Shown in pieces: positions 1 to 47,298 of a DNA stretch of 47,298 nt (within the stretch, counting starts at the first letter, position 1; each line of letters begins with the position of its first letter). Source of the DNA: Bacteroidales bacterium (GTDB taxonomy: Bacteria > Bacteroidota > Bacteroidia > Bacteroidales > CAIWKO01); the NCBI GenBank assembly GCA_018004645.1, contig JAGNBV010000007.1, positions 12,929-60,226 of the forward strand, read 5' to 3'. The notes beneath the pieces were generated by a model, which was given only the letters and a program-made list of their open reading frames with translations, was not told the origin of the DNA and did not search any database. A program made the translations under genes and the position numbers.

Positions 1-19
1 CGTTATCATTCACTAATTT

Positions 20-1426
20 TCAAGTCCTCATCGTTTTACATCTTTTTTTAAATTTTTGTATAATAATATCCCTCATTATTTCTTTGATCGTCCTGCCCTC
101 GATATGTTCAAAAATGGTGTGATCAATCCTCCGCGGCGTGTCCGGTTCCCGGCTCTTTTTTCCTTTGTAGTTAATTTTTTCAGGATAAAAAATTACTACA
201 TCCGTTTCAGTGATCGGAGTTTCCTCTAATGTATATGGATTTATTACGGTGTCATTATTCGCCTCACATAACTGTTCGCTGTCACCTGCCTGATCCAGTT
301 TGTTAAAATTCAATTCTTTACATTTGTAAAATGCACCAAATCGGCTGTACAGTCGTTTGTTTTTGGTGTTCTGTAAAATTTCATTAATCAGGAAAATGTT
401 AAAATTTTGCGCGTCCAGCTTTAAACTGTCATTTTTGAAATGATACTTTATTGTCTCCAGGATTGCGCGTGTGTGGAGCTCTAATATAGCCGCCCCGCGT
501 TCCTCTTCATTCAAGTATTCATTAAAATTTATCTCTCTAATTTCGTCTTGTAAATAATATTTTTTGCGGACGGCCACCAACCCCGCTGGCGTTTTTGTTG
601 TCGTATTGTCTGGCGTTTCATGGGCCTGTAAATTTTTGCGCTCTTTGAGTTCTACTATATAACGCCCAGCCGCATCCTTTTTATAGATATACAAACTTTC
701 TACCCATATCTGACTGGCCCCGGTTTGTCCTTCCCATGCCTTTTTTAAATCATCCCTGAATTTGTTAATACTTTGGCCCTTTAAAAAAGTGAGTGAGTGA
801 ATGTGTATGTGTAGTCCATTTTTTTCTGATCCGCTGACCTCGGCCCCGTATTCACCTGCATATACTTGTTTTTTCCAAAAGTCTTGTTTCCTGATCAGGT
901 TAAAATTAGATATCAGTTCTTTAAGATAAAACCTTTTTCCATTATACAGGCCGCCTGGGTGGGGTAATGTTAGCGTAATATGTACCGGGGTATATTGCTC
1001 GTATATCTTTGTGTCTTTTAAAAAATGATAATAGACGGACCGGATCAATTTAGATTTTTTCCAGTTCCAAACAGGATCGAGACGGTTTTTACTGTAAAAA
1101 TGTGCGTTGGTGAAAACTTCGCTTTGTGTCCCGGCGGCGTTTGTAAACAAACTTCCGACGGATTGGCCGTAATTTCCTAAAATATAATATTCGTTAATAA
1201 GTTCGCCATAGTCCTGTGCAATCTCATTAAATCGTTCGTTTGACCATGTTAAACTGGTGAACTGTGCTTTTGTGGCCGGAAGTTCAATTTCAAAGTTAAC
1301 TTCTAAAAATTCCTTTATCTGCCGCCTCAATTCTGCCGTTTCCTTGCGTTTCCATGATAGTTTTGATGAATAGGCCCGGTTTGCTTGTAATCGTTGTAAA
1401 TTGACGGATATTGTTTCGGGTGTCAT
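20..1426 (-). CDS. HUH-family rolling-circle replication initiator (Rep)
   Basis: The 468-aa protein carries the hallmarks of an HUH endonuclease. A hydrophobic strand TLTLP (about residues 151-155) resembles motif 1. GLHIHIHSL (about 205-213) supplies the metal-binding HUH histidines. KYHFK (about 327-331) gives a tyrosine with a lysine three residues on, as in single-tyrosine Reps. Enzymes of this kind nick one strand at an origin and stay linked to the 5' end to start rolling-circle replication of plasmids and ssDNA phages. The tail is strongly basic. It is the last visible gene of a leftward operon that also encodes an SSB, which fits ssDNA replication. The ATG at 1424-1426 is the first Met and the stop lies at 20-22, so the gene is complete. 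A relaxase or an IS200-like transposase is less likely given length and neighbours. Confidence 0.72.
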   Translation of the reverse strand: MTPETISVNLQRLQANRAYSSKLSWKRKETAELRRQIKEFLEVNFEIELPATKAQFTSLTWSNERFNEIAQDYGELINEYYILGNYGQSVGSLFTNAAGTQSEVFTNAHFYSKNRLDPVWNWKKSKLIRSVYYHFLKDTKIYEQYTPVHITLTLPHPGGLYNGKRFYLKELISNFNLIRKQDFWKKQVYAGEYGAEVSGSEKNGLHIHIHSLTFLKGQSINKFRDDLKKAWEGQTGASQIWVESLYIYKKDAAGRYIVELKERKNLQAHETPDNTTTKTPAGLVAVRKKYYLQDEIREINFNEYLNEEERGAAILELHTRAILETIKYHFKNDSLKLDAQNFNIFLINEILQNTKNKRLYSRFGAFYKCKELNFNKLDQAGDSEQLCEANNDTVINPYTLEETPITETDVVIFYPEKINYKGKKSREPDTPRRIDHTIFEHIEGRTIKEIMRDIIIQKFKKRCKTMRT

Positions 1427-1505
1427 GGGCTTGTTTTAAAATTCCAGATGTTCGTAATATTATCAAGTAAGGGGTAAACGGCTGAAAATCCGTTAATTAA
1501 ATTTT

Positions 1506-2006
1506 TTAATTTTTTGCGGGCGCCGGGGATATATATCCCGCTAATTTAGCAGGTGCCGCCGCGCTGAAATCTCTAATCTTTGTTACCTTATCAAAAATAC
1601 TTTCATATTTTTTTGAACTGGTACAGGGGATCAACTTTTTTAATGTGCTATCGGCGAACTCATTAGTTTTTTCCATGAGGTCGTTAAATCCTCGCTGATA
1701 ACATTCTTTTGCGAATAATTCGCATTTTTCGCATAACTTTATATATGCCTCTTTGCGTTTATATTCTTCTTGTGTCTTGGGTGTCCAAGAATATTGATAG
1801 GCGTTTTTTCTTTCGTTGGATATGCTGACTATTGACACGGCTAACTGCGTTTTTATGATCTGTTTAAGTTTGTTTATGGCTAACTCCATATTAGTGGCAT
1901 AAAAAAAACCGGCGTCTGATTTTTTGCCGGTAACGGTGTTAGCCCATGTTACGGAAATTTCATTCCCAAATAAGCTGAAATTTTCAAAAATCCTGAAATC
2001 AATCAT
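1506..2006 (-). CDS. hypothetical protein of the ssDNA-replicon operon
   Basis: I do not recognise this protein. From the ATG at 2004-2006 it is 166 aa. An in-frame TTG at 2100-2102 would add 32 residues that are basic and low in complexity; I prefer the ATG, but the longer form would leave a smaller gap after the SSB gene. It is soluble in appearance, rich in Lys and Glu in the middle, and contains several Cys (around the KLCEKCELFAKEC segment) that could bind metal or be incidental. It lies between the SSB and Rep genes in the same orientation, so a role in replication or packaging of the element is an inference from position only. Confidence 0.6.
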   Translation of the reverse strand: MIDFRIFENFSLFGNEISVTWANTVTGKKSDAGFFYATNMELAINKLKQIIKTQLAVSIVSISNERKNAYQYSWTPKTQEEYKRKEAYIKLCEKCELFAKECYQRGFNDLMEKTNEFADSTLKKLIPCTSSKKYESIFDKVTKIRDFSAAAPAKLAGYISPAPAKN

Positions 2007-2167
2007 AAACTTAATTTTGTGTGATGGGTTTTTTTTTCTTATGGTCGCTAACTGAAAAAGCGTTTTTTTACGGGGGGGTTGGGTGCGTATAGCGGCGGGC
2101 AATCCTTTTTAAAGGAAAACGCCCGCCGGTTCCGCTGTCTTCTGCTTTTTTCAGAATGACCATGAAG

Positions 2168-2197
2168 CCACAGGACGCCCCCCGGCGGAGCCTGTGG
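2168..2197. other. GC-rich hairpin, candidate replication origin or nick site
   Basis: Seven-base arms (CCACAGG at 2168-2174 and CCTGTGG at 2191-2197) enclose a second short pairing (CGCC with GGCG), giving a strong stem with a small bulge. It starts directly after the SSB stop codon and lies between the SSB and the next operon gene. No T-run follows it on the minus strand, which argues against an intrinsic terminator. HUH Reps usually nick at or beside such hairpins, so a double-strand origin is possible. The nick site itself is not identified. Confidence 0.35.
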
Positions 2198-2203
2198 AAT
2201 ATC

Positions 2204-2623
2204 TTAAAATGGCAAATCGTCGCCGTCGTCTTTTTTAGACGGGCGGGCAGGTGCGTTATATTGATCGCTGTCAAATCTTCCCTGTTCGCCGTTGTCTTCT
2301 CTCCCTTCGCGCTTGTCCAGCAGATCCAATTCTTTAACGGTAATCTTAAGGTCTGCCGCAGGTTTGTTTTCCTTTGTCATATATGCCCCGGCGTTTAATG
2401 TCCCGACAATGTTTATTGTCGCTCCCTTTTTTAGAAAATTCTCAATATTTGAACTTGTCCAAAAAGAACAACGAAACCATGTTACTATCTCGGTTTTGTT
2501 GCCTTTGCTGTCGACGATCCGGCGGTTGTCTGCGGCGGAAAATTCAACAACTTTTTTTCCCTCGATCTCTTTGGTGATGGCGTCGTTGCCAATGTTTACG
2601 CGGCGTAAAATAATAGTGTTCAT
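2204..2623 (-). CDS. ssb: single-stranded DNA-binding protein
   Basis: The 139-aa protein has the OB-fold layout of bacterial SSBs: an N-terminal strand with RVNIGND, the central WFRCSFW segment corresponding to the usual W-F-x-C/V-x-x-F/W region, then KKGATINIVGTL as the strand before the variable tail. The last residues, DDGDDLPF, match the acidic tip that recruits replication and repair proteins to SSB. Length and tail agree with a functional SSB rather than a fragment. It is the fourth gene of the leftward operon, about 25 bases after the previous gene, and would coat the ssDNA made by the neighbouring Rep. The chromosome is expected to have its own ssb elsewhere, so this copy probably belongs to the mobile element. 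Confidence 0.88.
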   Translation of the reverse strand: MNTIILRRVNIGNDAITKEIEGKKVVEFSAADNRRIVDSKGNKTEIVTWFRCSFWTSSNIENFLKKGATINIVGTLNAGAYMTKENKPAADLKITVKELDLLDKREGREDNGEQGRFDSDQYNAPARPSKKDDGDDLPF

Positions 2624-2648
2624 AAAATTTTTGTTTTTAGGTTAATAA

Positions 2649-2921
2649 TTAAAAAGGGAGTTTTTCTTTATCTAATGGGTTAAATGCGCATATAATTTGA
2701 CAATAATTTATATCCGTATATATATAAGATTCAAGGGATAAACGCTTCAATTCCTTTAAAATAACGAATAACAGTACATCGTTAACAACCATTGTATTAA
2801 AATGGACTACAATTTCATTTCCTATTATTTCGACCGTGATGGCTCTTTCCTCGTAAAACCGTTTGTTAATGCGGCTTATTGCGGCTCGTATAGATAGGTA
2901 TTCAGGGCTGTTTGCGTTCAT
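2649..2921 (-). CDS. small hypothetical protein of the ssDNA-replicon operon
   Basis: An unrecognised 90-aa protein with an alternating helix and strand look and no signal peptide or obvious DNA-binding motif. The middle (IEIIGNEIVVHFN-like strands followed by a helical LLFVILKELKRL) suggests a small alpha/beta fold. It sits 26 bases after the excisionase-like gene and 25 bases before ssb, so it is almost certainly cotranscribed. Its C terminus (KEKLPF) faintly resembles the acidic or hydrophobic LPF tip of SSB proteins, which may be chance. Function unknown. Confidence 0.6.
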   Translation of the reverse strand: MNANSPEYLSIRAAISRINKRFYEERAITVEIIGNEIVVHFNTMVVNDVLLFVILKELKRLSLESYIYTDINYCQIICAFNPLDKEKLPF

Positions 2922-2947
2922 AGAATTAAATTTTAAGTGAATAAATA

Positions 2948-3205
2948 TTACTTGTTTTTTAAATAGTCGTTGATGGCCTTTTGGCTGATTTGCCCGCCGG
3001 GCGTGGTGTGGAGTTTGCCGGTACGGATCAATGTTTTGATTTTGTCGTATCCGCCCAACGTGCCGGATTTTACTAATTGATTGACCGTATAAACCTGTGA
3101 GGCCGCGGCGGCGTCCAGCCGGATTTCATAGGTCTGAATTAATTTTTGTATTAATTCCTTTAAATCCTCTATATCTGATTTTGTGGCGATCTCGGCGGGG
3201 TTCAT
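2948..3205 (-). CDS. excisionase/MerR-like helix-turn-helix protein
   Basis: This 85-aa protein begins with a short predicted coiled coil (residues about 8-30, IEDLKELIQKLIQ) and ends with a winged-helix-like segment: VYTVNQLVKSG, then GGYDKIKTLIRTGKL, then a G-G-Q wing and KAINDYL. That arrangement matches the HTH_17/excisionase family of small DNA-binding proteins, which direct recombination or act as early regulators in mobile elements. It follows the Cro-like gene by about 20 bases. A role in excision or in control of the replication operon is inferred from family and place. Confidence 0.6.
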   Translation of the reverse strand: MNPAEIATKSDIEDLKELIQKLIQTYEIRLDAAAASQVYTVNQLVKSGTLGGYDKIKTLIRTGKLHTTPGGQISQKAINDYLKNK

Positions 3206-3225
3206 TTGGCGGGGGGATTTTATTA

Positions 3226-3438
3226 TTATGATAATGGACTATTGTCAGCAGTAAGCATATTAACCGGAATTTGCAAGGCAATACTAATTGCCGACAGGCT
3301 GTTAATCGTGGTTAATTTCGGATCGTTTGAGGCTAACCAGTTCATAATAGTACGTTCGCTTTTATTATGTACTAACATAAGCCTTGTAATGGCCTCGCGG
3401 CTGTGCCTGATCTTAAATATGATTTCTTGCTTTAACAT
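3226..3438 (-). CDS. Cro-like small HTH protein
   Basis: A 70-aa protein with helices consistent with a lambda-repressor-like DNA-binding domain (SERTIMNWLASNDPKLTT would be the turn and recognition helix, followed by INSLSAISIALQIP). It is the first gene of the leftward operon and faces a divergent XRE repressor across 137 bases, the place a Cro protein would occupy in a temperate phage. The promoter proposed for it has a good TATATTTG element. The HTH assignment is by pattern and is weaker than for the repressor. Confidence 0.55.
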   Translation of the reverse strand: MLKQEIIFKIRHSREAITRLMLVHNKSERTIMNWLASNDPKLTTINSLSAISIALQIPVNMLTADNSPLS

Positions 3439-3466
3439 GGGGCGTGTAACTTTTTATTTGCTTTTT

Positions 3467-3527
3467 CGTAATTGATTACGTAATTTTAAACGTGCAAATA
3501 TATATTTAAAAGTATTCAAAAAGCAAG
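3467..3527 (-). promoter_or_regulatory. divergent switch region: leftward promoter plus palindromic operator
   Basis: On the minus strand TTG (3524-3526), 21 bases, then TATATTTG (3495-3502) matches the Bacteroidota promoter form. Just downstream of it, before the Cro-like ATG, are two overlapping palindromes: CGTAAT-TG-ATTACG (3467-3480) and ATTACGTAAT (3475-3484). Their position between promoter and start codon is where a repressor would block transcription of the replication operon. The binding protein is most simply the XRE product at 3576, but that is inference. Confidence 0.5.
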
Positions 3528-3575
3528 TTTAAAATTGAATAATGTGTAATTTGTAAACAATCTAAATATAAAGGT

Positions 3576-3851
3576 ATGATATTCACAAAGTTGGTTTTTC
3601 TGCTTAAAGAAAAAAAATTAACTCAAGATGAGTTAGCGATAAAAATGAAGATGTCTAAAGGGGGTTTAGTCCAGGGCATGAAAAACGGGACAATCCAATA
3701 TAATAAACTAATAGAAATGTCGGAAATATTAGAGGTTGATCCGGTTTACTGGCTATCGGAGAATAGCGATTATAAAGAGAGTGTAAGCAATGAAGAAAAA
3801 AAATTAATTATAGCACTTAGAAATTTTATTAGAAAGGAAAACATGAAATGA
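3576..3851 (+). CDS. XRE-family HTH transcriptional repressor
   Basis: The 91-aa protein starts with a clear Cro/C1-type domain: FLLKEKKLTQDELAIKMK, turn, SKGGLVQGMKNG, and a fifth helix YNKLIEMSEILEVDP followed by VYWL. The C-terminal 30 residues are charged and may dimerise. It reads rightward, divergent from the replication operon, so it is the natural lysogeny or copy-control repressor of the module. The stop codon overlaps the start of the next gene (3848), which indicates translational coupling to the membrane protein. Confidence 0.8.
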   Translation: MIFTKLVFLLKEKKLTQDELAIKMKMSKGGLVQGMKNGTIQYNKLIEMSEILEVDPVYWLSENSDYKESVSNEEKKLIIALRNFIRKENMK

Positions 3852-4291
3852 AGACAAGTAAAATAATCTCGAATCTATCTATCTCATTATCAGTTATTAA
3901 TTTATTTATTCTAATTTTCTATTGTTGTTTTTCTAAAATTGATAATATTATGCCAAGTTTACTAATATCTGTATTGGGAATTTTGATCACGGTATTAATA
4001 GGATGGCAAATTTATCAATCTATTCAGTTCGAAAAAAAAATACTTGAATATAAAAAGGATGTGTTATTAACTAAATGTAAAATGCGCAATCTATCAGTAG
4101 GTATGGCAAATTTTATAATTGGTAAAATTTTACAAGATAAAGAAAGAGATAACTATAAAAAATGGTATGATAAATCTTTCAAACAAATATCAAAATCTAA
4201 CGAAATTGGGTTGTTAACTGAAATTATGAAAATAGCACAAATATACCCCCAATCACAAAATGTCAAAAATAAAGTATCTTCAGGCAAATAA
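3848..4291 (+). CDS. small membrane protein coupled to the repressor
   Basis: Unrecognised 147-aa protein with two hydrophobic helices near the N terminus (about residues 10-31 and 36-56), followed by a soluble, Lys-rich helical domain of about 85 residues. Its ATG overlaps the stop of the XRE repressor by four bases. Membrane proteins transcribed with a prophage repressor often exclude related phages, for instance by blocking DNA entry; that role is plausible here but rests only on context. AT-rich base use resembles the rest of the module rather than the host genes that follow. Confidence 0.6.
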   Translation: MKTSKIISNLSISLSVINLFILIFYCCFSKIDNIMPSLLISVLGILITVLIGWQIYQSIQFEKKILEYKKDVLLTKCKMRNLSVGMANFIIGKILQDKERDNYKKWYDKSFKQISKSNEIGLLTEIMKIAQIYPQSQNVKNKVSSGK

Positions 4292-4292
4292 A

Positions 4293-4317
4293 AAATGTTA
4301 GTACAAATGTTAGTACA
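4293..4317. repeat. 12-base tandem direct repeat, two copies
   Basis: The 13-base string AAATGTTAGTACA occurs at 4293-4305 and again at 4305-4317, sharing one base. It lies three bases after the last gene of the accessory module and could be part of an attachment or recombination site. No protein-binding role can be read from it directly. Confidence 0.5.
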
Positions 4318-4405
4318 GTGGATTTTTTCTAAGGCTGCAAGCTGCGGTAAATGGGCGATGTGTGATTTGTTTGCACCCCTGACAGGACAACAAATAAGAT
4401 TCAAA

Positions 4406-4446
4406 ACCCGCTGTAAATCAATCAATTGCAGCGGGTGTTTTTTTAA
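4406..4446 (+). terminator. intrinsic terminator
   Basis: ACCCGCTG (4406-4413) pairs with CAGCGGGT (4429-4436) and is followed by G and a run of seven T. It would end transcription from the repressor/membrane-protein unit. Confidence 0.75.
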
Positions 4447-4593
4447 GTGCCAACAGGGGGGGAGGCAAAAATATTTCTCTGTGTTATTATCGTTCCATCG
4501 TAACATTTATGCCAAATAGCTGATATTTCAATTTGGTATCATATATTATCTTGTCATAAAAAGTTCTTTTATTACAAATAAAAATGCATCATT

Positions 4594-5607
4594 ATGAAAA
4601 AAAATTTACTATTAACTTTGATAGCATGCCTGATAATTGCATGGGCAGACGCTCAAAACAATTATGTTCTTAATTTCAACGGGACAAGTAACTATGTCAA
4701 CTTAGGTACCACAGCTGGTAATAATCTACGAACAATTGAATGCTGGTTTAAACCTGCAATAACTATTACCAGTAATACGCTCAGTGAAGCAGCAACTTTG
4801 ATTGACCGGAATACAAATGCCACAGGCGAAGTCGGTGAGATTTCCATTTTTATTGGCCCTAATGACTGGGCAGGGTGTGAGGGGAGAATAGTGTTCGGAG
4901 TGAGTGGCAATCCACATAATGTTTATTCGAATAGCAGTACCTGGCAGGCGGGTGTATGGCACCATTTAGCATGTGTGATCAATCCATCAGCAGGAATGGA
5001 AATGTACGTAGATGGTCAAAAGCAAACCAGCACATATGGATATACCTCCCCTACTGATAATCGTACAGAAATTACAACTGTAGGATGCTGGGGAGATTTA
5101 AATGATCGCTTTTTTAACGGAGCAATTGATGAAATTCGTTTTTGGAACCGGGCTCTTACTCAATCGGAGATTCAACAAAAAATGTGTTTAAGACTGAGCC
5201 CTGCTGCAGAAAATGGTTTGGTAGGTTACTGGACATTGGATGAAGGTACCGGCACGATTGTTTATGATTCAACAATAAACTGCTATAACGGCTCTATTTA
5301 TGGTGCAACCTATAATGCTGATAATAGTTTTTGTTTTTATCATGTCGAAGAATACCAACCGGAATGTTCAGTAACTGTATTTCCAAATCCGTTTAATAAT
5401 TCAACGGTAATTCAGTTAAGTAAAACATTAGATGATGCGCAGATAAGTATTCACAACATTATTGGACAAGAGCTGGCAACGATTAAAAATATCACAAATG
5501 ACAAAATAACTGTTAACAGAGACAATTTGCAGAATGGTATTTATTTCTTGCATCTGACATCAAACAATAGAATCATTGCCATAAAAAAAATAATAATTTG
5601 CGATTAA
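4594..5607 (+). CDS. LamG-like (ConA-fold) secreted protein with T9SS type A sorting domain
   Basis: The 337-aa protein has a signal peptide (MKKNLLLTLIACLIIAWADAQ). Residues about 22-205 form a LamG/concanavalin-like jelly roll, shown by YVNLG near the start, WHHLACVINP, MYVDG, and FNGAIDEIRFWNRALTQSEI; such modules bind glycans or proteins. A short stretch with GLVGYWTLDEG repeats the LamG theme. The last 80 residues are a Por-type tail: VFPNPFNNST, then NIIGQEL, and NGIYFLHL followed by KKIII. The protein is therefore predicted to leave the cell through the type IX system and be fixed to the surface. It stands alone, downstream of the module boundary. Confidence 0.85.
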   Translation: MKKNLLLTLIACLIIAWADAQNNYVLNFNGTSNYVNLGTTAGNNLRTIECWFKPAITITSNTLSEAATLIDRNTNATGEVGEISIFIGPNDWAGCEGRIVFGVSGNPHNVYSNSSTWQAGVWHHLACVINPSAGMEMYVDGQKQTSTYGYTSPTDNRTEITTVGCWGDLNDRFFNGAIDEIRFWNRALTQSEIQQKMCLRLSPAAENGLVGYWTLDEGTGTIVYDSTINCYNGSIYGATYNADNSFCFYHVEEYQPECSVTVFPNPFNNSTVIQLSKTLDDAQISIHNIIGQELATIKNITNDKITVNRDNLQNGIYFLHLTSNNRIIAIKKIIICD

Positions 5608-5998
5608 GAGAAAACGCCAAAGACACTACTTCCGATAGCCAATTCAGTCAGCAAGTACCATTGGTTAGGGTAACCAGATTACCCCGGAAATGAGTAATAC
5701 TAGTTTTTTAGCCTGATAGCGTGCGGTTGAAAAAAATTCTTGTTTACTTTTTTTATAAAAAAAGTAATTTTGTTTTTCAAAAATTCTCATGAAGTACGGT
5801 CTCAAGTGTGTGTGCAGTTCCTATCGGGAATGTGTATATGTTAATATGCATATAAGTTCAAAGTTTTGAAGGGGTTATAACTGGATCAAACTTTCGTTTC
5901 GAAAAAAATATCGGCTTCTGCCTACTTATAATTCAAAGTTGAGGACTGTTATGTGCAAAGATGAAAACGAAAAGAAAGAGAGTAACCAAAAAAGAAAT
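5608..5998. other. intergenic region with possible promoter
   Basis: About 390 bases without a gene. TTG (5740-5742), 22 bases and TAATTTTG (5765-5772) form a possible promoter for the following gene, leaving a leader of more than 200 bases. I see no tRNA, riboswitch or strong hairpin here. Confidence 0.3.
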
Positions 5999-7207
5999 AT
6001 GAAAAAGATCATCCTGTTGGCAGTTGCATTATGTGTTATTAAAAATTCTAACGCACAATGGATTAATCAAACAAGTAATACCACCAACCATTTATCGTCT
6101 GTTTGTTTTGTTAGTCCCGATACGGGTTACGCTGTCGGAGCTATGGGCACAATAGTCAAAACCATCAATGGAGGCAACGATTGGTCGGTTCAGCCCAGTT
6201 TAACTTCATACAACTTAAAATCAATTTGTTTTGCCGATAACAATGTAGGTTATATTGTTGGACAATACGGTAGAATATTTAAAACTATGGATGGCGGCAA
6301 TAATTGGCTTTTATTAACGACAGACACAACCTACGATTTTAATTCGGTTTGTTTTATAAGTGCGGATACAGGCTTTATTGCTGGTAAAAAAGGGGATAAT
6401 GGCTATGTTTTAAAAACCACTAATGGAGGCACTACATGGCTTCCTTTTTCGGCTTCTTATGGACAAATAACTGTTCTTAACTCCGTTCATTTTGATAATT
6501 CCAGTTTTGGTTTAGCCGCAGGATATTTCTATAATCCGTATAATTTTTATCCTTTAGTTTTGAAGACTACCAATGGGGGAACCACCTGGTCACCAAAATA
6601 TCCGATTGGAAGTTCGCTTTATTCTGTTCATTTAATAAATGCGGATACCGGCTATACAGTTGGAGTGAATAATTCATTATTAAAAACCAATAATGGGGGA
6701 GATGGGTGGATAACGCAATATTGTTCATCAAATGTCGACCTGACCTCTGTATTTTTTACTTCAGGCGTTCTGGGGTATGCCGTGGGAAGTAATGGCACCA
6801 TACTGAAAACTACCGATGGCGGTAATAATTGGGATTCTCAGGTAAGCAATACAAGCAATCACTTGAATTCAGTTTGCTTTGCAAATTCAAATATAGGTTA
6901 CGCTGTCGGAAATTCAGGGACTATTTTGAAAACGATTAATGGCGGTATTATCACAAACAATGAATTTGGAGAAAACGATAGGATTGATGTTGTAATTTCT
7001 CCCAACCCCTTTAATGATATTGTCCAACTTGAATGTTTAAAAGGTGCAGACGTTGAAATTATAAACCCTTGGGGACAAGTGATGATGAGTAAAAAGACAC
7101 AAGACTCAAGGACAACTTTAAATCTGGCTAAATTAGATTGCGGCGTTTACTTTATTAGAATAAAAACCGATAACGCAATTATAATTAAAAAGATAATTAA
7201 GGATTAA
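5999..7207 (+). CDS. YCF48/BNR-repeat beta-propeller protein with T9SS type A sorting domain
   Basis: I start at the internal ATG (5999) because it gives a clean signal peptide (MKKIILLAVALCVIKNSNAQ); an upstream in-frame ATG at 5939 would add 20 charged residues. The 402-aa product contains about seven repeats built on the pattern SVCF...DTGYAVG..GTI.KT.NGG..W, the signature of YCF48/photosystem-II-stability-like and BNR propellers. These form extracellular beta-propellers of generally unknown ligand in Bacteroidota. The C terminus (VISPNPFND, NPWGQVM, CGVYFIRI, KKIIKD) is a type A T9SS sorting domain. A weak palindrome-free spacer of 13 bases separates it from the convergent gene downstream. 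Confidence 0.86.
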   Translation: MKKIILLAVALCVIKNSNAQWINQTSNTTNHLSSVCFVSPDTGYAVGAMGTIVKTINGGNDWSVQPSLTSYNLKSICFADNNVGYIVGQYGRIFKTMDGGNNWLLLTTDTTYDFNSVCFISADTGFIAGKKGDNGYVLKTTNGGTTWLPFSASYGQITVLNSVHFDNSSFGLAAGYFYNPYNFYPLVLKTTNGGTTWSPKYPIGSSLYSVHLINADTGYTVGVNNSLLKTNNGGDGWITQYCSSNVDLTSVFFTSGVLGYAVGSNGTILKTTDGGNNWDSQVSNTSNHLNSVCFANSNIGYAVGNSGTILKTINGGIITNNEFGENDRIDVVISPNPFNDIVQLECLKGADVEIINPWGQVMMSKKTQDSRTTLNLAKLDCGVYFIRIKTDNAIIIKKIIKD

Positions 7208-7220
7208 ATGGACCTGATAT

Positions 7221-7634
7221 TCAGAGTTTGTCTGATAATGGTATTGCTTTGTTGGCCTGGATGCGAACGCCATAATAATTAAATAAGGTGGGCGTTACCG
7301 GCTCACCTTCTATGAGGTCGAAAGTTAAAGACCGGTCGGGGAGCGGAGGAAAATACAACGAGAAAAACAAGTTGTCGGCGGTGCTCAGAAAATGGTGCTT
7401 GTCGGGTCCAAGCGGTATGTTTTCGGCTTTGAGCATATGCAGCTTTTCTTTGCCGCCACGGATACGGATAAATGTTTTCGGAAAAATATTCACCCATCCG
7501 CCCCTGACATAATACGAGTCGGCCTGATGACCGAAATCAATGCGGGTAAACTTCTCGCAGCGTATTACCCGGAGCATTTGCGGGCGTCCCGGGTTGGCAT
7601 CATACACGGGCAGGTTATAGAGTTTGGGTTTCAT
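7221..7634 (-). CDS. conserved hypothetical protein, partner of a WYL regulator
   Basis: A 137-aa soluble protein without signal peptide. It has several beta-type segments such as YYVRGGWVNIFPKTFIRIRG, KHHFLSTADNLFFSLYFPPLP and FDLIEGE. I recall similar strings in Bacteroidales proteins of unknown role but cannot name a family. Its ATG (7632-7634) lies inside the end of the WYL regulator gene, overlapping by 20 bases, so the two are translated from one message. A function linked to what the WYL protein controls is an inference. Confidence 0.65.
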   Translation of the reverse strand: MKPKLYNLPVYDANPGRPQMLRVIRCEKFTRIDFGHQADSYYVRGGWVNIFPKTFIRIRGGKEKLHMLKAENIPLGPDKHHFLSTADNLFFSLYFPPLPDRSLTFDLIEGEPVTPTLFNYYGVRIQANKAIPLSDKL

Positions 7635-8652
7635 GATGATTCTTTCTGTAACGAAAAAAAGCCGTTTTCAGGGCGCTTTCTACGGCATTTACCATCTCGG
7701 CTGGTTTCAGCACAACCACATCCGGACTGAATTGTTTAAAGAAATTGACCAACTCCTGCGAAGGGATCAGCTCAACCACAAAAATCACACCTCCGTCCGG
7801 TTGTATTTCATGCTCTTTTTGCGATTCGTGCACCGGGTTGGCCCTAATGTATTCCGACATTAAAGCGCTTGCATAAAAAAAGATTTTTTGCCGCTTGCAT
7901 CCCGTCCATGGGTAGGTGCCGTAAATATGTACAAAATAGGCATCCACTACCTTGTCGTCCACATGATGAAAGGGCTTGTCAAGCAACAAAGGGTCGCGTA
8001 TGCGGTCGAGACCGAAGGTGCGCAGGCATTTATGCTGTTCGGAGTAGGCCACCAGATACCAGCGGTTCTGGAATTCCTTTAACAGAAAAGGATGAGTAAC
8101 CACCGAGTTAAAACATCTTTTATTATAGGAATAATGTACAAAACACACAGGTATCTTATTGCTGATGGCGTGAAACAGGCGTTCAAAGTTTTCAAAACCT
8201 TTCTGCCGTTGGTTAGTGTCTGTCTGAATGTACCGCTGTTTTTTGCCGATCTGACATTTCTTCTCTTTGAGTGTGGTAAAAATCTTTTCAACTGCCAGGT
8301 TGAAATTTTCGCTGATACGGTTGCCGGCAAATGTCTGTAATACATCCGACACGGCTTCGAGGGCTTCAAGTTCCGAACTGTTCAACGGGATGCTGTTGAT
8401 AGAATAATCAGGGTGGGCATAGTAATAACCGTTGTACTGCCTGCTGAACTTTATTGGAGCCAGAAAACCCAGTGCCTCATCTTCTTTCATGGCTTTGATG
8501 TCTTTTTGAATAGCCGAAACCGAAAAAGTTTTTCCTAGTTTATTTTCGCAGGCATCAATAATGTCAAAGATGGTAGGATAGGTTGCAAAACGGTTGGTGA
8601 GGCATTCGTTTATGACCTTGTAACGGATATAAGCTTCTTTTCCCAGCGACAT
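7615..8652 (-). CDS. WYL-domain transcriptional regulator (YafY-like)
   Basis: I place the start at the ATG 8650-8652 (345 aa, MSLGKEAYIRYKVINECL); a longer frame adds 12 residues that overlap the promoter. The N-terminal 80 residues form a winged helix (TIFDIIDACENKLGK, SAIQKDIKAMKED). The WYL core follows at about 170-260 with PVCFVHYSY, HPFLLKEFQNRWYLVAY and FGLDRI, and a WCX-like extension closes the protein. WYL proteins bind nucleic-acid or nucleotide ligands and control stress, repair or defence genes. It overlaps its partner gene downstream. The promoter upstream is of good quality and divergent from the next gene. Confidence 0.85.
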   Translation of the reverse strand: MSLGKEAYIRYKVINECLTNRFATYPTIFDIIDACENKLGKTFSVSAIQKDIKAMKEDEALGFLAPIKFSRQYNGYYYAHPDYSINSIPLNSSELEALEAVSDVLQTFAGNRISENFNLAVEKIFTTLKEKKCQIGKKQRYIQTDTNQRQKGFENFERLFHAISNKIPVCFVHYSYNKRCFNSVVTHPFLLKEFQNRWYLVAYSEQHKCLRTFGLDRIRDPLLLDKPFHHVDDKVVDAYFVHIYGTYPWTGCKRQKIFFYASALMSEYIRANPVHESQKEHEIQPDGGVIFVVELIPSQELVNFFKQFSPDVVVLKPAEMVNAVESALKTAFFRYRKNHHETQTL

Positions 8653-8659
8653 AATAATG

Positions 8660-8689
8660 CAAATATATAATAAATATTTAAAACGCAAA
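8660..8689 (-). promoter_or_regulatory. promoter of the WYL regulator
   Basis: On the minus strand TTTG (8686-8689), 18 bases, then TATATTTG (8660-8667), seven bases before the ATG. The short leader suggests a nearly leaderless message. Confidence 0.55.
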
Positions 8690-8709
8690 TTGACTGCGTT
8701 TGAGAAAAA

Positions 8710-8717
8710 TATTTTTG
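8710..8717 (+). promoter_or_regulatory. -7 element for the membrane-protein gene
   Basis: TATTTTTG matches the Bacteroidota TAnnTTTG element; a TTG lies 17 bases upstream (8690-8692). It faces away from the WYL promoter, so the two genes share a short divergent control region. Confidence 0.4.
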
Positions 8718-8756
8718 TAACAAATCAAAGGAAGAAAAGTGACAAGACGAATTAAA

Positions 8757-9305
8757 ATGGAAAAAGAAATCATCAGTTATGCAAGGAAGGAACTGGGCTA
8801 TGAAAAGTTCATCCCGATATTCAGGAAAAAGAACAGCCGTGATTTTGTTACAGAAAATATCGTGATTATTGCCGAAAGGTATAATAAAAAGATATTGTAC
8901 ATTTCAAGGTTGTGTATGGGTAGCATTGTGCTAAGCGGGCTGGCGATGGTCGCATCTGCCCCGCTGATGCATAGTGATATCAGACTGGCGGCTGTGTTGT
9001 TCAGCGCAGGTGTTTCACTTGCCGGGCCTATGTTGATGCTTACAGGAATGATATCAAAGCAACTGAAAGAATTTGCCTGGATTGATGTTGACGGCGCCCG
9101 CGAGGGGGTTAAATCTGATAAGGTTAATCTCGTTCTCCGTGAAGTTAATGATTATTATAAGAATAAAGGGAAAATGCCGGAAATATTTGAAATCCTGATT
9201 GTTTCAGAAGGAGGGATTGATGCCGGTGCCCGTGCGATTCATCTGAAAAACAAAATAAGGTTCTTTGAGAAAAGCAAAACAGGTAACAGCTTACAGGAAA
9301 TATGA
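8757..9305 (+). CDS. small two-helix membrane protein, unknown function
   Basis: From the ATG at 8757 the product has 182 aa; an in-frame GTG at 8739 would add six. Two hydrophobic helices (about residues 47-70 and 76-97, with GSIVLSGLAMVASA and AAVLFSAGVSLAGPMLML) sit between a charged N-terminal region and a soluble C-terminal domain of about 80 residues. I do not recognise a family. It is monocistronic, divergent from the WYL regulator and convergent with the OmpA-family gene, whose stop is 10 bases downstream. Confidence 0.65.
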   Translation: MEKEIISYARKELGYEKFIPIFRKKNSRDFVTENIVIIAERYNKKILYISRLCMGSIVLSGLAMVASAPLMHSDIRLAAVLFSAGVSLAGPMLMLTGMISKQLKEFAWIDVDGAREGVKSDKVNLVLREVNDYYKNKGKMPEIFEILIVSEGGIDAGARAIHLKNKIRFFEKSKTGNSLQEI

Positions 9306-9315
9306 AAACCGGGGA

Positions 9316-10617
9316 TTATTCTACGGCGGTAACCAAAATTTCCACCCGGCGGTTTTTTTTCATTTTATCTTCGCTGCGGGCGTCAGGATATATCATTTTT
9401 GTTTCGCCAAACCCTTTGAAAGTCATTTTTTGCGGGTCAATGCCGCCGTCTTCAAGGTAGTCGTAAATGGCTTTCGCACGGTTTACCGATAATTGCATGT
9501 TGTGTTCCTTCATTTTGCTGCATTCTTCCCAGGTAGTCGGACAATTCACGTGCCCCTGTATTTCGATGTGCAGGGCGGGATACCTTTTCATAGTGGAATA
9601 AATAGCTTCCAGGGCCGGTTTCGATTCGGGCAGGATCTCGGCTGTATTGCCGTAGAATAAGATGTTTTCAAACACCACATTTTGTCCTGTTTTTATCCTG
9701 GTCAATTCGATGGTTACACTCATGGACTGTCCGTCGGCGTTGGTCTTGATACTGGTAGCATTGTCAAAATAATTAATGGCTTCGGTCTTGATGTTATAGG
9801 CGGTTGACGGAGCCAGTTCGGCAACGTATGTTATTACACTGTCGGAAGCAGCGGCAGGAGGAAGGGCAGGCTTGTCCTTATAATAAACCTTGATGTTGGA
9901 AGCTACGGCCTTTTTGCTGTCTTTATCAATGGTATTAATAGTAACGGCGACATTTTTCGGTGTCGTATTCTGAGGCGGTTTGGTCTTTGTTTTGTTTGCG
10001 GTTTTTTCTGGTGGTTTTACGGGTTCTGCTTTTTTGTCATAGCCCGAATAGTGCAGTATCACGGTGTGACCGCCGCCCTGGGGATACACATTATCCACCA
10101 CCAGGTAATAGATTTCTCCTTTTTTGACCCGCAAACTCTTACTGAACGAGGCACCCGGGCCCGAATGAATGTACTCTTCAGGGGCCTCATTCGACAAGCC
10201 AGTCCTGCTTTTCAGGGCTTTATCATTACGCGAGATGCAACTGCGTACCGGAATTATTTTTTTGTCGCTCACATCCAGGCAAAAGTTACGGCCGCTATAC
10301 CTGTAAAGAATAAAATCATAATCATCCCTGATATTTACGGGAATTATCTCCATTTCCAGCACGGCATCGTATTTTGCCTTAAAAAAATACCAGCAGGTGT
10401 TATGTTCTTTTTCAAATTCGTACAAACTGTTTTTTGCGCCGCTGATTTCCATCAACTCTCCATGTCCCGAGGGGGGATTGGTAGGACCAAAAATGGTATC
10501 TTTGATTTCCACAGGTTTTTTGCAGTCGGCATTCTCAGGTTTTATATGATATATGCCCTGGGCAAATCCCAGTGTCGTCAAAAACAATCCCAACAGAAAT
10601 CCGCAGACTTTATTCAT
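9316..10617 (-). CDS. OmpA-family outer-membrane/peptidoglycan-binding protein
   Basis: The 433-aa protein has a signal peptide ending at GFAQ. Residues about 20-190 form a beta-rich domain with paired Cys that resembles the pre-peptidase-type domain common at the front of Bacteroidota OmpA proteins. A Pro/Lys linker follows (about 195-225), then a carboxypeptidase-regulatory-like domain (about 225-305). The OmpA domain covers about 310-433: VVFENILFYGNTAEILPES, IEIQGHVN, LSVNRAKAIYDYL, and NRRVEI, which carries the Arg that binds diaminopimelate in peptidoglycan. Its ATG is four bases after the stop of the M1 peptidase, so the two form an operon. It probably tethers the outer membrane to the cell wall. 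Confidence 0.85.
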   Translation of the reverse strand: MNKVCGFLLGLFLTTLGFAQGIYHIKPENADCKKPVEIKDTIFGPTNPPSGHGELMEISGAKNSLYEFEKEHNTCWYFFKAKYDAVLEMEIIPVNIRDDYDFILYRYSGRNFCLDVSDKKIIPVRSCISRNDKALKSRTGLSNEAPEEYIHSGPGASFSKSLRVKKGEIYYLVVDNVYPQGGGHTVILHYSGYDKKAEPVKPPEKTANKTKTKPPQNTTPKNVAVTINTIDKDSKKAVASNIKVYYKDKPALPPAAASDSVITYVAELAPSTAYNIKTEAINYFDNATSIKTNADGQSMSVTIELTRIKTGQNVVFENILFYGNTAEILPESKPALEAIYSTMKRYPALHIEIQGHVNCPTTWEECSKMKEHNMQLSVNRAKAIYDYLEDGGIDPQKMTFKGFGETKMIYPDARSEDKMKKNRRVEILVTAVE

Positions 10618-10621
10618 GTTG

Positions 10622-12991
10622 TTATTTCACTAACAGTAATTTTTTATCACCTGATTTTTTCTTTCCTTTCCAGGAAATCAGATGGGCATAATACGTTCCC
10701 GGCTCACAATTGCCCGCATCCCAAACGGCCTGTTTTTCATTTTTCTCAATTCTGATCATACACACCTCTTTGCCCGATGCATCATAAATCATTATTGCCG
10801 CATCTTCTGTTATACCAAACGAAAAGGTGAAGGTTTTATTTGAAGGATTGGGAAATACATTCAGGCCATTTTCCTGAGGGATTTTATTAATGGCGGCAAA
10901 ATAGGGTGTGCCAACGGCAAAAGTATATTCGCCCCTGCGGAGGGTGTCCACTATCAGAAACCCAACAGAGGCAGGTCCCAAATGTGTAAAATGGGCAATA
11001 CTCCAATCGGAAGAGACGTCAGGCCGGTACAGCAGGAGCAGGGAGTCGGTAGAAGCTGCTACCGGCAACAGGCCGCTGTCGGTATTGCCAACGTCGGCGC
11101 TTACCGAACGGTTGTATTTGAAACGTGCCCGGGCAACAAAATCACCGGGAAAAATACCATCCACTTTCCAGTAGTGATAATCCGACAGGCGGAGAATATC
11201 AGGCCTGGGAGTTTTCAGGGTGTCGGTGGCTACCCAGTTGTGTTCCACGCGCAACAACACCGAATCACTGATATTTGTTACATCCACCCGGCATAAGGCA
11301 CGGGTAAGGTCGTACGGCCCCGTCGTCTTAATCACTTTGGTCATATCGGTAATGGCATCCGAAATTTTTTCATGGTAGTCCATCATTACAAAATCAGGCA
11401 CAAAGGGCAACACAAATTCTTTGGTTCCAGTTTCTCCCGAAAAATGCAGGGTATCCGAAAAAAATGTCCAGTCGTTTTTACCGAAGGTCAGTTCTATCTT
11501 GTTTGAATTGGCGAAAGCCGGAGCATGGTTTAGTTTCTGGCGTACCCACACCTTCACCAATACCTCCGGGCTGGTTTGCAGTACTTTAAATGAATCCACC
11601 GCAAAATGCGGGAATCCCGGGCTGAAGACCCATGTCTGAAAAAAATCGTCCATATTGATGCCGGTGTGAACGCTTAGATAATCGCGCAGGCCGGCGGAGG
11701 AGATATCCCTGAAACGGTAATCGTCCAGCAGGGAAGTGATGACGGCAAAAAACACGCTGTCGCCAAGATAGTTTCTGAGGGTATGTACCACGTCGGCGCC
11801 TTTGTCATACACTGTTGTGCCATAGGTGTATTCGTCAGGTATTCCATACAGGGCGCGGTATCCGTCATCTTCTTCGTGGGCCGAAAACAACACATTATAA
11901 TGATTTTCACTGACGTTGAGCCTGTAGGCTTCGCTGCCATATAACAACTCCTGGTAAACCGATTCGCAGTAAGTGGCCCAGCCCTCGTTGATCCACATGT
12001 CGGCGGCGGTGCTGCACGTTGTCAAATCCCCAAACCACTGATGCGACAATTCGTGGGCATACAACGATTCATAGGCCAGATTGCCTGTAATGCAGGCAAG
12101 CGGATAAGCAATATTGGTGGAATGTTCCATCGCCCCGCTGTTAAAAGGCACTCCCACATAGCCAACACGTTCCCAGCGATACGGGCCGAAACGTGTTTCG
12201 AAGATCGCCAGAATTTGTTTCAGGTTAATGAAGGATCCTTTAGCGGCATTGGTATCCTGGGGCCTGACGTAGATGTTTATCGGCACAGGGCCTGACATGC
12301 CGTGAAACGTGTCGTTGACAGCCACATAATTGCCAACAGCAACCGAAGCCAGGTAGGTGGGGATGGTATTATGCATTCTCCAGTGATAGGTGCTGCTGTT
12401 GTTGCCATTATCAATAACCGACATCAGGGTGCCGCCGCAGATGGCTTTTTTATCGTTTTTTACTGTGATGAAACAATCGTAGGTGGCCCTGTCAACAAAA
12501 TCATCAATACATGGGAACCAAACTCTGCCGTAGTTGTGTGGAACTGCGGCAAAGCCCACGCCAAGGTTGAAGGCAAAAGAACTGTCGGCGCTGAAATAAA
12601 ATCCACCCCAGCCCGATGCATCGGTTTGCGGCATGCCGTGATAGAACACCGTCAGGGAAACAGTATCGTTCAGATGGATTGGTTGGGGCAGGTTTATTTC
12701 AATAATAGTATCGTTATAGGAGAAAGTTGTCAGGAGGTTGTTTTCGTAAAATATGGAGTCAACATTCAGTTTCAGTAAATAAAGTTTTACCTGAGATACA
12801 TTGTCGTGCCGCGGTATAAACTCAAGGGTGGCAGAGCCCGACAGGCTTTTAGTGGATATATGCGACAAATTAACATTAATACAGTAATTAAGGACGTCGA
12901 TAGTGTCGCTTATTGCTTTTGCCGGCGCGGCGGCATAGGAAGCCGTGGCAATATAAAAGAGCAACAGCAGGCCGGTAATTAGTTTTTTCAT
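10622..12991 (-). CDS. secreted M1-family zinc aminopeptidase with T9SS type A sorting domain
   Basis: The 789-aa protein has a signal peptide (to about residue 21). The M1 (gluzincin) core shows GAMEH at about 286-290, equivalent to the GAMEN exopeptidase motif but with His for Asn. The zinc motif HELSHQW starts at about 313, and the second glutamate lies in NEGWATY at about 336. An N-terminal beta domain (residues 30-220) and a helical or beta C-terminal region follow the family layout. The last 80 residues (VFPNPSNKTFTF, IYDASGKEV, PGTYYAHL, KKLLLVK) are a T9SS tail. It would trim N-terminal residues from peptides at the cell surface. It is first in an operon with the OmpA-family gene. Confidence 0.9.
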   Translation of the reverse strand: MKKLITGLLLLFYIATASYAAAPAKAISDTIDVLNYCINVNLSHISTKSLSGSATLEFIPRHDNVSQVKLYLLKLNVDSIFYENNLLTTFSYNDTIIEINLPQPIHLNDTVSLTVFYHGMPQTDASGWGGFYFSADSSFAFNLGVGFAAVPHNYGRVWFPCIDDFVDRATYDCFITVKNDKKAICGGTLMSVIDNGNNSSTYHWRMHNTIPTYLASVAVGNYVAVNDTFHGMSGPVPINIYVRPQDTNAAKGSFINLKQILAIFETRFGPYRWERVGYVGVPFNSGAMEHSTNIAYPLACITGNLAYESLYAHELSHQWFGDLTTCSTAADMWINEGWATYCESVYQELLYGSEAYRLNVSENHYNVLFSAHEEDDGYRALYGIPDEYTYGTTVYDKGADVVHTLRNYLGDSVFFAVITSLLDDYRFRDISSAGLRDYLSVHTGINMDDFFQTWVFSPGFPHFAVDSFKVLQTSPEVLVKVWVRQKLNHAPAFANSNKIELTFGKNDWTFFSDTLHFSGETGTKEFVLPFVPDFVMMDYHEKISDAITDMTKVIKTTGPYDLTRALCRVDVTNISDSVLLRVEHNWVATDTLKTPRPDILRLSDYHYWKVDGIFPGDFVARARFKYNRSVSADVGNTDSGLLPVAASTDSLLLLYRPDVSSDWSIAHFTHLGPASVGFLIVDTLRRGEYTFAVGTPYFAAINKIPQENGLNVFPNPSNKTFTFSFGITEDAAIMIYDASGKEVCMIRIEKNEKQAVWDAGNCEPGTYYAHLISWKGKKKSGDKKLLLVK

Positions 12992-13008
12992 AGGTTTTTG
13001 ATATTATA

Positions 13009-13016
13009 CAAAAATA
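13009..13016 (-). promoter_or_regulatory. -7 element for the M1 peptidase/OmpA operon
   Basis: On the minus strand TATTTTTG, 17 bases before the start codon. No convincing -33 element at the usual distance, so this is only a partial match. Confidence 0.35.
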
Positions 13017-13092
13017 GTCACAATATTCTTTTGGCATGACTTCATAACAAATAATTTGGCACAAGCTTTTTCAATGCTTCCTAAAAAGGTTT

Positions 13093-13100
13093 TATCTTTG
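13093..13100 (+). promoter_or_regulatory. -7 element for the tolC-hlyD-tsaB operon
   Basis: TATCTTTG, 18 bases before the tolC start codon; a T-rich stretch about 20 bases upstream (around 13066-13071) may act as the -33 element. Confidence 0.45.
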
Positions 13101-13118
13101 TAACTTATTGGGATTTGT

Positions 13119-14540
13119 ATGAAAAAGTTTTTTACCGCGGTTTTTTTGCTCTTTTTGTGGTGTTGTTCCCATGTGTTTTCACAAAAGATTTGGACTTTAG
13201 AGGATTGTATTTCGCATGCGCTGGAAAATAATATCCAGGTGAAGCAGCAACAGCTGAATGCCGCTTTGTCGAAGCTTCAGTACAACCAAAGCATAGCCGA
13301 GTTGTTCCCATCGGTGAATGCCACGGCTAATCATGTGTACAATAATGGCCAAACCGTGGATATGTACACCAACACTTTTGCGTCACAAACCGTTCAATCA
13401 AATAATTTCTACCTGAGTTCTAATGTGGTGTTGTTTAGCGGGCTGCGTTTGTTAAACGGATTAAAGCAAAAACAATATGATTTTCTTGCGAGCAGCTATG
13501 ACCTTGAAAAAATGAAAAACGATATTTCGCTGACAATTGCTACGGCCTACCTTCAGATATTATACAACCTGGAACTGCTGGAGACTTCAAAAAACCAGCT
13601 TGAGTTATCCCGGCAGCAGTTGAAACGCACCGAAGCCCTGTTCGATGTCGGCACCGTAGCCAAGGGAACCGTGTTGCAGATGGAGGCACAGGCTGTTGCC
13701 GATGAGTTGCAGGTGGTGACGGCACAAAACCAACTTGACTTGTCGTACCTGTCGCTGGTACAGTTTTTAGATTTGCAAACCACCCAGGGCTTTGATATTG
13801 AAAAGCCTGTATTTTCGGTGCCTGAGACAAGTTTGTTATCACAGCAGGTAGAGGAGATTTATGAAAAGGCCTGCTCTATTCAACCCGATGTCAAAAGTGC
13901 GGAAATGAAAGTACAAAGCGCCAAAAAGGGTTTGCAGATTTCACGGGGCATGATGAGTCCGTCGCTCATGCTCAGCGGCTCGTACGGCACAGGGTATTCA
14001 GGCGCCAGCAAAAGCATTGCGGACATCAGCCTGTCGGGCTATGAAACTATCGGGGCCACTGAATCGGGAGAACTGGTTTACGGACCTACTTTTGATTATA
14101 CCTATGAAAAAGTTAAGTTCTGGGACCAGCTCGAAAACAATCTGAACAGCTCTGTGGGCTTATCGCTCAACATTCCCATTTTTAACAAATGGCAAACCAA
14201 TACGATGATAGGCACATCCAAAATTGCTGTAAGCAGCGCTGAACTCTCGCTTCAGAATACAAAAAACCAGTTGTTTAAAACCATTCAACAGGCCTATGCC
14301 GATGCCCGCGGCGCTCTCAACAAGTACCACGCCAGCCTCAAATCAGTTGAAGCACTCAGCGAATCATTTAATTATACACAGCAAAAATTTGATGCAGGGA
14401 TGGTAAACACTCTGGATTACAACGATGCTAAAAACAAACTCGCTGCCGCAAACTCGGAAATGCTAAAGGCAAAATATGAATATGTTTTCAGGATAAAAGT
14501 GATAGACTTTTATCAGGGGAAACCCCTTACCCTTAAATAA
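13119..14540 (+). CDS. TolC-family outer-membrane efflux protein
   Basis: The 473-aa protein has a signal peptide ending near VFSQ and then the repeated helical hairpins of the outer membrane efflux family: WTLEDCISHALENNIQVKQQQLN opens the first, and the second half begins near PDVKSAEMKVQSAKKGLQISRG. LSLNIPIFNKWQT near residue 350 and the C-terminal KFDAGMVNTLDYNDAKNKL are typical. Three such chains form the channel through the outer membrane and the periplasmic tunnel. It is nine bases upstream of the adaptor gene. Its length is normal. Confidence 0.92.
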   Translation: MKKFFTAVFLLFLWCCSHVFSQKIWTLEDCISHALENNIQVKQQQLNAALSKLQYNQSIAELFPSVNATANHVYNNGQTVDMYTNTFASQTVQSNNFYLSSNVVLFSGLRLLNGLKQKQYDFLASSYDLEKMKNDISLTIATAYLQILYNLELLETSKNQLELSRQQLKRTEALFDVGTVAKGTVLQMEAQAVADELQVVTAQNQLDLSYLSLVQFLDLQTTQGFDIEKPVFSVPETSLLSQQVEEIYEKACSIQPDVKSAEMKVQSAKKGLQISRGMMSPSLMLSGSYGTGYSGASKSIADISLSGYETIGATESGELVYGPTFDYTYEKVKFWDQLENNLNSSVGLSLNIPIFNKWQTNTMIGTSKIAVSSAELSLQNTKNQLFKTIQQAYADARGALNKYHASLKSVEALSESFNYTQQKFDAGMVNTLDYNDAKNKLAAANSEMLKAKYEYVFRIKVIDFYQGKPLTLK

Positions 14541-14549
14541 TATTTTTCT

Positions 14550-15923
14550 ATGAAGAAAAAGAAGATCATACGTTTTTCATTAATTGGCGCGGTAGTCATC
14601 ATTATCCTGTTGGCTGTGGGCAAAAAAACAGGCTGCATCGGAAAAAGCAATGCTATTAATGTGGCTACGGAAAAAGTCATCAAGAGGACCATCGTTGAGT
14701 CTGTTTCGGCTAGCGGCAAAATACAGCCGGAAGTGGAAGTAAAACTTTCGCCTGATGTCTCGGGCGAAGTGGTGGAACTTCTGGTAAAAGAGGGCGACAA
14801 AGTATCTAAAGGCGATTTGCTGGCAAAGATAAAACCCGATATCTACGAATCCAATTATGAGCAGATGCAGGCGGCGCTTAATTCGCAGAAAGCCAGCGAG
14901 GCCAACGCCAAAGCCAGACTGGCACAGGTAAAATCGCAATTTCTCAATGCCCGGCTTACTTACGAACGCAATGAAACTCTGTTCAAACAAAAAGTTATTT
15001 CGCAGGCAGAGTTTGATGCAGCCAAAACAACTTTTGACGTGGCGCAGGAGGAAGTTACCGCGGCAGAAGAATTGTACAAAGCCGCACAGTACAACGTACA
15101 GAGCACCAATGCTACGGTAAAGGAAGCCCGCGAAAACCTGGCGAAAACAAATATTTATGCGCCTGTGGACGGTACTATTTCAAAGCTGAACATCGAACTG
15201 GGCGAACGCGTGGTGGGTACCACCCAATTTGCCGGCACGGAAATTATGCGCATTGCCAACCTGAATGAGATGGAGGTTAGCGTGGAAGTAAACGAAAACG
15301 ACATTGTCCGGGTTAGCCTTGGAGATACCGCCATCATTGAGGTGGATGCTTATCAGAACCGGAAATTTAAAGGTATCGTTACCGAAATAGCCAACACTGC
15401 CGAAAGCACCGGCACCATTACAGTGGACCAGGTAACCAATTTTACAGTAAAAATCCGCATCCTGCGCGAAAGCTACCTGGACCTGGTACGCCCCGAACAC
15501 CCCAATCTTTCGCCTTTCAGGCCGGGAATGTCGGCCACTGTTGACATACAAACCGAAACTGTACACAATGTGCTGTCGTTGCCCATACAGGCTGTTACTA
15601 CCAGGGAAGATACCAGTGGCAGGGTTTTTACTGCGGGTAAAAAAACAGACGAGGAAAATGATGACTCCGGGGAAAAGGATAAGAAGACAGAACATTCTAC
15701 AAAACAGCAGGAATATGTTTTTTTATTCACCGACGGTAAGGCGAAAATGGTAAAAGTAACTTCAGGAATACAGGACAATATGTATATACAAATTGTTACC
15801 GGCCTGAAAGAGAATGACGAAGTAATTACATCGCCCTATACAGCGATCACAAAAACCCTTAAGGACGACGCCGCGGTGAAAAAAGTGGATAAAAAAGAGT
15901 TGTTTAAAGAAGAGAAAAAATAA
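14550..15923 (+). CDS. HlyD/MacA-type periplasmic adaptor of an efflux pump
   Basis: This 457-aa protein has an N-terminal membrane anchor (FSLIGAVVIIILLAVG). A lipoyl-like half-motif follows (ASGKIQPEVEVKLSPDVSG, VVELLVKEGDKVSKGDLLAKI), then a long alpha-hairpin (about 95-205), the second lipoyl half (NIYAPVDGTISKLN) and beta-barrel and membrane-proximal domains. It bridges an inner-membrane pump to TolC. A charged insertion rich in Asp, Glu and Lys (about residues 365-390) interrupts the C-terminal domain. No pump subunit (MacB ABC or RND) is encoded beside it; the next gene is tsaB. Confidence 0.9.
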   Translation: MKKKKIIRFSLIGAVVIIILLAVGKKTGCIGKSNAINVATEKVIKRTIVESVSASGKIQPEVEVKLSPDVSGEVVELLVKEGDKVSKGDLLAKIKPDIYESNYEQMQAALNSQKASEANAKARLAQVKSQFLNARLTYERNETLFKQKVISQAEFDAAKTTFDVAQEEVTAAEELYKAAQYNVQSTNATVKEARENLAKTNIYAPVDGTISKLNIELGERVVGTTQFAGTEIMRIANLNEMEVSVEVNENDIVRVSLGDTAIIEVDAYQNRKFKGIVTEIANTAESTGTITVDQVTNFTVKIRILRESYLDLVRPEHPNLSPFRPGMSATVDIQTETVHNVLSLPIQAVTTREDTSGRVFTAGKKTDEENDDSGEKDKKTEHSTKQQEYVFLFTDGKAKMVKVTSGIQDNMYIQIVTGLKENDEVITSPYTAITKTLKDDAAVKKVDKKELFKEEKK

Positions 15924-15935
15924 CGGCAGACTCCT

Positions 15936-16637
15936 GTGGCATTAATTCTACATATTGAAACTGCGACGAATATTTGTTCTGTCGCTTTGTCAGACAAGGA
16001 AGAAATTATTGGTTTAAAAGAGACCGGAAAGCACAATGCACATTCTGAAATGCTCACCATTTTTGTACGGGATGTGTTGTCCGATGCCGGCACATCTCCT
16101 GCAGCTCTGGATGCCGTGAGTGTCAGTTCGGGGCCTGGCTCCTATACCGGTTTGCGCATTGGCGTTTCTGTCGCCAAGGGCTTGTGTTATGCTTTAGACA
16201 AGCCCCTGATAAGCGTGGGCACATTAGCTGCCATGGCTTACGGCGCCTTAGAAAAAAAAGATATTGGTCAAAAAGTCGTTTGGCTTTGTCCTATGCTCGA
16301 TGCCCGGCGTATGGAGGTTTATTGTGCCATATATAATAACATGATGCAGGAAGTGCAGCCGCCTTCAGCAAAAATTTTCGATGCTCATACTTTTACGGAG
16401 GTGCCGCCCGATCAGCCGTTGATACTTTTTGGCAATGGCATGGACAAGTGCAGGCATCTGTTTGAAGGCAACCCCATGATAAGCTTTCTTGACCATTACG
16501 AAGTTTCGGCCAGGAATATGGTTCTGCCCGCCCTCGCGAAATTTTATGCTCAGGATTTTGAAAATGTGGCCTATTTCGAGCCACATTACCTCAAAGATTT
16601 TATTGCTGGCAAACCGAATGTCAAGGGCTTGAAATAG
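15936..16637 (+). CDS. tsaB: tRNA threonylcarbamoyladenosine biosynthesis protein TsaB
   Basis: The 233-aa protein shows the ASKHA-fold markers of TsaB: ILHIETATNICSVAL at the N terminus and SSGPGSYTGLRIGVSVAKGL at about 64-83. TsaB pairs with TsaD and TsaE to transfer threonylcarbamoyl to A37 of ANN-decoding tRNAs. It lacks the metal-binding histidines of TsaD, as expected. The start is GTG (15936-15938), 12 bases after the adaptor gene; no upstream ATG fits the alignment. Cotranscription with an efflux pair looks accidental. Confidence 0.9.
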   Translation: MALILHIETATNICSVALSDKEEIIGLKETGKHNAHSEMLTIFVRDVLSDAGTSPAALDAVSVSSGPGSYTGLRIGVSVAKGLCYALDKPLISVGTLAAMAYGALEKKDIGQKVVWLCPMLDARRMEVYCAIYNNMMQEVQPPSAKIFDAHTFTEVPPDQPLILFGNGMDKCRHLFEGNPMISFLDHYEVSARNMVLPALAKFYAQDFENVAYFEPHYLKDFIAGKPNVKGLK

Positions 16638-16668
16638 TTCAACAGCATACATTCGGTATTATACCCAT

Positions 16669-16701
16669 AAAAAAAGCGGCTCCGTCTGGGCCGCTTTTTT
16701 T
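16669..16701. terminator. bidirectional intrinsic terminator
   Basis: AAGCGGC and GCCGCTT pair around a nine-base loop, flanked by A-runs before and T-runs after, so it can stop both tsaB and the convergent T9SS gene. Confidence 0.85.
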
Positions 16702-16716
16702 GAGTGTTTTGTACAA

Positions 16717-17496
16717 CTATCTTGATTTGATCATTTTTTTGGTAATTACGCGATTTTGAGCGTCGATTACTGTATAAAAATACACGCCGTCATTCAGGTT
16801 GCTGCCATCAAATACAAAATAGTTTTCACCGGCTGAAGTATTGAGTTTTTCATTATACACTTCTTTTCCAACCATATCAAAAATTCTTAATGAAACGGTT
16901 TGTGCTTTTTCGGTGAAACAGCCGAGTTTAGTAGTTGACCTGAAGGGATTGGGCTGAGGAGCAAGCAGGCCAAAGCCTTTGTGTTCAAATTCTGCCACGT
17001 TGTAGCCTTCTTCGTGCACCCACACAACCAACTGCATACCGCTGTTAAAATCCGACACGGCTAAAATAGGCTGACCTCCCGGGACAATGGGCTGAGAATA
17101 AACATCAACGATAACGTCTATCAGGTAGTATCCAGGAGTTGTTCCGGCAGGAGGAGTTCCGGTAACCAACACGCATTTGGCTTCTCCGGCAGGAAATTCA
17201 CAATTGGAGGGATTGCACACATACGACAACCATGCGGGTTGGTTAAGCAGGCTTTTTACTTTTATGTGGTGGAGGTTAATGTGTCCTGCAACGCCTACAG
17301 AAGCGGTATCGGGACAAATAATAGTGGCGGTAACGTTCGTAGGAACATTTACCGTAGCTTCGATAGTATCGGGATCCATTCTGCCATCACCTTCAGGATC
17401 GGTAACGGTAGGATCGGGAGTACACTGGCCGAAGGCAAAGCCTGTCATAAAGACAAACAAAACTGAAAACACAAAATAAAGTAATGATTTTTTCAT
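16717..17496 (-). CDS. secreted protein with T9SS type A sorting domain
   Basis: The 259-aa protein has a signal peptide (MKKSLLYFVFSVLFVFMTGF) and a compact N-terminal beta domain (about 25-165) with two Cys pairs; I recognise no family for it. The C-terminal 85 residues are a T9SS tail: PQPNPFRSTT, RIFDMVGKEV, DGVYFYTV, KKMIKSR. It is a small surface or released protein. The neighbouring genes are housekeeping (tsaB, rsgA), so they give no hint. A very good promoter precedes it. Confidence 0.82.
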   Translation of the reverse strand: MKKSLLYFVFSVLFVFMTGFAFGQCTPDPTVTDPEGDGRMDPDTIEATVNVPTNVTATIICPDTASVGVAGHINLHHIKVKSLLNQPAWLSYVCNPSNCEFPAGEAKCVLVTGTPPAGTTPGYYLIDVIVDVYSQPIVPGGQPILAVSDFNSGMQLVVWVHEEGYNVAEFEHKGFGLLAPQPNPFRSTTKLGCFTEKAQTVSLRIFDMVGKEVYNEKLNTSAGENYFVFDGSNLNDGVYFYTVIDAQNRVITKKMIKSR

Positions 17497-17521
17497 AATG
17501 TTAATTTTATTAATTTTGGTG

Positions 17522-17551
17522 CAAAGATACGAAATACTATTGAAAAATCAA
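17522..17551 (-). promoter_or_regulatory. promoter of the T9SS protein at 16717
   Basis: On the minus strand TTG (17549-17551), exactly 19 bases, then TATCTTTG (17522-17529), 25 bases before the start codon. This is a near-ideal Bacteroidota sigma-ABfr promoter. Confidence 0.7.
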
Positions 17552-17597
17552 TAACGACCTTTTTGTTGATCCTAAATTATGTAACCATCTGAAATTC

Positions 17598-17867
17598 ATG
17601 CAACAAATAACCATCCAACAACTTTCAGAAGAAGAAATACAAAAAAGAAATATTCGGTCCTGGCCTGTCTGGACAAAAGAAATTTCGCGTTTCGACTGGT
17701 ATTACGACAGCGAGGAGGAATGCCTGATTCTGGAGGGTGAAATAACGGTTGAAACCGCGGACAACAAATATACCATTAGTGCCGGCGATTTTGTGACCTT
17801 TAAAAAAGGATTACGATGTGTGTGGAATGTAACAAAGCCTGTCAGAAAACATTACAATTTTAAATGA
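17598..17867 (+). CDS. cupin-domain protein (EutQ/DUF861-like)
   Basis: The 89-aa protein is a single short cupin: a central WYYDSEEECLILEGEITVE strand pair, TISAGDFVTFKKGL and VWNVTKPVRKHYNF. This matches Cupin_3, where W, G-D and F-P/K-G mark the barrel. The usual metal-binding histidines are not evident, so it may not bind metal. Its last bases (ATGA) overlap the start of rsgA, so translation is coupled. A metabolic role cannot be named. Confidence 0.82.
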   Translation: MQQITIQQLSEEEIQKRNIRSWPVWTKEISRFDWYYDSEEECLILEGEITVETADNKYTISAGDFVTFKKGLRCVWNVTKPVRKHYNFK

Positions 17868-18805
17868 CAACATTAAAAGGAATTGTCATTAAATCAACCG
17901 GTAGCTGGCACACCGTAAGGAGCAGCGAGGCTAAAGAATATCTATGTAAGCTGAAAGGCCAATACCGCATCAGGGGGTTGAAAGCCACCAATCCATTGAC
18001 GGTTGGTGATCATGTGGAGTTTTATCTTTCCGGAACCGAAGAGGTTGGCATTATTGATAATATCCTGCCACGGAAAAACTATATTATTCGCAAATCAAAA
18101 AAACTGTCGAAACAGGTACATATCATTGCGGCCAATATTGATATGGCCTACCTTGTGGTAACCCTGGCACAGCCACGCACGTCCACCGGTTTTATCGACC
18201 GTTTTCTTATTACAGCAGAAGCCTACCATATCCCTGCCACCCTGATTTTTAACAAAATAGACCTATATGATGACACCCTCAGGCAACAACACCGGGATTT
18301 AGTAAAAATATATGCCGGAGCCGGATATCCATGCATAGAAGTATCGGCGCTTCGTGGCGATAATATTGATGTGTTGCGTGATTTGCTGAAAGGCACCATT
18401 AATCTTTTTTCGGGACATTCAGGCGTGGGCAAAAGCGCCCTGATCAATGCCGTTGATCCGACCAAAAACCTCAAAACCGGCGCTATTTCCGAAATGTTTC
18501 TGAAAGGCAAACATACCACCACATTCACCGAGATGCTCTGCCTGCAAAGCGGGGGATACATCATCGACACCCCGGGCATCAAAGAATTTGGCCTTATCGA
18601 TTTTAAAAGGGAAGACCTGACACACTATTTTCCTGAATTTTTTAAGCTGCTGGCCGGATGTAAATATTATAACTGCACACATATCAACGAGCCGGGATGT
18701 GCCGTAAAAAAAGCCCTCGAAGAAGGAACCGTCAGCCAGTCGCGGTATAAAAACTACCTCAGCATATTCTACGGAGAAGACATCGATATCAATGAATGGG
18801 AATAA
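17864..18805 (+). CDS. rsgA: ribosome small-subunit-dependent GTPase A (RsgA)
   Basis: The 313-aa protein has an N-terminal OB-fold (to about 85) and a circularly permuted GTPase: NKID (G4, about 127) comes before GHSGVGKS (G1, about 186-193) and DTPG (G3, about 232). It ends in a zinc-binding domain with CKYYNCTH and PGCAVK. RsgA joins late 30S maturation and releases RbfA. Length and order are normal for the family. It shares an operon with the upstream cupin gene and converges on the GT-C/TPR gene. Confidence 0.94.
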   Translation: MTTLKGIVIKSTGSWHTVRSSEAKEYLCKLKGQYRIRGLKATNPLTVGDHVEFYLSGTEEVGIIDNILPRKNYIIRKSKKLSKQVHIIAANIDMAYLVVTLAQPRTSTGFIDRFLITAEAYHIPATLIFNKIDLYDDTLRQQHRDLVKIYAGAGYPCIEVSALRGDNIDVLRDLLKGTINLFSGHSGVGKSALINAVDPTKNLKTGAISEMFLKGKHTTTFTEMLCLQSGGYIIDTPGIKEFGLIDFKREDLTHYFPEFFKLLAGCKYYNCTHINEPGCAVKKALEEGTVSQSRYKNYLSIFYGEDIDINEWE

Positions 18806-18829
18806 TTCCCGATTGCCAGAAGGACACGG

Positions 18830-20758
18830 TTATTTGCAGAATTGTGTTATCATTGCCTGAGCACCCTGGTTGCCCTGTGTTGCCGCGATATTCCATTTTT
18901 CACAGGCTGCCCTGCTATCGCCCATGGCATGCAGGCAGTTGCCCAGATTATAAAGAACCTGGCTGGAAGTTGGGTCTTTGGCATGGGCCTTTTCAAAAAA
19001 CACCAACGCTTCTTTATATTTACCGGCTTTGGCAAGTTCTATCCCCAGAGCATTAAATTTTTCGGATTCGATCAGTGCCGCAGGGCGGTTTTTTTTCTGT
19101 TGCTGAAGTATTTCCATATTTTTATAGCCTTCGGTATAGTCAGGATTTATTGTCAAAGCCGTATTTAAATCTTTTTCCGCACCATCATAATCTCCCAGGG
19201 CCGATCTCACTATACCTCGCATTCCATAAACACCGTACCCATAATCAGGTTTCGTGGCAATTACCATATCCAGATCTTTCAGGGCGGCCTCATACTGTTT
19301 CTGTTCATAAAGAATTATAGCTCTATTGTAATGGGCATCAATGAATTTGGGATAATATTTTATAGCATTATTATAATCCTCAATGGCTTTTACAGGCTCA
19401 TTGATCTTTTTCATTTCTGCTGCATGAATAAAGTAAGCCAGTGCAGAATGATCATTATGAAGAATGGCTGATTCCGAATAGTTTGTTGGATTTTTATAAA
19501 TACTGTTGAGAAATAGATTTAGCCCCGCCAGATAAAGCAGGAATATTACAAAACCAATTGACAATATGTCTTTCGAAAATTGGGATTTGAATTTCTGTTC
19601 CAAATTTTGAAGGAGACTTAAAATTATAATTACCGCTCCAAGAGCCGGCAGATAGGCCCTGTGATCAAGATAATCATAAGTATGGGGTGCAAATTCGGGA
19701 CGGTACATCATTCCAGGTACCAGAAAAAACACAAACCAGACAAGGGCAAACATTATAAGCTTGCTGAACAATTCTTTTTTAACTGTAAATAATACAATGA
19801 AACCCGCCAAAATAAATAATCCCAGTAAGGTTGCCCAAAGATTATAAGCAACCATGGTACAGAAATTTATTGGTACAAATAATTTGGCTATGGTTTCAGG
19901 AATGGTTTGGATATTCAGAAAAAAACTTTTGACACTGACTTGCTGTTCTCCTTTGGCAATGGACATATCCCTTAAAAAGTAATAAACAATGAATATGATT
20001 ATGTAGCAGGCCAGTACAATTCCATTTTTTCTGGTAAATAACTTTTTTCTGTTAAAAAGAAACAGATATACTGCAAAAATCAATGGCAGCATGATGGCCG
20101 TTTCCTTGGCAAACAAGGCGAAGCTAAACGCCAACACGTTTAATGCATAAAAATGCCATTTATCAGTCCGCACCTGTAAAAGAAAAGTTATCATAGTCAG
20201 CAATGCAAACAGAGTCAGGAATAAATCACCTCTTGCCGGTATCCATAATACTGCGTGAAGAAACAGGTAATGAACCGCATAAATCAAAGCTCCAAAAAAT
20301 GCGTATTTACGGTTAAAACCCAAAAGCGTCAGGAGGTAAAACACTGCCAGGCAGGTAAGGATATGAATAACAAGATTAGTAAGATGTGTTGAAAAAACAA
20401 TGTCGCTGCCAGCCTGGGCATCCAGTATGAAGGAAACATTTTGAAGCGGCCGGTATAATTCAATTTCCTTATGCCTGAACCAGGCATCCATCACTATCGC
20501 TTCAGGAATATTGGAAACATCCTTCAGAAACTGATGGTTGTTCAACACGATAACATCATCGTCGTTATTGGTATAGTCGTAAGATAATGCCCTAAAATAA
20601 ACCCCGACGCATACAAATGCAATAATCATATAAATAATCAGCACATTTTTGATTGGGAAGAAATCATTGCTCACAGGCTTGGCGATTCCGCCAGAGGGTG
20701 CCTGTTTATTGACCTGCCTGATATTTTGGTTTTGTTTATTTTTTTGACGCTTCGCCAT
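18830..20758 (-). CDS. multipass membrane protein with C-terminal TPR repeats (GT-C/TMTC-like)
   Basis: The 642-aa protein starts with a basic cytoplasmic stretch, then about 10-12 membrane helices to residue about 430. The first loop holds DDDVIVLNN, the acidic motif of GT-C lipid-sugar-dependent glycosyltransferases and of eukaryotic TMTC O-mannosyltransferases. Residues about 440-642 carry about five TPR units such as EPVKAIEDYNNAIKYYPKF and QYEAALKDLDMVIATKPD. The combination suggests a membrane enzyme that uses a polyprenyl sugar and selects partners by TPR; enzyme activity is inferred. It converges on rsgA with 24 bases between the stops. No strong promoter match was found. Confidence 0.75.
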   Translation of the reverse strand: MAKRQKNKQNQNIRQVNKQAPSGGIAKPVSNDFFPIKNVLIIYMIIAFVCVGVYFRALSYDYTNNDDDVIVLNNHQFLKDVSNIPEAIVMDAWFRHKEIELYRPLQNVSFILDAQAGSDIVFSTHLTNLVIHILTCLAVFYLLTLLGFNRKYAFFGALIYAVHYLFLHAVLWIPARGDLFLTLFALLTMITFLLQVRTDKWHFYALNVLAFSFALFAKETAIMLPLIFAVYLFLFNRKKLFTRKNGIVLACYIIIFIVYYFLRDMSIAKGEQQVSVKSFFLNIQTIPETIAKLFVPINFCTMVAYNLWATLLGLFILAGFIVLFTVKKELFSKLIMFALVWFVFFLVPGMMYRPEFAPHTYDYLDHRAYLPALGAVIIILSLLQNLEQKFKSQFSKDILSIGFVIFLLYLAGLNLFLNSIYKNPTNYSESAILHNDHSALAYFIHAAEMKKINEPVKAIEDYNNAIKYYPKFIDAHYNRAIILYEQKQYEAALKDLDMVIATKPDYGYGVYGMRGIVRSALGDYDGAEKDLNTALTINPDYTEGYKNMEILQQQKKNRPAALIESEKFNALGIELAKAGKYKEALVFFEKAHAKDPTSSQVLYNLGNCLHAMGDSRAACEKWNIAATQGNQGAQAMITQFCK

Positions 20759-20852
20759 GAGTATAGCTTATGTTCTTTTGAAATCAAAAATAAACAGAAC
20801 AAATGAGAAAATTGAATCAGGTAAATTATTTTTTGCTACAAAATCAAAACCG

Positions 20853-20894
20853 GGTAAAAAAAAAGAGATTGCCCGTGCTATGGGCAATCTCTTT
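20853..20894 (-). terminator. intrinsic terminator of the giant secreted-protein gene
   Basis: Thirteen-base arms (20862-20874 and 20882-20894, core GATTGCCC/GGGCAATC) around a seven-base loop. On the minus strand the stem is followed by a T-run, so it terminates the leftward 1699-aa gene. Confidence 0.88.
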
Positions 20895-20913
20895 GATAAG
20901 AAATAATATGGTT

Positions 20914-23900
20914 CTAGTGTACCATTTTTAAAATAAGGCATTTGGCGGTATCGCGACCTGTAAAGTCCAGTTTAAACGTGTACATGCCGGCGGGTAATGT
21001 TTCGGCAAAGAATTCCACTGAATGTTTCCCGTTGGTCTGTGGTTCATTTATCAGTTCTTTCACCAAATCACCAATTGCGTTGTATACCCTGATGTTTACA
21101 TTGCCATTTTCGGGCAGCGTGTAAGTAAGGATGGCGTTACCGCTGAAAGGATTTGGATATCCGGTAAACTCAAAGCCTGCCTCTGAATTATTACCCTGAA
21201 CATATACTTTGGGCATTATCAGGAAGGCGTCCTCATTTTCCACACCATACTGGTCGGCAATAACACCGGTACCGTTCAGGGTAAAATTAACCACTCCCGC
21301 ATCCATTGAACGCAACGGCCTGAACACAAACGTAATTAACTCGTCGTTGGCGGCCACATCAAAATGGTTAGTCGTAGCAAAAACCACCCTGATTATGCCT
21401 TCGTAATCTGTTACCATCAAATCCTTATCATTGGCAATGATTTCTTCCAGAGTGGGGTTGATCTTTGCCATGCCGTCTTTTTTAACTGTCCTTGGCATAA
21501 AGGCGCTTACTAGCTCATAATCATTATCAGGATAAGACAATTCTAATCCCAGAGCCGACAATTCGTTCATTTTGTTGCTTATTCGTAACGGAATTGCAAA
21601 ATAACCGGCATTGTTTGTGGTTATGGCCTCTTCAGAATAAGCGATGATGTTGTCTTGGACAGATTTTGATGTTCCCCAGGTCGCTGTTGAATCCCGGTAC
21701 TTTGTACTTGACGCGTCATAATCTCCGTAGTTGACGGTTTTCAGAACAATATTGAGGTCGGCGCCTGCCATTGTTATTAATGTATCAAAAGCTACCCAGT
21801 TGCCCTTGGGGAAATTGGATGCAGGATTGTAAGGCGCACCGATTTTGGCCTTTATCCTTGCGATATCAACAGCATTGATAACGCTGCTGTTATCCACATT
21901 AGCCGCTTTCTTGTGTTTTAATGAAAAACTCCGTGAAGGATTGACCAGCGTATCAAAACCGATAAGATACTTTAACAAAGCCACATCAACAGCCGATATA
22001 TCATTGGCTGACTGCATCGTATCTGCAACGTATTTATCATAAGATAAAATATAATTTCCGTTGGGGATATTTGAAAACTGATAAACCCCGGCAGCATTTG
22101 AAGTGTCTCTTGCCACTTCGGTTCCGGCGGGATAGTTTTTCAACACGGCTATTACCTTATTGATGTTATATATGGCTGCATTGTAAGTAGGAAGCGCCGG
22201 TGCCGGGTTGCCGGCTGTTGCCTTATTAAGATAACGTGTTTTTCCTGAAATATTATGGCCCCCAAGATTAACGGTAACCGTTACTGTGACGCAGGGCCCG
22301 CTGCATCCCGATGTTGAATTATAAGTTCTCACATAATAAGTAGTGGTTACTGTAGGAAAAACAGTCAGCGAGGTCCCTGTTCCGGCGGGAGTCGTTCCGC
22401 AGCCACCGGTGAACCACTGTACCTGGTCTCCACCACTGCCGGCAGTAGCCGTCAGAACAGAAGAGTTTCCGCTGGTAATCACCGACGGATTAGCCGCAAC
22501 GGATACCGGGACTTCTACAGCGGGATTGGCCGTTACATGCATGGTATACGGACCCACGTCGGGATAATCAGATAAAACAGGATAATAATAAGTTCCTGCC
22601 GGCAGATCGTTAAAATATATAGTATAGTTGCCATCAGGGCAGGTGACATCTTCAAAGTTTGAGGCATATATCAAACTGGAACAGGGACACTGCTGTGTTA
22701 ATACAATGCCAACATTTCGTGATGGAGTAGTACCACAAAAATCAATGACAACATCGGCACATTCTGTGGTGGTAAATGCATGCCAGGTGGTGGCCCAGTC
22801 TAACAGGCTGCAATCGGTAGTGGCACACTGGTTATCGGCATTAAATGTCAGTAAAGATCCCACGGAGAGAGGCGAAGGAGATATTACGCTGCACAAATCG
22901 TTAGGCGAATTGCCACAAGTAGTACTGGCATAAAAGATATATTCTGTGCCTAACATGTAATCTCCGCTGGACCACGATCCACATTCAATCCAGTAAGAAT
23001 TACCCGCTGTGAGGGTAAGAGTAATCAGCGGATCCCAATCACCATAGCTGTCATCGTCTGAAGCAATCATTGTTCCGCAACACGATCCGGAGTATATTTT
23101 CATGTAGGTATCACCATCACTGTATCCCATATCAAAAGTATAGGAGCCGGTACAGGTACAGTCGTAGCGGAAAAATACGTCATGGCTGGGGGTTCCTGCA
23201 CAATCATCGGTACAGCCAAGGTTCCCGAATTCAAAATACCCGTTTTGAATTTCTGTGAACGTAATTTCTTTTGCCGCAGCGCAGGTTTCATTCACCGGAG
23301 GCGTACAGTTTCTAACCAAATTGAAGTTATATGCAGAATGTTCCATTCCTGAGTTGCTATAGCTTCCACATTCAAAATAATAGGTAGTTCCGCCAATCAG
23401 ATTTAAGGTTATTGAAGGATCGAGGCCACCATAACTATCATCATCAGAAGCTACCAGGGTGCCGCAGCATGACCCGGAGAAAACCCTCATATAGGTATCT
23501 CCGTCGCTTAATCCCATATCGGCAGTGTAAGAGCCGGAATAGGCCGGAGTGAAAGAATAAAAAACATCAAAATATCCCTGGCCGCTGCAATCATCAGTAC
23601 AGCCAAGTGTGCCGCTGGTATTGTATGGTGTTGTCGTAGAAGATATGCTGATGGCACTGGAACAATCTTCGTTTATTGCAGGAGTACATCCTGCAGCACA
23701 GGATATGGTAAGGTCAAAGCCTCCACAGGCATTGGACATATCTGAATAAAACGCTACAGTAAGAGGTCCGGTGGTGGATGTAGTTGCCGGAACAGTAAAC
23801 GTTGCACAGCTTGTTCCTGACCCATGAGGACCGCCTCCCCATAAGATAGAACCGCCGGTGCCGGCCCCATCATAGATGGTAAGATAATCCCAGCCGCCCT

Positions 23901-26013
23901 CACAGGTTAATGTTCCCGATATGGTAACCATATTACCTGCGATAGAGGGATTAATTACTGTATATCCGGTGCTGCTGTTGGCATAATCACTTGCAGATCC
24001 GCCATTGTCGTATAAATGTCCCGAACATGCGGTATAACTGTTGTTTCCGCTGGCAGGTACTGTCATTTCACAAGGAGATGTTGTAAATGCTGCGGAAGTA
24101 ACATATCCGGAAGAAGTGTTGTTACAACTTGTGGAAGCATAAACTCTGAGATAATAGGTTGTTCCGCACGATAACAGGGTCGTTGTGACTGTTGATGATG
24201 TGGCTGTTCCCTGGTCGATGCCATTTCCATAAGTTACCGTTGGCGATGTTCCCACAACCCAGTAATAAGTTACCGTGGGACTGCCTGCCGGGGTGCCGGC
24301 TGACCATGAAAGTGTGGCGGTAGTAGGGCCGGTGGATGCTCCCGATGCACTGGCAGGTGTGCCAGGCGTGGTACAGTAATCAACGGTTATGTATGGCCGG
24401 TATTCCGAGGTATAACCATAAGTTTTTACCCAGTAACAGCCGGCAGTTTCGTATTCGTCAAAAGCCACCCCGAAATAATTTGAGGTCAACCGGCTGGCCA
24501 GGTCGCTGTTAGCGGTGGCCCCCAGAGTGTGCTGTTTCCAGCCTGTGGTGGTCAGTGAGGTATAGGTTTGATAAATAGTTCCGGTGGTCTCGTTGGTCCA
24601 GCGCGCTGAACACGAGGTGGCCAGTGTGGCCATGCTCCTGATGCGATAGTAGGGTGTTCCGGAACTTTTTGATTGAACATTGTAGTTCAGCACGACGGAG
24701 TTTATTGTCGATCCGTCTGTTATACTGGCGGTGTTAAAATACATGTATCCTTTGGAGTTGTATTTTGCCGAGTCAATAGGATTACATCCGGAAGGATAAT
24801 TAGAAACCCAGAAAAGATAATCCCCCATAACGAGGAACCCGATAAAACAATGCGAGGCATTATAATTCCATCCGGTGTATAAACTACCGGTCTGTTGAGG
24901 ATAACAATTGATAGTGGGGTCAATCACTACGGGATAAATCCTGTCGGGACTGTTTAGCCATGAGGCAGCGACACAGGTTTCGATATAATAACCACCGTTT
25001 CCGGCTTCAATACGAAACGTACCCGTAGTGCTTTCTTCCCTGTTTTCGATGCCCGGGCCTTTTACCGGATCATTTCCCGGAATCAGGCGCTGGTTCATTT
25101 CGTGAATATAAGGAGTCAGAATTTCTCCTGCAATAGTTCCCTGGTCATCGATAATGACCAGACCTCTGTTTTCTGCTACCTGACCGCAATCTGTGCTGAT
25201 AATTTCTTTTTTGTTGATTATTTTCCAATTTTCCGGCAGTTTTACAAATTCGCGAAAAGCAATTATGGATCCTGCAGGAGCATTGTCGAGCAGTGCAGGT
25301 TTTTCGTTTAAAATAATATCGTGTTCGACACCCATCCAGCCTAAAGTCAACTCATCGTATCCAAAAGGATATGTGCCAGTATATTTCATGGTGTTATCGT
25401 TGATGGTGCCGTTGGCCGAAGCACGGGTAAGGGATTTCAAGGGAGTGTAATCTGCCGAAAGCAAGCGCACTTCACCCTGCATCCCCATCTTGACTCCACC
25501 GTTGGTAAATTGCACTAAGTATCCTTCATCAAGGGTTTGCGGAATATAAACCTGATGTTTGTTTTCGGTTACAGCGTATGGATAATCAGTCATTTTTCCA
25601 GAAGTATTTGGCCGGATATCCGTTCTGATATCCTGCCAGTTGCCGGCATTATCCTTGTAATGTACAGGCCCCTGCGAAATAACCGCGGTGAGCGTGCCGT
25701 CAGCTTTCAAAAAATGTTTGGAGTTTTCGTCGCGTTTGGAAAGGTCTTCCTGTTCTGGTGTAAAGGCAGCATACCGCCCTTCGCCGCGCCAGTTGCGATC
25801 CGCAAAAGAAAGTTGCCCACGGGGTTCTGACGTAATAGTATGGGATGCAGGCTTATTATTTAAAAAGTCATTGGTGGCTGATGATTTTAAAACATCTTTT
25901 TGAGCACTTATGGTTTTGTTCTGTGTGTAAGGTTGTGCCTGAATTTTATCAGACAAAACAATTGCCGAAAAAAGATAAACGGCCGAAATAATTATGCGTA
26001 TGGTTTTTTTCAT
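20914..26013 (-). CDS. giant T9SS-secreted mosaic protein with dockerin and cohesin-like domains
   Basis: 1699 aa with a signal peptide (to about 27). In order: a long N-terminal region ending in DRIYPVVIDPTINC (about 357-370), as in wall-associated/Rhs-type shells; a DNRLRE-like beta domain (about 370-548); FN3 (about 550-648); a CUB-like domain (about 650-773); and two Cys-rich repeats at about 801-885 and 930-1015, each with LGCTDDC, SDGDTYM, GSCCGT and ASDDDSYG. A third, degenerate unit, an Ig-like domain (about 1168-1250) and a Cna-B/carboxypeptidase-like domain follow. A dockerin-type pair (DISAVDVALLKYLIG, NVDNSSVINAVDIARIKAKIG) lies at about 1337-1393, then a cohesin-like domain (about 1455-1605) and a T9SS tail (about 1615-1699, GYPNPFSGN). 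It probably builds a surface scaffold. It is downstream of the small repeat protein gene. Confidence 0.85.
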   Translation of the reverse strand: MKKTIRIIISAVYLFSAIVLSDKIQAQPYTQNKTISAQKDVLKSSATNDFLNNKPASHTITSEPRGQLSFADRNWRGEGRYAAFTPEQEDLSKRDENSKHFLKADGTLTAVISQGPVHYKDNAGNWQDIRTDIRPNTSGKMTDYPYAVTENKHQVYIPQTLDEGYLVQFTNGGVKMGMQGEVRLLSADYTPLKSLTRASANGTINDNTMKYTGTYPFGYDELTLGWMGVEHDIILNEKPALLDNAPAGSIIAFREFVKLPENWKIINKKEIISTDCGQVAENRGLVIIDDQGTIAGEILTPYIHEMNQRLIPGNDPVKGPGIENREESTTGTFRIEAGNGGYYIETCVAASWLNSPDRIYPVVIDPTINCYPQQTGSLYTGWNYNASHCFIGFLVMGDYLFWVSNYPSGCNPIDSAKYNSKGYMYFNTASITDGSTINSVVLNYNVQSKSSGTPYYRIRSMATLATSCSARWTNETTGTIYQTYTSLTTTGWKQHTLGATANSDLASRLTSNYFGVAFDEYETAGCYWVKTYGYTSEYRPYITVDYCTTPGTPASASGASTGPTTATLSWSAGTPAGSPTVTYYWVVGTSPTVTYGNGIDQGTATSSTVTTTLLSCGTTYYLRVYASTSCNNTSSGYVTSAAFTTSPCEMTVPASGNNSYTACSGHLYDNGGSASDYANSSTGYTVINPSIAGNMVTISGTLTCEGGWDYLTIYDGAGTGGSILWGGGPHGSGTSCATFTVPATTSTTGPLTVAFYSDMSNACGGFDLTISCAAGCTPAINEDCSSAISISSTTTPYNTSGTLGCTDDCSGQGYFDVFYSFTPAYSGSYTADMGLSDGDTYMRVFSGSCCGTLVASDDDSYGGLDPSITLNLIGGTTYYFECGSYSNSGMEHSAYNFNLVRNCTPPVNETCAAAKEITFTEIQNGYFEFGNLGCTDDCAGTPSHDVFFRYDCTCTGSYTFDMGYSDGDTYMKIYSGSCCGTMIASDDDSYGDWDPLITLTLTAGNSYWIECGSWSSGDYMLGTEYIFYASTTCGNSPNDLCSVISPSPLSVGSLLTFNADNQCATTDCSLLDWATTWHAFTTTECADVVIDFCGTTPSRNVGIVLTQQCPCSSLIYASNFEDVTCPDGNYTIYFNDLPAGTYYYPVLSDYPDVGPYTMHVTANPAVEVPVSVAANPSVITSGNSSVLTATAGSGGDQVQWFTGGCGTTPAGTGTSLTVFPTVTTTYYVRTYNSTSGCSGPCVTVTVTVNLGGHNISGKTRYLNKATAGNPAPALPTYNAAIYNINKVIAVLKNYPAGTEVARDTSNAAGVYQFSNIPNGNYILSYDKYVADTMQSANDISAVDVALLKYLIGFDTLVNPSRSFSLKHKKAANVDNSSVINAVDIARIKAKIGAPYNPASNFPKGNWVAFDTLITMAGADLNIVLKTVNYGDYDASSTKYRDSTATWGTSKSVQDNIIAYSEEAITTNNAGYFAIPLRISNKMNELSALGLELSYPDNDYELVSAFMPRTVKKDGMAKINPTLEEIIANDKDLMVTDYEGIIRVVFATTNHFDVAANDELITFVFRPLRSMDAGVVNFTLNGTGVIADQYGVENEDAFLIMPKVYVQGNNSEAGFEFTGYPNPFSGNAILTYTLPENGNVNIRVYNAIGDLVKELINEPQTNGKHSVEFFAETLPAGMYTFKLDFTGRDTAKCLILKMVH

Positions 26014-26056
26014 TGTCGGTTTTATTATCGTTGGTTAGACATGAACCTCTTGGTTA

Positions 26057-26578
26057 TTATTTTATTTTGGAATGCTGGCCTTCTTGCATTACCTGTTCGT
26101 ACTCCTGCTGATAATTTTTCATCCATTCGGCTTTTTTGGCTGCATAATCAGGATCGTCAAGAAAAGGAGCATGTTCTGCAATTTTTTGATGGGGTTTTAC
26201 AGCTTGTGGTGTTTGAACTTTCCGAGCTCCGGAAGTTGCAGTTTTTTTCAGAAATGCTTCGTATTCTTCAGGATAATTTTTTATCCATTCCGCCTTTTTG
26301 GTCTGGAAATTTTCATCGTTAAAATCCGGAGCGTGTTCGCCCATTTTTTCCCGGGTTGCTTCCGGTTGTATCCTTTGCAAAGTGATATCAGGCCTGGTGC
26401 TGACGGATTGATTCTTTGGGGTTGCTTTCTGCTCAGAAAGTCCTTCACTGGCGCGTGTTGTAGTAACCTGCGCATTTCCGGCAGCGACACAACAAACAAT
26501 TATTCCGCCTACTAATGTATTGCGGATAATCGAAATCAGGGCTGCCTTGTTTTTAAAACTAGTCTGTGTTTTTTTCAT
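26057..26578 (-). CDS. small secreted protein with two internal repeats
   Basis: The 173-aa protein has a hydrophobic N-terminal helix ending in GNAQ, so it is probably exported. Two tandem units of about 35 residues follow, the first with KMGEHAPDFNDENFQ and KKAEWIKNYPEEYE, the second with KIAEHAPFLDDPDY and KKAEWMKNYQQEYE. The units are separated by a Thr/Pro/Lys linker. I know no family name. It is 43 bases upstream of the giant protein in the same direction, so it may be a partner, chaperone or anchor. Its DNA repeats are also recognisable, which suggests a recent duplication. Confidence 0.7.
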   Translation of the reverse strand: MKKTQTSFKNKAALISIIRNTLVGGIIVCCVAAGNAQVTTTRASEGLSEQKATPKNQSVSTRPDITLQRIQPEATREKMGEHAPDFNDENFQTKKAEWIKNYPEEYEAFLKKTATSGARKVQTPQAVKPHQKIAEHAPFLDDPDYAAKKAEWMKNYQQEYEQVMQEGQHSKIK

Positions 26579-26933
26579 ATCTTGGTTTTTATTGATTAAT
26601 TTGGTTTTTTGACCTTTCGAATTTGTTTTAAATTTAAAAAAGTCTGAAAAAAGTCTGCAATATTACAATTTTTACCAATATACTATTGTTAATTTGAAAT
26701 ATACCGTATTTATTATTTGTATTTTCCCATTTACCTGATAAAAATATTTCTACCTTCAATTTTTAATTTTAGGCGAATGTTAATTAATTATCCGGGAGAA
26801 ATCGGAAATGTAGCAATATGGCAAAACTCTTTGTAAAATTTTAGTTGCATGATAAATACTTTTTATTTTTTTGTGAATATTTATTTCATGAATATTCCGT
26901 AAGTTTGCTAATAACAATGTTGATAATAAGAAA
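26579..26933. other. AT-rich divergent control region
   Basis: About 355 bases between the small repeat protein and the stress protein, with no gene. It contains an 11-base tandem repeat (AAAAAAGTCTG at 26636-26646 and 26647-26657), two copies of TGAATATT (26874-26881 and 26889-26896, 15 bases apart) and a TAAGTTTG -7 element (26900-26907) for the stress gene. Confidence 0.45.
26900..26907 (+). promoter_or_regulatory. -7 element of the universal stress protein gene
   Basis: TAAGTTTG matches TAnnTTTG. Two direct TGAATATT copies lie just upstream over the -33 region; the nearest TTTG is 26 bases away, longer than usual, so an activator may be needed. Confidence 0.45.
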
Positions 26934-27749
26934 ATGAAAAATAAAATAATTGTACCTACCGATTTAACTCCAATTGCAGGCCAGGCAATAAAGCAGGCCG
27001 TTGCTATTGCGCTGAAAACCAATTTCGGCCTGACACTGCTGCACGTGCTTACCGAAAAAGCAGAATCCAAAGAAGAGGTGACGAAAAAACTGTTGGCAGA
27101 AGCGGAAAATATTTATTCCCATAGCGGTATCCGTTGTGATATTTTGGTTCGCGAAGGATCTATTTTTGACATTATTCCTTATGAGGCATGCGAACGCAAT
27201 TATGACCTAATGGTTATAGGAACACACGGCATCAAAGGAATCAAACAAATGCTGTTCGGTGCAAACATTCTTAAACTGGCAGAAAAAATTTGCATACCCT
27301 TGTTGGTAGTACAGGAAAAATCGCAGGCAATAAAATCTTTCAAAAAAATTGTTTTACCGGTGGGCAGCCACGATACTTTCAATGATGCGGTGGAGGCCGT
27401 ATTGTTTTTTGCCGTTGTTTTCGACGCCGAGGTTCATCTGTACTCTATACGCAAGAATGGCTTTGACTGGCCAGACAGCCTGATAAACAATATCGAAAAC
27501 GCAGTTCGCCGTTTTGAATCAAGAGGCATCCAGTTGGTTCGTGTGAAGGAAGATCAAAATGTTTACTCCCTGGGATATGCAAAGCAAACGTTGAAATACG
27601 CACAATCTGTCGGTGCCGACCTTATATGCACCATGTCGGTGCCATCCAAAGAATATTACTATTTTGCAGACTCCGACAAAGAAAACCTGCTTTTGAATGA
27701 ATACCACATACCAATACTTTGTGCCGGTGGCGGTAAAACAGAGAAATAA
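26934..27749 (+). CDS. tandem-domain universal stress protein
   Basis: The 271-aa protein has two UspA folds. The first (1-145) shows IIVPTDLTPIAGQAIKQAV, LLHVLTE, LMVIGTHGIKGIKQMLFGAN and IPLLVVQ, including the G-x2-G-x9-G(S/N) type nucleotide loop (GTHGIKGIKQMLFGAN). The second (150-271) is more divergent, with KKIVLPVG and GADLICTMS, and lacks a clear ATP loop. Such proteins bind ATP and help cells survive starvation or oxidants. It is monocistronic with its own promoter. Confidence 0.88.
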   Translation: MKNKIIVPTDLTPIAGQAIKQAVAIALKTNFGLTLLHVLTEKAESKEEVTKKLLAEAENIYSHSGIRCDILVREGSIFDIIPYEACERNYDLMVIGTHGIKGIKQMLFGANILKLAEKICIPLLVVQEKSQAIKSFKKIVLPVGSHDTFNDAVEAVLFFAVVFDAEVHLYSIRKNGFDWPDSLINNIENAVRRFESRGIQLVRVKEDQNVYSLGYAKQTLKYAQSVGADLICTMSVPSKEYYYFADSDKENLLLNEYHIPILCAGGGKTEK

Positions 27750-27878
27750 GATTGTTAATGGCCGATCGGTAAATTGTTACCGAATCTGAAATGAAATGTC
27801 AGGCAGGTAAACTGTCTTGGTCTGGAAATAAAGATACCCCGAAAAAAATGAATTTTTCTGATTTAATACGTAATAAAG

Positions 27879-28331
27879 ATGAGGGTGGTTGTTCAACGCG
27901 TTAATGAGGCTTCGGTTTTAATAAACAACACCCAAAGAAAAAGCATCGGCAAGGGTTTGCTTGTTTTGCTCGGCATAGAAGATTCCGATTGGGATGAAGA
28001 TATCGAATGGCTCTGCGGGAAAGTTGCCCGTTTGCGAATTTTCAACGACAACCAGGGGGTAATGAACCTTTCAGTCACAGATATTTCAGGAGAAGTAATG
28101 GTTATTAGTCAATTTACCTTGCATGCCAGCACAAAAAAGGGCAACCGTCCATCATATATCCGTGCAGCAAAACCCGAGACAGCCATCCCTCTATACGAAA
28201 AGTTTATCCGGCAAATGGAAACCGAAATAAATAAAAGTATTACCAGTGGCGAATTTGGCGCCTATATGCAAGTGGAACTTGAAAACGACGGGCCCGTTAC
28301 AATAATTATCGATTCGAAGGATAAAGAATAA
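27879..28331 (+). CDS. dtd: D-aminoacyl-tRNA deacylase
   Basis: The 150-aa protein matches DTD from end to end: MRVVVQRVNEASVLI at the start, VISQFTLHASTKKGNRPSY with the SQFTL catalytic motif at about 77-81, and GEFGAYMQVELENDGPVTI, which contains the N-x-G-P-V-T cross-subunit motif. It hydrolyses D-aminoacyl-tRNA (and Gly-tRNA-Ala) to protect translation. Length is standard. It lies 130 bases after the stress gene and converges on the DUF362 gene. Confidence 0.95.
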   Translation: MRVVVQRVNEASVLINNTQRKSIGKGLLVLLGIEDSDWDEDIEWLCGKVARLRIFNDNQGVMNLSVTDISGEVMVISQFTLHASTKKGNRPSYIRAAKPETAIPLYEKFIRQMETEINKSITSGEFGAYMQVELENDGPVTIIIDSKDKE

Positions 28332-28333
28332 AA

Positions 28334-28350
28334 AGGAGTGTTACACTCTT
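28334..28350. terminator. weak bidirectional terminator
   Basis: GAGTG (28336-28340) pairs with CACTC (28344-28348), with an A-run before and TTATTT after, between convergent dtd and the DUF362 gene. Confidence 0.35.
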
Positions 28351-29413
28351 ATTTATCAACAGTTATCAGCTTATATACCGGATTTCCCATTTTGAGTTCG
28401 GCGGCGTAATCGATCTGGTGTTTTCCACTGGGATTACCGGCTTTTACAAAAGCATCATCACATTGGCAAGCGTTATCCACCATGTCGTGGCTGGCTTTTT
28501 CAATAGCTACTATATCCGTAGAAGCCAAAATCCCGATATCCACAAGGAATGGCTTGGGGGCAGTACCTGCGCAGTCGCAAGATTTTGAAATATTAGCCAG
28601 TACATTGATATAAACCATCTTTTTTTGTCCGGTAAACACTTTGGCATATTCTACAAGATGCTCCAGAAAAACAATTTCTTTTGCTGATCCGCGTGGAGCC
28701 GAAAATGATTGTACCGGACATGTGCTGATGCATTTTCCGCATCCAATACACTTGCTTCTGTCAATAGTCAACGGATTTAGTGTAATTGCCCCCGACGGAC
28801 ACTCTTTAAGGCATGCCCCGCACTGGATGCACTTGTTAGGATGAGTGGCAGGAACATCATTGGCATGTAAAGCTCTTTTGCCCTGAATAGCGGCCAATCC
28901 CATACTGACATTTTTGATGGCCCCGCCAAATCCAGCGCTTCCGTGACCTTTAAAGTGGGAGCATATTACATACGTATCATAATTAAAAAAATGCGACCCG
29001 GTGTATATGGTATCAAAATGTTTTGTTCCGGTAACGATACCCGTATCTTTTTCCGAATCAAGAATATCAATCGGGGCATAGGTAAAGCCATGATCTTTGG
29101 CCAATTGTATGTGCGACTTGGTGTAGTGCCTCTTGCTGACATACAGCACATTGGTTTCAACCAGGGTGGCATCCAGCTTCTTTACCAGGGGCTTCATCAT
29201 TCCGGCAGGCAGGTAGTTCTGATTCCCTTCTTCGCCAAAATGCACTTTAAAAGCTACCTTGCCGCTGACTTCTTTCTCAATAAAAGAAAAAACTTTCAGC
29301 ATGCCTTCAGCACTGATGTCTTTAGTGAAATAAACCAACGACGAATCTGTTTGTCCAAATACCGTAGTGATTATTAAAATTCCAATTAAGGTTAAAACAG
29401 TTTTTCTCGACAT
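28349..29413 (-). CDS. DUF362 protein with two [4Fe-4S] ferredoxin motifs, apparently exported
   Basis: I start at the ATG 29411-29413 (354 aa); an upstream frame adds eight residues before MSRKTVL. The first 21 residues (TVLTLIGILIITTVFGQ) look like a Sec signal peptide with no twin arginine. The DUF362 body follows (about 22-185). Two ferredoxin clusters come at about 200-245: CIQCGACLKECP and CIGCGKCISTCP, each with the usual C-x2-C-x2-C-x3-C-P spacing. A Cys-rich tail (SCDCAG, NACQCDD) may add metal ligands. The substrate is unknown. Its promoter is nearly ideal. Confidence 0.82.
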   Translation of the reverse strand: MSRKTVLTLIGILIITTVFGQTDSSLVYFTKDISAEGMLKVFSFIEKEVSGKVAFKVHFGEEGNQNYLPAGMMKPLVKKLDATLVETNVLYVSKRHYTKSHIQLAKDHGFTYAPIDILDSEKDTGIVTGTKHFDTIYTGSHFFNYDTYVICSHFKGHGSAGFGGAIKNVSMGLAAIQGKRALHANDVPATHPNKCIQCGACLKECPSGAITLNPLTIDRSKCIGCGKCISTCPVQSFSAPRGSAKEIVFLEHLVEYAKVFTGQKKMVYINVLANISKSCDCAGTAPKPFLVDIGILASTDIVAIEKASHDMVDNACQCDDAFVKAGNPSGKHQIDYAAELKMGNPVYKLITVDK

Positions 29414-29434
29414 AAAAAATTTATTAATTGGGTG

Positions 29435-29465
29435 CAAAAATATTACTTAGCAGCCTGATGACAAA
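29435..29465 (-). promoter_or_regulatory. promoter of the DUF362 gene
   Basis: On the minus strand TTTG (29462-29465), 19 bases, TATTTTTG (29435-29442), 21 bases before the start codon: a full Bacteroidota consensus. Confidence 0.72.
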
Positions 29466-29756
29466 ATATGCAGGGAACAATTATGATCCGGGGATATCAT
29501 ATCGTTTCAATTTTTTTATTTTTCTGGCTCCCTGTAATACCGCCCAGCACGCATCAGCCTTATGGCCGCAGAGCGTAAAATCTTTGTTGCACAGATAAAA
29601 AAACATAGTGTTTTTTACAGGATATTTTATACATTTGCTCAAAACTGTTTTTTCGCAAAAAAAACTGAATAAATAAGCAATGAGTGATCCTCTATCACAA
29701 GAAATAAATTTAGGAAGCACAAATTGTTGGTAATTGTTTTCACTAATTATTTTGTT
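29466..29756. other. intergenic region upstream of the SprB-repeat protein gene
   Basis: About 290 bases between divergent genes. TACATTTG (29630-29637) could be the -7 element for the rightward gene, leaving a leader of about 115 bases. A 98-aa minus-strand frame covers most of it but has no coding signature. Confidence 0.3.
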
Positions 29757-31811
29757 ATGACCATAAAAAAACTGCAATCTCTTTGTAAAAATATCTTTCT
29801 TTTATTAGGATTTTGTGTTACAAATTCCGTATATGGTCAGGGTTATTATAACCAATGGTTTTTCGGTGAAGGTGCCGGTCTTGACTTCAATTCATGCACA
29901 CCCGTAACCGTGGCGGGGAATGTATATTCGATTGAAGGATGTGCTTCAATATGCGATTATTATGGCAACCTTCTTTTTTACACGGATGGAGTAAGTGTCT
30001 GGAACGGCAATCATGCGCTGATGCCAAATGGCAGTGGGCTATTGGGGCATCAGAATGCTGCCCAGTCGTCGTTGATCGTACCCATGCCCGGCGATTCCAA
30101 TAAGTATTATATTTTCACCACTCCCTGGTATAATGATACCGGCGCCATAAGATATTCCATTGTTGACCTCTCTCTCGACGGAGGCCATGGCGATGTAACG
30201 GCAACCAAAAACTTTATGCTGCATCCTGTCTCGGAAGAACGTGTCACTGCTGTGCGCGCAGCCAATGGTACCGATTTCTGGATACTCGGCCATGAACCAT
30301 CAAACAATGTTTTTTTTGCCTACCTGCTGACTGCTGGCGGCATTAATCCTGTTCCTGTGTTAAGCACGGTGGGTGTTACTCACCCGGATATCTTTGCAAG
30401 TCAGGGTTATCTAAAGCCTAACCATCATGGCGATAAGCTGGCCATGTCGGTTTGGTTTCCCCACCAACTCGAAATTTTTGATTTTGATAAAACCTCCGGG
30501 GTGATTTCTAATCCGATTACTTTTCCAACCAGTCTTGTTTCTTATGGATTGGAGTTTTCTTCCGACGACAACCTGTTTTATTTCAGTGGTCTCACGGCTT
30601 GCGACCTGTATCAGGTAAACATGAATGCCGGCAGCGACAGCCTGATCATTGCCTCTACTACCCTGATAGCCAGCCCTCCGGGACCCACCTGTGCCCTGCT
30701 CTTAGGTCCCGATGGTAAAATTTATGCCGCCAAATATGGTGTGCCCTACCTCGGCGTAATCAATAATCCCAATACTCAGGGCTATTTCTGTAATTATGTG
30801 GACAATCAGATTCTTTTATCTACTGGTATTTCTCAGTCGGGGCTGCCCAATTTCTTCGAAATGACCGTCTGTACCGCACCTGATGTTGACCTCGGTAATG
30901 ATACCACGCTGTGTGCAGGACAAAGCCTTACTTTATCTGTTGGTCCGGCAAATTCGTACCTGTGGTCCGACAGCACCACCGGACCGTCAATAACGGTTAC
31001 CGCCCCTGGAACTTATTGGGTGGAAGCCTGTATTGCTCCCTGCCTTGCCAGGGATTCGATAACTGTGAATTTTGTACCTGCCGCTGTTGATATCCTGACC
31101 AATGACACGGCTGTTTGCGAAGGACAGTCCGTTATGCTGGTTGCAACGGGCATGTCTGCCTATACCTGGGCTCCGCAGGAGTCATTAAACATTAGTTCAG
31201 GGGATACTGTAATAGCCGGACCGACTTCCACTACCACTTATACGGTTACGGGATCGTCAAGCGGATGTTATGATACCAGTACCGTGACCATCGCAGTGCA
31301 TCCGGTACCTGTAATTACTGTGGACACCATACCACCGGGATGCCCCGGCATGAATAACGGATCCATAACTCTTACGGTGAATGACGGGACCCCTCCCTAT
31401 GTTTATTGGTGGAATACCGGCGACAGCCTGTCAGCCCTCAGTGATCTTACCAACGGAACGTACTCGGTAACGGTGAGCGATGCCCGCCAGTGTTCTGCTT
31501 CTGAAACCATTGAATTTAATATTTTAGCAGACTGTATAGACCCGGTTGTTTATGTGCCTAATGTATTTTCGCCCAACGGCGATGGTATCAATGATGTGGT
31601 TTTTGTTCACGGTAAAGATATTTTTATTGACTGGATTATTTTCGACCGTTGGGGCGAAGAAGTCTTTGAATCTAAAGATATTTCAATAGGGTGGGACGGA
31701 ACATTCAAAGGAAAAAAAATGCCTTCCGATGTTTATGTGTACCGGCTTATCGTGACCTGGGCTGATGGCACTGAAATTCGTAAGAAAGGCAATATTTCGC
31801 TGGTCAGATAA
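29757..31811 (+). CDS. SprB-repeat surface protein with T9SS type B (gliding-type) C-terminal domain
   Basis: I use the ATG at 29757 (684 aa), which gives the signal peptide around FLLLGFCVTNSVYGQ; a frame 33 bases longer adds a non-signal extension. Residues about 20-370 form a propeller-like domain (WFFGEGAGLDFNS, NLLFYTDGVSVWN) common in this family. Two Ig/PKD-like units follow (DLGNDTTLCAGQSL, DTAVCEGQSVML). A SprB repeat (GCPGMNNGSITLTV, YWWNTGDS, LTNGTYSVTV) comes next. The last 90 residues are the type B tail: VPNVFSPNGDGINDV, IFDRWGEEVFE and KKGNISLVR. Such proteins are adhesins or motility-linked surface proteins; the gliding link is inferred. Confidence 0.88.
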   Translation: MTIKKLQSLCKNIFLLLGFCVTNSVYGQGYYNQWFFGEGAGLDFNSCTPVTVAGNVYSIEGCASICDYYGNLLFYTDGVSVWNGNHALMPNGSGLLGHQNAAQSSLIVPMPGDSNKYYIFTTPWYNDTGAIRYSIVDLSLDGGHGDVTATKNFMLHPVSEERVTAVRAANGTDFWILGHEPSNNVFFAYLLTAGGINPVPVLSTVGVTHPDIFASQGYLKPNHHGDKLAMSVWFPHQLEIFDFDKTSGVISNPITFPTSLVSYGLEFSSDDNLFYFSGLTACDLYQVNMNAGSDSLIIASTTLIASPPGPTCALLLGPDGKIYAAKYGVPYLGVINNPNTQGYFCNYVDNQILLSTGISQSGLPNFFEMTVCTAPDVDLGNDTTLCAGQSLTLSVGPANSYLWSDSTTGPSITVTAPGTYWVEACIAPCLARDSITVNFVPAAVDILTNDTAVCEGQSVMLVATGMSAYTWAPQESLNISSGDTVIAGPTSTTTYTVTGSSSGCYDTSTVTIAVHPVPVITVDTIPPGCPGMNNGSITLTVNDGTPPYVYWWNTGDSLSALSDLTNGTYSVTVSDARQCSASETIEFNILADCIDPVVYVPNVFSPNGDGINDVVFVHGKDIFIDWIIFDRWGEEVFESKDISIGWDGTFKGKKMPSDVYVYRLIVTWADGTEIRKKGNISLVR

Positions 31812-32037
31812 TCCCAGATTGCACAATAGGAACGTAGTGAACTATTGAGCAGTGGGCGGGATTGTGTGTTGCATCTGGGTAATCCCGACATAGAAAATGT
31901 TACCGACTTGTCGGTAACATTTTCTATGTCGATTACGCATTAATGATTATAAATATGTTATTGAATATTAGACAGTAATGATTGGTCTGCCCTATTGCTA
32001 CGTAATAGAAGTATTTAATGCGTAAATTGGGATAATC
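31807..32037. repeat. palindromic element with terminal inverted repeats
   Basis: GATAATCCCA (31807-31816) and TGGGATAATC (32028-32037) form 10-base ends that match at 9 positions. At the centre is a perfect 22-base hairpin (arms 31886-31907 and 31910-31931, loop TT). Smaller pairings include CAATAG with CTATTG near 31826-31850. The two convergent genes end inside the terminal repeats. The layout is that of a non-autonomous (MITE-like) or REP-like element; the central hairpin could also serve as a terminator. Confidence 0.55.
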
Positions 32038-34456
32038 AGGGTTTGTTCTGTCTTTGTTTTTCGATGATTTCAAAATTCACCGTCAGGTGCTGTCCTTTCT
32101 GATCCACCAGGGTTAGTTTGTGCTTGCCGGCTTCGGGCGCAAGCGCCATCTGATGAAAATCGCTGGTACTGCCAATGAAAGTATTATCAAGGTACCAATG
32201 GAGTTTTATCCCTGTTATATTGTGAGCCGCTTTAAAAACTACCTTTTCACGTTCCCCGTTAAGGTCCACAGGAATATAGATGCGACTGTTGTTTTTAGGG
32301 TAGATCATATCCGGCCCGGCACCCGATTCCTGCGGCACACAATCGTCGCGGAAGGGTGGCAAAACGCGGTAAAATGGGTTTTTTGACTTGTAAAAATACT
32401 CCATCACGGGTGGCAGCACAAACCATTTTTGAAAACGGATTGCAGCTACCGGTTCGCACTCGCTGTTTACGCGCCACCGCCCGCTGGCATCAAGTTTTAT
32501 TATTTGATGGTACGGGCAATTGGGGCTTTTGGCGCCATTTTTCTGCACCCACACCGTATCAACCTCTTCGCAAACCGCTGTTGCTTTAAATCCGCTGTGC
32601 CTGCATACAGGCAGGCGGATCATGTCATCGTATGGCGCATAGAACCAACCCTCCGGCTTCAAAGATTTAAACACTTCAAACATAATGGGTGCCGCATAAG
32701 TCAGGCCGGTCATTCCCGGTCGCCCTTCGCCGTCAGAATTTCCTGTCCAAACAGCCACTACATACCGGGGGTTTACGCCTATTGCCCATGCGTCGCGGCT
32801 TCCGTAACTGGTGCCGGTCTTCCAGGCTATTTTAGCCGACGAAGAAAACTGTTGCCATTCCATATCTTCATCAGGCCGGGAAACTTCATTCATGGCCTCA
32901 AAGGTAAACCAGATGGATGAAGCACTTAGTACAGAAGATTTTTCGGTGCCCGGGCTTTTCTTTTTTGCATCCTGAAAAATATAAACCGGCGGGCGAAAGT
33001 CTCCTTTATCGTAGCGGGAATCATAAGGCTGATAATGATTGAGCGTGCGCGCCATACTGGCGTATGCGCCTGTCATATCCCACAGGTTGGCTTCGGCTCC
33101 GCCCAAAATAATTGCCAACCCATAGTGAGAGGGAGGTTTGTGTAGGGTGGTTAGTCCTATTTTTTTTAGAACATAATTAAAACGGTTGATACCGTATGCC
33201 TGCAACATCTTGACAGCCGGCACGTTGAGTGAACGCGACAACGCTCTTTTTGCAGGCACTGCACCATCGTATGTCAGGCTGTAGTTTTCAGGAATAAAGC
33301 CGCCCAACTGAACAGGTATATCCGGCACCAGTGCAGCAGGCAGCAATTGCCCGTCGTTGATCATAGCCGCATATAAAAAAGGCTTAAGGATGCTGCCCGT
33401 GCTTCTTGGAGAGGTAATGATGTCCACCTGGCAACCATTACCGTCATGGTTTGTTTCGGTGGTATTTCCCACATATGCCAATACGTTGCCCGTTTCAACC
33501 TCAACCACAAGTACTGCGGCATTATTGACTTTATTAGCACTATATTTTTCGTGGTATCGTTCGATGATGGATAGAACTCTGGTTTGCAGGCCGATATCCA
33601 GAGTTGTTTTTATTCTTTTACCGGAATAACCTTCTTTTATGGAGCGGTCGAGGAGGTGTGTTGCTGCCTGCGGCAAGGGATAAGGCTTCCCTGGCAGGGG
33701 TTCGTTTTGTGCAAGCAGGAATTCTTCCTGGCTGATATAATTATTTTTATAGAGTTTATTTAGAATTTTGTTTCTTTTCTTCAGCAGTTTATCATGGCTT
33801 TTTCCGGGGTAAATCAGCGCAGGACTGTTAGGCAATACCGCGAGCGTGGCTGCTTCTGCCCATGACAACTGTGCGGCATTTTTGCCAAAATAACGCCAGG
33901 AAGCTGCATCAATACCCACTACATTGCCACCAAAAGGCGCATTGGCTGCATATAGAGCAAGTATTTCCTCTTTGCTGTAAGTCAGTTCAAGCCTTACCGC
34001 CAGAAAAGCTTCTGCTATTTTTTCAAAAACAGTGCGTGGCCTGCCTTTTCTTGAAAGCCGTATTACCTGCATGGTGATGGTGCTGCCACCGCTTACAATT
34101 TTTCCGGCTTTGATATCCTGGTAAGCAGCTCTGGCCATAGCCCAGGGATTGAGCCCGTTGTGATAATAAAAAAAACGATCCTCAAACATTATTACCGCCT
34201 TCTGAAATTTTTCCGGCACTGTCTTCCCCGCAGGAAAACGCCATTGGTGGTCGGCAGCTATGCGGGCTCCCAGCAATACACCCTGGCAATCATCCATCAC
34301 AGTGCAGCAAGGATCCCTGAATAGGGGACGGGGTAATGAAAACCAAAAAAAAATTATGAATGCTAATGCAAAAAATACCCACCATTTCTTTTTTAAAAAC
34401 CTTTGAAATGATGACCTGCCAAAAGATTTTTTGCCGGTAATGTGCGCTGTCCCCAA
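32036..34456 (-). CDS. pbpC: penicillin-binding protein 1C (transglycosylase/transpeptidase)
   Basis: The 806-aa protein has a basic N terminus and one membrane helix (about 26-42). The GT51 transglycosylase domain follows, with EDRFF (catalytic Glu about 92) and GGSTITMQ (about 123-130). The transpeptidase domain has S-x-x-K in GSILKPF (about 355-358), SLN (about 409-411) and WKTGT (about 545). The C-terminal 90 residues form the BiPBP_C beta domain specific to PBP1C. It polymerises and cross-links peptidoglycan. The start appears to be TTG (34454-34456), right after an in-frame stop, with AGAGGA about seven bases upstream, an uncommon Shine-Dalgarno for this phylum. Confidence 0.92.
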   Translation of the reverse strand: MGTAHITGKKSFGRSSFQRFLKKKWWVFFALAFIIFFWFSLPRPLFRDPCCTVMDDCQGVLLGARIAADHQWRFPAGKTVPEKFQKAVIMFEDRFFYYHNGLNPWAMARAAYQDIKAGKIVSGGSTITMQVIRLSRKGRPRTVFEKIAEAFLAVRLELTYSKEEILALYAANAPFGGNVVGIDAASWRYFGKNAAQLSWAEAATLAVLPNSPALIYPGKSHDKLLKKRNKILNKLYKNNYISQEEFLLAQNEPLPGKPYPLPQAATHLLDRSIKEGYSGKRIKTTLDIGLQTRVLSIIERYHEKYSANKVNNAAVLVVEVETGNVLAYVGNTTETNHDGNGCQVDIITSPRSTGSILKPFLYAAMINDGQLLPAALVPDIPVQLGGFIPENYSLTYDGAVPAKRALSRSLNVPAVKMLQAYGINRFNYVLKKIGLTTLHKPPSHYGLAIILGGAEANLWDMTGAYASMARTLNHYQPYDSRYDKGDFRPPVYIFQDAKKKSPGTEKSSVLSASSIWFTFEAMNEVSRPDEDMEWQQFSSSAKIAWKTGTSYGSRDAWAIGVNPRYVVAVWTGNSDGEGRPGMTGLTYAAPIMFEVFKSLKPEGWFYAPYDDMIRLPVCRHSGFKATAVCEEVDTVWVQKNGAKSPNCPYHQIIKLDASGRWRVNSECEPVAAIRFQKWFVLPPVMEYFYKSKNPFYRVLPPFRDDCVPQESGAGPDMIYPKNNSRIYIPVDLNGEREKVVFKAAHNITGIKLHWYLDNTFIGSTSDFHQMALAPEAGKHKLTLVDQKGQHLTVNFEIIEKQRQNKP

Positions 34457-34574
34457 TTATTTTTCCTCTAAATCCGTTATAAAAATAAACAATCTGTTAT
34501 AATTTGGATTAATCATTTTTTTAATAAGAAATAACTTTTTGGGAGGCAATCACGTATACATCGATAATTCTTTA

Positions 34575-34582
34575 TAACTTTG
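34575..34582 (+). promoter_or_regulatory. -7 element of the choice-of-anchor protein gene
   Basis: TAACTTTG, 57 bases before the start codon; no clear -33 element at the expected spacing. Confidence 0.4.
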
Positions 34583-34639
34583 CATATATAAGATACTGAT
34601 TATATATGGCTTGGTTTTTTTAAAAGTAATATATGGCAT

Positions 34640-37294
34640 ATGTTTAGAAATATTTTCTTTAAGTTTTGGTTGGGCGTTTTTTTGGCGGGAGGATTTTTGA
34701 TATCCTTAAGGTTACCTGCGCAACTAACGGTGGTGCAGGGCACAGCGTTGGGCATGACTCCGATACAATTAGTTCAGAATGTGTTGGTTGGAACCGGTGT
34801 TACCGTGAGCAACGGACTTTTTAATGGTTCTGCTGCCAATATCAGCTCCAACATGATAGGTAGTTTTAACGCCGCTGGTGTTGCAGCTACGCAATTAGGC
34901 TTTGCACAGGGAATTATCATCACATCAGGGCAGGGTTCCAATGCGATTGGGCCGAATAATACCGGAAGTTCCGGAACCGGCTCTGCAACTGGCAGCGATC
35001 CCGACCTGCAGGCACTGGTGCCTTCAAATACGGTGTATGACAAAGCCGTACTTGAATTTGACTTTATTCCAATAGCCGATACTATAAAATTTCAGTATGT
35101 GTTTGGCTCTGAAGAGTTTGATGAATTTTGCAATTCGAGCTATAACGATGTTTTTGGATTTTTCGTCAGCGGTCCGGGTATTTCAGGCCCTTTTTCCAAT
35201 AGTTCGGTAAATATCGCAAAGATGCCAAACAATCCGGCAAATTATGTAACCATCAATAACGTGTGCAATGCCGGAGCAACTTACTCATGGTCGAATGCCA
35301 GCGGGACCTATTTTCAATACGACAGGCTGACCAAGGTATATACGGCCTGGATACTGGTACAGCCATGCCAGACATACCACCTGAAAATTGCCATTGGAGA
35401 TTGCGGCGACAGTTCCTATGACTCGGGAGTGTTTCTCAAGGCCAACAGTTTGTCGGCTTATGGTGTTACCGTTTCATCTCATTTTTCGGTGCCCGGAGCA
35501 GGCAATAATGCCGTGGAAGGGTGCAGCGACGGCTATATTAGCTTTAAGCTTTCCAGTCCGGCCGCTACTCCTTATACAATCCCATTTACCATTACGGGGA
35601 CGGCCACCAATGGCGTTGATTATACTAATATCCCCAATAATGTTGTTGTTCCTGCAGGCCAGGATTCTGTGGCAGTGGTTATTCATCCTTTAACCGACGG
35701 CCTGACCGAAGGAACAGAAACCGTTGTTTTCCATGTTCAGACGGTGGTTTGCGGAAGCGGCTCTGATGTTACTATCAATATTATTGATAACTCCCCGGTA
35801 GCCTTAGTTTCGTCGAGCGACACCACACTGTGCGGCGATTCAACCACTATCTGGGTAAATCCCACCGGAGGTTTTCAGCCCTATACTTATGTCTGGGATA
35901 ACGGCGCAGGCACCGATTCCTCTGCCGTGGTGCTGCCTCCGCAATCAACAACTTATTCTTGTACGGTTACCGATATATGCGATGATTCTGCCACCGAAAG
36001 CGTTAGCATAACCATTGGCTCGGCCAATGTTGATGCCGGTCCCAACGATACGATATGTGTCGGCCAACCGGCTAATCTGAGTTCCAGTGGAGGCACCTCC
36101 TATTTGTGGAGCACCGGAGCAACCACGGCATCGATTTCTGTATCGCCCACCACTACCACCCAGTATTATGTAACAGTTTATAATATCTGTAACGGCACTG
36201 ATTCTGTCACCGTGGTGGTAAACCCACTTCCCACGGTTACGGCCACGGCTACTCCCTCTACTATTTATAACGGGGAAACCACAACCATCTGCGCTTCGGG
36301 CGGAACATCCTATTTGTGGTCGGCCAGCCCTCCCGACCCATCACTTAACGGCCAAAACACCTCAGCCTGCCCTGTTCTTACACCGGAAACAACAACGACT
36401 TATATGGTTACTGTTACGGATGCCAATGGCTGTCAGAACTTTGCTTCCGTTACCGTTACTGTGCTCCCTATTTATCCTATTGTGGGCTTCGCCGGCGAAC
36501 CCAGATCGGGTTGTGTTCCATTGACGGTTCAATTTACGGATCAGTCCACCCAGGTACATGCCGATGCGGTTTATCTGTGGGAATTTGGTAACGGAACATT
36601 TTCACATGAGAAAAATCCTGTAGGGTATTACGATGAGCCGGGAACCTACTCCGTAACACTGACCATTACCAATCCCGGGCATCTGGTAGGAACCCTTACG
36701 TTGTCGGACTATATCACGGTGTATCCGCGGCCGGTGGCTATTTTCTCCACCGCCCCCGAAAACGCTGCCTTAGTAACCAACCCCGAATTTCATTTCTTCG
36801 ATCATTCGCATGGCATACTGGATCAGTGGTATTGGGATTTTGGCGATGGTAACAACTCCACGGCTCAAAACCCTTATCACTCGTATTCAATCGGTAATCC
36901 GTATTACAACTTCTCATTAATGGAAGATACCGGGAGTTATCTGGTAACATTAAAAGTTACCACTGATCACGGATGTGTCGATAGCACATTAAAGGTTATC
37001 CGCATCGAACCCACCTATGGACTGTATCTTCCCAATGCATTTACACCCAATGATGACCCCAAAAACGAACAATTTTGTATAAATGGCTTTGGTATACTCG
37101 AAGAAAATTTTGAAATATTCATATACGACCGCTGGGGAAAACTGGTTTATCAATCCATCGACATCAATGAATGCTGGAAAGGCACTTATCAGGATAAGCC
37201 CGTTGCCACCGGCACTTATGTGTATATCATCCACCTGATGGATACCAAAAGGATACGGCACAAAACCAAAGGTATCGTAACCTTGTACAGGTAA
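34640..37294 (+). CDS. choice-of-anchor L / PKD surface protein with T9SS type B C-terminal domain
   Basis: The 884-aa protein has a signal peptide ending near LRLPAQ. Residues about 28-275 match the choice-of-anchor L domain (QNVLVGTGVTVSN, GIIITSGQ, LEFDFIPIADTIKFQYVFGSEEF, FLKANSLSAYG). A Calx-beta-like domain (about 285-385, GTATNGVDYTNIPNNVVVPAGQ, EGTETVVF), several Ig/PKD-like units and two classical PKD domains (VYLWEFGNGTFS, WYWDFGDGNNST) follow. The last 95 residues (LYLPNAFTPNDDPKNE, IFIYDRWGKLVYQS, KTKGIVTLYR) are a type B T9SS tail. It is a large surface adhesin candidate. Codon use is host-like. Confidence 0.88.
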   Translation: MFRNIFFKFWLGVFLAGGFLISLRLPAQLTVVQGTALGMTPIQLVQNVLVGTGVTVSNGLFNGSAANISSNMIGSFNAAGVAATQLGFAQGIIITSGQGSNAIGPNNTGSSGTGSATGSDPDLQALVPSNTVYDKAVLEFDFIPIADTIKFQYVFGSEEFDEFCNSSYNDVFGFFVSGPGISGPFSNSSVNIAKMPNNPANYVTINNVCNAGATYSWSNASGTYFQYDRLTKVYTAWILVQPCQTYHLKIAIGDCGDSSYDSGVFLKANSLSAYGVTVSSHFSVPGAGNNAVEGCSDGYISFKLSSPAATPYTIPFTITGTATNGVDYTNIPNNVVVPAGQDSVAVVIHPLTDGLTEGTETVVFHVQTVVCGSGSDVTINIIDNSPVALVSSSDTTLCGDSTTIWVNPTGGFQPYTYVWDNGAGTDSSAVVLPPQSTTYSCTVTDICDDSATESVSITIGSANVDAGPNDTICVGQPANLSSSGGTSYLWSTGATTASISVSPTTTTQYYVTVYNICNGTDSVTVVVNPLPTVTATATPSTIYNGETTTICASGGTSYLWSASPPDPSLNGQNTSACPVLTPETTTTYMVTVTDANGCQNFASVTVTVLPIYPIVGFAGEPRSGCVPLTVQFTDQSTQVHADAVYLWEFGNGTFSHEKNPVGYYDEPGTYSVTLTITNPGHLVGTLTLSDYITVYPRPVAIFSTAPENAALVTNPEFHFFDHSHGILDQWYWDFGDGNNSTAQNPYHSYSIGNPYYNFSLMEDTGSYLVTLKVTTDHGCVDSTLKVIRIEPTYGLYLPNAFTPNDDPKNEQFCINGFGILEENFEIFIYDRWGKLVYQSIDINECWKGTYQDKPVATGTYVYIIHLMDTKRIRHKTKGIVTLYR

Positions 37295-37310
37295 TGATTT
37301 GTCAACAGAT

Positions 37311-37338
37311 AAAAAAAGAGGTTAAGGCCTCTTTTTTT
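37311..37338. terminator. bidirectional intrinsic terminator
   Basis: AAAAAAAGAGG (37311-37321) pairs with CCTCTTTTTTT (37328-37338) across a six-base loop, ending the surface-protein gene before the gap promoter. Confidence 0.8.
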
Positions 37339-37340
37339 AT

Positions 37341-37371
37341 TTTGAAAGCTTCTATTTTAGTTATATTTTTG
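37341..37371 (+). promoter_or_regulatory. promoter of gap (GAPDH)
   Basis: TTTG (37341-37344), exactly 19 bases, TATTTTTG (37364-37371): the full Bacteroidota consensus, 23 bases before the start codon. Confidence 0.8.
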
Positions 37372-37376
37372 CATAA

Positions 37377-38405
<1,029 letters not shown>

Positions 38406-38463
38406 AGCATTTTGCCTCATCTGCGGCATCGCTCAGATGTGGCCGTACGCATTGCTATAGCAC

Positions 38464-38497
38464 TACGCCGCCGTTACCTTTTCAGGTCGGCGGCGTA
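38464..38497. terminator. GC-rich hairpin downstream of gap
   Basis: TACGCCGCCG and CGGCGGCGTA (38464-38473 and 38488-38497) pair perfectly, with an inner ACCT/AGGT pairing. No T-run follows, so it may be a Rho-assisted or mRNA-stabilising end rather than a classical terminator. Confidence 0.5.
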
Positions 38498-38572
38498 CAT
38501 GTTTATAGCTAAAATTCTTTTTTAATCTCGAACACCGGTTAACGAATGATAATTTGAGAAGCGGCCAACCAA

Positions 38573-38867
38573 TTGTGCAACAGACACAGAAAACTTCGTA
38601 CAACAGGTATTAAGAGTTGGAATTATGTTATAGGAGTATAACCCCTACCGGGTAAGGACGTAAAACAGCTAAGTTTTTACAATAATGTATGCCTTACAGG
38701 CATGATTAATTAAGGGAAAGAATTGTATTATTTACCGCGTAGCGGTTAAAGTATTGTAACGCAATCAATAATGGCAACCATTCCCCGTAGGGGATAAACA
38801 AGACACAGATGTGACCATAAAACACACTAGTTGTGCAACAGACACTGCAAACTTCTCACAACAGGTG
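38573..38867. repeat. two 37-base direct repeats flanking four short hairpins
   Basis: Copies at 38573-38609 and 38831-38867 both begin TTGTGCAACAGACAC and end ACAACAGGT plus one base, and agree at 32 of 37 positions. Between them are ACCC-ctacc-GGGT (38641-38653), ATGCC-ttaca-GGCAT (38689-38703), ACCGC-gta-GCGGT (38734-38746) and CCCC-gta-GGGG (38783-38793). All four loops contain TA. This is structured repeat DNA of unknown role. Confidence 0.6.
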
Positions 38868-38978
38868 ATTTAAGAAGCACAATACTTCATAAATCCCTGC
38901 TTGCCGTTAGCATGGTTCATCGAAATCTGTTCATCATTTATTTTCTTTTATATTGCTATTAGCCGTATAAAACTAATT

Positions 38979-40334
38979 TTAGGTTATGCTCTGGTACAAT
39001 ATTTCAAGAATTTTTACCATCGCCAGCGTGTCCAGATGGCAGTATTTTAAGAGGTTTTCGCGAATCTGCAGTTTCAGTTCTTCATCAATGCAATAATACA
39101 AATCAAGGAATGCATTGCTGGCGGCCATGCCTTCGCCTATTTCAAGGTCATCGTAGGTGAGTTCGGGACACAGCGCCGGCAATACTTGCTTGATTGAGGA
39201 TGAACCGTTCATGGTTTCGGTGCGGTAAAAGCCCTGCCTGAACGGAATAATCAAATCATCCATGCGGTCAATAATGTGTTGCAGTTCCTGTGCATATTGC
39301 GGAAAGTCGCGCTGCATCTCGCTAACGCGGGTTCTTTCAAACACAATGTGATATACCAGGATTGTTTTAGCAGGCCGGGTCTGCTCTATCAACTGCTTAA
39401 TAAGCGCTTCACGCGGATCAATAGTCAAATCATTACAGGCAAGATAAAAATCATGTTTTAGCTCGCCTCCTTTTGTGTCCTGGTGATGCAATGAATACTG
39501 AAAGGGAAGTTGCTGGTAAGGCCTTGATTCGTTGAACATTGGCACTCCCGGCATGATGGTCTCAAAATCGAGGTAATACAAAGGATACTGCAAACCATCA
39601 ATAAACTCTTTCAGCTCCTCTTCCTGTATCTCCGGCGTGCTGCTCAGTTCCACGGGTTCTTCTTCAACAGCAGGTAATAAGCGTGAACAGTATTCATAGA
39701 AATCACAATGGTAAGGATTTTCGCATTGGTCGCCCATGGCAATACAAGGTTCATCTCCTTTCAGCATCTGCAACAGCTCAGGGATTTTTGTTTTTATTTC
39801 GGGCTGATAATCCAAAACACCCTGTAATATACTTTCGGGCAGGAAAAGGTCGCGGACAACAATTTCGCCATGCCTTACATAGTCGCGGTTGAAATGCATC
39901 AAAAATATATCTTCCAGATCCAGGCCGCTGCCTTTGGTCACATAGTACTGTATCGCAACATCCTTGATGTGCTCGGGTTTCACGCTGTTGGTGCTTTTCA
40001 CTTCGTATAACTGCCATTTACCATCCTCCTTATGCAGAATATCTACCGCAACTAAGGTGTTGTCATAAATGAACGTAGCTTCATAAATGGTTTCCACGCC
40101 TTTCCTGATAAGTTCCTGCGTTTTTTTTGCCGAAGCATAGCCCGGCAGTTCCCCGCTGCTCACTGCAAGCACACCGCCCGGAAAGTATTGCCGGGCCAAT
40201 TCTCCTGCGCTGGTGCCTCTTGCAAATATGGCTTGTGTTGCTTCGGGAATGATCTGTTCTTCTCTTTTGTTGACATACAGCCACAACGACTTTGGGCAAT
40301 TCACGCCCCTGGTAAATCTTGATTTTGATAGCAT
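38979..40334 (-). CDS. DUF2779 protein: Cas4-like PD-(D/E)XK nuclease fused to DEDD-type exonuclease
   Basis: The 451-aa protein opens with a RecB/Cas4-type nuclease. Cys13 (GVNCPKSLW) with Cys204, Cys210 and Cys216 (QCENPYHCDFYEYC) can hold a [4Fe-4S] cluster. LVAVD (Asp98), YEVK (Glu111, Lys113) and IQYY (Gln129) give the PD-(D/E)XK active site and QxxxY-like motif. The second half (about 250-451) has YLDFET (Asp256, Glu258), a DDLI acidic pair (about 358-359) and CHLDT (Asp435), as in DEDD RNase-H-fold exonucleases. The family is uncharacterised, and DNA or RNA processing is inferred. The ATG is one base after the stop of the WYL regulator gene, so the two are coupled. Confidence 0.78.
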   Translation of the reverse strand: MLSKSRFTRGVNCPKSLWLYVNKREEQIIPEATQAIFARGTSAGELARQYFPGGVLAVSSGELPGYASAKKTQELIRKGVETIYEATFIYDNTLVAVDILHKEDGKWQLYEVKSTNSVKPEHIKDVAIQYYVTKGSGLDLEDIFLMHFNRDYVRHGEIVVRDLFLPESILQGVLDYQPEIKTKIPELLQMLKGDEPCIAMGDQCENPYHCDFYEYCSRLLPAVEEEPVELSSTPEIQEEELKEFIDGLQYPLYYLDFETIMPGVPMFNESRPYQQLPFQYSLHHQDTKGGELKHDFYLACNDLTIDPREALIKQLIEQTRPAKTILVYHIVFERTRVSEMQRDFPQYAQELQHIIDRMDDLIIPFRQGFYRTETMNGSSSIKQVLPALCPELTYDDLEIGEGMAASNAFLDLYYCIDEELKLQIRENLLKYCHLDTLAMVKILEILYQSIT

Positions 40335-40335
40335 A

Positions 40336-41253
40336 TTAATTATTTTTTTTTGTTGACTCGTATTGTTTTAGACATTCACGCAGTGAATATTTAATATGAT
40401 TCTGAAGGCTTTTTGGATTGATTACTTTAACATTTTCGCCGTAGGACAACAACTCCATAATCAGGTCATGTGTAACAAATAATTTTAAGCGTATTCGCAA
40501 CTCCTCGTCATTATCAATAATTATTTCCTGCGTATGGTGAAGCGGCAAGGTCTTGATATATTTACCCTGAAAACTATTAAATGATAAAATTATTTCTTCC
40601 GGTTTTTCGTCGTTAGGAGTGATGATGCCAAAGGCATATTTGTATTTTTCATCAATGATAAAATCTTTGGGATACTTGAATGTCCTCCTGGTGATATCAA
40701 GCTGACTTAATCGGTCGAGGCCGAAACTTTTTATTTTATCATCTTTAAGGTCTTTAGCCATCAGGTACCAGCGGTTTCGGAATTCTTTGAGTGCCAGGGG
40801 CTCTACGGTTCTTTTTGCCGGTACCTCATCCCAGAATTTTTTATATAAGAACTGCAGTTGAAACCTGTTTTTGATAGCGTGCAACAGCCCGTTGAGGTTC
40901 TCTGTCCCTTGCGGCTTACGCTTTTCAAAGTGTATGTATTTTGAAAGTCCGTCTGAGAGATTCAGGGCATTCAACATGTCGAAGGCTTCCAGTATGCGCT
41001 CGTTCATCTCAGGCTGGCCTTCTTCACAGATGTAATAGACTTTCCGGGAGAAATCATATTTGATATCAATGTTATAAATCGAGCGGAGGTCTTCCAGGTC
41101 GCGCTGAAAGGTCCGTTTTGAAACAGTATAGTCATAAGACTGTATCTCTGATTCACGTTCCAGGTAATCGGCTATTTCGGTGAATGTGGAAGGATTTCTT
41201 CTGAGTTTTTTAATAATCAGATATGCTCTTGATATGGATTCTCGTTTTGACAT
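40336..41253 (-). CDS. WYL-domain transcriptional regulator
   Basis: The 305-aa protein has an N-terminal winged helix (ISRAYLIIKKLRRNPSTFTEI, SKRTFQRDLEDLRSIYNIDI). A WYL domain lies at about 125-190, with QLQFLYKKFW, EPLALKEFRNRWYLMAKD and FGLDRL. A C-terminal WCX domain follows. It is a ligand-sensing regulator of the type often found beside defence or repair nucleases, and here it directly precedes a Cas4-like/DEDD nuclease. A TATATTTG -7 element lies at 41270-41277, but the nearest TTTG is only 14 bases further upstream. Start at ATG 41251-41253. Confidence 0.88.
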   Translation of the reverse strand: MSKRESISRAYLIIKKLRRNPSTFTEIADYLERESEIQSYDYTVSKRTFQRDLEDLRSIYNIDIKYDFSRKVYYICEEGQPEMNERILEAFDMLNALNLSDGLSKYIHFEKRKPQGTENLNGLLHAIKNRFQLQFLYKKFWDEVPAKRTVEPLALKEFRNRWYLMAKDLKDDKIKSFGLDRLSQLDITRRTFKYPKDFIIDEKYKYAFGIITPNDEKPEEIILSFNSFQGKYIKTLPLHHTQEIIIDNDEELRIRLKLFVTHDLIMELLSYGENVKVINPKSLQNHIKYSLRECLKQYESTKKNN

Positions 41254-41990
41254 GGGTTTAATTTTTCAACAAATATAAAAACATACTACGACAAAATATG
41301 GCCGAGGTTAAAAAATGCTAAAAAATATTTACTGAAGTTTTGCATAAAAAATAAAATCGTCAAATAACAATCAATGTGGATTGCATGATAATGATTCAAT
41401 AAAAAGAACTTTTTTAATTATAGTTAAAATAACAAATCTTCGGTCAGTCAGAGTGGTAATTATGCTGCGCACAAAAATAACATTTAATGACAAAAATTCA
41501 GGTCACGTTGAGCCGTCCCGATAATATAAATCATTGTGGCCAAAGGTATAGGGACTTTCGGGACGTGTCGAAATGGGGCCTGATTGTTGGTGAATTTCAT
41601 CGAATTTTATTTCGGTCGACTTCGACTCGTTGTTCAATAAATTTTTTCAACAAATTCATTTTTATCCAGAACAACGGCTCTGCCTGACCGAAATAACTGT
41701 AAAACAGCCAAATACAATATTGTTGTCATTGGTAGCAGATTCTCCTGAAACGAAAGTGGAAGGAGAAGATTGTCGAAGACGACCGTTGCATGTCACACTT
41801 CGACACCGACTCAACCCTCTTTGCTGCGCTATGTCCGGCTCAGTGTGACTTAAAAAAAACATGCAAAACTCAAATTATGTATCTTTTTAAAGAGTTATTA
41901 CTTGTACTTTTTGGACAGGCAAAAAAGTATATGAAAGGGACGGTCATAACGATGCTTCTGCATGTTATCATTAAAAACGGAAACGATTTA
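41254..41990. other. long intergenic region containing a TIR-bounded element
   Basis: About 740 bases without a gene. It starts with the promoter of the WYL gene, holds a 348-base element with 14-base terminal inverted repeats (41502-41849), and then 140 AT-rich bases before the AAA+ gene stop. Short frames here have no coding features. Confidence 0.55.
41502..41849. mobile_element. candidate non-autonomous element with terminal inverted repeats
   Basis: GTCACGTTGAGCCG (41502-41515) and CGGCTCAGTGTGAC (41836-41849) are inverted copies that match at 12 of 14 positions. A second arm GTCACACT (41792-41799) pairs perfectly with the right end. No transposase and no clear target duplication are visible. 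It resembles the interspersed GTCACxxTGAGC repeats I recall from some bacterial genomes, but that is memory, not a search. Confidence 0.45.
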
Positions 41991-43676
41991 TTATGGGTGA
42001 TTAATTTTATAACCTACCGTTATGTGCTGCTTTTTATCTATCAGTTCTTCTTCGCAAAACTCCACGATTTTATTGATATCTGGGATACGCCCATTCAGGA
42101 TTTCAAACATCTCGCATTTCCGTGCGATGTTTTCAATCTGCCCTCCTGAGAAATGGAATTTATCGGCCAGCAATGCACCATCCTTTTCGGAAAGCCCTAT
42201 TAACTTAGATTTCCATATTAACTTCCGGGCATTGAAATCCGGTGGAAAGAACTCTACTTTATACAAAAACCTTCTTTCAAAAGCGCTGTCCAGGTTTGCA
42301 GTCAGGTTGGTTGTGGCAAACATAATTCCATTAAGCTTTTCCATTTCTTCCAGAATGATGTTCTGCATGGCATTTTCGGTCTGTGATACGATGGAATAGC
42401 TGCTGTCTTTGCGTCTTGACAGTATGGCATCGGCTTCGTTGAACAGCAGAATAGGGCAGAGTTTGCTCTGTTCAACAAACTCTCTATAGTCGGTAAAAAT
42501 CTGTTTTATTCTTTTTTCGCTTCCGCCAAACCACATGGATTTAGCCTGGCTGATGTCCACATGCATAATTTCACGGCCTGTTTTTCGGGCAATCTGATAC
42601 ACAGACTCGGTTTTGCCTGTTCCCGGTGCACCATATAGTAGCAAAGCGACTCCTGCGGGCATGTGTTTCTGTTTCATGCGCTGCTGCAACTGGTCGAAGT
42701 TATCGCTTTTCAGCGTGTTTTCTATCATTTCGAGCTGACGGTTTTCTGAACTGCCGAAAAAGAGGTCTTTTGCCCCAATATCGGCAACCGAAATAATATT
42801 GTCCCTGCTTATTTTCCTTGAAAAAAGGGCAATGTTTTCTGATTTAAGCAATTCAATACTTTTGGGACTTAATCTGATGTCGGAATCATTGAAAAAAGTT
42901 CCTTCTATAAGCGTTACAAACTTTTGACTCATCAGAATGTTTTTGCCGGAATAAAACTCCTGCGAGTATCGCGCCTTCTGGTATCCGTCATCAAAAATTA
43001 CATCAACCACATTGTTAAAGTCTATGGATTCATTTCCTGTTATGGTTTTCCAGCAGAGGTAATAAAACAGATAGGTGTCGTCATTACACAATTCCAGGTT
43101 TTTCACTTTTTGAATCAAACCCAGGTGGGAATTGGCATCCAATATCTGCTCCATCTGAGAAAACAACTCCTCTGTTGTCATTTTATCTTCATTTCTTTCT
43201 TCGCTGAAAAGGTATATTTTGTTTAACACTTCGAAAATATCCTTACATGTCAGCGGTTTGATATGCTGAATCGGTGAATTTTTTAAGATGGCTTTGCTAA
43301 TGGTATCTTCCATAAAATAAACAAAATTTGTTGTGCCATAGAATCCGTTTCTGTTTCTTTTTTTTAATAAAATACCTTTGCTGTTCAGCTCGTCTAAATC
43401 TTCCTGCAGGCCAAGCAAATCAACAGGTTCCACTCCGAGGTGGTGACTCAGATCGGGCAATTCAAAAGTCCTGCCATTGCATAGAAGGGCATAGACATTT
43501 GCAAGCAGGAAAGCCTGTTTTTTGGTTACTTTAAAATATCCGGACAGCAGTTCGAGTTTGGGGTTGATTTTTTTAAAAAGCTCATTCTTGAGTTTGCTGT
43601 CTTTTGATGCTTTGAACACCCTGCTGATGGCTTGCAGCACATTAAAACACACTTTGTTTTCTGATTTTGTTTCCAT
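41991..43676 (-). CDS. AAA+ ATPase of unknown function
   Basis: The 561-aa protein has an N-terminal helical region of about 300 residues without known domain, then an AAA+ module. This has Walker A GAPGTGKT (about 349-356), Walker B ILLFNEAD (about 409-416, with Asn where Asp is usual), sensor 1 ATTN (about 454-457) and an arginine pair ERRF (about 467-470). NEAD variants occur in a family of bacterial AAA ATPases, so this is probably not a dead site. Such proteins remodel protein or nucleoprotein complexes; the substrate is unknown. It is 103 bases downstream of the Fic gene in the same direction. Confidence 0.85.
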   Translation of the reverse strand: METKSENKVCFNVLQAISRVFKASKDSKLKNELFKKINPKLELLSGYFKVTKKQAFLLANVYALLCNGRTFELPDLSHHLGVEPVDLLGLQEDLDELNSKGILLKKRNRNGFYGTTNFVYFMEDTISKAILKNSPIQHIKPLTCKDIFEVLNKIYLFSEERNEDKMTTEELFSQMEQILDANSHLGLIQKVKNLELCNDDTYLFYYLCWKTITGNESIDFNNVVDVIFDDGYQKARYSQEFYSGKNILMSQKFVTLIEGTFFNDSDIRLSPKSIELLKSENIALFSRKISRDNIISVADIGAKDLFFGSSENRQLEMIENTLKSDNFDQLQQRMKQKHMPAGVALLLYGAPGTGKTESVYQIARKTGREIMHVDISQAKSMWFGGSEKRIKQIFTDYREFVEQSKLCPILLFNEADAILSRRKDSSYSIVSQTENAMQNIILEEMEKLNGIMFATTNLTANLDSAFERRFLYKVEFFPPDFNARKLIWKSKLIGLSEKDGALLADKFHFSGGQIENIARKCEMFEILNGRIPDINKIVEFCEEELIDKKQHITVGYKINHP

Positions 43677-43779
43677 TTTTATTTCTTTTATGAAAACAAA
43701 ATAACAATGAGACTACGCCAAAATGTGTCGTGGTCAAAAAAATCAGAAAAATTTTTTAAGGAAGTGAGCAGTCCCCGCT

Positions 43780-44874
43780 TTACAAATTAAGAATATAATT
43801 AGTACTCCTCCCGCCTGATTTTTCCTGTTTTAAAATACCTTTGTCCATCAGGTCTTTGATATCTCTCAAAGCCGTATCGGGAGAGCATTTAGCCATTTTT
43901 GCCCATTTCGAGGTTTTTAACTTCCCGTCAAAACCATCAAAAAGCTTGTTGAGCATCAGCCGCTGACGGCTGTTCAACAGGGTTTCCTTGTGCTTATCCC
44001 AAAACTCAGCCTTGCGGATAACGCCTTGTATAGACTCTTCGGTACTTTGCAGTGCCCTGTATAAACAGTGCAGAAACCATACGAGCCATTCGGTTATATC
44101 GCCATCAGAAAACTGAACCTTTTGCAAGACCTTATAATAAAGTTTTCTTTCCTTTAAAATCTGGTTTGAAAGGCTGTAAAACCGTTGCGGGCTTTCATCA
44201 GAACGGGTCAGCAATAAATCGGAAATTGCCCTTGCTATACGCCCGTTACCATCATCAAAAGGATGAATAATGATGAACCAAAAATGCGCAATGGCAGATT
44301 TCAACACCATATCCAGCTTGGTGTCCTTGTTAAGCCATTTCAAAAACGCCTTCATTTCGCCGGGCACCCGGGCAGGAGGAGGCGCTTGAAAATGAATTTT
44401 TTCTTTGCCCATAGCGCCCGATACAACCTGCATTTCGCCCTTACGGTAGCAAGCGGTATCAATTTTATACATACCACTTCTTCCGGTGGGGAAAAGAGCC
44501 GCATGCCAACCAAATAAACGTTCTTCATCGAGCGGTTTCCGGTAATGCTGTGTCGCATCAAGCATCATTTCCACCACACCATCTACATATCTGCTGGTAT
44601 TTACCATTCCCGCGCATTTCAGCCCAAGTTTTCTGGCAATGGATGAACGCACCTGGTCATAATTGAGTATTTCGCCTTCTATTTCTGACGATTTCAACAC
44701 ATCGAGTGTCAGCGTGGTGAGCGTGTTTTCTTCCTTTATTGAAAACCCCAATGCGTTAATCTGCCCCCAAAGTCTTCCCTGCAAGTGCCGTACGGTGCCC
44801 AGTATTACCTGGATTTCTTTCTCGTCCCAGTAAAAATCAGGCCAGTCGGGGTATTGATAGATATATTTTGCCAT
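43780..44874 (-). CDS. Fic-family protein (DUF4172 type) AMP-transferase with inhibitory motif
   Basis: The 364-aa protein begins with the DUF4172 helix pair typical of this Fic subgroup (WPDFYWDEKEIQVIL). SSEIEG (62-67) is the S/T-x-x-x-E-G/N inhibitory helix that blocks ATP until moved, placing it in class II. The Fic core carries HPFDDGNGR (204-212), the complete catalytic motif for AMP transfer. The C-terminal 70 residues form a winged helix (SKWAKMAKCSPDTALRDIKDLMDKGIL) that could bind DNA. It modifies protein hydroxyls, with the target unknown. It has its own promoter with an inverted repeat. Confidence 0.92.
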   Translation of the reverse strand: MAKYIYQYPDWPDFYWDEKEIQVILGTVRHLQGRLWGQINALGFSIKEENTLTTLTLDVLKSSEIEGEILNYDQVRSSIARKLGLKCAGMVNTSRYVDGVVEMMLDATQHYRKPLDEERLFGWHAALFPTGRSGMYKIDTACYRKGEMQVVSGAMGKEKIHFQAPPPARVPGEMKAFLKWLNKDTKLDMVLKSAIAHFWFIIIHPFDDGNGRIARAISDLLLTRSDESPQRFYSLSNQILKERKLYYKVLQKVQFSDGDITEWLVWFLHCLYRALQSTEESIQGVIRKAEFWDKHKETLLNSRQRLMLNKLFDGFDGKLKTSKWAKMAKCSPDTALRDIKDLMDKGILKQEKSGGRSTNYILNL

Positions 44875-44894
44875 CTGATAACCTCTTTATGCGG

Positions 44895-44935
44895 CAAATA
44901 TACAAAATATTCTCCGCATTTTTAATGAGAATATT
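44895..44935 (-). promoter_or_regulatory. Fic promoter with perfect inverted repeat
   Basis: On the minus strand TATATTTG (44895-44902) is the -7 element. Just upstream, AATATTCTC (44906-44914) and GAGAATATT (44927-44935) form a perfect 9-base inverted repeat covering the spacer and -33 zone, a likely operator. The winged helix of the Fic protein itself is one candidate binder. Confidence 0.5.
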
Positions 44936-45066
44936 GAAATTAATCATTGCATTATACTATTTTTTTTATAAACAGAAAACCCCGCACCAATAACGAAAAA
45001 TCAGATTATTCTACAGGGGCAGACATTTTGTTCCTTTACAGTAATAATGCAAACAGAAGATCACCC

Positions 45067-45074
45067 TATCTTTG
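45067..45074 (+). promoter_or_regulatory. -7 element of the AraC/GyrI-like gene
   Basis: TATCTTTG, 17 bases before the start codon; no good -33 element was found. Confidence 0.4.
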
Positions 45075-45091
45075 CTGAAAAATAAAATCAG

Positions 45092-45943
45092 ATGAAAAAC
45101 GATACCATTACATACCACAAAGAGGCCATCAGAAAAATGATGGATTACATCAATGAAAATTTGTTCAACAGAACAAAACTAAGTATAAAAGAACTTGGCG
45201 AAGTAGCCCTGGTTTCTCCCAGACATGCTGTAAGGATCTTTAAGGCGGACACCGGTGAAACTCCCGGACAGTATATTCTTAGGTTACGTCTGGAAGCGGC
45301 AAGACAGATGCTGATTTCAGGAATGAGCATTTGGGAAACTTCGGAAAAGCTCGAATACAAAAACTGTCCGGCCTTTTCGGCTGAATACAAAAACCATTTC
45401 GGCTACCCGCCCTCAAAGGAAGGATGCGCATCACAACCCAAATATCAACCCTTAAAAAAACAAACCATCATGAAATTAAAAGAAAAAATCATCAACCTTG
45501 ATCCGCTGTCTGTCATCTTTGTGCAGTCCATCGGAAATTATAGCAGCAATGCCCCGGAAAAAGCGTGGAACACATTATGGGACTTTGTTGAAAAGAAAAA
45601 CATTGATGTGGAGAAATCAGAATATTTCGGCATTGTCCACGATGACACCGAAGTCACTAAAGCCACCCAATGCAGATACGACGCATGCATAACGGTTCCC
45701 AAAGATGTCAAACCCGAAGGCAAGATTGGCAACAAAACCCTCGACAGAGGCAAGTATGCGGTTTTCACGCACAAAGGCCCTTACAAAACGCTGGAAAAAA
45801 CTTATGACCAGATTTTCGGCCCCTGGCTTTCCGGTACAAAAGAACAGCTTGCCGACCTTCCCGTATTGGAAAAATATCTCAATGATCCTTTTGACACTAA
45901 GGCGGAAGATCTTATCACTGAAATCTATGTTCCTATTGTGTAA
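45092..45943 (+). CDS. AraC-family regulator with GyrI-like effector-binding domain
   Basis: The 283-aa protein has an AraC-type double HTH (about 10-110, KLSIKELGEVALVSPRHAVRIFK and GMSIWETSEKLEYKNCPAFSAEYK, ending FGYPPS). A linker and a GyrI/SbmC-like domain (about 125-283, SVIFVQSIGNYS, GKYAVFTHKGPYKTLEKTYDQIF, EIYVPIV) follow. This matches the Rob/SoxS-like plan in which a small hydrophobic or cationic ligand is sensed by the C-terminal domain. Targets are unknown. It is followed by a terminator and is monocistronic. Confidence 0.88.
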   Translation: MKNDTITYHKEAIRKMMDYINENLFNRTKLSIKELGEVALVSPRHAVRIFKADTGETPGQYILRLRLEAARQMLISGMSIWETSEKLEYKNCPAFSAEYKNHFGYPPSKEGCASQPKYQPLKKQTIMKLKEKIINLDPLSVIFVQSIGNYSSNAPEKAWNTLWDFVEKKNIDVEKSEYFGIVHDDTEVTKATQCRYDACITVPKDVKPEGKIGNKTLDRGKYAVFTHKGPYKTLEKTYDQIFGPWLSGTKEQLADLPVLEKYLNDPFDTKAEDLITEIYVPIV

Positions 45944-45951
45944 TAATTGAC

Positions 45952-45994
45952 AGGGCAGGTTCCTTTCCAAAGGGCTTGCCCTTTTTATTTTTTT
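45952..45994 (+). terminator. intrinsic terminator of the AraC/GyrI-like gene
   Basis: AGGGCA (45952-45957) pairs with TGCCCT (45977-45982), plus an inner pairing of CCTTT with AAAGG, followed by a long T-rich run. Confidence 0.7.
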
Positions 45995-46163
45995 ATGGAA
46001 CACCTACGTCAAAAGTTGATTTATTTTTCAGCAAAAACAAAAGAGCTGGAATCCTGCGGTGGTCCTGAAGAAAATGGCGCCTTGTTTGAAGAAGTTTTAA
46101 CCATTAAAATTAATTTTGATTAAAACTGAATTTTAGTTTCAACTGTTATTTATACATGACAAA

Positions 46164-46595
46164 TTATCGCCTCATTCGGTTGTTGAATTTTTCGATTTTC
46201 CGGTAATGCTCCGATAGTTTTTCATCGGTGTATCCGTACTTTTTTATATGTTTTTCAATTTCATCAAAAAGCAGGTCAAGAATTTCCTCCCGATCTTTTT
46301 TAAATATGGTAAAGATTACATGTAGCCTCCCGCCTATATGCTTTATCCTGAGCCTGGGGAAATTGTTTCTTTTAACATAATCGTTGTAAATTTTCAACCA
46401 ACGGTCCAAAAACTCATGTTCTTTTTCAAATGCAAGTCCTTTATTCTGAGATAGCAGGTCATAACTGATATCGCAGAATTTTATTTTGGGGTAAACAATG
46501 ATGTATGGAAGTTTGTTCTGAACACAATAGTCCCAAGTGTATGAAGCAGGCGTAATATTGTTTCTCCTGCAGACAGCGAATTCTCTTTTTTTCAT
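46164..46595 (-). CDS. hypothetical protein, second gene of an unknown pair
   Basis: An unrecognised 143-aa soluble protein, basic and rich in aromatic residues. Parts such as LPYIIVYPKIKF and RLHVIFTIFKKD suggest beta strands, and the C-terminal half is helical (EILDLLFDEIEKHIKK). No signal peptide or known motif. It begins 32 bases after the 178-aa gene upstream, so the two are probably cotranscribed. The pair resembles small toxin-immunity or phage-derived pairs only in size and layout. Confidence 0.6.
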   Translation of the reverse strand: MKKREFAVCRRNNITPASYTWDYCVQNKLPYIIVYPKIKFCDISYDLLSQNKGLAFEKEHEFLDRWLKIYNDYVKRNNFPRLRIKHIGGRLHVIFTIFKKDREEILDLLFDEIEKHIKKYGYTDEKLSEHYRKIEKFNNRMRR

Positions 46596-46627
46596 GTTTT
46601 ATTAATTTTTTAGTTCCTGAAATTATT

Positions 46628-47164
46628 TTAATTATCATCAACCTCATGTAGTCCATACAAAACAGACAATGCCTCCATAAACAAATGTATGAACTCATCC
46701 AGCTTTTTTGCCGCAAATTGTATTTTCTTCGATTTTAATCCGTCTGCAACTTCCTTTTTCAGTAAATGACTGCTGATATCAGCGTATTTGTCCCAGCAAT
46801 TGATGATAATGGAATACAATTCATTGAAATTTGAATACGGCAGCGGGTAACTGATTTTTTGATCTATAAATTTTTTAATATCATCCGGGCTGATCTCCAA
46901 AACCCTGATTCTTCCGGACCCTTCAAGTTTTTTGAATTCGTAAGTTGCGGGCTCACAGTCCCAGCTTTCATCCCAAAAACCATCATCGCCTGTTGGCTCG
47001 AGATTTAAATGATTCCCGAATATAAAAAGAAACATCTCAAGACGGCCAGAATCAAATTTATGAAACTCCGCAATATGGTGAGAAATATCAATATAATCAA
47101 AGTAGTTTTCTACGGTACAGGGATAAAAAACATTCCGCAAGCCATTGAATTCCGAAAAATACAT
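46628..47164 (-). CDS. hypothetical protein, first gene of an unknown pair
   Basis: An unrecognised 178-aa acidic protein. The N-terminal half holds several aromatic and acidic clusters (TGDDGFWDESWDCEP). The C-terminal half is helical (SFNELYSII-like, LKSKKIQFAAKKLDEFIHLFMEAL). No membrane segment or signal peptide. It shares direction and close spacing with the 143-aa gene. An immunity-type or adaptor role is possible but unsupported. No clear promoter motif lies upstream. Confidence 0.6.
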   Translation of the reverse strand: MYFSEFNGLRNVFYPCTVENYFDYIDISHHIAEFHKFDSGRLEMFLFIFGNHLNLEPTGDDGFWDESWDCEPATYEFKKLEGSGRIRVLEISPDDIKKFIDQKISYPLPYSNFNELYSIIINCWDKYADISSHLLKKEVADGLKSKKIQFAAKKLDEFIHLFMEALSVLYGLHEVDDN

Positions 47165-47269
47165 ATTGTTGAATAGTAGTGATGCGTTTAAAAATATTTA
47201 ATCTTTTAAAAGTACAATAAAAACAATATATACAGAACGTTCTTTAATTTTTTGATTTGATTTGCAGAA

Positions 47270-47277
47270 TAACTTTG
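47270..47277 (+). promoter_or_regulatory. -7 element of a gene starting at the window edge
   Basis: TAACTTTG followed 15 bases later by ATG (47293-47295) suggests the start of a rightward gene that continues outside the window. TTTG at 47251-47254 is closer than usual for a -33 element. Confidence 0.35.
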
Positions 47278-47298
47278 TAAGAAACCAAAGTTATGAAT

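Follow-up and report, generated by a model that had tools for sequence, protein, structure and literature searches.

The window analysed here (47,298 nucleotides in total) begins with a compact set of replication and regulatory genes, which raises the question of whether they belong to a phage, a plasmid or some other mobile element, and where the remainder of that element lies. The original prediction had assigned them to an integrated ssDNA phage or rolling-circle replicon with a lysogeny-type switch. Plain coordinates below refer to the window, and L003 denotes its left flank, the 12.9 kb preceding the window start on the same contig. We conclude that a temperate virus, probably without a tail and with a membrane, has likely inserted at the tRNA-Gln(CTG) 3′ end, and that window positions 1–4397 form the end of it that carries the regulatory and replication genes.

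The leftmost gene (20–1426, minus strand) encodes a 468-aa HUH rolling-circle initiator, Rep, bearing HIHIH and a conserved YHF motif. The predicted HIHIH-bearing Rep was borne out by its match to the Pfam family Rep_1 (PF01446: E 5e-9, with a score of 36.3 bits where the cutoff is 33.2), which together with the HUH motif places it in this family. As for the proposed Y-x-x-K motif, the Tyr is conserved but the Lys is not, since the source element has YHFK and its relative in genome G198 has YHFE. A PDB sequence search with Rep was empty, and a search near rep for a pC194-type nick site (double-strand origin), with 3 mismatches allowed, gave only weak matches, none of them convincing. In the same operon, a 168-aa protein (1506–2012, minus strand; best match a PHROG of unknown function, E 0.011, and no Pfam match) lies between Rep and a 139-aa single-stranded DNA-binding protein (SSB; 2204–2623, minus strand), whose predicted LPF tip is present as a terminal DDLPF (PF00436, E 9e-12; TIGR00621 above cutoff). 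These are preceded by three small early-operon genes on the minus strand, encoding a 90-aa protein with no family match in profile scans (2649–2921), an 85-aa protein (2948–3205) and, as the first gene of the operon, a 70-aa candidate Cro-like regulator proposed from its position opposite the XRE gene (3226–3438). The latter two had been called small HTH proteins; the 85-aa protein retains a weak excisionase-like match (HTH_17, E 0.08), while profile searches with the 70-aa protein gave nothing convincing. The 85-aa protein also resembles its positional equivalent in G012, encoded next to Rep and SSB, with 41% across 32 aa at E 5e-5. Homologues of Rep were found in three other genomes (G198, G056 and G012), in all of which the Rep–SSB pair recurs, and in G198 and G056 both genes are found together with LEA and transglutaminase genes on unbroken contigs. 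This recurrence is more than chance.

On the other side of an AT-rich intergenic stretch, the putative control region (3439–3575), from which the candidate Cro and repressor genes diverge, lies the anticipated XRE-type repressor gene (91 aa, 3576–3851, plus strand), matched by the PHROG transcriptional regulators (phrog_8, E 2e-7). It is overlapped by a gene for a 147-aa protein with a hydrophobic N-terminal part (3848–4291, plus strand). XRE-like genes also occur at the corresponding element end in G198 (L010 16162–16434), G211 and G012, and in G198 a small hydrophobic ORF likewise follows downstream. On the other hand, AT-rich codons unlike those of the following host genes did not materialise: the right part of the element has 36.6% G+C against 39.0% for the next 4.3 kb of host DNA, and only the distant host sequence is clearly richer (42.7% for 4398–47298 overall).

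An integrated phage-like element extends leftward past the window start: positions 20–4291 form its right third, and its other genes precede the window on the same contig. The element measures about 15.5 kb (roughly 15 kb), including one gap of 100 N directly left of the window (L003 12829–12928), so the join between window and left flank in the source genome is a scaffold join. Its right boundary, the right attachment site (4375–4397, plus strand), is a copy of the tRNA-Gln(CTG) 3′ end. The 20-nt repeat ACCCCTGACAGGACAACAAA is exact between 4375–4394 and L003 1791–1810, where it terminates a 51-nt 3′ part of tRNA-Gln with 96% identity to the intact gene in G002. In G002 the GlnRS–tRNA-Gln site is uninterrupted, and in G003 a sister element adjoins an intact tRNA-Gln. 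A tyrosine integrase (PF00589, E 5e-18) is encoded in the left flank, and this gene and the direct repeats from a tRNA 3′ end together characterise the element as a temperate one that integrates site-specifically at a tRNA. Another repeat, TGTTAGTAC, was dropped as an attachment-site candidate when ACCCCTGACAGGACAACAAA proved to be the end of tRNA-Gln, and its two copies at 4296 and 4308 (4296–4326, plus strand) were reread as candidate arm-type integrase sites; the motif also lies next to the integrase gene, at the opposite end of the element (L003 1944, inverted at 1973), and the whole window contains only this pair and one inverted copy. The attachment repeats, the integrase and the divergent XRE gene uphold the core of the proposal, the integration of a phage-like element whose repressor switch is divergent.

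A second integrase gene adjoins the element (L003 232–1494) and the tRNA-Gln at the element is separated from its own 5′ half, so the locus was probably hit twice, as might be expected of a degraded prophage remnant that has lost its mobility. However, the recognised genes are intact, with no in-frame stop or frameshift noticed in those for Rep, SSB, integrase or the late proteins, and the att core is kept at both element ends, which makes such decay improbable in our estimate.

The structural genes had been expected left of base 20, and leftward extension of the contig gave the integrase along with a structural and lysis module. Its late genes encode a LEA-like protein (LEA_2), a 563-aa transglutaminase-like protein (PF04473, marginal), a protein of about 140 aa, candidate capsid proteins of 246 and 126 aa, a coiled-coil protein, an SH3-membrane protein, an SLT lytic transglycosylase and small membrane proteins, the last two arranged like a lysis cassette. 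The transglutaminase-like protein is related to gp34 of Salisaeta icosahedral phage 1 (SSIP-1; tblastn 4e-9, profile 1e-15), its sole relevant match among 50,697 phage records; a match to the fecal record MT839222 was discarded, as this record looks like bacterial DNA. The lytic transglycosylase shows 38.5% identity over 87% of its length to the virion lytic enzyme of FLiP, and similar enzymes are carried by tailed phages too. Transglutaminase-like domains and lytic transglycosylases are both widespread modules. Pfam and PHROGs scans of the main genes of the element recognised no packaging ATPase, portal, terminase, tail protein or relaxase, and no HK97-type capsid; matches in the tail category of PHROGs were confined to the transglycosylase domain and weak coiled-coil ones. 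Neither a left flank of only conjugation or housekeeping genes nor a transposase-like Rep was seen in the scans.

Rep_1 proteins are best known from rolling-circle plasmids, and plasmids commonly encode SSB and XRE regulators too. These three genes, and the fact that none of the family libraries searched recognised a capsid protein, would suit an element that has a cell-wall lytic gene yet forms no virion, either an integrative rolling-circle plasmid or an integrative mobilisable element. However, Rep has no match among the 72,556 plasmids of PLSDB (nor in INPHARED by tblastn), and profile scans recognised no relaxase, conjugation or mating-pair genes. Moreover, the late block is largely syntenic among relatives and contains homologues of two known virion proteins, the transglycosylase and small membrane proteins are placed as in a lysis cassette, and the domain of about 126 aa is duplicated in relatives, all of which render a plasmid origin unlikely.

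For the viral interpretation, which we favour, the relatives are informative. The late module is conserved in six other genomes (G003, G198, G211, G784, G383 and G880) of the same order, probably Bacteroidales; the host MAG has close relatives among lake MAGs, and one of these bears the name Bacteroidales. The element in G211 is bounded by a 15-nt tRNA-Pro repeat, and the contig of G383 closes to a 23.8-kb circle with a 127-nt terminal repeat and an ORF spanning the join. A 14.5-kb element in G056, located at tRNA-Asp and bounded by a 13-nt repeat, has the Rep, SSB, LEA and transglutaminase genes in common and different capsid genes. In at least one relative a primase-helicase-like protein (L011 16153–18513) replaces Rep/SSB, indicating that Rep lies outside the virion core. 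Scans of IMG/VR with the capsid-candidate, transglutaminase and Rep queries returned no relative, and tblastn of the 246-aa protein and its 129-aa sister protein against INPHARED gave nothing relevant. In INPHARED, IMG/VR and PHROGs, nothing closely matches the gene set by sequence. Virus-finding methods mostly rely on known hallmark genes, and the failure to find a relative in these three collections indicates that virus surveys have a blind spot here.

We propose the 246-aa protein (239–246 aa across elements) and the 126-aa protein as candidate capsid proteins, possibly of jelly-roll fold. A PDB sequence search with the 246-aa family was empty. AlphaFold2 models, built from two or three sequences each, had pLDDT of 41 and 56; these poor models match mostly viral jelly rolls, all below Z 8, and both resemble single ones. 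The best match of the low-confidence 246-aa model was the capsid protein of the archaeal virus SPV1 (Z 5.2), the 126-aa model had a match in BFVD, A0A345N0K5 (E 5.5e-4), and Foldseek against PDB gave no match under E 0.001. Because the models are poor, Z stays below 8 and Foldseek gave no such match, we take these resemblances as a hint only. The domain of about 126 aa occurs as one gene in the lake elements of G000 and G198, as two tandem genes in G003, and in G211, G784 and G383 as a pair of genes, each with two fused domains.

In the temperate virus that we propose, the XRE repressor (3576–3851) would keep the leftward early operon silent. Upon induction, the operon would be expressed from 3438 leftward to yield the small regulators, SSB and Rep, and the far-left integrase would excise the element across both tRNA-Gln repeats. 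Rep would then nick the circle and initiate rolling-circle replication in the host, with the displaced strand coated by SSB, and the late gene products would assemble a presumably infectious particle, probably with an internal membrane, and lyse the cell. Among Bacteroidota phages, few that lack a tail or contain a membrane are known. The virion genes define a group that nothing in the searched phage collections closely resembles, and its members occur integrated in freshwater MAGs and in further genomes of the order, as well as in a closed circular form. More speculatively, the group may be a temperate tailless virus lineage of family level or higher, within one order (probably Bacteroidales) and missing from phage and viral-contig collections, whose members exchange Rep/SSB for a primase-helicase and retain the virion module; the series of the candidate jelly-roll domain from one gene through two tandem genes to two fused-domain genes could then preserve, in living elements, the kind of duplication from which double-jelly-roll capsid proteins are assumed to have arisen. 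The mixed replication modules and the one- to two-domain candidate capsid proteins make two questions testable, namely capsid exchange between ssDNA- and dsDNA-type viruses and the origin of double-jelly-roll capsid proteins.

Regarding known systems, one possible but doubtful reading is that the element is of the kind of SSIP-1 (NC_017983), a tailless, membrane-containing phage; it would then be a membrane-containing virus whose two capsid proteins, small at 246 and 126 aa, have single-jelly-roll folds and whose packaged genome is circular dsDNA. The relationship to the structural protein gp34 and the weak single-jelly-roll models argue for it, and SSIP-1 has integrase and transcriptional regulator genes, as the element does. 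However, SSIP-1 is a 43.8-kb dsDNA phage encoding a packaging ATPase (gp40) that was not recognised in the much smaller element, it has no match to Rep or SSB, and its structural proteins are dissimilar by profile to the candidate capsid proteins, whose folds are uncertain given the low-confidence models.

A relationship to FLiP (Finnlakeviridae, MF361639) and PhiCjT23 is likewise tentative, namely that the element is a membrane-containing ssDNA phage whose double-jelly-roll capsid has diverged too far in sequence to be recognised. The phylum is the same, an HUH-type Rep is present in both, no packaging ATPase was recognised, as in FLiP (PMC5894146), the lytic transglycosylases are homologous, the late-gene order (MCP, small structural proteins, lytic enzyme) is broadly parallel, and the candidate MCP is close in length to the 239-aa double-jelly-roll MCP of PhiCjT23 (PMC9719478). 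Against this, FLiP (9.2 kb, integrase not annotated) has a Rep of the Phage_CRI family (PF05144), whereas that of the element is Rep_1 and shows no similarity to it, and the candidate MCP, for which no confident fold was predicted, has no profile match to the FLiP MCP; in addition, at least one relative carries the primase-helicase-like protein in place of Rep. PhiCjT23 (7.6 kb) and the related Flavobacterium prophages, temperate and of the same phylum, are set apart by their published description, as these prophages lie at dif, implying host XerC/XerD, whereas the element encodes an integrase itself and sits at a tRNA. The FLiP group of Yutin et al. 2018 (PMC5894146), compared by description, comprises Bacteroidetes prophages of up to 17 kb, some with SSB, and is defined by a FLiP-type MCP and an M13-like Rep, neither of which was found in the element. 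Judged by its genes, the element appears to be neither a finnlakevirus, because its Rep is Rep_1 rather than Phage_CRI and its integration is tRNA-directed, nor inovirus-like, no Zot/gpI ATPase having been recognised in the Pfam and PHROGs scans; neither affinity suggested in the original prediction was supported, FLiP-like being taken in the strict sense. Temperate ssDNA phages of the phylum are already known in PhiCjT23 and its prophages (PMC9719478) and, as far as PMC3091885 indicates, in Microviridae proviruses. Finally, the Rep family is shared with Rep_1 rolling-circle plasmids, to whose replication module the element adds integrase, late and lysis genes.

In the 12.9 kb of contig C25 available to the left of the window (the window is C25:12929–60226; C25:1–18000 is referred to as L003, in which coordinates exceed those of the window by 12,928), a tyrosine integrase gene, one of those that the original prediction had proposed to look for on this side, was detected by profile scan on the forward strand at L003 1996–3177. 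It is followed, all on the reverse strand, by genes for two small membrane proteins (3179–3646, 3651–4004), an SLT lytic transglycosylase (4039–4662), a 118-aa protein (4674–5030), an SH3-like membrane protein (5008–5904), a coiled-coil protein (5913–6629), proteins of 126 aa (6633–7013), 246 aa (7100–7840) and 141 aa (7868–8293), an MBG-repeat protein of 356 aa amid these late genes (8503–9573), a 563-aa transglutaminase-like protein (9578–11269), a LEA_2 protein (11271–11741) and small genes up to 12614. Pfam and PHROGs scans of the element's main proteins recognized no terminase, portal, tail, Zot, packaging ATPase or relaxase. Hydrophobic segments were found in the SH3-like and both small membrane proteins, and weakly in the LEA and transglycosylase proteins. 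The MBG-repeat protein, for which no counterpart was seen in relatives, is perhaps a receptor-binding or decoration protein. Two overlapping small genes at L003 11827–12377 (108 and 77 aa) resemble a toxin–antitoxin pair in size and order and have no family match; a 150-aa protein lies at a similar position in the element of genome G198 (L010 10497–10949).

At the replication end, the predicted Rep (window 20–1426) matched Pfam Rep_1 above cutoff, SSB (window 2204–2623) matched PF00436 and the XRE repressor gene (window 3576–3851) matched PHROG regulators, while the two small proteins described as HTH are present with only a weak HTH assignment. The supposed compositional contrast with the host genes did not hold up (36.6% G+C in the right part of the element, 39.0% in the adjoining 4.3 kb of host DNA). 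Upstream of SSB, window 2619–2655 matches another contig of the same genome at 92% (C77 8377–8412). The first host genes past the attachment site (window 4594–7207) encode laminin-G and YCF48-like proteins with type IX secretion C-terminal domains.

The element is bounded by an exact 20-nt repeat, ACCCCTGACAGGACAACAAA, at L003 1791 and L003 17303 (window 4375). The 51 nt that end with its left copy share 96% identity with the tRNA-Gln(CTG) 3′ part in genome G002, where GlnRS and tRNA-Gln are uninterrupted; G003 carries a sister element, its integrase 56% identical, next to intact tRNA-Gln(CTG) and GlnRS. In the source genome the 5′ half of tRNA-Gln is absent and a second tyrosine integrase gene (L003 232–1494, 420 aa) lies directly outside the left site, with ATTTGATACACAA repeats nearby; this gene probably marks the end of a further element integrated in tandem at that tRNA-Gln. 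Contig C119 of this genome terminates in the same neighbourhood, with DHNA aldolase and an initial portion of GlnRS. TGTTAGTAC repeats beside both inner ends are candidate integrase arm sites.

A run of 100 N at L003 12829–12928 ends exactly at the window start, showing that C25 was scaffolded there. The resulting doubt was answered by two unbroken contigs that carry Rep and SSB with element genes: an N-free contig of G198 with Rep, SSB and the late block, and G056, found by Rep search, in which integrase, Rep, SSB, LEA and transglutaminase-like genes all lie inside one 14.5 kb element, delimited on one side by tRNA-Asp and on the other by 13 nt that repeat the 3′ end of this tRNA, with different capsid-region genes. 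The same search found Rep, SSB and XRE in G012. Homologues of the 246-aa protein occur in G003, G198, G211, G784, G383 and G880, all assigned to one and the same order, while a sample of 395 genomes from the phylum yielded no further carrier; two of the relatives' loci are CAIOJS010000365 (AlinenLipids bin) and CAIXZF010000027 (uncultured Bacteroidales, Ja bin). A large part of the late-block synteny is kept. The G198 element has a divergent XRE gene and an integrase adjoining tRNA-Met, and at its late-block end an 895-aa protein with internal 300-nt repeats (L010 777–3464), likely a fibre or spike. The G211 element spans about 21 kb between tRNA-Pro and a 15-nt repeat of that tRNA's 3′ end, and has a primase-helicase-like protein in place of Rep. 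The G383 contig (C89) closes to 23,809 bp, as indicated by a 127-nt terminal repeat and an ORF spanning the join; this complete circle encodes several small proteins with similar hydrophobic N-termini (KKQxKTILTxAAxAxGALL).

Regarding the capsid candidates, the structure model of the 246-aa family was poor (pLDDT 41). The best structural alignments of the 126-aa model (pLDDT 56) were mostly to viral jelly rolls (PRD1 P3, BMV, STIV), at Z of 6.0 or less, where chance likeness is common. Sequence evidence on the 126-aa family is more solid: a profile from the first halves of six ~260–298-aa proteins (G211, G784, G383), run among 996 background ORFs, picked up second halves from this same set (E down to 2e-6) as well as the ~126-aa proteins encoded in the source genome, G003 and G198 (E 1e-8 to 1e-5; 0.003 for one G003 copy). 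Thus, the longer proteins are best read, from these matches, as the one-domain protein duplicated in tandem; in G003 two one-domain genes adjoin each other.

With the gene content, attachment sites and conservation observed here, we take the element to be a temperate virus, and we infer its control, in vivo replication mode, particle and genome type. The early operon would be under repressor control, the integrase would excise the element at tRNA-Gln, and Rep/SSB would support rolling-circle replication; late genes would then yield a tailless particle with membrane proteins, released through cell lysis by the transglycosylase.

No relatives of the gene set were found in INPHARED or in IMG/VR, the latter by a pattern-based search of limited reach, and the candidate capsid proteins showed no similarity to the FLiP major capsid protein or SSIP-1 structural proteins. 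The element's transglutaminase-like protein is matched by SSIP-1 gp34, annotated as structural, and its transglycosylase matches the virion lytic enzyme of FLiP over 87%, similar domains occurring in tailed phages too; on the other hand, FLiP Rep belongs to Phage_CRI, whereas that of the element belongs to Rep_1. Temperate membrane-containing ssDNA phages of Bacteroidota, namely PhiCjT23 (PMC9719478), and FLiP-like prophages (PMC5894146, PMC13269007) have already been published; what is new here is the late-gene set, together with integrases that target tRNA genes and replication modules that can be exchanged.
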